Source: Daucus carota subsp. sativus (lineage: Eukaryota; Streptophyta; Magnoliopsida; Apiales; Apiaceae). From it: 64,000 bases of DNA. The notes beneath the pieces are model-generated. The model was not told the origin of the DNA. It saw only the letters and a list, made by a program, of their open reading frames with translations, and did not search any database. The position numbers and the translations under genes were made by a program. Location: the NCBI RefSeq assembly GCF_001625215.2, contig NC_030385.2, positions 3,403,135 through 3,467,134 on the forward strand. Direction: 5' to 3'. Positions 1 to 64,000 of this stretch are shown in pieces (position 1 is the stretch's first letter; the number at the start of each line of letters is the position of its first letter).

Positions 1-1103
1 ACACAACCTTCTTTCTCTCAATACCATACCCCTACCTCTCTTTTATGATAGTTCTCTTGCTTGATTTTTAACTCGGTGGTGCTGTTATTCTGCAACGATA
101 AGTGAAGGCTGTTTATATAGTATTAAAAAAATAAACGTTAGTTGCAAGTAAAGGTAGTTATAGATCGCTATATGGGTTGTTGTAAGCAAAGGTAGTTGTA
201 GATCGCTATGTGGGTTGTTGCAAGCAAAGGTAGTTATATATCGCTATGTGGGAGTCGACAAATTCAAACATGGGAAAAAAAATATAGTCTTGACATGATA
301 TTGATGGATGATACCAATAAATAACTATTAGTGATGTATGTTTGTTGATTATTCTTTTATAATATTTGTTTTGTTCATCAGACATGTTTGTTGTTGTTGA
401 TTTTTATATGATTTTTTTTTTGTATACAGGAAAATATGGTGGGGAAGCGAGGGGCATGTAGGTGGCACCTCTCACATCCCTCCATCTGATTTTTTTTTTT
501 TAATTTTCTGGAATTTTTTGATGAAAAATATCAAAAATTAGAACTACCTTTTTTAGTTTCTGGTATATTAGAAGCAAGTTTCGGAATCTGATTTTGTTTC
601 AGATTATTTATGGAATATAGTAACTTGAAAGTTTTAATCTAATTTTGTTTCAAATTATTTAATTATGAGAAAGAGTAACACACAAGTCTAAACACAACCT
701 CCTCTCTCTCAATACTACAACATCACAGCTTTAAGTTATATGTTTTGTGCACAATCAATCCAAAAAAATTGGCGGAATGTGACAATGTAAGAACATGATT
801 ACTTTTCAAAAGAAACACAAATAAAATTAAGATTCGTCGTGTTTTAAAATTTTTATTTCGTGTATAAATTTATTTTCATTTTTCAATCATGAATTATAGT
901 CCAATTTTACAATTTTATATATTGGTATTGGTATTACATCAATATTTTTATAATATAAAATTTATTTTATCCTACAAATATTAATTTTGAAACGCTAATA
1001 TAGTTTTTATGACAGTCACAAAATTATTTTATTTTACAAATATTAATATTGAATCATTAATATAATTTTTATAGGCCGCCGCAACGCGCGGTTTCTCAAC
1101 TAG
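1..1103 (+). mobile_element. Helitron relic, 3' end present
   Basis: The right end has the Helitron 3' signature: a GC-rich hairpin (GCCGCCGCAACGCGCGG) about a dozen bases before a terminal CTAG at 1100-1103, followed by host T at 1104. It is about 80-90% similar by eye to the complete opposite-strand element at 26449-27545. The order of blocks differs: 1-430 matches the middle of the other copy, 440-730 matches its 5' part, and 735-1103 its 3' part. This suggests two head-to-tail or nested copies, the first cut off by the window edge. No coding capacity is visible, so it is non-autonomous. Confidence 0.8.
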
Positions 1104-1475
1104 TCAGTGTAGTGAGAAAAAAATTTGGGGTGATTTTTTGGAGTATGTAGCATTTTCCAAAAAAAAGAAGAAAAATCTGTGCGCATCTTTTAGTGCCCTG
1201 CCGAATATACCAAAACTCAACCAATATCAAATCTTAACCAGGGTTAAAGAGCACAAACACGTCTCCCCAATAATTACCAACGTACGGTCAGATGTTACTC
1301 CACGTGTACGGCTAGATCTCCATCTCTCCAACGAATCGCTAGCTGTACGTCAATAATACCTTCGAGATTAGGTTTTCCACTATCACACATATCTCTCTCA
1401 TCGCCGCTCGATAACACAAAAATCTCATTTTCTCTCGATCTCTCTTTAAAAATCAGGTCTTTTTCGCAACCGAGT
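1104..1475 (+). promoter_or_regulatory. 5' flank and 5' UTR of AFC2-like kinase
   Basis: This is the gap between the Helitron end and the kinase start codon. It holds a G-box core CACGTG at 1301-1306 and a CT-rich stretch at about 1380-1445 typical of a plant 5' leader. No convincing TATA box is seen. The Helitron end lies less than 400 bp from the start codon, so it may contribute to the promoter (inference). Confidence 0.4.
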
Positions 1476-4400
1476 ATGGAGATGGAACGCGCGATCGAGT
1501 TTCCACACACGAACATGGATCGACGGCCCCGGAAACGACAGCGTTTGGGCTGGGATGTTGTTCCTCAGGCTCCTAAGGTACAGATCTGTTTATTTATTAC
1601 TGATTTATATGAATATTTCTTGTTATTATACGATCTGATGAAAATTTGACAAATTTTTGATTTTTATATCATCAGGTGTTGAATTATTGTTTTAATTTAT
1701 GTGTATGTGATGGATTAGATGTTAATTCAACAGATCTGTGAAATCTATATTCGATATCTGCTGTTTGTGTCTTATTTCTTAAAATTATCGATAAGTATGT
1801 ATATATTATAGCTGTTGATAGATATGTGACTTGTGATTTATGTTCAATTTTATTTGCGGTTTTTGTTATAGTTTTAGTTTGTGTGTTATATATGTTTGAA
1901 ATTATTGTAAAATTAATTAGTGAAATATTTTTTATATGAAAGTTTTACTTTAAGGAGATCTGTCTTGAGATTTTAAAGATGTCGATAAAAGTATGAATTT
2001 GTGATTTATTTTTGGAACAATATGCTGAAAGATTTTTTAATGACAGTAAACTGCTTTTAGTGCCTGAATTTTGTTTTGAGTGTATTTGTAATTTATATGT
2101 TCTTTTTTCGCATCTTGATAAAATTTTAGACTGGCCACTAGTTTTTAGTTGTTTGAGCCGAATATTTTTTGATTCAATTTGGAAGATTACTTTGTGTGAT
2201 TGTAATTTATGATGAATTATAGATAATCTATTGTTTTGGATGTGTTGAGTCTCAAAGTGAATGATGTTTAATACATTTTAACGTGTACTGATCATTGTTA
2301 TGAAAGTATCTTATCCAAGGATATAAAGGTTCAAACGATACCAAGGAGGTAACTGAATTAATTTTGTATTGAGAGATGTGTGAATGGATGAATGTGTGTA
2401 GGCTCAGGTAGGATTGTTTTATGGACAAGATGTTGGGAATCTGAATGGCTTTACTTCAAAGGCACCCACAGACAATACTAGTTCTTTATTTGTTAAGGGA
2501 GTGGCACGAAATGGTTCTCCCCCATGGCGACCAGACGACAAAGATGGACATTTTATGTTTGCGGTTGGAGATAATCTAACATCTCGCTGTAACTACCTTT
2601 CCCACCATAAGTGAAACTTGAATACATTGTTACTATCCGTGTAGCAATACAGAACATAATTTTTGCTGTTTGATCAATCTGAACCTTCTATTTGCATAAG
2701 AAAATATGATTTTTTACAAAAAAATTGCAATGGGTTTTTTTAATACAATTATATTGGCATTATCTATTGTAATGAGATGTCATCACTTTTACAAAGTATA
2801 GCTTGTGCATTATTAATTTGTTTCTTTCAAAAAAAAAAAAACTTTACTCGTATACTCGAGTCTTTGACATTTGAGTATATATTAGGGAGTATGTGTTATA
2901 AAGTGTTTACTACTCGTCTTAGTTTATAAATTTGTGTGTTTATTTTTGTATACGTTTCTTATTGTTTTTGTTTGGTTTTTCTTTTTTCCACAGATAAAAT
3001 TATGAGCAAGATGGGTGAAGGTACATAGCTTTTATTCTTATGGTTATCTTTGGATTTTAATATATGATGCTAATCAGGATATTTTTATATTCAGGCACAT
3101 TTGGCCAGGTCTTAGAGTGTTGGGATAAAGAGAGAAGGGAAATGGTTGCAATCAAGATTGTTCGTGGTATCAAGAAATATCGCGAGGCAGCAATGATTGA
3201 AGTTGATGTACTGCAACAGCTTGGTAAAAATGATAAAGGGGGGAATCGGTAAGTCTGACTAATTGTTTTAAAACCGTTTGCACTGCTAATTAGCTTGCCT
3301 GGTCGTTTGTTAAATTATTTTGTTCATTGCAGCTGTGTGCAAATAAGGAACTGGTTTGACTATCGTAACCATATCTGTATTGTAAGTAAATATATAATAA
3401 TGATTTGGTGGATTGGTTTCCCCAATTTGGAAAAATTTATGCGGGGGTTGAGTTCTTTGGATGAATTTAAATGGTTTTAACAGGTTTTTGAGAAGCTAGG
3501 ACCAAGCTTATACGATTTTCTACGGAAAAACAATTATCGCTCCTTTCCCATTGATCTTGTCCGTGAGATTGGCAGACAACTCTTGGACTGTGTAGCATGT
3601 GTGTAAATAATATACTTACACCATTATTGTCTTTGTTCATAATTTGGCTATTCATTGCACTTGTGCATGTTGATTTTGTCTTCTGACTACTCTGTAAATG
3701 TGAATTCTGTTTGAAAAACAAAAAAATTTCCCATTTGATTTGGTACTGTCCACATTCCTTAGATGTTTATTTGCTTGGATTTTTAATTTGCAGTCATGCA
3801 TGATTTGCGTCTCATTCACACTGATTTGAAGCCAGAGAACATATTACTTGTGTCTCCGGAGTATGTAAAAATTCCTGATTACAAGGTATACGAAGTGGAA
3901 ATTTGTTGGTTAAATTTCTTAATGATTTTGATGCAACTTGATTACATAAGATAACTTCACTGGTCAAATATGTCAATCTGTTTGGTTTTGTTTTGCAGGG
4001 TTCATCACGATCACCTATAGACAGTTCGTATTGTAAGAGGATTCCCAAGTCCAGTGCTATTAAAGTAATTGATTTTGGCAGTACTACATATGATCGTCAA
4101 AATCAGACTTACATTGTATCGACCCGGCACTATCGTGCACCAGAAGTTATATTAGGTATGTTTCTTTGTTTTGTATATTTAGATATAGCAAGTGTGAATT
4201 ACACAATGAATGTTATGATGAGACTTGAGATTTTTTTTTCCCCTGTTATGCAGGACTCGGATGGAGTTTCCCTTGTGATATATGGAGCGTAGGTTGCATT
4301 CTTGTCGAACTTTGCTCGGTACGCTCGTTATTTTTTTGTATTTATTTGTCGACAATTAATTGATGTAGAGTGGTTTCTAATCTGATGTCTGTAATTTACA

Positions 4401-4932
4401 GGGTGAAGCGTTGTTTCAAACACATGAAAACCTAGAGCACCTTGCTATGATGGAGAGGGTCCTTGGCCCAATGCCTCAACACATGTTAAAAAGAGTAGAG
4501 TGAGTGAACAGTAAATAGTTATTGTAATTAAGCTGTGTTCTGCACAAATCGGGAATTTATCATCTAACCGCGTTCTTGTTTTCTCCCTACAGCCGTCACG
4601 GGGAGAAGTATGTAAGAAAGTCGAGGTTGGACTGGCCAGATGGTGCAGCCTCTAGAGATAGCATCAAAGCTGTTCTGAAGCTGCCTCGGCTCCAGGTCAG
4701 TCATTGTTTTTGCATTTGAACATGGAATATTACTGTATTTTGCTTTCGCTTTGTGCTGAAATGACTTGATTTGATTACTGTGCAGAACCTAATCATGCAG
4801 CATGTTGATCATTCTGGGGGTGATTTTATACATCTCCTTCAGGGCTTGCTCAGATACGATCCTTCTGAAAGATTGACAGCACGGGAAGCCTTGAGACACC
4901 CATTTTTTACCGGTGATAATCTCAGGAGATGA
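1476..4932 (+). CDS. AFC2: LAMMER-type dual-specificity protein kinase, AFC2-like
   Basis: The CLK/LAMMER family of nuclear kinases phosphorylates SR splicing factors. Twelve exons join in frame to 431 residues (Arabidopsis AFC2 is about 427): 1476-1577, 2402-2588, 2994-3020, 3095-3248, 3333-3381, 3484-3598, 3794-3885, 3999-4155, 4254-4318, 4402-4499, 4593-4695, 4786-4932. All introns are GT-AG. The N-terminus has the basic RRPRKRQR stretch of AFC2. The kinase domain shows the glycine loop GEGTFGQV, the ATP lysine in VAIK (K126), the catalytic loop HTDLKPEN (about 220-227), DFG (267-269) and the family signature EHLAMMER (about 328-335). The start was chosen because MEMER matches the known AFC2 N-terminus. 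The kinase domain is complete, with nothing broken. AFC paralogues are the only alternative. Confidence 0.96.
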
Positions 4933-5561
4933 GCAAGAGAAATAAAAAGAAACTCAATGAACCAAACACCTGTGTATCTCTTCTCACCAATGCAGTCTTT
5001 AGTTTAGCCTGGATGTATTGTTTTCCATGAGTTTGCTAGTGTATATAAAGAGGTTGATCAGTTGATGCAGCTCATTTTGTTGTTTGGCGTGTTGTCTTTT
5101 CACAAAACATAAATTGTTTAATCCGAGGCAAAAAAAATTATACTCTGGATTATCAGCAAGTTGATAATTCCTAACATCTAGAGCTGCAGACCTCTGTTTC
5201 AGTGTGGTGATATATGAATCTGGTACCTCAATTAAATTTTTTGATAAAATTAATTTCACACTGCAGTTGTCTTTACCGTTATACTCTGAATTTAATCGGT
5301 ATATTATAAAGTTACCTGTGGGCTGAGAATTTTTATCGATTACTCCTGTATCCATTTGATGTGAGCTTGCATCTTTTTCTTCTAAATAAATATTTACTAT
5401 CTAAACTTTTATAAAAAAAGAAAAATTTTAAATAAATTATAAAATTATATTTTATATGCGTTTTATAATGTGTATCAAGCAATATGAAAAGATGTAAAGA
5501 AATTTATGAAAAAATGTAAAGAAATTAGAGGGATGAAGTGCTTTCCTCACATTTCTTGATG
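4933..5561. other. 3' UTR and AT-rich intergenic DNA
   Basis: This is the 3' flank of the kinase gene. A minus-strand open frame of 118 codons at 4999-5355 has no recognisable domain or plant coding character, and I do not call it. Nothing else is seen. Confidence 0.4.
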
Positions 5562-5796
5562 CTCCCTCCGTTCTAAATTAGATGAGCTCGTTGACTGCGG
5601 ACACGTATTTTCCATTGATCGCATAGCTACGTTATTTATTTTTAAAAAATTTCTTTTACAAATAAAAATTTAAATATGAAATTTTCATTTACAAAAGAAT
5701 AATTGAAAATATAAAGTTTGGAACTATACGGTCAATACACATTAAGTTACGTGCTCAAAATCAACTAACTCATCTAATTTGGGATGAAAATAGGAG
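5562..5796. mobile_element. Stowaway-like MITE, decayed
   Basis: It starts CTCCCTCCGTTCTAAATTAG and ends with a degraded inverted copy (CTAATTTGGGATGAAAATAG). This terminal type (CTCCCTCCGT with TA target) recurs at least seven more times in the window. There is no coding sequence. Confidence 0.65.
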
Positions 5797-6317
5797 AATA
5801 TATATTATCTGGGCTTTCTTTTGTAAACAATTGAGCGGGACGGAGTATGATGATGTATGTCTTATTTATACACCGATTTATAAAGTAACGGGCAGGACGG
5901 AGGGAACATGATGTATGCTATATCTTGGACTTCTGCATGTAAATTTGTATTCTTTTTGTTCTAATTTTTTTGTCTTGTTTGATTTTTATGGTCAAATTGT
6001 TTATAAAAGGAACTGAGGAAGATTAGTTGATCCGTGGCTACCTGCAACAAATCACAATTTCACCTGCTGGGAGGATTCTATCGATTTGTGACATCTGACT
6101 TCCATTTTTTTTTCTCTGGACCCTGCGATGAGTTCGAGCATGCTCAGGACGTGAATCATCAAAGTGGCTCAGTTAAATAATTATTTATGGGAAGTATTCG
6201 GTTGACTTCATTCCGTCTTACTCTCGACTCTTTTCCGTATGGAAAGGGTATTCCTTGCCGAGTTTGAAATGTTTTGTGATAGATTCCCTCTAAAAATGAT
6301 ATGGTTGGGACCGCAGG
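5797..6317. other. intergenic DNA with MITE fragments
   Basis: Short pieces of CGGGACGGAGT and GGACGGAGGGAAC type (about 5830-5910) look like ends of further Stowaway-like elements. No gene is visible. Confidence 0.35.
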
Positions 6318-6716
6318 GGAATCTCTAATGTCGTTGGATATAATTGTTGGTTAAATTGGATATGTAAGATATTACGTAAAATTTGTTAGATTTGTAAAAC
6401 ATTGTGTTTTAATGGTATTGACTATATTAGTTGGCTATAATTTAAAAATAGTATGTTATTAATATTTTAGATTATTAAATAGAATATATAAGTTCAATAT
6501 GATGATAAATGATGTGCGATTTTTCTACGGATTTCTTACAGACATGTTGAGGTTTGACAAATATAGTCATCCATAGAAGATTAAGTTAAAATTATAGATA
6601 ACAGATATGCATGGTTGGAGTGTGAGTTTTTCGACAAGTTGATTATTTTTTTAATTTTTGATATGCCAACTCACATTTTAGTTAAATACTACCTATGATT
6701 GGAAATGCTCTAATTA
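6318..6716. mobile_element. MITE, same family as 49334-49723
   Basis: It is clearly similar along its length to 49334-49723, sharing the block TTGGCTATAATTTAAAAATA and a TTGGAAATGCTC-type end. The left end is degraded. It is a non-coding Harbinger-like element with GAGCATCTCCAAC-type inverted ends. Confidence 0.6.
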
Positions 6717-7494
6717 AAAAATATTATTTATATATTAATATAAATTATTATTATTAACTTTAAAGGGTTGTCGTGTAATAGTGAAATTAGTTTCATTATT
6801 ATGCTTCTGTTTGGGAAGAAAATCCTATATCGTTATTATAATTCTACACTTTTAATCCAGAAGTTTATTTAGATTAATAAAACTATATTTGTCAATTAAA
6901 TATCTTTTTAACTGCCCCAATCACTTGCTTTCAACCCAATTTTGTAACGAAAGTTTTGATATAAAATTTAATAAATCCATATTCATCTTTTCACTTGCTT
7001 TCATTGCTAGAAAAAGTCGAGAACAAAAATACAAGTGCAAGTTTCAACATAAAAATAAAATATACATGTGAATTCTATTATTTATTTTCTATTCATCTCC
7101 TACTTCTGGACACAAGATGTTGGTGCAACTTTACAAGTTATCTTTGATGAGGGTTGATGTTGCTGTAGATTTACAAAGCTACGTTTGATGAAGTTAGATG
7201 CAAAGTTATGTTTGATTGCTCGATGAACTAAGCCGCCTCTTATACCGGAAGATTTGTATATATTATTTATTGTCATTTTTTTTTCTTGTCAAAATAATTA
7301 TTGTTGTTTTGTAAGAAATAGACTGTCGTAATTCCCGGAATAGGTGTCAGTGCGTCTCGTCATTTAAGTTATTATTATTTTTATTCATGTAACATCATCG
7401 TCTTATCTTATACTGTGGTCACTTTAGCTTATACGTAACATCGTCATCTTATCTTAGATCGTCGTCATCTTTATAATAAAATTATCATCTTATC
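6717..7494. other. AT-rich intergenic DNA
   Basis: No gene or clear repeat is seen. There are short degenerate repeats of the type CATCGTCATCTTATCTTA near 7380-7490, into which the next element is inserted. Confidence 0.3.
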
Positions 7495-8078
7495 TAGACC
7501 TGGCAATTTGACACGTAACACGCTAACACGAAACGAAACGACACGAAAAAAATGGATATGGGTTTTGATTTTCGAGACACGAAACACGAAAGTACACGAA
7601 CACGAAATTACACGATAGATTTAGTGTCGGATATGGGTTTTCATTTGGGGTACACGAAATACACGAAAGTACACGAAATATTTGTAGATAATATTTATTA
7701 TATATATGTTATGATATATTAAATATATAATTGTGTAAAAAGTATATATTTATATGTATGTGTGGATATATATTGTAGATACATTAACAAATTTATAGAG
7801 AATTGTATACAAGTATAAATATATCATTCATATTTAATAAAATTATAAAGGAAAACACATATTAAATCTATTTTTTGATTAAAAAATATATTAATATTTT
7901 TATATATAATATACACGAAAAGTACACGAAATATACACGAAACGTTTCGGATCGGATACGGGTTTCACATTAGGTACACGAAATTAATAACGGGCGGATA
8001 CGGGTTTCACCTTCGAGTACACGAAACACGAAAATACACGAAACGAAAGTATACGAAACGAAACGATTGCCACCCCTA
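7495..8078. mobile_element. hAT-like MITE with 8-bp target duplication
   Basis: The terminal inverted repeats are TAGACCTGGCAAT on the left and TAGGGGTGGCAAT read from the right. They are flanked by a perfect 8-bp direct repeat ATCTTATC at 7487-7494 and 8079-8086, as expected for hAT elements. The interior is made of repeated ACACGAAA-type motifs with an AT-rich core and no coding frame. Length is 584 bp. Confidence 0.85.
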
Positions 8079-8514
8079 ATCTTATCTGGTACTGTCACAC
8101 CTTCCCTAATTTGATCCACTTCTATGGTCTTTTTTTAATTCAACAAGAATCTCTTTCATATACTAGTTATGTGTTATTTGGATGACAAGTTTAACATAGG
8201 TTCCCAATCTATTTGTACATTTTTATGACTCCTCAATCTTCAGGAAACACAGATTATGAAGGAACCGGAACTCAAATACTTCAGAACTCTCAGAATACCC
8301 ATAATTTAACACTCTTTCTTCAGTATGTAACATACCAAACAACCAAACAGAAACTATAGAACTCTCAGGTGGCCTTATCCACTCATCTATCCCCTATCCA
8401 CTTACAAAAGATTTGTTTATTGCTTATTTAACATAGGACCGAGGAGCATAACATGACACACATGTAAAAGAACAAACAACAATTAATACTGTTTGAAACA
8501 TCATCCCCTCACTT

Positions 8515-9260
8515 TTACTTGGAAGTTTTACCCTTCCTCTTCTCCAAGTAGAAGAAACCAGCCAACGACACAACAGCGAAAACAGAGAAGCACACGGATG
8601 CAATATCAAGCGACGCATGGCGACCTGTGATGGCCTCTACCTCAAACAAATTAGTTTTCTTGGCAGCATCAGTGGCCTGGCCATAGGCAACTTCTTTATC
8701 CTTTGTGTCGAAAACATAAGCCCTCACAAAGTATGTTGCTGAGGGGATGTCCCTTTCTATAGTCCAAGTGAAGGTATTCGTTGAGGGACTGTAAGGCCTC
8801 GATACAATCTTGTGTTGGCAGGTTCTGTCCTTGTTGAGCTCATCTTTTGTTTTGCGCCAAGGACGATTTTCTTGACTGATGGGAGCGTAACAGAGCTTTA
8901 CCTTGACAGTCTTGTATGCCGAATCTGTTCCAGCTGGGAAGGTTTTGTTAAAAGACCATGTCACCGTGATGTTTTTCTCCCCGGCTTTTAAGACTGCAAC
9001 AAATTATTAAAAATTCATTCTATTATGAGAAAATTACACCAAATTATAGTATTTTAGAAATTTTTTTAGCAAAGTATCTACGCGAAAATACTATGGAACA
9101 TTAATATGTGAATCTGTTTTGAAGTACCTTGTCCGGCTTTTGGTGATGACGTGACAAGAAGAGAATTTTGCAGTGCAGAGAAGGTTCCGTTGGCATAGCA
9201 ATTCAAGGCGAGGAAAGAAAGCGAGATGACAGCCAGAAACAGAATTGTTGGGAGCCCCAT
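8515..9260 (-). CDS. NRT3.1: NRT3.1/NAR2-like high-affinity nitrate transporter accessory protein, copy 1
   Basis: NRT3 (NAR2) proteins bind NRT2 carriers at the plasma membrane and are needed for high-affinity nitrate uptake. Two exons, 9128-9260 and 8515-8993, are joined by a 134-bp GT-AG intron in phase 1 and give 203 residues (Arabidopsis NRT3.1 is 210). An N-terminal signal peptide (MGLPTILFLAVISLSFLALN) is followed by a luminal/apoplastic domain with the family blocks VKVKLCYAPISQ, RPWRKTKDEL, DRTCQHKI, WTIERDIPSATYFVRAYVFD and EVAYGQATDAAKKTNLF. A C-terminal membrane helix (SVCFSVFAVVSLAGFFYLEK) and a basic tail close the protein. It is the first of three tandem genes. Exon 2 differs from copy 2 at one residue in about 150, so duplication or conversion is recent. 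A TATA box lies 82 bp upstream, and a second, orphan promoter copy about 0.85 kb further upstream. Confidence 0.95.
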
Positions 9261-9310
9261 GATTGATTCGACAGATTCACTGAAGAATATCAGAGGAGAG
9301 GAGAGAAGAG

Positions 9311-10130
9311 ATGGATATGGTTTTTTGGATTCAGTGGCGGCTTATATAGAGGCGGTACCCTGCTAGCAATTTATTTTTAAAATGACATTCGGATGAAACA
9401 GTGGCCATCAAGATTGTTCAAGGGGTAGGGTTATGGACTTATGCTGAAATGAAGGGTCTGTTTTTGGAGTTTAGTTTAATAAAATCTGACTTTGAGTTGG
9501 AGTATTTACTGTTTTTTTATCATATATGTCATAATTGACAGGAAATTGTTTAAGGTACTGAGATTCTTTAAGGTTTTTTTTTTATTTGCCAGCTTGCAGA
9601 TATCTATGAAACTGTTGTGAAATGGCTCTGCAAGTTCTTTAATTCACTGGCAAAGTTTTCTACTGAAATCTTGTGGCCCTGCAAGACATATGGGAGCTCA
9701 TGAGTTAATTATGTGCCTTAATCGATTATAGTGCACAGGAAGGGTGAAGTATATCCCAGTTGACATCGAATTACTTCATTAGAATTGGATCAGATAATGA
9801 AGATGCCGGACAAGAAATTTGATTTTGGCGACGGTAAGATATTTGATTAATCTTGAATAAAATCATCTGAAAAAGGATAAAATGTGGAGCAGTTGATGCT
9901 CGTAAATTATTAGCGAATTTGAGCTAGATTAAGTGGTAGGCTCAACCGTCTATCTCATGTGAAAGCGAGGATATATACTACAAAAAATATTAAGTCATCA
10001 CCGTTAGTAACACTTAGGATATTTTGTACGTTCTGTCATTTCTAAATTGTATTATCTTTCATACTTTTAAACCGTCAAAAACCTTTTTCTCGTTTATCAG
10101 GGTCATGACATAATACTTGTCTTCAGTGGA
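9311..10130 (-). repeat. NRT3 upstream repeat unit 1
   Basis: This block of about 820 bp upstream of NRT3 copy 1 is repeated nearly exactly at 10161-10990 and with more change at 13611-14510. Partial copies lie at 11600-12130, 15397-15870 and 17420-17800. It begins with the TATA region and contains a conserved stretch (GTGGCCATCAAGATTGTTCA) that translates to VAIKIVQG. Confidence 0.85.
9342..9348 (-). promoter_or_regulatory. TATA box of NRT3 copy 1
   Basis: TATATAA reads on the minus strand 82 bp upstream of the start codon. The same box and surroundings recur before copies 2 and 3. Confidence 0.6.
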
Positions 10131-10160
10131 TATGGAGAAAGAAGAAAGTTTTATGAAGAG

Positions 10161-10990
10161 ATGGATATGGTTTTTTGGATTCAGTGGCGGTTTATATAGA
10201 GGTGGCACCCTGCTAGCAAGTTATTTTTAAAATGACATTCGGATGAAACAGTGGCCATCAAGATTGTTCAAGGGGCAGGGTTATGGACTTATGCTGAAAT
10301 GAAGGGTCTGTTGCTGGAGTTTAATTTAATAAAATTTGACTTTGAGTTGGATTATTTAGTGTTTTTTGTCATATATGTCATAGTTGACAGGAAATTGTTT
10401 AAGGTACTGAGATTCTTTAAGGTTTTTTTTTCCCATCTTGCAGATATGGATGGAAACAGTTGTGAAATGGCTCTGCAACTTCTTTATTTCACTGGCAAAA
10501 GTTTTCTACTGAAATTTTGTGGCCCTGCAAGACATATGGGAGCTCATGAGTTAATTATGTGCCTTAATCGATTATAGTGCACAGGAAGGGTGAAGTATAT
10601 CCCAGTTGACATCGAATTACTTCATTAGAATTGGATCAGATAATGAAGATGCCGGACAAGAAAGTTGATTTTGGCGACGGTAAGATATTTGATTAATCTT
10701 GAATATAATCATCTGAAAGAGGATAAAATGTGGAGCAGTTGCTGCTCGTAAATTATTAGCGAATTTGAGCTAGATTAAGTGGTAGGCTCAACCGTCTATC
10801 TCATGTGAAAGCGAGGACATATACTACAAAAAATATAAAGTCATCACCGTTAGTAACACTTATGATATTTTGTACGTCCGTCATTTCTAAATTGTATTAT
10901 CTTTCATACTTTTTTTTTGGTCACATTATCTTTCATACTTTTAAACCGTCAAAAATCTTTTTCTCGTTTATCAGGGTCATGACATAATAC
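10161..10990 (-). repeat. NRT3 upstream repeat unit 2, orphan promoter
   Basis: This is a near-identical second copy of the 9311-10130 block, offset 850 bp, with no NRT3 coding exon of its own. It keeps the TATATAAA box (10191-10198) on the minus strand. It could act as a distal promoter for NRT3 copy 1 (inference). Confidence 0.8.
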
Positions 10991-11204
10991 TTGTCTTCTT
11001 TCCGTTTATTTTTTATGAACCGTCAGTATTTTAGGAAATAGTGATAATGAAGGATCCCATAAAACAAATACCACTCACAATTACCATAACTATACGTTGC
11101 ACAATAATCATGAACTCTCAAACAATAAAAGATCTCTGTACTGTTTAAAATAGGATTGTGGGCAGAATTGATACAAATATGTTAGAAGAACGAAAAACAT
11201 TTAA

Positions 11205-11335
11205 GTATCTTGAAGCACCATCCCCCCACTTCCGATGGGAATTTCTTCCCTTTCTTTTCTCCAGGTAGAAGAAACAGCCAAAGAAATATAGCAAAAAGAG
11301 AGAAGAGCACATATGCAATATCAAGGGATGTATTA
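11205..11335 (-). pseudogene. NRT3 C-terminal exon fragment
   Basis: About 125 bp match the 3' end of NRT3 exon 2 (compare 16635-16755): the part encoding the final membrane helix and basic tail, with small deletions and substitutions that destroy the frame. The rest of the gene is missing. The piece is cut at its upstream side by the MITE starting at 11349. It is the relic of a fourth NRT3 copy in the array. Confidence 0.8.
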
Positions 11336-11348
11336 TTCGTAAATGTCT

Positions 11349-11612
11349 AGGTTGTGTTCACTTGGAATGAATGAAATGAGAATAAAATAGAATGAAAAAT
11401 TTATAAAAAAATTTTATGGAGAAAGAACAAAGTATGAGATATTAGTTATCAAATATGAGGGAGACTAAATTTTCTATGATGAAGATTGTAGTGAAACATG
11501 ATGAAAACGTGGAATGAACGTTCAAATATCCAAAACATGTGAGTTTAGGTATTTAGTTCAAATATTTTGGAATGGAATGATTAGAGAAATGAAAATTGTA
11601 GAGATTTTTTTA
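11349..11612. mobile_element. MITE with AGGTTGTGTTCACTTGG end, truncated
   Basis: The left end and interior match the complete element at 49809-50140. The right inverted repeat is missing. It sits between the NRT3 exon relic and a partial NRT3 upstream repeat, so it entered the array after duplication. Confidence 0.65.
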
Positions 11613-12130
11613 TTGAAACTGTTGTAAAATGGTTTTGCAAGTTCTTTATTTTACTGGCAAAAGTTTTCTACTGAAATTTCATGATCCTGCAGGACATATG
11701 GGAGCTCACTACGTGAGTTAGTTTTGCGGCTTAATTGATTATAGTATGGTGTAGTATGTCCCAATTGACTTGATTCCTTTATTAGAATTGGATCCGTTGA
11801 TGAGGATGCTAGACAAGAAATCTCGAATAGAATCATTAGCGAACTTGAGCTAGATTAAATGGTAGGCTCTATCATGTATCTCATGTGAAAGTGAGGATGT
11901 ACTAAAAAATATATATGATGAGTTAAAATCATTATCATTATTAGATCATTACCATTAGTAACAAGCTATTTGTATATCATAATTTTGTGAGTAGGATATT
12001 TTGTGCGTTCAATCATTAAATGTATTATTTTTTATACTTTTAATCCATCGGAAATCTTTTTCTCTTATGACATAATAATTATCTTCTTTCTACTTATTCT
12101 TATGATTATTCTATATTTTAGAATACAGTG
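11600..12130 (-). repeat. partial NRT3 upstream repeat (relic)
   Basis: It is similar to 9595-10125 (for example GCAAGTTCTTTA, GTTTTCTACTGAAAT, GAATTGGATC) but clearly more diverged. It belongs to the relic copy at 11205-11335. Confidence 0.7.
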
Positions 12131-12139
12131 ATAATGAAA

Positions 12140-12808
12140 GATCTCCGAGTATATATACTAATCACAATTACTATAACTATACATTGCGTAATAATATTGA
12201 CTCTCACGGTGATAAAAGATCTTTGTATTGCTTGTTTTACAAATAAAAATACTTCTAGAAATAAATTTTAAATTTAACGTCACGTGATGAAAATATATTA
12301 TACATATATTTTGAATATTAATTTTTTTTAACCCACTCGGTGATAAAACTAGCTCCTCTCCCAACATCTCCAAATTACCATCATTAATCATTACTATATA
12401 AAATTGTACTTTCATGATCCAAAATCTTTTACGATAAGATTTAACATCATCTTATGCTTCATAATTTTAAATTGTCGAAAATCATTTTTCATGTCATGTT
12501 TTGTTAGATTTAACATTACCTTATCTTCTACATTTTTGAACCTTCAAAATCCTTTTTTCGTATTTCCTTTTACTCGAACATAAGATTCAAAATTGTCTTA
12601 TCTTCCACGCTTTTAAACTGTCCAAAACCGTTTTCCGTTTTATCCGAAACGTGACATGATAATTGTCGTCTTTCCTCATATCTCCTCCGGAATTCCTCCT
12701 TGAATTGGTTTGCTTCTATATTTAACATAGGACTGAGGAGCATAACATGACACACATGTAAAAGAACAAACAACAATTAATATTGTTTGAAACATCATCC
12801 CCTCACTT
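12140..12808. repeat. 3' flank of NRT3 copy 2 with degenerate minisatellite
   Basis: From about 12420 a unit of roughly 60-80 bp recurs with changes (AGATTTAACAT, CTTATCTTCCAC, CTTCAAAATCC). The same degenerate array and a shared block (ACGTGACATGATAATTGTCG, GGAATTCCTCCTTGAATTGG) recur at 15970-16420. The shared block alone also occurs at 15310-15397. No gene is present. Confidence 0.6.
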
Positions 12809-13564
12809 TTACTTGGAAGTTTTACCCTTCCTCTTCTCCAAGTAGAAGAAACCAGCCAACGACACAATCGCGAAAACAGAGAAGCACACGGATGCAATAT
12901 CAAGCGACGCATGGCGACCTGTGATGGCCTCTACCTCAAACAAATTAGTTTTCTTGGCAGCATCAGTGGCCTGGCCATAGGCAACTTCTTTATCCTTTGT
13001 GTCGAAAACATAAGCCCTTACAAAGTATGTCGCGGAGGGAATGTCTCTTTCTATAGTCCAAGTGAAGGTATTCGTTGAGGGACTGTAGGGCCTTGACACA
13101 ATCTTGTGTTGGCAGGTTCTGTCCTTGTTAAGCTCATCTTTTGTTTTGCGCCAAGGACGATTTTCTTGGCTGATGGGAGCGTAACAGAGCTTTACCTTGA
13201 CAGTCTTGTATGCCGAGTCTGTTCCAGCTGGGAAGGTTTTGTTAAAAGACCATGTCACTGTGATATTTTTCTCCCCGGCTTTTAAGACTGCAACAAATTA
13301 TTAATAACATTCATTTTATTAAGACAAAATCACACCAAATTATACGGTAGTATTATATAGAATTTTTCCCTGGAAGCAAAAATATTTTAGCAAAGTATCT
13401 AAGCAAAATTGGAAAATCTGCTTTTAAGTACCTTGTCCGGCTTTTGGTGATGATGTGACAAGAAGACCATTTTGCAGTGCAGAGAAGGTTCCGTTGGCAT
13501 AGCAACTAAAGGCGAGGGAGGAAAGCGAGATGAAGGCCAAAAACAGAATTGTTGGGAGCCCCAT
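12809..13564 (-). CDS. NRT3.1: NRT3.1/NAR2-like nitrate transporter accessory protein, copy 2
   Basis: Exons 13432-13564 and 12809-13287 (144-bp phase-1 intron) encode 203 residues. The layout is that of copy 1: signal peptide (MGLPTILFLAFISLSSLAFS), a cysteine-containing extracellular domain with VKVKLCYAPISQ and RPWRKTKDEL, and a C-terminal membrane helix (SVCFSVFAIVSLAGFFYLEK). The mature part is almost identical to copy 1, while most differences lie in the signal peptide. The start was chosen at MGLPTI, matching copy 1, rather than an in-frame upstream ATG at 13663 that would sit upstream of the TATA box. The TATA box lies about 82 bp upstream. The full upstream repeat follows at 13611-14510. 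Confidence 0.95.
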
Positions 13565-13610
13565 GATTGATTCGACAGATTTACTGAAGAATATCAGAGG
13601 AGAGAAGAGA

Positions 13611-14510
13611 AGAGATGGATATGGTTTTTTTAGATTCAGTGGCGGTTTATATAGAGGTGGCACCCTGCTAGCAATTTATTTTTAAAATGACATTCGGATG
13701 AAACAGTGGCCATCAAGATTGTTCAAGGGGTAGGGTTATGGACTTATGCTAAAATGAAGGGTCTGTTGTTGGAGTTTAGTTTAATAAAACTTGACTTTGA
13801 GTTGGATTATTTACTGTTTTTTACGATATATGTCATAGTTGACAGGAAATTGTTTAAGGTACTGAGATTCTTTAAGGTTTTTTTTTTTGCCAGCTTGCAG
13901 ATATCGATGAAACTGTTGTAAATTGGCTCTGCAAGTTCTTTAATTCACTGGCAAAAGTTTTCTACTGAAATTTCATGGCCCTGCAAGACATATGGGAGCT
14001 CACTATGTGAGTTAATTATGTGGCTCAGTTGATTATAGTACACAGGAAGGGTGTAGTGTATCCCAGATGACTTGAATAACTTTTATTAGAATTGGATCGG
14101 TTGATGAGGATGCTAGATAAGAAAGTTGATTTTGATGACGGTAGATATCTGATCAACTTGAATAAAATCATTTGGAAAAAAATGTGGGGCGGTTGCTGCT
14201 TGTAATTATTAGTGAACTTGAACCGGATTAAGTGGTAGGCTCAACCGCCTAACTGACATGAAAGTGGGGATTAATACTATAAAAGGATATATTTGTTGTC
14301 GAGTTAAAATCATTATAGTTAATAGCAGGCTATTTGTGTACCGTGATTTTATATTGTGAGTAAGATATGTTGTGCGTTCCTTCATTTCTAAATTATGAGG
14401 GTTATGACATAATAATTATCTTCTTTCTGCTCACAATTATCATAATTATAAGTTGTATAGTAATTCTGAATTCTCAAGTAATAAAAAATCTTTGTATGCT
14501 CATTTAAAAT
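13611..14510 (-). repeat. NRT3 upstream repeat unit 3
   Basis: It is homologous to 9311-10130, with a few small indels. It carries the promoter of copy 2 at its left end and diverges past about 14300. Confidence 0.8.
13646..13653 (-). promoter_or_regulatory. TATA box of NRT3 copy 2
   Basis: TATATAAA on the minus strand, at the same distance from the start codon as in copy 1. Confidence 0.6.
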
Positions 14511-14778
14511 AGAATTGGGGGAATGGCGGACCCAGTCACCCAGGTATAAAATCTAGGGGAGCTAACTTGTATTTTTAAAAAATACAGTGATGAGATAAAA
14601 AAACATTCCAAGAAATGAACATTAACACTGATGATATGATATCGAGAGACACATGGCAATTACCGGTAAATCTTTAGTGACTACACTGAGTGGGAGGCTA
14701 ATCCACCCATCTCACGTAAAAGAGAGAATATATACTATAAATGTATCTATTGTCACGTTAAAATAAGTATCATGATAA

Positions 14779-15210
14779 CGGGCTATGAGGGTCGTAAATC
14801 GATACGGACTATCCGGTATCTCGGCTAATATCTAGCTCGAAAATATGATACATGTCTCATATCCGTTTTGAAAACGATTCAAATCTGGCGGAAAAATTAA
14901 GCCCGTATAATATATGATCCCGGATATGAGCACACATATACCCGTTCAGATTCAGTCCCATATAATTTTTCATAATATGATCCTACCCGAATACCCGAAT
15001 ATGATCCACGGTTCATATTCGATTCGAGTTAATATACATATTATATTTTAAATTCATCACATTTGTAATTAAATATTTATCATTTTATAAAATTTTAATA
15101 TCTTATTTGAGTTTATATCTTAATAAAATATGATTAATTTAATGTGATAATGCTTATTATCTTCATATATATAAAATATAATAAATGATATATACCAACA
15201 TATAATTATT
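14779..15210. repeat. dispersed repeat (unclassified), uninterrupted copy
   Basis: It matches 26324-26448 plus 27546-27799 in inverse orientation, where the same sequence is split by a Helitron. Typical blocks are GATCCACGGTTCATATTCGA and GATACATGTCTCATATCCG. No coding frame or obvious inverted ends are seen, so its class is unknown. Confidence 0.75.
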
Positions 15211-15299
15211 TCACATTTCCAAGCCTTCCAAAATACTTTTTTTGTGTTTTTTTTTACTCTGGTATAATTTGAAATTATATTATCTTCCATGCTTTTAAA

Positions 15300-15870
15300 C
15301 CGTTTTCATTTTATCCGCAACGTGACATGATAATTGTCGTCTTCCCTCCTTTTTCCTCCGGAATTCCTCCTTGAATTGGTTTGCTTCTATCTTTGTCCCA
15401 GTTGACTTGAATTACTTTTATTAGAATTGGATCGGTTGATGAGGATGCTAGATAAGAAAGTTGATTTTGATGACAGTAAGATATCTGATCATGAATAAAA
15501 TCATTTGGAAATAAATGTGGGGCGGTTGCTGCTGGTAAATTATTAGTGAACTTGAACCGGATTAAGTGGTAGGCTCAACCGCCTATCTGACGTGAAAGCG
15601 AGGATACATACTACAAAAAGATATATTTGTTGTCGAGTTAAAATCATCACGGTTAATAGGAGGCTATTTGTGTACCGTGATTTTATTTTGTCAGTGTAAG
15701 ATATCTTGTATGTTCCGTCATTTCTAAATTATGAGGGTTATGACATAATAATTGTCTTTCTTCCGCTCACAATTATCATAATTATACGTTGTATAGTAAT
15801 TCTGAACTCTCAAGTAATAAAAAAAAATCTTTGTATGCTCATTTAAAATAAAAATGAGGGAATGGCGAAC
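15300..15870 (-). repeat. NRT3 array relic: 3' flank fused to partial upstream repeat
   Basis: A piece of the NRT3 3' flank (15310-15397) is joined directly to the distal part of the upstream repeat (15397-15870), with no NRT3 exon between them. This is a fifth, deleted unit of the array. Confidence 0.7.
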
Positions 15871-15889
15871 CCATGAATGAAATCTAATT

Positions 15890-16649
15890 TTAACATCACT
15901 CCATGATAAATTTCTCTTAACATTATCAAACTAGCATCATTAATCATTATTATATAAAATATGTACTTTCATAATCCAAAATCTTTTCACTAAGATTTAA
16001 AATTATTTGATGTTTCACTTTACATTGTCAAAATCTTTTTTTTCCTTTTCTACTAGATTTAATATTATCTTATATTTCACATTTATAAACCTTTCAAAAT
16101 CCTTTTATCGTGTTCCTTTTTACTATTACTATGATTTAACATTGTTTGATATTTCACAGTTTTGAATTGTCAAAAACTTTTTTACATGTCTTTTGCTGCT
16201 AGATTAACAATATCTTATCTTCCACATTTCTAAGCCTTCCAAAATACTTTTTCCGTGTTCCTTTTCACTTTAACTTGAAATTCAAAATTATCTTATCTTC
16301 CACGCTTTTAAACCGTTTTCATTTTATCCGGAATGTGACATGATAATTGTCATCTTCCCTCCGTTTTCCTCCGGAATTCCTCCTTGAATTGGTTTGCTTC
16401 TATCTTTGTCCCAACAAGAATATCCTTGATGGATCTATTTGTGTTTGATGTATGTCAAGTTTAACCCATGTTCCTCATCTTTATTTGAACATCTATTGAA
16501 CACGCATAGAACTTGTTGAACTTTCAAGCCTTCGAGCGGCATAAATAAAAGATCTCTTTATCAGTAATTTAAAAATAGAATTGAGGGCATAATGTGACAC
16601 CAATATGTTAAAGAACAAAAACATGTAAATTTCTTGAAGCACCATTTCC
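15890..16649. repeat. 3' flank of NRT3 copy 3 with degenerate minisatellite
   Basis: It is the counterpart of 12140-12808: diverged units with AGATTTAA, CTTATCTTCCACATTT and CTTCAAAATCCTTTT, then the shared GGAATTCCTCCTTGAATTGG block at about 16372. No gene is seen. Confidence 0.55.
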
Positions 16650-17371
16650 TCACTTTTGCATGGAACTTCCTGCCTTTCTTTTCTCCAAGTAGAAGAAACC
16701 AGCCAAAGAAACAATGGCAAAAACAGAGAAACACACGGATGCAACATCGAGGGACGCATGGCGGCCTGTGATGGCCTCTACCTCGAACAAATGACTCTTT
16801 TTCGCGGCATCAGTGGCTTGGCCATAGGCAACTTCTTTATCCTCTGCGTCGAAAACATAAGCCCTTACAAAGTATGTTGCTGAGGGGATGTCTCTTTCTA
16901 TAGTCCAAGTGAAGGTATTTGTTGAGGGACTGTATGGCCTTGACACAATCTTGTGTTGGCATGTTCTGTCCTTCTTAAGCTCGTCTTTTGTTTTGCGCCA
17001 TGCACGATCTTCTTGGCTTATGGGAGCGTAGCAGAGCTTTACCTTGACGGTCTTGTATGTCGAATCTGTTCCAGCTTGGAAGGTTTTGTTGAAAGACCAT
17101 GTCACTGTGATGTTCGCCTCCCCGGCTTTTAGGACTGCAGTCCAATTTAACAAACAAATAACAAATTCATTTATTATTTTCTTGAAAGCGAGAAAATATT
17201 AACAAAAATGTACTAATTACCAAGTAAGAAATACATACCGTGCCCGGCTTTAGGCGATGATGTGACAAGAAGAGATTTTTCTAAAGCAGAGAAGGTTCCG
17301 CTAGCATAGCAACTCAAGGCGAAGGAGGAAAGCAAGATTGAAGCTACAAAGAGAATAGCTGAGAGCCCCAT
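16650..17371 (-). CDS. NRT3.1: NRT3.1/NAR2-like nitrate transporter accessory protein, copy 3
   Basis: Exons 17239-17371 and 16650-17134 (104-bp phase-1 intron) encode 205 residues. The signal peptide is MGLSAILFVASILLSSFALS. The core keeps VKVKLCYAPISQ, AWRKTKDELKKDRTCQHKI and WTIERDIPSATYFVRAYVFD, then the C-terminal membrane helix. The basic tail differs from copies 1 and 2 (KAGSSMQK instead of GKTSK). It is the most diverged of the three and so the oldest split. All expected family blocks are present, and the gene looks functional. A TATA box lies about 84 bp upstream. Confidence 0.95.
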
Positions 17372-17419
17372 GATTGATTCGACGATTTAAGTGAAGGATA
17401 TCATAAGAGAGAAGAGAAG

Positions 17420-17800
17420 AAGAGATGGTATTTTATTTTTTTGGCTGGTGATGCTTTATATAGAGGTGGTAGTAAGTCAATTTTTAAAATGAAATTCAGA
17501 TGTTACATTGACATTGGCCATCAAGAATGTTCAAGGGGTAGGGTTATGCTGATATGAAAGGCTTGTTGATGTTTAATTTACTGGTATTTGACTTTGAGTT
17601 TTATGTGTTTTATTATATTTCATCTATCATGTTTGACAGGAAATTGTTTAAGATACTGAGATATCCAGATGTTTTTTTAATTTTCTACTTGACATCTTGT
17701 AGGTATTAATGACACTGTTTTACGATGGCCCTGCGGATCTTTATTTTTCTGGCAAAAGTTATCTTCTGTAATTTTTATGGCACTGCAAGACAATGGAAGC
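17420..17800 (-). repeat. NRT3 upstream repeat, most diverged copy
   Basis: It is a partial match to 9311-9690 with many indels. It retains TGGCCATCAAGAATGTTCAA, GACAGGAAATTGTTTAAG and the CACTGCAAGACA block. It marks the outer edge of the array. Confidence 0.6.
17455..17462 (-). promoter_or_regulatory. TATA box of NRT3 copy 3
   Basis: TATATAAA on the minus strand, about 84 bp upstream of the start codon, with the same downstream context as copies 1 and 2. Confidence 0.55.
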
Positions 17801-20338
17801 TCTGCCTCTGCTTGGACTACAGACCCCATCCATTCTGTAAAAAATGAAGGATACTTTATTTAATTAAAAAATGACAGATATCTTATTTCAATATCAGATA
17901 TTGAAATGAAACGGCTAATCTAGACTCAAAACAACCAAACCATGGTTTGTAGGATCAGCAAGGGTATTGTTTGTCTTAAAGGTCAGAAGTTTAATTTTTT
18001 TTATTTTTTTATTTTTTAACATGGCTGGAAGTTGAAGGACCAAAATCAGCTGACTTTTAATAAATCAAACAAGAAACTTGTATGATTGGTCATTGGATAT
18101 AGCAATAGGGCTTTAAGAAATAAGGCCCTGCATTAACATGTGGATATTCTAAAGCAGAAGTACATCAGTTCTATTTACTGACACTGTTCTGTTGTTGATA
18201 AGACTCTCCCATGTCAGCAAATTTGGATGAGGAAAACTTGCTCCTTACTAATTTTTAGCAACGTTGGTCAGGGCCTCGAGGGGTAGTTTCCCTTTCCGGA
18301 TCTTCAGCAAGCCTTGTTCAAAGAGAGTGCCTTCTGCATATTTTTAGGCGCAATGTCTTCAAAATAAAAATGTAATGGTTCAAGCCCAAGCTCACGTAGG
18401 ATATTTAGTTCGTTTCTGATGTAGGAAGGCTGACTGCGCGTAGAGGACAAGATTGATTGTGCTAAAGGTTCAGCAGGAATTAAGCAGATTTGACGTTTGG
18501 TGTCTGAATCACTGTTATAATATGTTTTGGGAAAGGAAATTTGCTTGTTTAAGACCTTAAAGCAGGCTTTCAATTATTTAAGCAAAATACTATCTGAATT
18601 CAGATTTGGTTTATTTAGGTTAGGATTTTGTACCCATATATAAATATCTTTAGCATGTATCAGACGGATTCAGTTCAGTTGGCAGAACATACAGTCTCTA
18701 ATTAGTAGTCATTTAAGGGTACTTCAGCTAAGTTTAACACCTGACTTTTGGATTAGATATTGATAGCGGAAAGATCAGACTCATCACTAAATCTTAACTT
18801 TGGTGTATATAATATTAAATTAAATTAGTAGATCATAACTTTAAAACCTACAGTAATGTCTGAGTAAGCCAGTAAGGGTCATTGGAATGGTGGTTACTAT
18901 CAAACACGTTGGTGGTCGAATGTAAGGCCAAACCAACGATCTGAAATCGTCTGGAACTGAACCATTTTAAAGTTCTAACTACAATTATCTTATAAATACA
19001 TTTTGTAAAGTTTCCGCTGCAGAATAAATTTTAAAGTTGATCTATTTCTGTATATCATAAGGAACTGGAGCAGAGTTAATCTTTCATATTCCGCTATTTG
19101 CATGAAGATCTTTGTTTGTGACGAATCTCATGGAATTAACCTTCAGATCTCACATTATGTTTATTAGTGATATAATTTTTCTGGTAATTAGTAAAATTCT
19201 GTCAGTTGTAAGTTCCAGATTTTTTTTTAATTCAGATTCTCTCGGTTCCCTTGAAGCCAAGCATAGATCTACATCCACAAGTTGTTATATTAGTGAGCAG
19301 AATCAAGCCTTACTTTGTTCTGGTTTCTACTGCAAACTCACATGCTATGAGAGCTTGAAACATAATAGGATCCATTCAATCTGATACTGCACAGATTAAT
19401 CAAGTTCAGTACATATTTTTAACACATTTTTTATAGATGCCAAGCTCTGGAGAGTGAACGATAAACGAATTATAATGACAAATAGACAACATAAATTTCT
19501 TCTCTAACCAGTCTCACATTGTTACTACACTCTTTTCTCCTTTTTCTTCCTTGTACTATAAAAGGCAAGACACAGAGCCTGTAGATGACAATGACGGAGC
19601 TAGTCAAGGCTCCAGCCCCGCTGAATTCTGAAATACAATAGATTTTTTTTATTTGCAAATCCTAGATTTTAGGTAAAAATTGGTAAGAATATTATCTCAA
19701 GTCCCGGTCGATCTAAAAAGTTAATGATATTTTGTTTTAGCTTCAGCTGTTTCGTAATTCTGGTTCTGCCACTTTCTGTAACGGAAATGAAATTAATAAT
19801 GTGTATAAACCAGCTTAGAATTTTGAATAGCTTCTTGGATGTTATCTTCATGGAAACCGAAATCTAAATCGAAATATCACAACTACAAAGAGAGTAAAAT
19901 CCATTTGATCCATTTGCAGTGGTTCCAGTCTCTCAGAGAATTAAGTATAAATTTCATACAATTGTTTTTTTCTGAAATATCAAAAGCATAAATATAAGAT
20001 GTATCTGCATTATGTATACTAGACAAATGCTCATGTTTCAAGATAAGGTGAGGAGACAGAAGCTGAGGATAGAAGTGAGGGGAAATGAAAGAATATGTAG
20101 CATGTGAGGTTCTACAGTTTGCATTGTCCATACATGGTTGCCAACTTGTATATCATCCCCAGCTGTGACTATGTCCACACCTCATTCTCAGGTCCCACTT
20201 TCTCCCATGTGCTTTCTCTCAATCTCAGCCCATTTTGATCCTCACCACACTCCATAATGGCCCATTACATTAGTCTCATTTGTTTTTCCAACCATTCTTT
20301 GTCTGGTGATAATACAACATTTTGGCATATGCCATCTC
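17801..20338. other. intergenic DNA, no gene recognised
   Basis: This is AT-rich sequence without a recognisable gene, RNA or terminal repeat. A minus-strand open frame of 89 codons at 18304-18573 has no recognised domain. 20020-20338 is 3' flank of the next gene. Confidence 0.35.
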
Positions 20339-21308
20339 TTATTCCACCTTCCAAGCAAAAAGAAACAAGGAGAACTCAGATGATCCTGTACTTGCATCTA
20401 GCCCTTCAGTTGAATCACAACTACCTGTCTTCGATGACAGTGGCGTGGATGACAGAGACGACGAGAAGGGAGGCGATGAGGCCTTGAGTGATGATGAGGA
20501 GGATAACAAACTTGGCTTAAAGATGAACAATGCATGTCTTAAACCAGGACTGAATAGCCAGTCATGAACATCCCAGTACAATTCTACTCTTACTTTGTTG
20601 AGATGAATGGATTCGTTACCTCGAAATTTCCATTGCAGATGCTTGACAAGAAGGACTAAATGGCCATCTATTTTTATTTCCATTTCTAGATCACCACCAT
20701 TCAAAGAATTGCTGCCACTATTGTGTCTTTTGTTCTTGCACTCCACAGATATATCATGAAATCTACCTTTTTCATGGAATTTAACTCTTGTAAGAAATTT
20801 TTTCTTTCCAAACACATGCTCCTTCCTAGAAACCAATATATATAGGATCAATCAGGGCTGGTCTGCATCCAGTTTTTCGATATGCATCTTTCTTTAAATC
20901 TCCAAGAAGTAGCACAACCTCTTCGTCGCATATGACTGCAACATAATACTCTGTGCTTGGTTCTGTTTCACCATTAAATTTGGCAGCCTTGAGGTCCCAG
21001 AAGATATCAACAGGCTTACCATCCACTAAAAATCGCTTCGACCCTTGTTTCCTCCAGAAGCACCAGGGTTTCAGCTCAACCTTACATGTATACTGGCTAT
21101 CATCATCTGGCCCTTCAACTGATACAGATAGGCCATGTAGTAACAAATTCTTGCACCATGTAACCGTGATCAGACGACACTGATCCGCGATTTTAGTCCT
21201 GTAAACCGACATGAACACACTCTGCCCTGACCTGGTTACTGCACGAGAATCATCACCAAACCTTTCCCCTGATGAAAAACAAGCAGGAATTCCCATCTGG
21301 TCTTGCAT
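20339..21308 (-). pseudogene. DUF868-family gene with a 4-base frameshift
   Basis: DUF868 proteins are plant-specific, of unknown function, about 300-340 residues and usually encoded by one exon. The first 155 codons (21308 to about 20844) carry the family blocks GIPACFSS, VTRSGQSVFMSVYRTKIAD, RLITVTWCKNLLLHGLSV, LKPWCFWRKQGSK, VDIFWDLKAAKFNGETEP, EEVVLLLGDLKKDAYRKTG and CRPALIDP. The remaining 166 codons, starting LVSRKEHVFGKKKF and ending FLFAWKVE, lie in another frame. The frames meet in a TA run at about 20836-20846, where four extra bases fit the shift. No splice sites could remove it. Both halves are otherwise uninterrupted and well conserved, so the break is very young or is a base-calling or assembly error in the TA run. 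If real, the product stops soon after residue 155. Confidence 0.85.
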
Positions 21309-22793
21309 CCTACTACAAATTATTTTTTTTAAAAATAATTTTCGACTAAAGAGGCTCAGTAGAAATACTTATCAAACCAAAAGAAGATACTTATCCAACT
21401 AGATGATGAACTGGATTGAGGATACCTTAGCTATGATTCACAGGTGCTGACAGAGGAGTTCTTGGCAGCACTAAAATGATAGAGATATATAAAAAGAATA
21501 TTTTTGAAACTGGACTGGCACATAACTGGCAGATGATGAGTGTGAATGTATAATCACCTCCTTTATAGTACTACTATTAATTTATCTGCAACATTGTGTG
21601 GGCTCTCTTACCAGATTTTGTTTTATTTAACCATCAGTAGCGTGGAGTGTTATAAAAATCCCCAATTAATCTTTAAAAATGTTCATCGATTTATCGATTA
21701 CACTCCGATTTGACAAAATTTCCATTTATCAACAAAATCTCCTATAAATTCTAAATAAGTAAGTTAACCGATTAATTCTGATTTCCAATTTCGACAACAA
21801 TGGTATTCATTTTTCATTGATTTACTTTAACTTGGACAGGTTTCTGGAATCCAAGGTAGGTTAGATTCTGTTAGCAGTTAAAAGACTCATTAGATGGTTG
21901 GTTAAAAAGCAGAGGGTCCTTTTCACCAGATTTTAAGTGCAAAAAGACCTTGAAAGAATCACATGCATGCAAGTTGTATCATATGCGCCACAGTTGAGTT
22001 TTACATGTAAGGGGAATGTATGCAAGTTGTTGATTATGCTGTAAAGTTTCATATAATGCTTTTGATATTATTTGGAATTTCGAAATTATGCAAGTAACTG
22101 ATTCATCAACAAAGAATATACAATCCAAGTTATTGAATGAATAATGAATAATCATATGTAATTTTAAGAAAATAAAAACTTAAATTTCACAAGGACAATT
22201 TCTCACTTTCTTCCTTTTTTTTCTTTTTCTTTTTCTTTCTGTCATTAGACTATGACATTAATGAATTGTATCGAAATACAATCGGAAGTATCGGAAGAGC
22301 TTCTTTCATATATGAAAATCTTTCATCTAACCAAGGGCATTGTTAAAATGTCCCGCAATAAATTAGATAAAAATCTTCATGTCTGAAAAAAACATTCGAA
22401 AGAAAAACAAAATTCACGGAACTAAGAAGAAATGAGAACTTTCATTTAAAAAAGTCTACGGACTAACCAAGGTCATGCAGAGATGGCCCCGAAAATTTAG
22501 TCAATAAACATTTAATGGCCGAAAAGAAAACCCAGATGAAAGACAAAATCCGCGGAAAAGAAGAAAACAAAGAGGGGAGAAAAAAAAAAAAGGAAAGAAA
22601 GAAAGAACCAGGCACAAAAGATTATGCTTGGCACCGAAATAAAATCATCAAAATGACACAATCGTTAATTAACGACAAACAAAATCAGAATATACGATCA
22701 AAAAGCCATCAACTATGGCACTCCCTCGAATGGAACACTACGATTAAAACTAAAGATACAACAAGTCTAAAACACAATTTGTAATATAAAGTA
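21309..22793. other. intergenic DNA, promoter side of the DUF868 gene
   Basis: It holds the presumed upstream region of the minus-strand DUF868 gene. A lysine-rich open frame at 22515-22784 is low-complexity, purine-rich sequence and not a gene. Nothing else is seen. Confidence 0.35.
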
Positions 22794-22950
22794 CTCCCTC
22801 CGTCTCTTTTTAGTTGTCACATTTCTATTTTTATTGGTCAAATTAAATAAGTTTTGACTAAAAATTATGAGTCAGTCACTCATTATTTTAAAAAACTGAA
22901 AATTACATCTTAAAATAGGTTAAAAGTTATCCATATAACCAATAACAAAG
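22794..22950. mobile_element. Stowaway-like MITE, truncated
   Basis: It starts CTCCCTCCGTCTCTTTTTAG after a TA and matches the left part of 46633-46889 (TTAGTTGTCA, TTGGTCAAATT). The right end is missing. Confidence 0.6.
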
Positions 22951-25401
22951 AACATATACGACAAATACATTTAAAAGCATTAAGACAGAAGATTTTGAAC
23001 TCATACCATTGTCGTGGGGTCAATTCACACGATCCTTACCTTACTGAATATAAATATACGTACACACCAGATACAGCTAAAACTGAATCGCAGTCTCTTA
23101 AGTCGTCATTAACTCATCCCAATTGATTTATCACCGAATCACAATCTTGAAAATCGAGTAGATCTAACATCTAGGAACAGATCCAGATGAAGAGTATTAT
23201 TAAAAAAATAAGAACAAATAAAAAGAGATTAACTGATTCAGATTTTTTTGTAAGTGAAAATCAATGAAATCTCTTACGGCGACTAGGAAAAGAAGGGAGA
23301 GTTACGGAGGGTGTTTAATGTTGTGAAGGATCAGGTTTTTGAACAAGATATTGTTTTGTTGAACTCGTTTCCAATTATATTAGAATATTGAATAATTAAT
23401 ATATAACAGAGCTATTATTAACAAAATTTATTCTCATATAAATATTATTAGACCTTGGCACAACGTTCACTTAGAACTCAAGTAACCGCCTTCGTTGTTT
23501 GAGGGGTTTTCATCGCCTTTCACCGGTGGAAAACCCCAAACTCTTTTATTTAATTGGTTTTCTTCAATAATATTTCCTTTCGGGGAAGGATTTTTATCTG
23601 GTTTGGTTTGTTTATCTAGTTCTAGATCATCAGAGCTTCCGATCTACTTTTTCTTTGATTCTTCGTTTGGATTTGAAAGTTAATCGCCTATCGTGGTTTC
23701 GACTATCAAATCTAAATGTTTTATTTTCATTTATTTTCAGTTTGCTTTTATTTCGATATTCGCCTTGTATTTTCATGTTGTTCTCTCCTGGGTGAGGGGT
23801 TTGTTTTCGCTTCTTCATTATAAGCGGTAGTCTTGATTTGGTGATGAAATCCGTATGAAATCGTAATTCTGGTCGATAGCTCAAACGGGAAAGTCCTGGG
23901 TTTTAAGCCGAGCCAAACCTCCTGAGTAACAAAAATAGTTTGCAATTTTAGATTTCAAAAAAGTTTAACATGATCGATCATTGCAAAGAGTATAATCCCC
24001 GATCTCGAAGCTATATTACCCTATGAAATGAGAATTATGTCATGGCATCATGTGTCCCAAAGCAACCGTACGATTATTTTAAATTAAAAAATGATCGAAA
24101 GAAAAATTAACTATCCAACAATACTTCTCTTCTCTGTCGTTTTGAGAGGCGACTCTCGTGACTAGGTTCCTGTCATCATTTTTCCGCCTTCTACATCTTC
24201 ATCTCCCTTATCCTTTAACTCCTTTGCTCTCTCATCCCCTTTTTTATTTCATTAGTTTTTCAATAAAATTCAGATCTAATCTACTCTGGATTAAATCTTG
24301 GATTAGATTTTGTTGAGTATTTTGTTATAAAGATTGTTAGTGGTGCCCATCTTCTTGGGATGTAAGTTGTGTACATAAAAATATTGGAATACAAATCATA
24401 GTTTTTTACTTTAATCACATATAATATCTTAAATTTTCAAATTTATATATAATTTTATTCATTAGCAACTTTTAAACATAATTGTCAATTAATCATTAAC
24501 ATATTTCAACTTTAACAAGCATCAAAATTATTGTCCTGTTTATGAGTTATGCTACAAATCAAAGTGTTATAATAGTGTCATGTGATTTATAACAATAATT
24601 GTTCCTTTTGATTACAATATTATGTTGTTGAACAGAATCTGCAGATTGCCGGATGTTTACAATTGTTATAAAAAAAACTAAAATTAGATAATTAAATCAC
24701 ATTTTATCTAATTTTAAATTCTGATACCACAATATTTTTTATGTACTCTATAGAATTTAATCCATATGATTATGTGTTATGAATATCAATAATTTATATA
24801 TGAAAGGGGTACAAAATAGAGAAAAGATCGATTTGTGCGCAAGGATCAAAAATCATTTTTACTAGGACCTTATTTGCCTCGGCTTAAAACCCGGGCTTTA
24901 AGTCATATCTGACTTTAAGCACAAAATGTATGTTTGTATGATAAGTCAGAAATCGGTTTAAAATCAGAAATAAGTCAGAAACTGACTTAAAGCTAGAAGT
25001 TAGTTTGAGATACTTTTTTTAGTGACTAATTTTTTTGAATATTTTTTGATAAAAATTTCTCTTGAGTCATAAATTACTCATAAATTACTCATAAATCACT
25101 TTTATTTTTCTTATTATATTTTTAATAACTCATAAGTCATTAATAAGTCAAAATTAGCCAAACAGACAGTTTAAACTCTCAGCCTATCCAAGTCACATTA
25201 AGTCATAAGTCATGTTAAGTCATAGATCATAAACTCACCCATATCAAAAACTCGTATTTTTGTTATTGTTAATATATAGGCCAACATATCTTGAGACAAT
25301 AAATTCTTTTTGTATAGCCTAAAAATAATAGTATAAAATACATTAACCCGTTTATAATATTATTGCACAGCTGAGTTATACCAAAACAAATATGTTATTT
25401 A
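22951..25401. other. intergenic DNA, no gene recognised
   Basis: Mostly featureless. 24870-25230 contains degenerate inverted and direct repeats of GACTTAAAG/TAAGTCA type, perhaps an old MITE. CT-rich stretches occur at 24120-24240. Confidence 0.3.
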
Positions 25402-25557
25402 ATTTTATTTTTTAGAGCAACTCCACTTATATTAAATTATTAGTAAAAAATGAGTTGGCATATCAAAAATAAAAAAGAAATATAGATAATTTCCTCAAAA
25501 TCTCACACTCCAACCATATAGTGTCCATAAATTAGCCAAACTCATGGCTATATATAT
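25402..25557. mobile_element. Harbinger-like MITE fragment
   Basis: It begins TTAGAGCAACTCCACTTATA, the terminal type of the complete element at 38110-38504. Its right end is lost where the next element starts. Confidence 0.45.
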
Positions 25558-25559
25558 AT

Positions 25560-26264
25560 ATATAGAGTTTTACTCCAATAGAAACCTCCTTATCCTAGAA
25601 ACTAAAAACCAAACTGAAATATCACTAAATCCTAAAGCAAATACCACTAAATTTTTAAACAACCCCATCTCCACCTCCATCTTCATCAAACCCACCTCCA
25701 TCTTCACCAACCCCACCTCCACTACCACCACCTCCGTCGTCGCTTCCTTCATAACCACTACCACCTCTATGCCGCCCACCCCCTCCATAACCACCACCTC
25801 CATCTCCATCTCCATCTCCACCTCCACCTCCATTATTTCTTTAACAACACAACCTCCACACCTCCATCTTCACCAGGCCCATCTTAATCGCCACTTCAAC
25901 CTCCTTCAGATTCGTTCATACTTCTTTCTCCACCTCGACTCAACTTCAAAGGCGGAGCCGCCACTATTCCGGCAACGCTCCAACCCCCTACTTCAAGCCG
26001 CCCAAACCTCCGCTACAATCATCTTTCCTCCATCTCCACCTTCACCTCCACCATCTCCACCACTATCACCACCATCTGAATCGAAAACATGAACAGATCT
26101 GGAGATTCTAAGCTGGTTAATATCTGGAGATTGAGTTTTCACTAAATTCTACAGCACAGATCACTAAATCCTAAAGAGATAATCACTAAATTGTACTGAG
26201 AATATCACTAACTTGTATTGGTTTCTAGTTTTTATTTTAAAATTGGTTTCTATTTGATCATGAG

Positions 26265-26266
<2 letters not shown>
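25560..26266. mobile_element. non-autonomous TIR element inserted in a TA microsatellite
   Basis: The ends are loosely inverted (left CCAATAGAAACC with GAAACTAAAAACC; right GGTTTCTAGTTTTTA with GGTTTCTATTTG) and each is flanked by a TA run. The interior is CCT/CCA-rich low-complexity DNA at 25660-26060 that leaves a spurious open frame on each strand. The class could be Mutator-like; this is unproven. Confidence 0.5.

Positions 26267-26323
<57 letters not shown>
26267..26323. repeat. (TA)n microsatellite
   Basis: A nearly pure TA run of about 57 bp. Confidence 0.95.
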
Positions 26324-26325
<2 letters not shown>

Positions 26326-27799
26326 TTTATAATATATTATATATATAAGATAATAAGTATTATCACATTAAATAAATCATATTTTACGAAGATATAAATT
26401 TAAATAAGATATTAAAGTTTTATAAAATGATGACTATTTACTTATAAACTAGTTGAGAAGCCGCGCGTTGCGGCGGTTTATAAAAATTATATTAATGATT
26501 CAATATTAATATTTGTAGAGTACAATAATTTTGTGGCTGTCTTTAAAAAGTATATTAATGATTAAAAATTAATATCTGCAGGATAAAATAAATTTATATT
26601 ATAAAAATCTTGATGTAATACCAATACTAATATATAAAATTGCAAAATTTGGACTTTAATTCATGGCGAAAAAATGAAAATAAATTTCTACACGTAATTA
26701 ACAATTTAAAGTATGACGAATGTTAATTTTATTTGTGTTTTTTTTAAAGTAATCATGTTCTTATATTGTCACATTCCTCCAATTTTTTTAGATTGAGTGT
26801 GCACAAAAAAATCTAACTTAAATCCGTCAGATGGCGGTCTATTATTACCCTTGCGTGTAACAACCTTTATTTTTTAATACTGTATAAACAGCTCTAACTT
26901 AAAAGTTGCTTGAACGGAGCAAACAGATAGTGCATGAATAATATTCACCTGTATACAAAGTAAATCATGTAAAAATTAATAAAAACAAACATGTCCGATG
27001 AATAAAACAAATATTATAAAAAAATAACCAACAATCCCGTGTTTGGATTTGTCGACTCCCACATAGCGGTCTATAACTACCTTTGCTTGCAATAACCTTT
27101 ATTTTTTTTAATACCGTATAAACAGCCTTCACTTATTGTTGCAGAAGAACGGCACCACCGAGTTAGAAATCGAGCAAGACAACTATCAACAGAGAGAGGT
27201 AGGATTGTGGTATCGAGAGAGAATGTTGTGTTTAGATGATCCAAAACCCTACAACCTATAAGGTATTTATAGGTGCAGAGAGACTTGTGTACTCCTTTTT
27301 TCCATAATTAAATAATCTGAAACAAAATTAGATTAAAACTTTCAAGCTGCTATATTCCATAAATAATCTGAAACAAAATCAGATTCCGAAACTTGCTTCT
27401 AATATATCTGAAACTAAAAAAGGTAGTTCTAATTTTTGATATTTTTCATCCGAAAATTCCAAAAAATTAAAAAAAAAATAGAACGGAGTGATATGAGAGG
27501 CGCCACCTACACGTCTCTCGCTTCTCCTTTATATAAGTATATTGATGTGATGGATTAAAAATATAATATGCATATGATTTCGAATCGAATATGAACCGTG
27601 GATCATATTGGGGTAGATTATATTATGAAAAATTATATGAGTCTGAATCTGAGCAGGTATAGGTGTGCTCATATCCGGGATCACGATCACATAATATACG
27701 GGATTAATTTTCCGCCAGATTTGGATAATTTTTAAAACGAATATGAGACATGTATCATATTTTCGACTTGGCTATAAGCTCAGACACCGGATACTCAGT
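26324..27799. repeat. dispersed repeat interrupted by a Helitron
   Basis: The outer parts 26324-26448 and 27546-27799 are the inverse-orientation counterpart of 14779-15210. The element between them is absent from the other copy. Confidence 0.75.
26449..27545 (-). mobile_element. complete non-autonomous Helitron
   Basis: Read on the minus strand it starts TCAATATACTTATATAAAGG, ends with hairpin CCGCCGCAACGCGCGG and CTAG, and is flanked by host A and T. That is the rule for Helitrons (A|TC...CTAG|T). The uninterrupted repeat at 14779-15210 shows the empty site. Length is 1097 bp, with no coding frame. It is related to the relic at 1-1103. Confidence 0.9.
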
Positions 27800-27800
27800 A

Positions 27801-28103
27801 CTCCCTCCGTCCCGACCAATTCTTTACGTTTGGTTTGGGCACGAAGGTTAAGAAATATGTATAAAGTAGTAGGAAAGAGAAAGAAAAGTGGGTGAAGTGG
27901 CGGGACCCATTAATTTTTAATGTATAAAAGAGAATTAGTGGAGTAAAAGTAGTGTGAAAAGGAAGTAAAAGTAGTGTGAAAAGGGAGGAAAAGTTGGGAA
28001 GTGGTAGGACCCATTTACTATTTTTGGTAAGTTTTGAAATGTAAAGAATTGGATGGGACATCCCAAAGAGGAAACTGTAAAGAATCTGCTGGGACAGAGG
28101 GAG
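27801..28103. mobile_element. Stowaway-like MITE
   Basis: The inverted ends are CTCCCTCCGTCCC and GGGACAGAGGGAG, with TA before the left end. The 303 bp have no coding capacity. It ends less than 300 bp from the start codon of the bL19 gene, so it lies in or next to its promoter. Confidence 0.8.
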
Positions 28104-28378
28104 AGCCGTAGTTGTAGTAGTATGGTAGCTTAGATATCGAGGGCATTTTGGTGAATGAAATTTGAGATCATAAACCCAACTTAGGGCTTTACATCAAAGA
28201 CCCTCTCTCTGTTTCCTACACCCTCAAAAACAATCTTCAAACATTGCAATCTATACATCAGGTTAGCTAATTTCTTTGTACATTGTCTCTTTCACTGCTT
28301 ATTTTAGTCTTTATTAGTTAACAATTATTATTCATACTAATATCTTTTCTCTCAATTGCAGAATCATAAACCCTAGAA

Positions 28379-30868
28379 ATGCAATCCCTTTTGGGGAAAA
28401 TTCGATGCGTCACGAGACTTTCTACTGATTCTTGTGCCAAATTGTTGCCCCCTGTAAGCCCTAGCTTATTTATCATCGCTATTGGTACTATTGAATTTGT
28501 GTAATTAGTCTTGTTACTGCGATAATATATTCTCGAACCTGAATCAGACTCGTGTTATGAATTTTGCTTGCCATTTAATTATGGACTTTTCGTATAATTA
28601 GGTTCAGATGGGGGGGGGGGGGGGGGGGGATCTCTGCGGGGTTTAATTGGGTCTGCATTGGCAATGAGAGTGATGATTACTGATTTAGTTGCTCGTAACG
28701 TGGGTTTTATTGTGCGTATAGGACTAAGGACCTAGAGAAGCTTGTGCTGCACAATGATTGTTTTATGTTTGGTATAGGATGTTGGGTTTTGATAATGCGT
28801 TCGTCCTTTATTGGAAAGTGGAGATGACAAGTGAGTGTTGGCACATGATTTAGATGCTTTGTGAATTCCACTTATTAGGCCGCGGTCCTGATACCGAACT
28901 AGTTGGATACTTGGATGCTTTGTGCATTACACTTATGGGCTAGCGTAAGCAAAATGGGAAAGGGACGATTGATAGTTATTGGTTTAGGCAAGCAGAGAGG
29001 TACTATTACATATGTATTTGTACGGTTTTGGTCTATCTTTCTACGTATTAGTTATTTGACCCATTGGTACCAGAAAATTGTTTAGAGAAGCTGTGCTGCT
29101 GCGATATTGTATTAACACCAATATGATGTTCTTTTTAAAATGAAACATCTGTAAAGTAGTGGAAAGCAAGATAGAGATTTATATTAAGGTGTCTTGTGTG
29201 ATGTAGATATATTAGAGATTCACACGTGTCTTGTGTTTGTATACAATGTGTACAGACTGGAACACCAGATATACTCTATGCAAAAGTCTGACTGATTTTG
29301 CTGTTTTAACAGCTGTTACTATTACAAGCTAAACATAAGACTAACTAATAACATAGTTCAACTACCAACACCTGTCAGTAAGCTAATTGTTTTTGGACCG
29401 GGAAACTACAAAGTTGATACCTGATCACTTGTGTTACAGTAGTCATTTGTATGTTTCTGATTTACTGGTAAAAGGAAATTGTTTTAGTTGTCAGCCTAGT
29501 TAAGCGGAAAGAGCATCCTGGACATAGATTGATTAAATGATTATCAGTTAATATATATTTTACTCAGTCATGTTCTCCTATGAATTTTCTTATTCAAGTT
29601 GTTTATAGTGGGCTGCAGTGACCCCAGCCATTGGTAGGAGGTGCATAACAAGCAGTTCAAGTGATTCAGTTCCCCAACATGCTTCTACTCCTGTCACTGA
29701 AATTTCTCCACGCATCAAATTTAAAAGACTAGATAAAACAGCCAGAAACATCATGCAGGCATGAAATTTTGTTGTACTTTTTTTTAGTTCAACATATGCC
29801 CTTTTCAAAATTTAGATGTTTACTTTCTGTAATATGGAAAGTGTCGCTTATTTTTCCGTTGCAGATTCTTGATAAGGAAGCAGTAGAGGAAGTAAGAGCA
29901 CATAGGGAGATACCTGATATAAAGCCTGGTTATATAATCCAGCTTAAAGTGGTATGAATTTGGCAAGTAACTAAATGAGGCTCTTGGGTTGTATGAACAA
30001 AATAATTTTGGGAATTCATATAACCAATGTTAGCGTTCATCATAATGTTTGCGACCTGTGGAATAATTTTTCTTACGGCACATCCTGTCACAGGAAACAC
30101 CTGAGAACAAGAGACGAATTTCAACTTTGAAAGGCATTGTTATAGCTAGGCGAAATGCTGGCTTAAATACTACAATCAGATTAAGAAGGCTGATCACAGG
30201 AATTGGGGTTGAATCTCTCTTCCCATTGTAAGTAAATATGAAGAAACATCTTCGTACATGTATTATATTTCATTCTAGATCATTGTTAACTTGAGCTGGC
30301 AACTTTTGTAGTGGTATATAACATATAAAAGATCCGTTTCAGACATCTGATGTAATCAGTTCTGTTATACTGAATTGTTGATTTAGTTAATGAGTTTATT
30401 TACAGGGTGTCCAGATATATTATTGCGCTCTCCCTTGAATATATTATCTTCATAAAGAACAACCGACAGTATATAACATGCTTAAATTTATATATGTCAT
30501 TCTAGAAGTTGAATATGTTATTCTTTTTTTAAAATCATTGTGTAACTTTCAAATGTGTCATCAAGTGTCTTAGCTCATAGGTGGAGTTTTCATTTGTTGA
30601 TGTGCAAACCTTATCCATTTCGACCTAAATGTTCTTAATACCAAGTATCCTAATTCAGTGATGAGATGATCATTATGATACATCTGTGTACCCACTCTTT
30701 TGAGTATGACCTTCACCTAGATAGTGCTGCACATGTTAACCACGGTGTGTGGCTAATGACAGGTATTCACCTAATATAAAGGAGATAAAGGTGTTGGACA
30801 AGAAGAAAGTGAGGAGGGCTAAGCTTTATTACCTCAGGGATCGATTGAATCCACTCAAGAACAAGTAG
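28379..30868 (+). CDS. organellar ribosomal protein bL19, probably mitochondrial
   Basis: bL19 is a large-subunit ribosomal protein of bacterial type. Five exons give 183 residues: 28379-28453, 29609-29758, 29865-29951, 30094-30227, 30763-30868. A further intron (28262-28361) splits the 5' UTR. The first 60 or so residues are rich in R, S and T with few acidic residues ([17 protein letters not shown]), as in a mitochondrial presequence; plastid targeting is the alternative. The rest shows the bL19 core: [65 protein letters not shown]. Intron 2 (29759-29864) starts with GC instead of GT; the frame and family alignment require this. Intron 1 holds a run of 20 G. Confidence 0.93.
28610..28629. 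repeat. poly-G tract (20 G)
   Basis: An uninterrupted run of 20 G inside intron 1 of the bL19 gene, in otherwise AT-rich DNA. Confidence 0.9.
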
Positions 30869-32121
30869 TAGGCTAATATTTGGAGTAATGGTAGGGTTCA
30901 ATGTCATCTTGTGAGACTCGCTCTCAGACACTGTTTTTTTTTCTTATATGAAATCTAGTTACTCTTTTTGTAATGTTAAAGGATATTATTATTACTTTAG
31001 AAATATCTCTCTATTGTCACTGGAGTGGCTCACAGCCTGATTGTGATTTGTGACGGTCATATTTATTTTTTGACACTATTGAGGATTCTTCCTTGTCCAA
31101 CTAATTGTGGCCCGCTTAAGTTTTTGAAGAGGCGGGAGATAAATTCACGACTCTGATGCCTAAAAGAATGGGATAGCTATTCTGCTGTAGCTAAGATTGG
31201 CACATGATTAGTATATTATGGAATTTAGTAATTTCTTCATATATTTGGCAACACCAAGTATAATTTGTCTTGCAAACAGTAGTTTCTTGATCACATCCTT
31301 TACATTGCAGAATATAGGATGATATTGAAATATATCAAACGATTGCTAAACAGTTATCTTCTATAAGTTTCATGTGTGTTCATAGCGCAATTACTAGTTA
31401 GATAATCCATATGCTTCCCCAGCAAATCAGTCTCAGTCCAAGGCAGGGCAAGCAAGTAAAGCGCCACGGGTCTGTAGTCTATACTTCCCCCTCGGGTGAA
31501 ATTTAACAAACCTTTTGTAAACCAACCTGCAACAAACATAAGATGGGATTTTGCCAGTTGTGTTTAGTGTGTGTTGCTTTGTTGCTTTTCAAATTTTAAA
31601 AATTTATGCCATTTATCAGTTTTTCTGCTAGATTTTGTTATTATTCACTTAGCTCTGAGTTTGTGTTGACATATTTTCGTTGGCAAGCTCTGAATTTGAA
31701 GCTTATGTTTTGCAGTGGTTGGTCTACAAGGGACTTGATTGATGGCTCTTAACAGAGAAATATTCACATGTTTCTTGGTTTCCTAGTTTAATATTAAAAA
31801 AATATTTATAATCTAAATACCACACACAACTCGATTGTATCTGAGGATGTCGTGTTAGATACGAGTTTTACTCTCTAGTATAGCAAGTTCCAAAAGCAAT
31901 CTGAAATTCGAAAACTATTAAACAAAATGAATAAAAATAAAAAAATATTAGATATTTCAAAATTGCTCACAAAGTTTTTTTAAATTTGAATTGATCATCT
32001 ATGATTAATAATAATAAGATTCTGTATGCATATAATCATCCTGATCTATGACGTGATGAGTTTCATTTGAGGGAAAAATTTAAAACATAATTTGAATACA
32101 TAATTTTACTCCCCGTTCGAT
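30869..32121. other. intergenic DNA, no gene recognised
   Basis: This is the 3' UTR of the bL19 gene followed by AT-rich DNA. A minus-strand open frame of 61 codons at 31354-31539 has no recognised domain. Confidence 0.35.
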
Positions 32122-32820
32122 ATGAATGCTGATACAGCAATTGCTGTCGCAAGTGAAATGGTTGAAGAGCTGGATCTGACTGATCAAGATGTAAAATTCA
32201 TTCCTATATTCCGGAATTGGCACCTGGGGATCTTTTTAGCGATCATGTTCATACTGATGGGGATATCTCTGATAATTTTGTCTCTGAAAGTCAGGGTGAT
32301 ACTTCTCCCACAACAAAGGGATCAGCAGCTTGTCCTGGCAGTCTTGTTCTGGAACGGAATGGGCTCCCCACTTAGACTGGGACTTTCAATCGTGTCCAAC
32401 GAGGAGCCTTCAAGTAGATGGTTGGACTGATGTCGATGAACAATCACCAGTTAGCTGTCAGTCTGGGGTTGATATAAAAGATGATGTTTCATCAGAAAAG
32501 CAGGATGGTGGTGAGCTTGACAATATCATGAAAAATCAAGAATGTCACTCAGCTTATCATTCACATAGTCCTCCTGATTCACCCTCTGACAATAGAGCTC
32601 ATGTGCTGTTGGAAAACCAATCACTCAATGACATTAATTTAGGTGATGATAAGTTGATCGCAGAAAGACGCGAGTGCCTCTTACTTGAGCAACAAAGAGA
32701 GCTGGATGAACTTAAGAAGAAGCACAAACAGATTGCTTCAGATCTTCTAAAAGAGCTTCCTCTGGAAACTCATAAAAGAATTGTAAGCGCCTGTGATGTA
32801 GAGATCCCTGCCTATACGTC
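32122..32820 (+). pseudogene. WNK-kinase C-terminal fragment
   Basis: WNK kinases carry, after the kinase domain, an autoinhibitory OSR1/SPAK-like region. Here DTAIAVASEMVEELDLTDQDV (32128 onward) matches that region. It is followed in shifted frames by sequence like the WNK tail (PGDLFSDHVHTDGDISDNF, then SCPTRSLQVDGWTDVDEQS and a coiled-coil-like LLLEQQRELDELKKKHKQIA). At least two frame changes are needed to follow the reading, and no kinase domain exists upstream. It is therefore a truncated, broken copy without introns in the part seen. The last codons run into an unrelated repeat at 32838. Confidence 0.6.
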
Positions 32821-32837
32821 TCACAGTGGTGAGGATG

Positions 32838-33057
32838 TTAGGGGTTGTTCCACATCGGTTGTGGGAGGGGCGGAAAGCTAGAATATAAGCAGCCAGAACA
32901 ACTCTAATAGTACGAGGCCTTTTGGGAGGTGCTCAAAAACAAAAGCCGTGCGGGCTAGGCCCAGAGCGGACAATATCGTACTATTGTGGAGTTTGGCTCG
33001 CTTAGCTGGCCCAACAAGTTGTGGGAGGAGCGGAAAGCTAGAATATAAGCAGTCTTA
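32838..33057. mobile_element. short repetitive fossil, possibly LTR/TRIM-type
   Basis: It contains the TTCCACATCGGTTGTGGGAG type of start often seen in plant LTR ends. A 35-bp block is present twice as a direct repeat (32858-32892 and 33018-33052). There is no coding part. It is broken; the family and age are uncertain. Confidence 0.35.
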
Positions 33058-36000
33058 TTCTTCCTAGTATTGGAGTACTAACATCCATGCGTATATTATG
33101 GCGCTTCTGAGGCGAGGTATTGGTCACATTTATGGATACTGGCTATAAGAATTTCATATCTATGGAAACTTGTATATATAGTACATGCAGCATGTCAGGC
33201 CCGAGTTAATTTGTACTGGCATATGTATGTTGAGGAAACTTTATTATTAATGAAACTTGACATATACAAGTCATTCCTGTGCGTTGAAACTTTTATGCAA
33301 CATAAATTTTTGTTGGAGAAAAGGATGTCACTTGCTTTCTGGTGTTAGTTTCTGCATTTCTTCTGTAGTATGCGGTTATCTGTTTTTGTTTTTAAGCTTT
33401 CTAACTCATCTTCATGCTCTTAACATAATTACTGACACTGAATTTCTGCATCCATCTTCTTTGCATCATATCGAAACTTCCCTCTGGGCAACATATATAT
33501 CTCGATCTAGATTAGAGTTTATGCTAAATTGACATGAATTTTCCTTTCGGTATATTGATATAATGACATATCTACTTGAAAATCACAAATGTAGTGCAAA
33601 CCTTAGATAATATACAAGTATTAGATCAGTGAGGTGGAAAACTAGAATATATTACAGTTTCTTTTATCTGATTTTCAACACATTTATGTATGCTTTCTGA
33701 TCTGAGGTCCTTTAAGGTTCAGCTAGCAAGTATGAGAAGCCAAAATATCTGTTTTTTATTTGTATTTGTTTAGATTGTAACTTTGTAGCTGCTAATATGT
33801 TCCATTGCATGTGTGAGGGAAAGTTCGTAGACGAGAGCTCGTATCATGTATGAAGGCTAACAATTAACTCTTGGAGATATTTCACAAGTAAGTATACCAA
33901 ATTATTTGATGAGCAATGTTAATTATGATAGCTGGATAGCTGCTATGCTTGGTTTACTAGCAACTAGCTTACATGATCACATTAGTAATTCATATCATCA
34001 TTTTTTCGTTATGTTTAAATCTTTACTAAATTGAGAAGATATTCCGGTTCCCAAAGCCCAACGAGCGGATGATCTTACTATGATAGTTTAAGACTTCAAG
34101 CTACACACACACACACCAACTTTGGAGCTCTCTATCTTTCTGCACTGTCCTCTCTTCCCACTGTAAAGCAATACAAAGGGAGTAAGAAGAAAAAATCGAC
34201 TCGTTTTTGCTTTCTTTAAAGCTGTAGCTCTCACCAAATCCCTTTTGTTCAATGACTTTTACAATCTGGTGATTTCTACGTGACCAGTGAATTGTTGTCT
34301 ATTTATCAGACTTATGTTGGTGAGTTTAACAACTGTATCTAATGATTCTAAGGCACACTACATAGAAAGACTTTTTATATATTCTAATATCAAACAAGAA
34401 TTTATCAAACACTCTTCATAAGACATTACATTCTCATCAAACATCGACACTAAGCTGCTCTCAGGCTACAACTTCATATCAAAACCTTGAAACATAGTCA
34501 ATATTTCTCGGCCAAAAATGAATGTGGTGAGTGCTACATATCTGATCACAAATACCAACTCGACAACCCTGTATACGACAACTAGCAAACCAGAACTGAA
34601 AAAATACGAGTCAATCTCCTTAGCAACTACTAGGAACAAAACTCTATAACTATACTAGAGACCAAATTAGCTAATTTAGTACTCGGACCAGGTGCTCTTG
34701 ATTCCCCTTCCTTGTCTGTCAATCACGCGTGCATCAGGGTTCTCGCTGTCTGCCAAGAACCCTGTTGCAGTTCCTTCAAGAATCAGCCATGACCATCTTC
34801 ACTGATTACCATCTGCATGAGACTGAAACTGCGAATGAGCCTAAACCAGTAGCCCTCGTCTCGAAAGGACTCGGAAAATTGAGGCTGCAGCATATGCTGG
34901 AGCTGGTGATCTGCAACCAAGTCCATATGCAGAATGCAAAGCAATAGGGTGGTGCATGTGTTTATAAAAGTGGGATGAAATGGGGTTTCTATATATGTGC
35001 ACTAGTGCAGAAATGTCAGTATATATACGGAGTGCAGAGACGGAAGAGCTAAGCTAAAACCTAATCTTGTATATTCCCGCATGCAAATGTATCACTTTAA
35101 TGTACAGTGTCACCACTAGTACATGATAGTGAAAGAAGCAGCTAAAGAATAAGTGAGCACTTTCACAATTAATCATCTATATGTCTTGGTCTTCTCCAGA
35201 AATTACAAAATAATATGTTCTTGCTTTGAATTAATATTTAAGCTTGCATGTACAAAATGGTCCCGATTATAAACGAACACGATCCTGACTTCAACCCAAC
35301 AGAATTTATTATCCCGATTATAAATGAACGTGATTTACGTCAAAAATCTTCACAGTTTTAGAGCCTTATCTTGAAATCATTTGAAATCATTTTATATGAA
35401 TTTGAAAATATGTAACTATAAAAATATATGTCTGAAATCTGATTTTAATTAAGTGTCTCGAGAACCAGAGATCGGTCTTGTGTATTTATTATTATAATCC
35501 TGATTGCTGGATGAATTTTAACTGTTGACCCCGTATAGTGTTTTCTAAGCACGAGACGTGTTCCCGTCTAGAGGTTAAAAAACGATAATGTACTAGAAAA
35601 AATGTTATAATCTTAGCCGGATATTCATATAGCGGTCCAGAATTTATAAATTATTTAACTGACAATCATTTATCCATATATTAATTAATTCAAACTCTAG
35701 CTTGAAGATTCTAAATTAGTATCCGATTTGAAATCTGAAATCCGGAAAATACGTAAGATGGAATACGAACTGGGATTGATATCTTAGATGGGGCAGTGTT
35801 GCTATATTGTCCTGTTTGCGGTGCCTGAAAGTTGAGCTTCTTTATTAAAGCGAGGCAGCATGGTGTCCTTTGCATATATTTAAGGGGACCCTTTAATCTT
35901 TTAACTTTTGTTTGTTTGAAAATGTTTGCCCTTGTGTTTTCTTTTTTGAGCCGGTTGCTTCAAACTTCAAAAGCCTTCCTATATATTGTCCCTTTTTTAC

Positions 36001-36886
36001 CCCCCATAAAAAAAGGGTGTCTTTTTTGTCAACCTTAACATGTTTAATCGTTTCTTCGTGATATCGACGTTTATGTTAATTTGCTTTCCCTCCTAGTAAC
36101 TCTTTCATCTAGTATAGATGAGAATGTGTACGATATTTAAGTTTATCTTCTTAGACTCTTACAAAATCAAATTTTTTCATAATAGCATCAGATTTCAACG
36201 ATCTTAATTAAAAATGATTGTTGAGAAATGTATTAAACAACGATTATGTAAAAAAAGTTGAGTTCAGACGATATTGGTTATAAAAATTGACTATATTTTA
36301 AAAATGTTATGTTATTATTATTTTTAGTTATTGTAAAAATAACGTATTTTTTTTGGACAGTTGATGTATGTAATCTTGTAAAAGTCTATCAAGTTTACCA
36401 ATTAGAGTGTTTTTCTCTTAAATATTATTTATTTTTAACATAAAACACCTGAATTTTTTGCTGAATATTCTTATAAATGGATACCCATTCTAACAAAAAA
36501 AAATCCCTCAATACCATGAGTAGAAGAGAATCTAAGATTAATCATTAGTATCCCATTAAACTTTTTAAGTTATCTTTTGTCTAACAAATCTGGATCAATC
36601 ATGTTTTAAGTTTCGATTAAGTTCTTAGATTATTTTTATTATTGTGATTATTGTGAGTATATATGTATCTTATTTTCATTTCCCTCCAAAAATAAATATA
36701 TATACTATTTTAATAATAAGGCACAATAATAATTATACTGCTGAAATTGATATATTAAGATGATCTCTTCAAACCAGTAGAATATTTCTTTTATTATATT
36801 TATAAGACTAGAATATTATTGGACTTGTCCTAAGTCACTCAATTTTTAAGAAAAGATACATATATACACGTATTCCTTGATTAATA
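33058..36886. other. intergenic DNA, no gene recognised
   Basis: There is no confident gene. Short open frames occur on both strands around 34676-34960 (minus strand ends ARVIDRQGRGIKSTWSEY before a stop at 34676). They cannot be joined with certainty. A small CA run lies at about 34105-34118. Confidence 0.3.
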
Positions 36887-37196
36887 CTCTCTCCGTCCCT
36901 ATTTATCTGTCCACTTTGGAAGTAAAAATTTGTCCCTATTTATCTGTCCATTTATACTTTCAAAACTAATTTAATGATAGTTTTTCAAATATATCTCCAT
37001 AATTTCAATTTTCAAGGTTTGACTTATTTAAAACTTGGTTGACTTCATGTTTTCAAGACATAAAGTAGGGGTATTGTATTTTCAAGATATTAATTAGAGG
37101 TATTTAATGAAAAAGTTTATACAATCAATTATTCCTTGGTATGTGTTTTTTTTTTCCAAAATGGACAGATAAAAAGATAAAAAGGGTCGGAAGGAG
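36887..37196. mobile_element. Stowaway-like MITE
   Basis: The ends are CTCTCTCCGTCCCTATTTAT and AAAAAGGGTCGGAAGGAG (inverse), with TA target duplications at 36885-36886 and 37197-37198. It is 310 bp long and a sister of 46167-46470. Confidence 0.85.
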
Positions 37197-38109
37197 TAAG
37201 TCTTAACGCAAGTTATCATTCATCTATAGTGTGCAAATTAGGTCTTAAGATGTTTGGGCCCATTGTAGGGTACAGAAAGTAAACAAGTAATTGACAATTT
37301 GGGCCATGAAAGTAAGTTGAGGATCGGGTATTCTTCGCAATCAGAGGACCATTAGGACAAAAGGCTGCATCAGGACCATCAAAAAGATCCAACGGCTGTG
37401 TTTTGTCAAAAGCAGTGAAGTGCATGCTACGAATGGGGTACACAAACTTTACCCCCACAACTCCCCGGAGGATTAATTCTGGCCTTTACTTTTTTCACCC
37501 GTTATGAACTGACACGTGGGACCTAAAATTTTTCACGCCTCTTTCTTCTTCGGTTCTGCTTGATAATGATAATCAAAGTAAACACTAGAAATTTGAGGAT
37601 GATTGTAAATTGTAATTTTTCTACACAATTGACAGTCTGCAAAGTTCTTTGAGATATGTAAAAACAACACACAGAGGAAACAAGAATATACTAATATTAA
37701 CAATTTAGGTCGAGAAAGACTGGGACATGATAGAATTAGAAGTGAAGACAAGAGACTGGGATGAGAAGAAACTACAGAGCTCGGTAAATACCTAAATAGC
37801 AGAAGTGATAAGAATAGGCGCCAAAAAACCTAAAAATCCCGCGAATCTGTTGTATAGGTTACTAGCAGGTTACCTTAGGAATCGATGAATTGGAGAGCTA
37901 TCTGGACGATTGAGCGAGAAATTTGAGGATGCCTCGTCCAGCAGTTTTTTATTTGTCATCCAGGAAGTCCAGTCCAAATAAACATGATTGCTATCAAAAA
38001 TCTTAACGAGGCCCATTCTGAATGAGCTCATAATATCTATCATCCAGATGTTATCAAATGATCCCTTAAATAAAACAACTAGAAACTTTTTTTTTTTTTT
38101 GAATAGTTA
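37197..38109. other. intergenic DNA with a G-box
   Basis: It contains GACACGTGGG at 37511-37520 (G-box core 37513-37518), a typical plant bZIP/bHLH site, but no gene can be assigned to it. Minus-strand open frames at 37216-37458 and 37533-37751 show no known domain. Confidence 0.3.
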
Positions 38110-38504
38110 GAGCAACTCCAATGCAATGCTATACTTGGTTCTATTGCTATATTATAGCATCAAAAGTAAAAAAACTCAACTCCAAAGGGGTGCTATATTT
38201 GGATGCATCCATGCTTAGATGCATCCTTGGTTCTATATTTGAAACCAAGGATGGATCCATCCATGTTGCCACATCATCAATAACTAGAAATTGGAAACTA
38301 ATTAATGAGTTAATGAGTTAGGTAAAAGTTAATGAGTTGGTTCTATATAGAAGTTAGGTAAAAGTTGATGAGTTGGTTAAATTTGAAACTAGTTATAGAA
38401 CTTAGCATTGGAGTGCAAGTTTTATTTTAGCACCAAAAAACACTTTTTGGTGCTATATTATAGCAATAGCAATAGATATATAGCATCTAGCATTGGACTT
38501 GCTC
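38110..38504. mobile_element. Harbinger/Tourist-like MITE
   Basis: The inverted ends are GAGCAACTCCAATGC and GAGCAAGTCCAATGC. A 3-bp TTA duplication lies at 38107-38109 and 38505-38507, as for PIF/Harbinger elements. Length is 395 bp with no coding. Confidence 0.85.
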
Positions 38505-39487
38505 TTAGACCCGTAAGTCTTATAAATGAGTATCTGTTTGTTTCAATAAATTTCAATGAGAATCCAACTCGCAAAGTGGGATTGACAAGAAAACTTAAGC
38601 AATCTCATCGTGCAACAACTAAAATACTTAAACCAGCCCATTAAGAAACTTTACATCTTAAACAAGCCATGCATGCCAACTTTCAGTCCAGGATGATCAA
38701 GCTCCAGTATGATATACAAGGATACTGTGAGAATCTCTTGGCGGACAATTATTAAGTACATCATCACAGACCACAGATGTATATATAAATTGAAGGAAAC
38801 AAATGCGGCTGTGCAGCACTCAACTGAGGTTTATTGCTTATAGGGATCTTCCGGACAAAGCTACTGGCTCATAAATTAGGCAGGGAGCAAATTTCTTATA
38901 AAATCCAACAAAAGAAAAAAAAGCGCAGGAAATTCACATACATGAAAAGACACCAATTGACTACTGACAAGCTATAAGGAAAATTGATGTCTTGCACCAG
39001 GTGCTAATATAGCGTTTAATTGTTTTTGCTAAAACTTGTTTAGTATGCGTTGACATTCTTGAGCCATATTAAAAAAAATTACTGTTTTCTCTGTAAAGGA
39101 ACAACATCAACTGACTAGATCATGATTGGTTATATCACAATACTCTGTAAACTAAGAAGCAAACTCAAAAACATGTATCTCAATGGATGAAACAAAAACA
39201 CAAGTTAGAATGTTTTGGGAGGTAAGTCAAGAAATATATATCATAGATTAAGATATCAGATGAAAGAGCAGATTCTGATTCCTTTGGTTTCAACTGAGTC
39301 ATATTAAAGTGTGCGAGCATATAGCAAGTTAGCATCAAACTTTTCATATCTGTTAGTTCAAATCCTTAATGCCATGATAACAAGGCAGGACGAAGCTTAC
39401 CAGGATGTCAAGTTAATCATGATGCATCTTATGTCTTGAGGTGGACCCTTGATTAACAGAACGTCGATCTCCGAGTCCAAGCCAACT
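38505..39487. other. intergenic DNA, 3' side of the PPR gene
   Basis: AT-rich; nothing recognised except the presumed 3' UTR of the PPR gene near 39400-39487. Confidence 0.35.
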
Positions 39488-41011
39488 CTAAGATATACCT
39501 GACCTTGGTGTGGCACTAATCATCTTACTTTCCAACTCTTGAGCAGCCTCAACCATATTCAGAGCATTGTAGACTTCAATCATTGTACTGAAAGTGATAT
39601 TATCTGGTAAACATCTTCTCTTCCTCATTTCCGAGAATAACTCTCTCATTTTATCTACATTACCAGCCCTTCCATAGGCAGTGATAGCAGAATTAAAGAA
39701 TGGAGTATCCAAAATTACATCTGTATTTTCCACTTGCCTCATAATCGAATCAACTTTATGCATAAGACCTGCTTCAGAATAAGCACTGATGAGAGTGCAA
39801 TAAGTGATTGAATTAGGCTTTAGTCCTTGATGCTTCATCTTGAGGAAGAATTCTTCCATTTGATCAATATTTTTTACTCTCCTGAATACATTGATAACTA
39901 TGTTAAACGTAACAATAGTTGGGGAGACGAATCTTTTCTCCATAAACTCCATAACTAAACTCATTTTCTCGTACATGCCTGCTTTTCCATATGATTGAAT
40001 CAATATATTGAACGTTATTATGTCCGGGTTAACTCCCATATGTTGAAATTCATCAAACCATTTCTCCATCTTTTCGATTTGTCCACAGTTACCATAAGTT
40101 CCAACAACCGAATTAAACGTGAAAACGTCCGGCAGGCATGTGCAACTTTCAATCATGATTGTCAATGAACTCTCCATCTGCTCAAACAGTTGAGCCTTTC
40201 CATATCCATCAATTATAGTATTGTATGTGACAGTGCTACACTGGATTCCCAAGTACGACATTTCTTGTAAGATGTGCTCTACCCTATCAAATCGACGGTA
40301 TTTAAAGCAACAATTGATCAGAACAGAGTACGTATGCACATCAAGTTTGCACTCGGAGAATGACTTTATATCCTCAATAATCTGAAACGCCTTATCAATG
40401 AGACCACTGAACCCATAAGCACTCAAAAGCGCAGTATAAACATCAATAGTTGGCTGCAAGCCTTCTGATAACATAATCTCGAAAAGCAAACTAGCTTGAT
40501 TAGGTTGCCTGCACTTGCCAAGCATCACCAGTAGCTTTGTGTATGTTTGGCCTTTCGGTTCATACCAGTGTTGTTTACGCAGAAGATCAAATATCTAAAC
40601 AATCAAACACATCTAACTCAAATTACTTGAAAATTCATGTTGCATTTATAACTAACTTGAAAACCAAGAAATCAAACTTACTTTGAGAGCAGACTGCCAT
40701 CTTTTCGCTTTGATAGCATCATCCAAAGCTTCTAAAACAGCTTTGGGCCACAAGCGAGTGTACTTCCTTGAATCAGCTTTCCTTTCAACACGTAGAATGG
40801 CTGCCTCAGTTCTTAGTATATGAGCCAAGTTTTTGTTTGATGACTTTTGTAGACCATGCCCAGATTTCTCCAAGTTTTTTGCTGCTCTGGGTACCAAAAT
40901 TCGTGGGCTTTGTTGTCTTTTATGTTCTTTCAGACATTTCATCGAACAGCTTGTGGGCATTGATGACCAACATGTGTTGATTGTGTTCGGGGGCCTTAGC
41001 TCCATTGTCAT
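39488..41011 (-). CDS. P-class pentatricopeptide repeat protein (At3g53170-like)
   Basis: PPR proteins bind organellar RNA. Exon 1 (40682-41011) and exon 2 (39488-40594), joined in phase 0 over an 87-bp intron, give 478 residues. The non-repeat N-terminal part has the blocks NLAHILRTEAAILRVERK, LWPKAVLEALDDAIKAKRW and QHWYEPKGQTYTKLL, which match the Arabidopsis At3g53170 type. After this come about nine to ten tandem 35-residue PPR motifs, for example VTYNTIIDGYGKAQLFEQME, ITFNILIQSYGKAGMYEKM and ITYCTLISAYSEAGLMHKVD. No editing-type E or DYW tail is present. The N-terminus, with many basic and few acidic residues, suggests import into an organelle; which one is unclear. The C-terminus could have a further small exon, since the last codons end at a possible donor. 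Confidence 0.93.
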
Positions 41012-41202
41012 TCAATCCAGTTTCCAATTATTTTAAATGATTTCGTGTAAAGTTGAAAAAAATAAATTAAAAATCAGCTTCCAGAATTTCTTTTGCAGGT
41101 CTCGAAATATATACTGGTAGTATATCAAAACTGATATTCTTTAGTTTTGAGCGATACTTGTCTTCTTCAGCTTCAACGTTTAATACAGAAGACACTTAAA
41201 AC

Positions 41203-41274
41203 TGAACCTGACGTGAATCGAACACGCAACCTTCTGATCTGGAGTCAGACGCGCTACCATTGCGCCACAGATCC
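41203..41274 (-). tRNA. tRNA-Trp (CCA)
   Basis: 72 nt fold as a complete cloverleaf on the minus strand. The acceptor 5' half is GGATCTG, the D-loop GGCGCAATGGTAGCGC, the anticodon loop ACTCCAGA with CCA, and the T arm GTTCGATTC. There is no intron and no encoded CCA tail. It matches the plant nuclear tRNA-Trp consensus. A T-rich stretch follows on the minus strand. Confidence 0.96.
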
Positions 41275-42466
41275 TTACTTTAAGGATGATTTATTTTCTT
41301 AATATGATCAAAGTAGAGTTCTAGAGCAGCTGAATTTGTTGTCAGGAATCAACAAGTTTCTGTAGTTTGAAATGCCAATTGCCACATAATAACGAGATCA
41401 AACAACCAGACCAGTGCATTAATACTGTTTTATAGCCTGTGCAATGTAGACCTTTTTATTATTTTATAAATTTTATTCATAATATATTTAAAATGATAAA
41501 AATTATTTATCAATAAAAATCATAATTTTAAATTAAATAAAAATATAATATGAAGTTATATTATTTTTTAAGACAAAACTTATTTGTGCAGTACTAACCT
41601 CTTGTCTCGTCCTTTTGGTTACGTCTTAATTTTGTCCTTTGTCATCGTGCTTATTACAAAAATGAGAAGAGAAATTAGTGACCAGATGTAGAGTAATTTA
41701 TGTTCAAGATTTTGGCCAGTTTTAAATTTAAAAGATTTTATTGTTGTCCTAGATGTTGAGGATTCTGTTATGTATAATATTTTTGATTAATTTGTATGCG
41801 AAAATTGTGTATGTAATATAAATTTCTATTACGATAATTTCATGTCTTTCTTTTAATTTTTTTTGTTGATATGTATTTGTGTAGCAGAGTTATACATGTG
41901 ACGCCAACTTCTATTAGATTATATTTATAAATGTATTTTGTATTAGAATTATGATACCTAATGTGATTTACTTATTTTTCTAAAAAGTCATATGGTTTCA
42001 GAAATAGAATTGGTAAACATAATTTGTTTTGAATTAAGAAAAGAAATCATAAACATGCAAGAACAAGGTAGAATTTGTTTTGGATCCCAAACTTAAAATA
42101 TTTTAGAGAATTTTCAATATATATTAATAATATTAAGATTCTATTAATTGTTGCACCAATAATTTAATATAAATTTTAGCTAATTTTATTATTTTTATGA
42201 TTCAGTATAATTTATTTATTAATTTTATTATTTCAGTGAAAAGTGAAACTATGATCCCATCAACAAATCTCGAATAATAATAAACATTATTACAGTGTTA
42301 TATTAAAAAAAATATACTTGCAAAGCCAAAGACAACAGAATTCAATGCTAAGCAGGATAACAGCAGAACGGACATAAACATTAAACAAGCAAGATCATGA
42401 ACATGATCATTATTTCAAACCCTTAGCTTAATATAACCAACAGGATATTTGCTGGATTTTTATATA
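41275..42466. other. AT-rich intergenic DNA
   Basis: About 1.2 kb of AT-rich sequence with no recognised gene or repeat boundary; the last part is the 3' flank of the MYB gene. Confidence 0.35.
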
Positions 42467-44800
42467 TTATAACCGACTCAATCGGACATGGTCTGGTGAG
42501 TCTAGAAGATCCCAAATGTCACTGAAGTCATTTGAAAATTCCATTGCTGCAGCACTTGATTCATCGGTCTTCCACATTAGGTCTCTGTGTGCATCCACAT
42601 TTTCTGAACCACTCGAGGATGCCATCAACAATCCTCTTGATGAATCTTGCTCTGGATCATCAATATCTATTTCTGCAAACAAATTCTTCCACCACTCCGT
42701 GCCATCTTCATCCGGTGTCAGGGTCTCAATGCCTTCGTCATTCAGTGGCAGTGTTGCTGGCAATGATGGGTTTTCATTGTTATTGATGTTGTTGTTATTC
42801 TATAATGTCTTGTCATTCAAACCAAATCTCATGTGATTCTTGAGATTAAGATTATAGCATGGTATGCTTGTGCCTTTGGAAAACCTAAGTGGAAGAGGCT
42901 TAAGAACAGTAGTAGCAGTACCACCAATACTAGTTGCAGCAATGTTACTATCTTGTTTTCCTTGAATGATCTCTCCTCTTATTGCCACCTCTTTCTGGTT
43001 GCTGCGAGTAGCGAGCTTCTTATGAATGTTGGTGTTCCAAAAGTTTTTAACATCATTAGCTGTTCTTCCTGGCAGTCTCCCCCCAATTAACGACCATCTG
43101 CGTATATTAACACACAATAAACATATACGTCTATGTTATCTTATTAAAATCGAAACATTAGAATTTTGATGTATCTTACGATAATTAATAACAGTTTTAT
43201 ACATGTATGACATAATCTTTCCGCTCACAATTAACTTTACAATTCATTATTTTTTCTAAAACAAGACAACATGAAAATGACAAACAGTATATAAAATATT
43301 ATACTCCCTATGTCCCTCTAATTTCTTTACACTTTTTTCCATTACATCTAGACGCATTTTAAGACGCATATAAAACATATATAGTTTCATAACTTCTTTT
43401 TGAATTTTTTCTATTTCATATAAAAATTTAGATAGTAATTTTTCATTTAGAGGAAAAAAAAAGTTCAAAATAATTTATCAAACTATATTTTATAAGAATA
43501 TTAGAATACATGTCGTGCCCCTGTCCTCCAATGTAAACAATTAAGGGGGCGGGGTCGGAAGGAGTACTGGATTTCATGCTAAATTTTTGAGTATTTATTT
43601 TGGGAAAACCGGCCTGTTTCCTACTTGTGGCTTCACTTTTTCTTAACCCGTTTGTATAAATAAATAGAAGTATTTTTAAGAAGTTGTGAATACTAGCTTT
43701 TCACTCACAGTCTGTACTTTCTTCCAAACATTTTATTAACTTACTTATTTCTTACTTGTAGTACTCCACTTCCTTAATTTAAACAAAAAGTCTTTTATTT
43801 TAAATTAACCCAAACAGTCTTTATATTTTATGTTAAATTGAACATGTTAAACTTAACTATCATTATACTTTGCCTTTGTTATCTTAAACCATCAAATTTC
43901 TATGAAACTATTTACAAGTGTCATTCCGTAATTTTGATAAAGTACAACGTTTGTAACTAATGTACAGTCACTTATCTTTTTTTTTTTTAGGCAAACTCGT
44001 CAGACAGCTACTCCTTTTTTCGTGCCACTCATTTTTATAAAAAATATTTGCATTACGCGATGCATATTTTAAGATTTTTATAAAATATAGAGTTCTATAA
44101 TTTATATATTTTTATTCAAACAAAATTTTTTTTAAAACAATTTATGAAATTATGTTTTTTAAGAGTTCTAAATAAGAGTTAAATGATCTGCCCCAAACAC
44201 ATATATTAATTCTTTTAGCAACTATATATAGTTATTTTTATCCATCAAAACTTGAATGTTGTTGCTATATATAAAAGAGAAAATGCCAGTAAAACCATAT
44301 TAGCATATTAATAATATAATATAATAATATTAGCACTTTACTTGTTTCCCAGCAGCCTATGAAGGCGTATCATAAGATCCACTTCATCCTCACTGAATTC
44401 TCCTCTTTTGATGGTAGGCCTAAGATAGTTAAGCCACCTTAGCCTGCAACTCTTTCTGCATCTATTCAACCCTGCATGCAAATACATATTATGTTTTTAT
44501 AAGCAATATACTTTTTATTAAAATCCCGGCTAATTAATTTTTCAATATCAATAAATAGTTATAATTATATATTTTATTTTTAAAATTATATATTTTATTT
44601 TAGATTATTCTGATTCCCGTTAACATGACCAAAGTACCAGCTCTCTGAGGAACAAGGTGCCACTTTCCTTCTCCATACTTGTGGATGCATTTTCGGAGAA
44701 GAGCGTCTTCCTCAGAATCCCATGCACCCTTTCGCAGCTTTGAAGACGTATTTCCACTCTTCATGCCCTTGGAATAGCTCATTGTCACTACACTCTGCAT
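42467..44800 (-). CDS. R2R3-MYB, anthocyanin (subgroup 6) type, with an in-frame stop in exon 3
   Basis: Subgroup 6 MYBs switch on anthocyanin genes together with bHLH and WD40 partners. Exons are 44638-44800, 44342-44471 and 43097 to 42467. The R2 and R3 repeats are complete: [73 protein letters not shown]3 keeps the bHLH-contact pattern (DL-x2-R-x3-L-x6-L-x3-R) and the ANDV residues typical of dicot anthocyanin MYBs. KPLPLRF stands where subgroup 6 has KPRPRTF. A TAG at 42800-42802 ends the protein at residue 196. In the same frame the sequence runs on to 42467, including an acidic [14 protein letters not shown] block like the family activation region (about 307 residues in all). One residue is unusual: GNKWSLI instead of GNRWSLI. 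A second start at codon 7 is possible. Confidence 0.88.
43304..43564. mobile_element. Stowaway-like MITE in MYB intron 2
   Basis: The ends are CTCCCTATGTCCCTCTAATT and the inverse GGGGTCGGAAGGAG, flanked by TA (43302-43303 and 43565-43566). It lies inside the second intron of the MYB gene. Confidence 0.75.
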
Positions 44801-44853
44801 GAATGCAATGGTATTGGATAATAAGCACTTGAATACTTACCAACTGAACTTGC

Positions 44854-44861
44854 TATTTATA
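44854..44861 (-). promoter_or_regulatory. TATA box of the MYB gene
   Basis: TATAAATA on the minus strand, 54 bp before the first ATG and about 70 bp before the second. Confidence 0.55.
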
Positions 44862-44906
44862 CTAGCTAGATAAGAAATACGATGAATCTTGATTCTTCAA
44901 AGGTTC

Positions 44907-44912
44907 CACGTG
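44907..44912 (-). promoter_or_regulatory. G-box in the MYB promoter
   Basis: CACGTG palindrome about 45 bp upstream of the TATA box. G-boxes bind bHLH and bZIP factors; use here is inferred. Confidence 0.4.
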
Positions 44913-44946
44913 CTTCCATCCTCCCCAAGTAATTACGATGAATCGT

Positions 44947-45105
44947 CAAATCAGACAAGTTTGCGTTTTCATGGTATTTTTGCTTGTTTTGGATTTCTTC
45001 CTAAGGCTAATCTGAAATGGGACAAGTTTGCGTTTTCGCGGTATTTTTGCTTGTTTTGGACTTCCTAATTAAGGCTAATCTCAAATCGGACAAGTTTGCC
45101 TTTTC
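44947..45105. repeat. 67-68 bp tandem repeat in the MYB promoter
   Basis: Two full units and part of a third start at about 44947, 45014 and 45082. Each begins with GACAAGTTTGCGTTTTC or a close variant and continues TTTTTGCTTGTTTTGGA to AAGGCTAATCT. It lies about 150-300 bp upstream of the start codon. Confidence 0.85.
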
Positions 45106-45537
45106 TTGTGATCGATTGTTATAAATTGTCTGTCATTTTCTGTACCTCGATCATTCCATAATTTGGGAAGTTGTTGGGGATCAATAAGGTAGATTACACG
45201 TGCATCAACAATGAAAACAAGCACGATGGTCGTGAATAAAATCAGAAATCATAATTAACTGAGATAAGTAGAAGCACGGCGCACCGTGTAAGACGCTGAG
45301 ACTTTAGTTTCGTCCAGATCGCCGGTCCGATCGAGAATATCATGAATTCTGAAATTCACAAATTACAAATAATATCATGATAAACAATGTTGTCCTATGG
45401 TTTTAGAATATGACAGGATTAATTATTCTCAGATTTGAGCTAATCATGATGGACCAAGCCAGGACATTAGATCTTGATTACTGTACAATGATCGAGAATT
45501 ATTCAGAATCCGAGATTCAGGCATGTTCTGGGATTAA

Positions 45538-46155
45538 GAGCAAGTCTAAGAGTGTCTTAGTTGAAGCCATATAATATAAAATATTACTCCCTCCGTTTCA
45601 ATTTACATGTCCACTTTGAAGAAAATTTTTTGTTTCAAATTACTTGTCCACTCCAACTTTCAATGCAAAATCATATTTCCTAAGTCAATTCTCCTCCACA
45701 TATCTCTTATTTATATTTCCTAGATCAATCTCACACCACATATTATGCTTATTTAATGCAATTAATGTGTGAACAACCACTTTTCTTAAACTGTGTGATT
45801 TTTTGAAAGTGGACATCTAATTTGAAACGGAGGGAGTATATTTTAGTATTTTAGGATATATTTTCTTGGAACTCCAACAATGTGTTTTATTCTTACAGGA
45901 TGTTTAATATTTTTATTAAAGACTCTCTTTCATCATTAAAACATAATATAAAAATAGAGAGAGAAAGTGAATGTTGATGAGAATTTATAATAAAATATGG
46001 AATATGACAAAGGAAGATGTGCCTCAAAAATAGGGTTTGAGGATGTTATCCTAGTGATATAAGACATCACTAGATATTGTTGGAGCAACTTTTTTTCATC
46101 AAATGCTCTAGATAATAATTTAGAACATCATATAGGATATTTCTTGGACTTGTTC
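45538..46155. mobile_element. Harbinger-like MITE with nested Stowaway
   Basis: The ends are GAGCAAGTCTAAGAGTGTC and the inverse GAACAAGTCCAAGAAATATC, with TAA duplicated at 45535-45537 and 46156-46158. The Stowaway-like element 45587-45836 is inserted inside. Confidence 0.75.
45587..45836. mobile_element. Stowaway-like MITE (nested)
   Basis: Near-perfect inverted ends CTCCCTCCGTTTCAATTTAC and AATTTGAAACGGAGGGAG, with TA on both sides. 250 bp. Confidence 0.88.
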
Positions 46156-46166
46156 TAAGGTAGATA

Positions 46167-46470
46167 CTCCCTCCGTCCCTTTTTATCTGTCCATTTTGAG
46201 AAAAAAAACACATACCAAGGAATAATTGATTGTATGAACTTTTTCATTAAATACCTCTAATTAATATCTTGAAAATGGTGGAATACCCCTACTTTATGTC
46301 TTGAAAACATGAATTCAACCAAGTTTTAAATAAGTCAAGCTTTGAAAATTGAAATTATGAAGATATATTTGAAAAATTATCATTAAATTAGTTTTGAAAA
46401 TATAAATGGACAGATAAATAGGGACAAATTTTTACTTCCAAAGTGGACAGATAAATAGGGACGGAGGGAG
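46167..46470. mobile_element. Stowaway-like MITE
   Basis: The ends are CTCCCTCCGTCCCTTTTTAT and ATAAATAGGGACGGAGGGAG, with TA on both sides. 304 bp, sister of 36887-37196 in inverse orientation. Confidence 0.88.
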
Positions 46471-46632
46471 TATCTTATGTGATGTTACCAGACCATAAGA
46501 GTAGCTAACTTATGTGGTGTTATCAAAGGACACGCACGTAGACCATAAGAGCACCTATATACGCATTGGTGTTCCTTAGGACTCATAAAAGTTTTGGACA
46601 TTTCCATCCCTGTCAAAAATCCAAATTTGGTA

Positions 46633-46889
46633 CTCCCTCTCTCTCATTTTAGTTGTCAGATTTTTATTTTTGTTGGTCAAATTGACTAATTTTTGATCAA
46701 ATATTATAAATCACTCTTTCATTATTTTTAAAAACTAAAAATTATATTTTAAAGGAGATTAAAAGTTATTTCCGGTGACATATTTTTTTTATTTTTTCAC
46801 TTGATAATATATTAATAAATTTGAGTCAAACTTTGATCAATTTAACCGGCACAAACCCAAAGGTGACAACTAAAATGAGACGGAGGGAG
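46633..46889. mobile_element. Stowaway-like MITE
   Basis: The ends are CTCCCTCTCTCTCATTTTAG and CTAAAATGAGACGGAGGGAG, with TA on both sides. 257 bp, same subfamily as 22794-22950. Confidence 0.88.
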
Positions 46890-46891
46890 TA

Positions 46892-48130
46892 TAATTTTGT
46901 CCGAAAGCACTTGAACAGTGAACTAAAAAGTGATCCAGATAGTACTCCGTCCAAATTTGAATCCATACTACTAAATATTGTTACCTTTATCATTTAATGA
47001 TTTTGTTAATGTTATTAAAGATAGAATATTAATTAATATTAGAATATAATTAAAATGATGATTAATCACAAATTAAATTTTCAAAATACATGCAATTTCA
47101 AAATATATGAAAATTAGAAACATGAAACAAAATAATACATCACATGTGATCAAACGTTAATACAACATTAAATAAAAACAAAATTATCGATTTAGACGTC
47201 GGCTAAATCAGTTCTTGTTCCAAATCGAGAAGTTGAGACGGTTCCGAATGATAAAAATGAGGGATTTTAACAATTTATCGATCGCTACAAAAAAATCAAA
47301 GATAAAGACGCCCATCTTGAATTTCGAAATGCACTAATTGAGCATTTGTGAGAAAAATATACTAATTCTGAGAATTAATATTCTTATGTAATAATATTTT
47401 AATGTTTTACTTCATTTTTATGTACCGTTTTATCGCTTTCAAATTATTTTGTAACATTTTATTATTGTCTCGTTGTTAATTTTATTATTATAATTAATTA
47501 TGAAATTAGTTAATCTTTTTTGAACATATTTACAAAATATATGAAAATAATAAAAATGAATGAATTTGAATCTATATTTGGACCACATAATTCGAATAGG
47601 ATTTGAAATGTGTCCTTGATGATCTAGATTTTGATCTATAATTGGATTAGTCTTTTGGAAGGACCCAGATAATATACAAAATTCGAAACATATCTTTGAG
47701 TTGGTAGATTTCTTGATTTTTTAATTGACCCGAAACATATCTTTGAGTTGGTAGATTTCTTGATTTTTTAATTGACTTGTTTAGTTTTTTTTGTGTTAAT
47801 CTAATATTAAAAAACTATACAGCATGATCGAGTCGAACAAGCAGTATATTGCAATCGCCTGTTTTCATATAGATACAGTTTAACGGTATTTTGAAGATGT
47901 ATTATTCAAAAACTAAGAAAAAAAACAAAGTAATTAAGTGATTCGGAATTTTACACCGGTAAAAATCGATTGAAGCTCCGGGCGGCTATGACAAGAGAGG
48001 TCTGAGAGAATTAGGGTTATGTAGGGTTTGTGCGATGGAGATTGGAATGTTAACTGACCCCTTTTGTTTTGAAATTGAAAGAGGTATGATCCGGAAAACC
48101 GGAAACAATCAATGAAGAATATAAAAAAAA
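46892..48130. other. intergenic DNA, no gene recognised
   Basis: AT-rich; a 47-bp tandem duplication is listed separately. No coding sequence. Confidence 0.3.
47684..47777. repeat. 47-bp perfect or near-perfect tandem duplication
   Basis: Units 47684-47730 and 47731-47777, each starting CGAAACATATCTTTGAGTTG. It looks recent, as the copies are practically identical. Confidence 0.9.
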
Positions 48131-48226
48131 TTTTTTATGGAACAGACGTATCAATATGCGTGGATCATTCCTTTCCTTGCACTTCTGGGTACTATGTTAG
48201 TTATAACTTATAAGTACCGAAATTAG
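48100..48226 (+). pseudogene. ndhF: plastid-derived ndhF 5' fragment (NUPT)
   Basis: An open frame from 48137 reads MEQTYQYAWIIPFL, the conserved start of the chloroplast NADH dehydrogenase subunit NdhF. It then departs from ndhF and stops at 48226 after 29 residues. Sequence just before the ATG (CAATCAATGAAGAATATA) looks like the plastid leader. NdhF is about 740 residues, so only the first 14 codons remain. It is a small nuclear insertion of plastid DNA, not a gene. Confidence 0.75.
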
Positions 48227-49333
48227 GCCAGTGATAGACACACAAAAGAGTATACTTCTATCACTTTGTTATCTTTCGTTTTCGCTAATCGATCAACACA
48301 TGATGGTGATGCATGGGATCGTTTTCAAACAACGATTTTCAGTTGAAATTTAATATAAATAATGTCTTCTTTTTTTTGAAACTAAAAAAAATAATATGTC
48401 TTCAACTTGCATCTAAACTTTATTGATAATTTATGTTTTATGAGGGATTATTTGACATATATATAAAATATTTTAATAATTAATATATCTAAAATATTGA
48501 ATAAACAATTAATATATCTAAAATTTTGACTAATGAATACTCACTCTGTACCGATAAATATTTTGCGTTCATTGTTTTCTTGAGACTCCTATAAAATATA
48601 GTTTCAATAAAGTTTTTCTTAAATTTTTTTGAATAAAGTTTTGAACGTCAAATTTTTGTTCAGGAAAATTTTTTATTGAACTATATCTTATAAGATATGT
48701 CAAAAAGTAACGTAAAGAATCTGCTCGGAGAAAGGAAATAATTTTATTTGATATATATTTCTAAAAAATATGAATGAAAGTATAATTCTTAATTTGTTTC
48801 GTTTTTGTAAATAAATATTATTTTTGTTTAGTTATGAATATATTTTATCAAAATAATCTTCAAAACAAAATATAATAACACCTATAAAATATTTTAAATT
48901 TATTTTTATTTGCTAAAACTTATTTTAATATTTTATCTTTGATAATAAAATTAAAGATGTCACAATATAAATCTAGTTATATTACATAATAGAATAATAC
49001 AGATATATTAATAACAAAAGTATGTACGTACAACGTACCAACGCATGTGCACTTGTGAAGCAGAGAAAGTCATAAAAAAGCATATTCTCACTGAATTGTG
49101 GTGGCTGAGGGCTCCGACGTGAGAACATCTTTATTTGGCCAACCATTGGCCAACCACTAAGGGATGTAGTAGTATTTGTAGCAAGATTTCATATACCATA
49201 TGATAATATACATTCTACTTATAACAACCTGAAAGACTATTGACTTACTATCTCTGAAATATAGCCAACCAATATAGCCAGTATTATCGAAGCAAATGAC
49301 TTACACCTTCGACAAATTTTACATAATGTCTTA
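48227..49333. other. AT-rich intergenic DNA
   Basis: No recognised gene or repeat; it holds short fragments resembling decayed MITE ends near 48540-48740. Confidence 0.3.
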
Positions 49334-49723
49334 GAGCATCTCCAACGGTGTTGACTATAATCGTCGGCTAAATAGGACATGTAAGACATTAGGTAAATTT
49401 GATGAACCTGTAACACATTTTGCTTCAAATGGTATTGGTTATATTGGTTGGCTATAATTTAAAAATAGTATGTTATTAATATTTTAGATTGTTAAAATAG
49501 AATATATCAGTTTAATATGATAATAAATAATGTTCAATCTTCTTACAGACTCTTACAGACTTGTAGTGGTTCAACAAATTTAGCTATCCAGGTTGGCTAA
49601 AATTACAGACACCAGCTCCGTATGGTTGGAGTATGAATTTTTTGAGATGTTAGGCTAAATTTTTTTATTTATAGCATGCCAACTCACCTTTTAGCTAAGG
49701 GTTTTCAGTGGTTGGAGATGCTC
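49334..49723. mobile_element. Harbinger-like MITE
   Basis: Inverted ends GAGCATCTCCAACGGTG and GTGGTTGGAGATGCTC; TTA precedes the left end. It is homologous to 6318-6716 over its length. Confidence 0.75.
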
Positions 49724-49808
49724 ACATGTCCATGTGCTGATATTCTTGCATTTGCAGCTAGGGATAGCATTGAGATGGTAAGCATCGTCTTCGCCCTCTT
49801 AAGAACAA

Positions 49809-50140
49809 AGGTTGTGTTCACTTGGATGGAATGGAATGAGGGGAGAATGGAATGAAAAATTATATAGAAATTTTATGGAGAAAGAAGAAAGTATGAGCTA
49901 ATAGTGACTAAATATGAATGAGTTAAATTTTTTTGTGATTAAGATTGTAAAGAAATATGATGTAGAGATGGAATGAGCATTCCTTCCAAAACATGTGGGG
50001 TAGAATTCTAGTTAAAATAGTATGAATGGAATGATTGAAGGAATGAAAATTGTATACATTTTGTTAGATCAACACCATTTTTGAGTACAAAATTCATTCC
50101 ATTCTCCCTCCATTCCATTCACTCCAAGTGAACACAACCT
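49809..50140. mobile_element. MITE with AGGTTGTGTTCACTTGG inverted ends
   Basis: The left end AGGTTGTGTTCACTTGGATG mirrors the right CACTCCAAGTGAACACAACCT. 332 bp, no coding; superfamily not determined. A truncated copy is at 11349-11612. Confidence 0.8.
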
Positions 50141-51176
50141 AAGAGTAATCATACATGCAAACGTTAAACATGTCTCATCAGCCTATACACATTTATATAA
50201 TCTAAAACTTTTATACACGGGAGGACTTGGCTATGATGTACGGAAAAAGGATGGCAGAATTTCAAGAGCTTCAGAGGCAGCTGCTAAACTACCGCCCCCA
50301 ACAAGTGACGTCGACCAACTAACTCAGTCATTTGCAAACAAATGGTTACACTATCTGCTAAGAATTTTTGCATTGAATAGCTAGGCAGGATCAATTCGTA
50401 CAAAGAGACGGTGACAAAAAGTAAAAATATACTAATGTTTTATGAATCATAGGTGCACACACCATTGGTCGCTCTCATTGCCCTTCATTCAGTAACAGAC
50501 TGTACAGTTACAACACGACAACAGTGCAAGACCCGAGCCTAGATTTGTCATATGCAGGGTAGCTAAAGCAGCAATGTCCAGAGGGAAGTACAGATGCTAA
50601 TTTGGTGGTACCAATAAACCCTTCCAAGTTCCAGCCCAGCATCAACTGATGTAGATTACTACACTGATGTTCTGTTTAATATTTTCTCATGTTCTAAGAG
50701 GGGTTTACTTCATTGTTCGAAAGAAAATTAAGGAGGATCCATATAAGCAATCCTCACAGTACTGTAGGGATGGCAGGAAAAACCGATCCGAATGGATACC
50801 CGACCGTTTCGACCCGAATGGATCTTACCGAACTTATAAAAAGTACTGTGACAGTACTTTTATAAGTTCGACCGTCTTGCCTAGAGCTTTGAAGCGGCCT
50901 GGACAGATGCGTGTGTATCTTAATTGGAGACCAAGTATTGTCACATATTACATACTGTATGCTTATTAGCAACTGATAAAAATTGTGGGAATTCGGAAGT
51001 AACATGAAACAAAACCTAAGTGCATCACTAATCATTTTTTATATGGAAATGACTGAAATCCAACAAAACCAGAAAAATGTGCCATGCAATAAGAATTGAA
51101 AATCATTAATAGGCGGTTCATAAATAAAAAACTCATCACAAGTGACCAATTGTTCCCGAAAGGACCAAGATCCTAC
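50141..51176. other. intergenic DNA with a 42-bp palindrome
   Basis: No gene is seen. GTAGGGATGGCAGGAAAAAC at 50763 resembles a hAT-type end, and the palindrome 50829-50870 lies in the same piece. Confidence 0.35.
50829..50870. repeat. 42-bp near-perfect palindrome
   Basis: The left arm CGAACTTATAAAAAGTACTG and the right arm CAGTACTTTTATAAGTTCG are inverse copies (one extra A on the left) with almost no loop. Confidence 0.85.
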
Positions 51177-52045
51177 CTAGGCAGTGAGTTCCATGATAGC
51201 ACTGACTATGTCACCATCATGGGTCTTGATAGCAGTGACGGCCTTGTTTCTTGATACCCCTGCTAGTGTCATGACCAGCTCGATATCAATGGGACTCAGT
51301 ACATCAGTTTCTGTCTCTGTTTCATCATATTCAGAGCCGAAGGTGTTTGAAACACGAATAGGTTTAAGTCCCGCTAGTCCTACTGGTGCAGTTGTTTTGT
51401 TGCATCTCTCGGTTCTTGAAACACGAATAGCTTTTGTAGATGCTTGAATGTTTTTAAGTTCGACATACATCCACAAGCGGTACTGCAACTTCTTCTGTGT
51501 CATTATATCCATAAGATCATTCTCGTCTGTCATGGTAATCTCCTCCTCATCTTCATCAATATACGACATCTTGAGTTCTGTGTACCTCGGCAAATCAAAG
51601 ATATAAGTGATCATGTCTCTCAAATTATCCATATTCGTGTTTAAATTCCCATCAAATATCGGCACACTCAACCGCTTCAGTGTCTTCCCAAATTTAATCT
51701 GCAATTAACATAAATCATTACAAGGTCAATTTAAATTTAATACGAAATACTTAACATAATATAATAATTAGTCGAACGAACCTTGAACAAGAATGTATGA
51801 GGCGATTCATCAGATTTAAGTTCTGCATGATCGTTCTCCTCATACTTAATAGTTGGCTCAGGCTCGGGTTCGGGTCTGGTTTCGGGCTCTGACTCCCCCG
51901 TAGAGGAGTAAGTAATGCAGAAGACATAAGCACACAAAAACCATAAGAGTATGAAGTTAGCAAGAAAACTAACTGTGGTGATCAGGGCCAAAATCATGAT
52001 GGAGACTACAGAATTTTTCAAAGAGTTTAATTCTGTGGTCGTCAT
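51177..52045 (-). CDS. membrane-anchored PB1 protein with NAC-alpha-type UBA domain, copy A
   Basis: Exon 1 (51782-52045) and exon 2 (51177-51698), phase 0 over an 83-bp GT-AG intron, give 261 residues. Residues about 13-45 form one long hydrophobic segment (VSIMILALITTVSFLANFIL onward), then an E/P-rich linker. Residues about 84-170 look like a PB1 domain: basic first strand (FLFKIKFGKTLKRLSV) and the acidic OPCA-type motif YIDEDEEEITMTDENDL (134-150), so it could bind PB1 partners by both faces. Residues about 220-261 (SPIDIELVMTLAGVSRNKAV, then GDIVSAIMELTA at the very end) match the UBA domain of the nascent-polypeptide-associated complex alpha subunit, with its acidic DETETE linker. Copies B and C lack this and end DDWLLT. 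The combination is unknown to me; function is unknown. The exon-2 start is set by the splice acceptor. Confidence 0.85.
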
Positions 52046-53131
52046 TATATGTGCATTATGAGTGTTTTAATAACATCTAATCCCTATATATGGATATCCT
52101 GTACTATGAGGTTTCCTATACTATATTGGTCAAGGATTTCTAATCTGTTTTTGAAACCAATTCTGCTAAGCCTTCTCCGAATATAAATTGGAATTAATCA
52201 TAAAAACTGTTTTATTAGAAAAAGAATTAAAAAAGTTGTTTTTGCAAAATAAGGACTTGCTTTCAGAAAATATTGCATATTTATGTAATTTTTTTTAAAT
52301 AAGTGTTTATGGAGTGTTCGGCGTTCTTAATTTTGAAAAATAATTACTTATTTCCAGAAAAAGATTGCATATTTATTTACGAGTAATGCAATTATGTGGC
52401 AGACATGTAGAACCAATCAGGCATTGTCAACTAGATTTGGGGAAAAAGATTTGGGGACGTTTTGGGCTGCCTAGTATTTTCCTTTATTTAGTCCTTTCTT
52501 TTTAGAAAAAATACTTATATTAAATCTGCTTTTTGATCTCATCTTAAGGTTTGAGTTCATATGCTGGTATTTCTAATTCTGCATTGATTTATCTGCATAT
52601 TTGAAGCCCTAATTGCTTAGAGGTTCACAATTACACTTATGCCAAAATATTTATGAATGTTTTTTGGTGCTGCAGCAAAAGAAAGAAAGATGGTTGCATC
52701 TGCAATTGGAGAGCTGGATGAGACTGGGATCGTGTTGTGTATCCAATGGGTAAAATCCAAAACCAACATGAATTTAGGATCGTGTACCAAAAACATAAAC
52801 TCAAACACTGAAATTTTTGTGTCGTTCATTTGTGTCGTGTGTCTGAAATTGTCGGGTCTAAATTCAAACTCTTCATAGAGTAGAGTACGATTACTCTAGC
52901 AGAATTTTGTCATTCAACATGTGTTTCATTAGATTCTGTAATGAGCCAGCCGCCATAATTAGTACAGTCAAGCAGCAGCAGCAGAAAATTATCCAAAGAT
53001 TAGTTAAATTAAATATTCATTCCATTCTAGAAATTCAGAGATCCAAAAAAATAAAAATAAAAATTTGAATACTAAGAAAAGCTGCACCAAGCTAATTACT
53101 AAAGAACATAGGTATGAGAACATGCCCTGAA
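52046..53131. other. spacer between PB1 copies A and B
   Basis: The upstream 300 bp or so (52046-52340) closely match the region upstream of copy B (53881-54180). 52840-53131 match the region downstream of copy C (54540-54823). Both therefore belong to the tandem duplication, with a repeat period of about 1835 bp. No further gene is seen. Confidence 0.6.
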
Positions 53132-53880
53132 TCAAGTAAGTAACCAGTCATCCATCTCGAATTCTGGAGTGTTGGTAGGTTTTGAATTACAGATAGGTTC
53201 AAGTCCTGCTAGTCCTACTGGTGCAGTTTTTTTGTTCCATTCCTCGGTGCTTGAAACACGAATAGCTTGTGTAGTGGCTTGAATGTTTCTGAGTTCGACA
53301 TACATCCACAAGCGGTACTGCAACTTCTTCTGTGTCATTATATCCATAAGATCATTCTCGTCTGTCATGGTAATCTCCTCCTCGTCTTCATCAATATACG
53401 ACATCTCGAGTTCTGTGTACCTTGGTAAATCAAAGATATAAGTGATCCTGTCTCTCAAATTATCCATATTGGTGTTTAAATTCCCATCAATTATCGACAC
53501 ACTCAACCGCTTCAGTGTCTTCCCAAATTTAATCTGCACGTAACATAAATCATTACAAGGTCAATTTAATTTTAATACGAAAAACGTGACATAATATAAT
53601 AACAAGTCGAACAAACCTTGAACAAGAATGTATGAGGAAATTCATCAGATATAGGTTCTGCATGATCCTTCTCATCATACTTAATAGTTGGCTCAGGCTC
53701 GGGTTCGGGTCTGGTTTCGGGCTCTGACTCCGTAGAGGAGTAAGTAATATGGCAGAAGACATAAGCACACAAAAACCATAAGAGTATGAAGTTAGCAAGA
53801 AAACTAACTGTGGTGATCAGGGCCAAAATCATGATGGAGACTACAGAATTTTTCAAAGATTTTAATTCTGTGGTCGTCAT
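53132..53880 (-). CDS. membrane-anchored PB1 protein, copy B
   Basis: Exons 53617-53880 and 53132-53533 (83-bp intron, phase 0) encode 221 residues. The hydrophobic N-terminal segment, E/P-rich linker (ETRPEPEPEP) and PB1-like domain with YIDEDEEEITMTDENDL are nearly identical to copy A. It diverges after GLAGLEPIC, where it ends with the short acidic/hydrophobic tail EFEMDDWLLT shared with copy C. That tail is probably the ancestral C-terminus. The membrane segment with few preceding charged residues suggests a signal anchor with the PB1 domain in the cytosol (inference). Function is unknown. Confidence 0.83.
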
Positions 53881-54823
53881 AATATATAATTTGATTGCAT
53901 TATGAGTGTTTTAATAACATCTAATCCATATATATAGCCTGTACTATGATGTTTCCTATACTATATTGGTTAAGGATTTCTAATCTGTTTCTGAAACCAA
54001 TTCTGCTAAACCTTCTCCGAATATAAATCGAATTAATCATAAAACATGTTTTCTTAGAAAAAGAATCGAAAAAATTGTTTTCGCCAAAAAAAGACTTGCT
54101 TTCAGAAAAATTGCATATTTATGTAATTTTTTTTTTTGGAAATAAGTGTTTATGGAGTGTCCGGGGTTCTTAATTTTGTAAAATAATTACTTATTTCTAG
54201 AAAAAATGCATATTTATTTACTCCTTCCTTTAAAAAAATACTTATATTAAATCTGCTTTTTGATCTTATCTCAGGGTTTGAGTTCATATATGCTGGTATT
54301 TCTAATTCTGCATTGATTTTATCTGCATATTTGAAGTCCTGATTGCTCGTCTTCCACTAGAGGAAGATTACTCAAGCAGAATTTTGTCATTCAACATGTG
54401 AACCCATATGAAATTAGGATCGTGTCGTGTACCCGATTGGTAAACCAAAAACCGATATGAAATTAGGATCATGTACTTTCGTATCTTGTACTAAAAACGT
54501 AAATACAAACAAGAAATTTTCGTGTCATTCATTTGTGTTGTGTATATACAATTGCCAGGTCTAAATTCAAACTCTTCTTACAGTAGAGGACGATTACTCT
54601 AAAATTTTGTCATTCAACATGTGTTTCATTATATTCTGTAATGATTGAGCCGCGAGAATTAGTACTGTCAAGCAGCAGCAAAATTATCGAAAGATTAGTC
54701 AAATTAAATATTAATTCCATGCTAGAAATTCAGAGATCCAAACGCAAAAAAAAATCTTGCATACTAAGAAAAGCTGCACCAAGCTAATTACTAAAGAACA
54801 TTGGTATGAGGACATGCCCTCAA
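53881..54823. other. spacer between PB1 copies B and C
   Basis: It is homologous to the spacer 52046-53131 at both ends, with additional sequence in the middle (about 54330-54600). No gene is recognised. Confidence 0.55.
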
Positions 54824-55537
54824 TCAAGTAAGTAACCAGTCATCCATCTCGATTTCGGGATGTTCCTGAAACTTTGGAGTGTTGGTAAGTTTTGAAGTAC
54901 AGATAGGTTCAATTCCAGCTCCTCCTCCTACCTGGGAGGTTGCTGGATTGTTGATATCCCTGAAATATAGCTTCAGTTGCTCCGGCTTCTTCGCCATTAC
55001 ATACTGAAGATCACTGTCGTCGGTTATGATCACCAACATACCTTCTTCATCATGACACCGTACATCAAGCTTTGAATAACGTGGTAAGCCAAAGAGGCCG
55101 GTGATCCTGTTTCTCAGTTCATTCATGTCGATGTCAAGAATTCCATTAATTATCGGTACATACCACAGCTTAACTGTCTCTGTTTCCTCATTCATGATCT
55201 GCACAAATCAGAGAAAATAATGGCTTAAATAGAAACACATTGATGATTTGTTGAAGATCTAGTTTGCATAAGACCCTCTTAATTATAATTCAATGAAGCA
55301 GAGAAGAAATATTTATCGTACCTTAATCAAGAAGCGTTCATTAGACTTGGATTCTGCTTTACTACTCGACTCCTGCTCATCAACATGATGATTAGTCTCA
55401 TCATTAGTAGCAGTGGCCTCGTGATCATCGGATTCGGCCATGGAGTCTAAACCCTTCCCCGAAAAGAGAAGGGAACACAATAAAAACAGCAGCAGAAAGT
55501 TAGAAAGAAGAATAAGCGCAGTGAAGAGTTCTAACAT
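54824..55537 (-). CDS. membrane-anchored PB1-like protein, copy C (diverged)
   Basis: Exons 55322-55537 and 54824-55198 (123-bp intron, phase 0) encode 196 residues. It begins directly with a hydrophobic segment (MLELFTALILLSNFLLLFLL), then an acidic linker, then a diverged PB1-like domain (LWYVPIINGILDIDMNELR, LPRYSKLDV, DEEGMLVIITDDSDLQYVM). The tail IEMDDWLLT matches copy B. The intron sits at the same place as in A and B (after FLIK/FLFK), which confirms common origin. It is the oldest split of the three. The acidic motif is weaker (HDEEG in place of DEDEE), so binding capacity may differ. Confidence 0.8.
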
Positions 55538-56147
55538 GGTTGATGATTAAGAGCTTCAAAGAGCTTTTGTATTTGTTTGTTGAATATCCTGGATTGTTTT
55601 AATTCATAGATGCCAATGTATATGGTGTGTGTGATATACTAAGAGGGTGTTTGTTACTCACAAGGACTCCTGATCTTTACTGAAACTAGAGTTCTTCTTT
55701 ATCGGCTCTGTTTGAGTTTGGACGTGTTTTGCAAGGAGTTCTAGTTGTTTACCAACTCAGAAAATTTTATTTAATAAATGTATATTATTTTCTGGTAAAT
55801 AAAATTATATTTAAATACTTCAGAATTTCGCGTTAAAAACTTCAAAAAAGGAGTTTATAACTCAATCTCTTAATAATTTACACATGAAAGTAATCAAAGT
55901 GTAAACTCGATATCTTAATAATCTACACATGGAGCAGTGAACTCAATTTCCTATCAATGTCTTGAGATCCCCAATTCCTGAGGGTTCAAAGAGAAGACAG
56001 ACAAAAAAGAAGTGTGAAAACACTTATATTGGTCTCCCAGATGCTGGGATGTGCTTAATAAACATTGGAAGGCATGCAAGTGTTTGATATAGAGATATAT
56101 TTCTAATACTAAACTTCTGCTGAAGACAGTCGATTTGTGGAACACAT
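55538..56147. other. intergenic DNA
   Basis: The presumed promoter of copy C and the 3' flank of the PIRL gene; nothing else is recognised. Confidence 0.35.
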
Positions 56148-59140
56148 TCAGTACTGCTGATTGACAGCAGGGTCTCGGTTGGATTCATGAGCTCCCATAT
56201 ATCCTGAAACACTTTGGGTGGCGCCTACAACTGAATTTTTTAACCAGGAGGTGCTACGAGTTAACCAACCCAGCGGTGTTTCCTCATTGGCTTCGAGTTT
56301 ACTCCTTGCCTCTTCCTCCGCCAATAGGTCGACCCTCCTCTGAGCCATATATGCCTTTACAGCTTCAACCCCAGAATTCACAATCTCCTTGGGAGGAATT
56401 ACGATAGGGTTCTCCTCTAAGTTAAGTGTGCGGAGGTTTTTAAGTTGACCAAATGTATTGGGTAGTGCATGAATCTGATTATTGCTGATATCAAGATCTT
56501 GGAGGTTTATTAAATCACCAAATGTCTCCGGAAGTTCCTTTAGGTCACTAAAATTACTGCTGAGATTAATAGACTCAAGGTTTGTCAATTTCCCTACAGA
56601 ATGTGGAAGACCTTGAAGCTCATTGAAGTGCACATCTAAGAACTGCAGAGAACTCATCTCCCCTATAGAAGTAGGAAGAGTGCGGATTTTGTTCAGTTGG
56701 ATTGAAAGCCGGCGCAGATTAACTAGTTCATACCCAATGTTCGTTGGCAAGTAAGTCAATTTGTTGAAGCTGGCATTCAGTTCTACTAATGACCTGCAAA
56801 ATTAAGATAATTAGATATGCAATCCTATAGAATAACATAAAGATCTCAGAGAAGTTTCATCAGTTCCACAAGTTTGGAAAATTACCTGCAGCTGCAGATG
56901 CTGTCAGGCAAAGCAGTGAGCTTGTTGCTAGAGACATCTAGGGTCTTTAAATTTAGTAGCAACCCGATTGATTCTGGCAAACTCTCCAACATATTAGATG
57001 AAAGATTAAGCTCTTCAAGATTTTCAAGACCAGCAATTGAATCTGGAATCAACTGTCCAAACACGCAAATAAACCCAAAATCAGGATGTACAGTGTACAA
57101 ATAAGTATATAGACACATCAGCTGACAGGGCTACCAGGACCTAGTGATATAAAATAGACTCAATTGCACATATGGGGAGGAGTTTTCCTCTTTTCTCTAC
57201 GTGTTATTGTAACTAAACTTTTTTTTACTAACCCTACGATTACTAACATAATTAACCAAAATTAGTTCATATTATTTGACAGCAATTTTTTGTTACCAAT
57301 AATCCATTACAGACTGGTATAGCTCAACAGAGTTGTGTACAAAATGTTATCAATAACAAATATAGGTTTCAACAAAGACAAGTCATACTAATAACTATCA
57401 AGCTAGCATAAGCTATACACGCTTCACCAACAAAATAGATCCTCTCAAATATTGAAGGAGCATTCACATTCTTCTTTCTTAGATTTAATAGTAAGTAAAC
57501 TGCAAAAGATCTAGATTTGACAGACATTTCTAAGGAACTTTCAACTTTGATATTCAAGACAAACCAGTCTGCAATTATATTAGTCAAATTGAGCATCCTT
57601 GACCTTGGACTGTTGTACATCTGTTGTTAGTTAGAAATGTCCCAATAGTTGAATAAAAACTTCTACTTGGTTATAGACTTGTGTTCAAATAAATATATAC
57701 TGTCTGCTTTCTGATTTTTAAGTACTTCAAGATTTTAATGTATCAACTATTCATAACCAGTTCCAAGTAGGAACACATGATATTGTAATGCAGTAATTTG
57801 TAAGATAAGGACTTGAAAGCTAACCTAGAGCTCAGATGGTTGAACCTAAAATGATGATCTCATATACTCTTAACCAGTATAAAGAATGTAAAGAATCATT
57901 CAATGGAATTTCAGTAGAAATATATGAGTCAATCAAACATCCAAAATATTCCAAAACATCCTCTTTTTCCGTATCTGTTTCGTTTAAGCATTTTAAGCAA
58001 GCTGCAAATGAATTAATCTCAAAAAATTCCCTAGATATCCACTGACAACACACCTGATTCCACACGTCCATGCGTAGCAGTTAAAAGTATCATTGTAGTA
58101 GCTTGATCTATAATTAGTACGAGTACTGTAAATTTTATTTGCTTTAGTAATCAAGTCAGTAATACAAACTCATTCAATACTTAGAATCAGCTACATACAC
58201 AAATATACATCAACAATTTAATCGAATAAGTTATATGTACTTATGTAGAAAAAAGCATCATCATCATCATCGAAGTTTGAGCTATAATCAGTACCTGTCT
58301 ATTAAGTTTATTTTGTTTTAGTAATCAAGTAAGTCAGTAATACAAACTAGTTTCATAATTGTAATCACCTGAATCACAAACATACAACAAAAACAGCAAC
58401 TTAATTACATATACAGATACAGAAAACTCGAGAACGGAGCTAACCTGGAGCTGATTAACCGAGAGATTAAGCGCCACAAGAGTACGAATCTTCCCAAACG
58501 CCTCAGGGAGAAACCTCACACCGCGATCAGACAAATCAATCCTCTCCACATCCTTTTGATTCGCCTCCTGTAAAATCCTCACTACATCCTCATTGACCTC
58601 CTCACTCCCCTCCGCCACCTCATCACCACCGCCATGACCAGCAACAGCCGCCGCATAAATCCTCTCCAATTTCGCCTCCGCCTCCGCCAACACCTTCCCA
58701 TAAGTCTCATGTAACTCATCCAGCGCAATCACCGCCTTGTAAATCTCCTTATCCTTCTCCGCCTCCTTCTTCGAATCCTCGCCGTCCGATTCGCTCAGAT
58801 TGATCTCGTCGAGATCGTTAGCAAGTCTAACCTCGATCTCCGCGAGCCTCGCCTTCGCTGTGTCGACTGACTCGTGATCGGGCCGTGGACCGAGTTGCTT
58901 GAGAATCGAGCGAGTCTGCGACACGTCGGCGACGGTGGATCGCATCTCGGAGATGATGTTGGGATCGGTGAGAGCAGGCATGCGTACGGAGGGATCGAAG
59001 AAAGGCTCCGCCGGCGGAGGAGTGGCCGGGGAGATCGGAGGTGGCTGTTCGATGTCGAAGGCGGTGACGGTGGCGCCGGCGGGACGAGTTAAGCTGGGGA
59101 GCTTGTTCATGGTGTAAGTGATAATTGGGATTGATTCCAT
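56148..59140 (-). CDS. PIRL9: plant intracellular Ras-group LRR protein, PIRL9-like
   Basis: PIRLs are plant-specific cytosolic leucine-rich-repeat proteins, some needed for pollen development. Exons 58445-59140, 56886-57052 and 56148-56793 join in frame to 502 residues (intron 1 is about 1.4 kb). The N-terminal region matches the PIRL9 type ([41 protein letters not shown]) and has a predicted helical acidic stretch. About ten LRRs follow, such as [40 protein letters not shown] and [20 protein letters not shown]. The end has [20 protein letters not shown] and [10 protein letters not shown]. The start at [11 protein letters not shown] was chosen by match to the family; an in-frame ATG 16 codons upstream exists but adds an unlikely hydrophobic leader. 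Nothing looks broken. Confidence 0.95.
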
Positions 59141-59401
59141 TGTTAAGCTGAAGAAATATATTGAGATAGAGATTGCGCTAGAAGACAAAAAGATGATTAG
59201 GTTTTTTTTACAGTGGTGAAAACTGGGAGTTTTTTACACTGTGGCCTGTGCAGCGCTGTAGTGGGATAATAAGCCCAAATTGTTGTAGGTAAATTTTGTA
59301 AGAGAAGTAGGTTTGAAATGTGTGTCTCATAATTTAAAAGTGTAAATGTAATCAAATCCAAATTTAATAATCTTTCCCATGCCTTTTTTATATGGGTTTG
59401 T

Positions 59402-59575
59402 CTATGTGCCCATGGGCACATGCTAAGCACTAAAATCTATGCATTTGGAGGGTTTTGATTGGTGTGGTTGTTGTAAATGCAGGAGGGTCCACCATTATTA
59501 GAGAGTGTAAGCCAATCAAAATCTTCCGAATTCATAGATTTTAGCACTTAGTGTGTGCCCATGGGCACACCATAG
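59402..59575. mobile_element. short foldback MITE
   Basis: Long inverted ends of about 40 bp (CTATGTGCCCATGGGCACAT, then GCTAAGCACTAAAATCTATG) are mirrored at 59535-59575. The end itself contains the palindrome GTGCCCATGGGCAC. 174 bp, no coding, target duplication unclear. Confidence 0.7.
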
Positions 59576-61220
59576 AAAAACCGTTTTTATATTGATAACA
59601 GTAATTTCCAGAAAGCAAAAATGATTTGAATCTCACAGATTCAAATCATCTTTCCCATGCCTTAGCCTTCTTCATCCACCCCTTTTTAATCATTTTTGTG
59701 TGTGAGAAGTGTTCCTGATTTTTTCGAGCTCCCGGATCCTGGTGGCGTCAAAAGGTGAACTTCATGTAGACGGTGATCAGAATCTATCCATACAAAACAT
59801 CTGTATATAAATCACAGATGTTGTGAACGAGTGAGAATTGGCTATATGTGGAGGCGGCTCAACGATTCATCACTAAATGGTGGTCCTCAAATCATTGGCT
59901 CATCTATATTCAAAATTTCGACTTTCAAAATAAAGGTGTACTCTACCCAATTCTTAACATGTTTCTGTGATTATTTGTTTTATTAGTGTATATAATTTCG
60001 TATGTTTTAGAGTTTTGTCGTAAGATCTCGGATTTTCTTACTTTTTGTTTTATGTTCTGGAGGTGTGTTTTTGTTTTAATTTTGTCTTTTGATTTATCCA
60101 GAAGATGAGATCGTTGGTGAGTTTCAGTCAAACTTATTTTGTATATTATGTGTAAGATATGTTGTTTTTTAACAATTTATTCAGAGTCACAAGTTCGTTT
60201 GCAATTGTGTTTTGAGCTTGTAGGAGTTAGAGTGTATATCGTTATTGTAATGACTATGACGAGATTATGGTTATTTCCATGTCGGTGATGAGATGATTAT
60301 ATCTTTTGGTGTGATTTTGAAAATAGAATATTATTGATAATTTCTTGCATGATTATATGTTCTTTTCTTGTAAAATTAGTAAGTTTCTTGCCATCTTTAT
60401 TTTATTAAATTGACTTTATTAGTAGTAAATGTTGATTTAATTTTGCCTATTTTAAATGGCTAGTTGACTTTGTTTGATTGTTACTGACTTTCGAATTTTG
60501 TTTTCTGAGTTATTGCTAATTAATATATGCTCTAAATGCTTTAATCCTCGTTGATTAGAGTTTTATGCAATTTGTTAACTGATGTATAATTACTCGCAAG
60601 TCTTGATTATGGCTTTTATTTGTACCATTTATGGGTGGCCATGATTGGTGGCGTAGATTATTGGCCTGGTATACGGCAATTTGGTGCCATTTTGTTGGCT
60701 CGTTTTTATATTTAAGTTTTAAAATTTTAGATATATTTTTGAAAATTAGAATTTTATTTTTTAGCTTTTATATTTTAATTCTTATATTACTAATTATATT
60801 CTTAGTATTTGTTTAGTTTGTTATATATCTAGCCAAAGGGTCTCCCTTTGGTTAGATATATATATTTTCTGTTTTAGTATTTATTTTATTTATCACATTT
60901 TATTCACAAATTATTTTATTTATCTTTCATTGACTTTACCATCTTTTGATAAACTATTTTATATTTTATTGTAATAATTAAATTTATAATTTTCTTGTTA
61001 TTAATGAATTGTATTATTTCAGGGATGAGGTGGAAGTAGCGTGGATTTGGAGCTTGGGACGTTTTATTTCAGACATTAAGTTTTATTGTCTAAACTTCCG
61101 GAGACATTTTCTTGTCTTTCGGTTAGATAATAAACTTTTTGAATGAAAGAAACTCTTCGGAGTATTGGCGTATTCTCGATACGAGCAAGTGCATTTCTGT
61201 CAAAAAAAAGAATAAAAAAA
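59576..61220 (+). other. AT-rich region, possible LINE-derived 3' end
   Basis: It has no long frame. The right end reads TTTCTGTC followed by an A-rich tail at about 61195-61220, as plant LINE insertions often do. The upstream extent and family cannot be fixed from the sequence. It contains the hairpin at 60822-60862. Confidence 0.3.
60822..60862. repeat. short hairpin (19-bp arms, 3-base loop)
   Basis: The left arm TATATATCTAGCCAAAGGG and the right arm CCCTTTGGTTAGATATATA are inverse copies with one G/T-type mismatch. Confidence 0.8.
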
Positions 61221-63018
61221 AATCCAAATTTAAATTGGTGGTTAAAAAAAACCCAAACCTAACAAAATAAATTTAGTTGAGTAGTAGATTTCTAAAAACG
61301 CAATAAGTTGAGTGACAAAAAAATTTATTTTCCCTATAAAATATAGCCAATTAATATAATTAATAACATCGAAACAAAATGTATTATATTTTTAATTTAG
61401 CTGATTATTTTTCATTGGAGAGCAACTATTACTCTATTAGAGTCTCACCTCTTCGTTTTGTCTTCACTCGAATATGAGTGCGAGCACTCGAACACAAAAT
61501 ATGTAAAACTTTTAAATTTGTCGAGTCCGAACACCTATCTAGTTTGGCCGCTTACAGTTGAGTCCAGGTAACACATTATTTATATCTATAATATTTGAAT
61601 TTATTATTATCATTATTATTTTGATAATTTATAAATTATTAATAATATGAAATTATTTAAATAAATATTTATATATTAAATTATTATGAATCGTTATTAT
61701 AAATTACCTATAAACGGACTCCAAAACGGATATAATTGTGAAATTTTGAGGATAAATATGAGTTACCAGCATTTTATTTTATAATAAAGTCGTCATGCAT
61801 CTCATTTTCAGGCAATGCGCCGTTTCTTTTTTAATAATTCAAGTAGCTATCAACAAGTGATAAATACTTTCTTTCTCATGTAGTTCTTGACTTTTTGTAG
61901 AGTGTGAGAACGCCCAAGGCCGGCTGTATGCTAACTATATTTAACAGTTCACATCATTATCATTATATCACTAGGTATATAGTATCTTATGAGCTCCATC
62001 TTTCTGAGCTTCGACGACTTCGAATCGAAGCTCAGAAAGATGGAGCTCGTAAGATTTACTCCGCCGTACTTCATCAAGTAAAAGACGCCAACCGATGGGT
62101 CCTGATCGTGATAAACAAATGTCGGGAGAGCTTATATAACATACTGATTTTGAACCGTTAAATGCATCATGCACAGGATTATATCAAAACTCCGTTCAGC
62201 ACTTTCTTTTCACTGAACTGGTAAATCTCATTTCAGTAAAGTTAAAAGAACTGTCGGAGGACATGTAAATAACCGTTTATGCTCTAGCTAAAAATCCGCT
62301 GAACAGATAAATGATCTTGAACACGACATAACGACACAAAATATGTTATATAAACCCAGCATGCACATGCGAAAAAACCAGTCGAATTACATATTCAAGT
62401 CCAAAATAACGAGTACAAGAGAGTTTGAAAGAAAAGAGACCAAGGCTTCTAAGACCAATAGGGAACTCCCAATTCATTGGCCTTCCAATACAATCAGACG
62501 GAATTCCCCGTGCCAGATTCAAGGTGCCCAGATTACATGATTCGTCAACTTCTTTTCAACATAAATTTAACAAGCAGACCTGACCGAATCAAACTTATTC
62601 CGACACCCAGAGCAAGAGCAGGATTTGAAAAGAGTATCATGTATAGGGTTCAAGGGTAGACATGCATGCATGGAAGGAGACTAGGATTGTGTTCTAAGTT
62701 GGGAGAGAAGATTGCAAACTTTGGAAACAATATAAAAACACCGATACATAACAACACAGCGAGAAATGAGTGCTATTTACATGATGCAAAAAGTATCCTT
62801 GAGACCTTGACTACTCGAATCCCTATCCAAATTTACAACGTACTAATTATATAGTAAATCCGTTGTTCCTTGAAATCAGCCACACTAAAAATATTTCTGC
62901 AGATCAGTAGTATGTATAGTCTATCATGCAACAAACATCGGAACATGTCTTATGATAAATTAGTCCACCAGAGAGGCTGAAAAAGACGCTTAGATAATTA
63001 CCCCGGGTAGCCAGCATA
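61221..63018. other. intergenic DNA, 3' flank of the VASt gene
   Basis: It includes the hairpin at 61986-62053 and several short frames without known domains. No gene is recognised. Confidence 0.35.
61986..62053. repeat. 29-bp inverted repeat hairpin
   Basis: The left arm 61986-62014 (CTTATGAGCTCCATCTTTCT start) pairs with the right arm 62025-62053 across a 10-base loop, with one mismatch that would be a G:U pair in RNA. Confidence 0.9.
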
Positions 63019-64000
63019 CTATTGACTTGCTAATAAGATCTCCCTCTCGACCTGCTCAAAAATTTCCTTCAATCGATGCTTAAATTTTGTAACGATGTTG
63101 CTTGTTACTCTGTCCTGAAACTTGGTGCTCTTCAGCCACATTACACCAATATACACATCACACTTGCATGATGAAATGGAAAGCTTGGAATTCTCAATCT
63201 CGTACCTCAGTTGAACCTGGGCTCCAAAAAATAGAATCTAATGTTAACTAATTTAGTGGAGGTGAGGAAGTCTACTTCTATTCTAAGCAGGAAGTGAAAG
63301 TAGAGGAAATTGGTCACTGACAACCTTAACAATTTCAATTCATTTATTTTAATATTCACTATTGCAGGAACAACATGCAGAACACCCTGTTAAAGGTACA
63401 ATAGTGAGCCACTTACACGGAAGTAGTCGCCAAAAGGAACGTCATGTAAGACCATACTCTCATTTACAATCCATCCATTAGAAATGGGAGATTTTTGCTG
63501 TGTGCAGGTCACATCTCCTCCGAAGATTGAAACTTGACGGTTGAATTTGAAATACATCCGCCTTTCAAATACATTCGAATTTACTTCTTCCCAACTGGTA
63601 GTTACATAATTCAGACAACCAGATCTTTCCATCACCACATGCTCCATATATCCTCCATCAAATATCTCCATCAATGATTTGACCTGCACCATTGTAAAAA
63701 TTAATCCACAAGATGCATGGTGCATAAATTATAGAATAGTAATCACTAAAGATCTAAAAAAAAATCTAGTTGAAAACATTTACTCCTCGTAGATGCACTT
63801 TGCATTTCTATCTTGCATATTGACAGGAGTATGTACAAGCTGGCATTTATTGCCACTTTCGAGTACGGATGAGGAGCGATCAATTAAAGAGTTAGCAACT
63901 TACATTAACAGGAATTTCTGCAGAGTAGATCTTTGACATCTTCACATCTTCAACGATCGAAGCGAAATCCTCATCAGGAACAGTGGACTTGCCATCTTGT
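63019..64000 (-). CDS. C2/GRAM/VASt-domain protein, C-terminal part (cut by window edge)
   Basis: The last three exons on the minus strand are 63904 to beyond 64000, 63417-63683 and 63019-63216, all phase 0 at the internal junctions. They encode a VASt domain, the lipid/sterol-binding fold found after GRAM domains: VKSLMEIFDGGYMEHVVMER, SGCLNYVTTSWEEV, GDVTCTQQKSPISNGW, VLHDVPFGDYFRVQLRYEIE. A tail KFKHRLKEIFEQVEREILLA resembles that of plant C2-GRAM-VASt proteins (Arabidopsis At1g03370 type). These act at membrane contact sites in related eukaryotes; the plant role is less known. The C2 and GRAM parts would lie beyond 64000. All visible splice sites are GT-AG. Confidence 0.9.

Follow-up and report, generated by a model that had tools for sequence, protein, structure and literature searches.

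NBR1 combines a PB1 domain with ZZ and FW domains and with a UBA domain of its own NBR1 type. The contacts of the NBR1 polymer involve K11, the tandem arginines R19-R20 and the acidic residues D60, D62, D64 and D73, and binding ends without the arginine pair (PMC6978347). For the plant protein Joka2, it is reported that PB1 fragments can form aggregates in planta and that some full-length Joka2 was weakly visible in the nucleus and the cytoplasm when PB1 fragments were co-expressed (PMC3907767). A survey of the PB1 family names eight plant families and describes PB1 together with UBA in protozoan partial NBR1 proteins; the portion of the survey covered here contains no plant family that joins a membrane segment, PB1 and UBA (PMC7051960).

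The UBA domain of NAC-alpha is of another kind. It is reported to represent a common docking arm for several enzymes at the ribosome exit (PMC13356037; PMC12716425). NatB is recruited via NAA25, an overlapping surface serves NatA/E and NatD, and stabilisation of NatB on ribosomes is almost lost with the NAC-alpha variants D205K and V207A/M211A (PMC13356037). NatD contacts the same face of the NAC-alpha UBA as SRP and NatA (PMC12716425).

Here we describe a locus that appears to bring the two kinds of domain together. The window is a stretch of 64 kb from Daucus carota subsp. sativus. It holds three similar two-exon genes on the minus strand, which lie in the order C, B and A along the direction of transcription (Table 1). 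The gene models were derived from sequence alone and contain GT...AG introns of phase 0, located at the same place in all three copies. On these models, copy A is almost certainly an open two-exon gene whose product has a hydrophobic helix near its N-terminus, followed by a PB1 domain of the NBR1 type and a UBA domain of the NAC-alpha type. None of the titles or abstract openings among the matches listed in our literature searches describes a combination of membrane segment, PB1 and NAC-alpha UBA, which is no proof of its absence in print. Among the papers searched, none joined NAC, the UBA domain and gene fusion.

Table 1. Features of the three-copy array, given as positions in the window.
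Feature	Position	Strand	Description
Copy A gene	exons 52045-51782 + 51698-51177	minus	261 residues without stop
Copy B gene	exons 53880-53617 + 53533-53132	minus	221 residues without stop
Copy C gene	exons 55537-55322 + 55198-54824	minus	196 residues without stop
Copy A exon 1	51782..52045	minus	88 residues; hydrophobic stretch at residues 16-34; acidic proline-rich linker
Copy A intron	51699..51781	minus	83 bases, phase 0, GT...AG; also the location of the introns in B and C
Copy A PB1 domain, NBR1-like, start of exon 2	51465..51698	minus	Pfam PF00564, PDB, Foldseek
Copy A acidic linker FGSEYDETETETDVL	51297..51341	minus	from translation; aligns with the acidic stretch preceding the NAC-alpha UBA
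Copy A NAC-alpha-type UBA	51180..51296	minus	stop codon 51177-51179; three helices predicted
Copy A 15-base exact repeat	51416-51430 + 51347-51361 (span 51347..51430)	minus	beside the PB1-UBA junction
Copy B exon 1	53617..53880	minus	gene model
Copy B exon 2	53132..53533	minus	A-like body, C-like DDWLLT tail
Recombination breakpoint in copy B	53200..53203	minus	A-like on the 5' side, C-like on the 3' side
Copy C exon 1	55322..55537	minus	hydrophobic stretch and acidic linker
Copy C exon 2	54824..55198	minus	divergent PB1 and DDWLLT tail; donor type for the tail of B

Elsewhere, the window contains genes with PPR repeats, of the plant family DUF868 and of the NAR2 family, as well as MYB-like and LRR frames recognized by eye. 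Three similar frames lie on the minus strand at 8515-8964, 12809-13258 and 16650-17153, the first two of which differ at 1 of 150 positions including the stop. The frame at 8515-8964, the only one of the three that was scanned, matches NAR2, a family of nitrate-transporter accessory proteins (Pfam PF16974, 1e-53). We also noted a tRNA-Trp (CCA) gene (41203-41274, minus), a frame with a VASt lipid-transfer domain (63390-63725, minus; Pfam PF16016, 1.4e-13) and a fragment that by eye resembles class III peroxidase and is probably a broken copy (50440-50560, plus).

An NBR1-type PB1 domain followed by a NAC-alpha-type UBA

Copies A, B and C each carry one hydrophobic stretch near the N-terminus, an acidic linker and a PB1 domain. 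The hydropathy means over 19 residues were 2.45 for A, 2.45 for B and 2.64 for C. The PB1 domain of A was recognized by PF00564 (2e-6), and the Pfam bit scores of A (28.1) and B (25.9) lay above the cut-off of 23.6, that of C (18.6) below it. Among solved structures in the PDB, Arabidopsis NBR1 was the best match for the PB1 domain of all three copies (A 1.1e-9, B 6.3e-9, C 3.3e-6), and PB1 domains of the ARF, Aux/IAA, kinase or Phox kind were not found at E up to 1 with any of them. An AlphaFold model of copy A based on an alignment of three sequences was weak overall (mean pLDDT 63.6), and its UBA part formed three helices with a pLDDT of 74 to 88 per block of ten residues. With this model, Foldseek ranked the Arabidopsis NBR1 PB1 domain (6tgs) first (5.5e-4, the only rank with E < 0.001) and a chain of the human NAC complex second (2.7e-3). 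PB1 domains of PKC iota, Par6, human NBR1, CDC24, phox and ARF5 followed at lower ranks.

The contacts of the NBR1 polymer have equivalents in A and B, namely K88, K96-R97, D136, D138, E140 and D149, where lysine stands for the first tandem arginine and glutamate for D64. At the same positions, copy C possesses K, K-L, D, E, M and D. The PB1 domain of A has both the OPCA acids and the basic residues that characterize PB1 domains of the A/B type. As most contacts are kept in A and B and some are lost in C, polymerisation may be possible for copies A and B, with a lysine at the first arginine, and less so for C. The PB1 match and the retention of most filament contacts in A and B liken the array to plant NBR1/Joka2. 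In contrast to these proteins, copy A has a UBA from a different family and a hydrophobic helix at the N-terminus, and the ZZ, FW and NBR1-type UBA domains are absent from its Pfam result.

The C-terminus of copy A (51177-51450, minus) reads ...GLAGLKPIRVSNT FGSEYDETETETDVL SPIDIELVMTLAGVSRNKAVTAIKTHDGDIVSAIMELTA-stop, and its last 39 residues are a UBA of the NAC-alpha type. The initial annotation had recognized here the C-terminal UBA end of NAC-alpha including the stop position, and this was borne out by matches far better than chance would give. Pfam PF19026 matched the UBA with 5e-8 and 32.6 bits, above its cut-off of 27. NCBIfam TIGR00264 (NAC) matched copy A with 5.3e-10 and 39.7 bits, which is below the cut-off of 80 that applies to the whole protein. 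The last 52 residues had NAC-alpha as their best match in the PDB (3.7e-8), followed by archaeal NAC (0.0014) and HYPK (0.0055). The NAC-alpha match extends over the acidic linker, and 24 of 35 UBA residues of the matched NAC-alpha chain are kept. D205, V207 and M211 of NAC-alpha are present as D251, V253 and M257, and N208 is replaced by serine.

Copy A resembles NACA in carrying its UBA at the C-terminus after an acidic stretch and in keeping the recruiting residues D205, V207 and M211. It differs in that its Pfam result lacks the NAC barrel, which pairs with NAC-beta, and in possessing a membrane helix and a PB1 domain. HYPK has a related UBA, and the Pfam model that matches copy A is named after HYPK, but the UBA of A matches HYPK more weakly than NACA and HYPK was rejected as the source on this score. 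No NAC domain was detected by hmmscan of the exon 1 and exon 2 frames at E up to 1. Downstream of A, Pfam recognized nothing in the open fragment at 50754-51035 (E up to 0.01), and inspection by eye of three downstream minus frames otherwise identified no NAC remnant. A tblastn search with the UBA of A revealed no second UBA in the window (next best E 3.9). In non-plant collections, the UBA yielded 17 pattern matches in viral contigs and 132 in genome contigs, none of which was confirmed, and plasmids likewise revealed no relative, which is uninformative about the source. A plant NACA motif was found 0 times in the viral contigs and once in the genome contigs, where the translation reads as that of a bacterial protein without relation to NACA.

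The junction between PB1 and UBA lies within a single open exon, exon 2. At the level of the sequence, the proposal of a membrane-PB1-UBA protein stands, with helix, PB1 and UBA all found in copy A. A resemblance to the NBR1/p62 receptors had also been suggested. For the PB1 part this gained strength with Arabidopsis NBR1 as the best solved match. For the UBA part, the analogy to a ubiquitin receptor is weakened because the NAC-alpha UBA reportedly does not bind ubiquitin (PMC13356037).

Probable recombination in copy B and the age of the fusion

Self-comparison of the window matched A with B over 51341-52380 and 53177-54221 at about 92% identity. B and C matched in pieces (B 52483 to 53210, C 54213 to 54920), with a poor match near 52618-52766 in the 3' flank (about 120 columns, 47-55%). 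Apart from this poorly matched stretch, the A-B and the B-C matches run successively along the array. Copy A had been described as sharing everything with B up to GLAGL-PI. The two copies are indeed alike up to GLAGL(K/E)PI, but they are not identical, as 20 of 336 bases differ in exon 2 up to the breakpoint; the aligned exons 2 are 82% identical when the tails are included. The translations agree with the earlier statement that B and C have the DDWLLT tail in common. This C-terminus (53132-53150 in B, 54824-54842 in C) resembles no motif that we could name.

At 138 informative sites of exon 2, the ratio of A-type to C-type bases in copy B is 98:8 up to 53203 and 1:31 from 53200 on. The maximum chi-square of this breakpoint (96.7) was reached in 0 of 2000 shuffles. 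B and C differ at 47 of 414 sites (11%) after the breakpoint and at 147 of 360 sites (41%) before it (p 1.6e-21). Since B and C are alike only past the breakpoint, and the similarity of A and B ends where that of B and C begins, copy B appears to be recombinant. Jukes-Cantor (JC) distances between A and B were 0.062 in exon 2, 0.117 in the intron, 0.077 in the 5' flank and 0.076 in exon 1, the last value being slightly high owing to a gap-free alignment despite one extra codon in each copy. Between B and C, the tail (0.069) and the 3' flank (0.133) were close, in contrast to the part of exon 2 before the breakpoint (0.564) and the intron (0.696). A further flank segment taken end to end had a distance of 0.240 (79.5% identity), its inner part being 90.6% identical.

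Given this pattern of distances, the stretch from the tail of C to the body of B and the stretch from the tail of B to the body of A look as if a single unit had been doubled. Since whatever lies downstream of the last copy is left intact by a tandem duplication, the PB1-UBA junction of A would already have been present. We strongly infer that the junction in B is the new one and that the junction in A pre-existed. Copy B is very probably a hybrid for which C underwent unequal crossing over with an ancestor of A that already bore the UBA, which would make the UBA fusion older than the A/B duplication. One tandem duplication by such crossing over would create B and the order C-B-A; A would retain the older PB1-UBA junction and B would be a product of the anti-Lepore type. 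Like such hybrids, B lies between its two presumed parents and shows a single sharp breakpoint between these neighbours, at matching places of the two.

The initial annotation had envisaged a tandem duplication followed by tail capture. The duplication is retained here. A subsequent capture is not supported, as B appears to be the recombinant and the UBA junction would precede the A/B duplication. In full, that order would require that A and B arose by whole-gene duplication with the DDWLLT tail, that the tail of A was later replaced by the UBA and that the tail and 3' flank of B were converted to a C-like state. A simple count of tails speaks in its favour, as DDWLLT is present in B and C and makes A the odd one out. 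Two events could also account for the somewhat greater divergence of the B-C 3' flank (43/353 sites) compared to the A-B 5' flank (24/327 sites; p 0.039). However, an extra conversion of about 0.7 kb is required, and the point of replacement must fall within some bases of the breakpoint in B, whereas one duplication covers both. We consider this order unlikely.

The two sides of the duplicated unit agree only roughly in age, as judged by the difference between the flanks, which counts against the hybrid origin of B, as do the roughly 120 poorly aligned columns in the B-C 3' flank and the further segment with 79.5% identity. The p value was 0.069 when all A-B non-coding sequence was compared with the B-C 3' flank, 0.85 for the A-B intron versus the B-C 3' flank and 0.77 for exon 2 versus the tail. 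Owing to the unequal divergence of the flanks, we hold the duplication model slightly less firmly than before this comparison; our confidence in it remains high because the alternative order needs an additional conversion and a coincidence of breakpoints.

How the UBA was joined may be recorded beside the junction. A second copy of the 15-base repeat (51347-51361) lies just before the acidic linker, and 0 of 500 codon shuffles of copy A held a repeat of this length. The repeat may represent a scar of the joining of the UBA by template switching. As a sign of retroposition we looked by eye for a poly(A) tract in the 3' flank of A and found none. The 5' flank of A carries an insertion of 102 bases (52381-52482) that is absent at the matching place upstream of B and by eye is flanked by TAAATAAA-like repeats. 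A small mobile element that integrated once the duplication had taken place may account for it.

Similar tandem repeats can be mis-joined in assembly, and the repeats of this array are about 92% identical. An assembly error at the junction of A is nevertheless highly improbable. The UBA follows the PB1 body in frame, and nothing in the sequence past the junction (50000-51340) matches B or C. The only other matches of this sequence in the window (49809-49856, 50829-50870, 11348-11378 and 11551-11612) are short.

Constraint on copy A

We compared A and B segment by segment, using 51465 as the boundary at the end of PB1 for the comparison of sites and of constraint. PB1 contains four synonymous (45 sites) and four non-synonymous changes (189 sites), corresponding to a dN/dS of 0.23 with an uncorrected p of 0.046 in one of six comparisons. 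The linker had a dN/dS of 1.03 (three synonymous and nine non-synonymous changes). Exon 1, in which each copy has one extra codon, showed almost no synonymous change (0.5) against 6.5 non-synonymous ones (p 0.34), too few to call.

The chance of the frame staying open was estimated by a neutral simulation (5000 runs) with a change per lineage of 0.04 or 0.06. The indel rate was derived from non-coding sequence (A-B 5' flank and intron, B-C 3' flank), which has 11 gap runs over 763 bases; half of it was assigned to each lineage, and we assumed that one indel in four is tolerated. The whole frame of A was open in 0.36% or 0.14% of the runs; for the UBA part by itself the figure was 35% or 33%. 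Because the whole frame rarely survives this simulation, A looks kept as a gene. The UBA part alone survives so often under neutrality that there is no sign of selection on the UBA itself, and the pattern of changes in exon 1 and the linker is not that of constraint; both points count against our preferred explanation. They would equally suit a non-functional or unexpressed chimera that is still open through its youth. Such a chimera is doubtful, given the chance of 0.14-0.36% that the whole frame stays open under the stated neutral model and the weak constraint in PB1.

A possible docking arm at the membrane

We tentatively propose that copy A acts as a PB1 subunit tethered to a membrane and equipped with a docking arm of the NAC type. 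Its PB1 would join PB1 chains, of its own kind or of NBR1, from the membrane. The UBA would be a docking arm for NAC-type partners such as N-terminal acetyltransferases or SRP, rather than a reader of ubiquitin. Copy B, having the same anchor and PB1 and no UBA, would join the same chains armless. The charges flanking the helix of A (0 before, -1 after) do not settle whether PB1 and UBA are on the cytosolic side, which speaks against this explanation, as do the lysine at the first tandem arginine, the serine at N208 and the overall weakness of the AlphaFold model. Taken as a whole, with architecture, history and mechanism together, we consider the explanation rather probable.

Alternatively, copy A might be a membrane-bound autophagy receptor whose UBA reads ubiquitin or ATG8 and whose PB1 assembles as in NBR1. 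This would fit the NBR1-type PB1 of A. In addition, the UBA of Nicotiana benthamiana HYPK was reported to be needed for binding of ATG8, and NAC-alpha is on the same ATG8 proximity list as HYPK; the HYPK UBA alone, however, failed to bind ATG8 in the yeast two-hybrid system (PMC6642529). The reported lack of ubiquitin binding by the NAC-alpha UBA (PMC13356037) argues against a receptor as well. Moreover, the pattern W/F/Y-x-x-L/I/V occurs in A at residues 31, 127, 164 and 166 only, confined to the hydrophobic helix and to PB1 or its end. We regard an autophagy receptor as unlikely and a role in ATG8 binding as a weaker rival to the reading of the UBA as a docking arm.

In its most far-reaching form, the docking-arm reading would make copy A a working PB1 scaffold bound to a membrane, whose many exposed NAC-alpha UBA arms gather acetyltransferases, SRP or other ribosome-exit factors at a membrane or at NBR1 bodies, with B as an armless partner made by recombination. 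This is speculative, and we think it improbable.

Thus, the locus would combine domains in a way for which our searches found no description, and its origin would lie in ordinary gene fusion and unequal crossing over. The history proposed here indicates that counting tails among tandem copies can misdirect the reconstruction of a fusion, as the shared tail would be the recombined one. Copy A would represent a NAC arm moved to a membrane-bound, self-assembling domain and may as such serve to test whether the arm works outside NAC. Copy B, which has the anchor and PB1 of A and a different tail, would provide the natural control.
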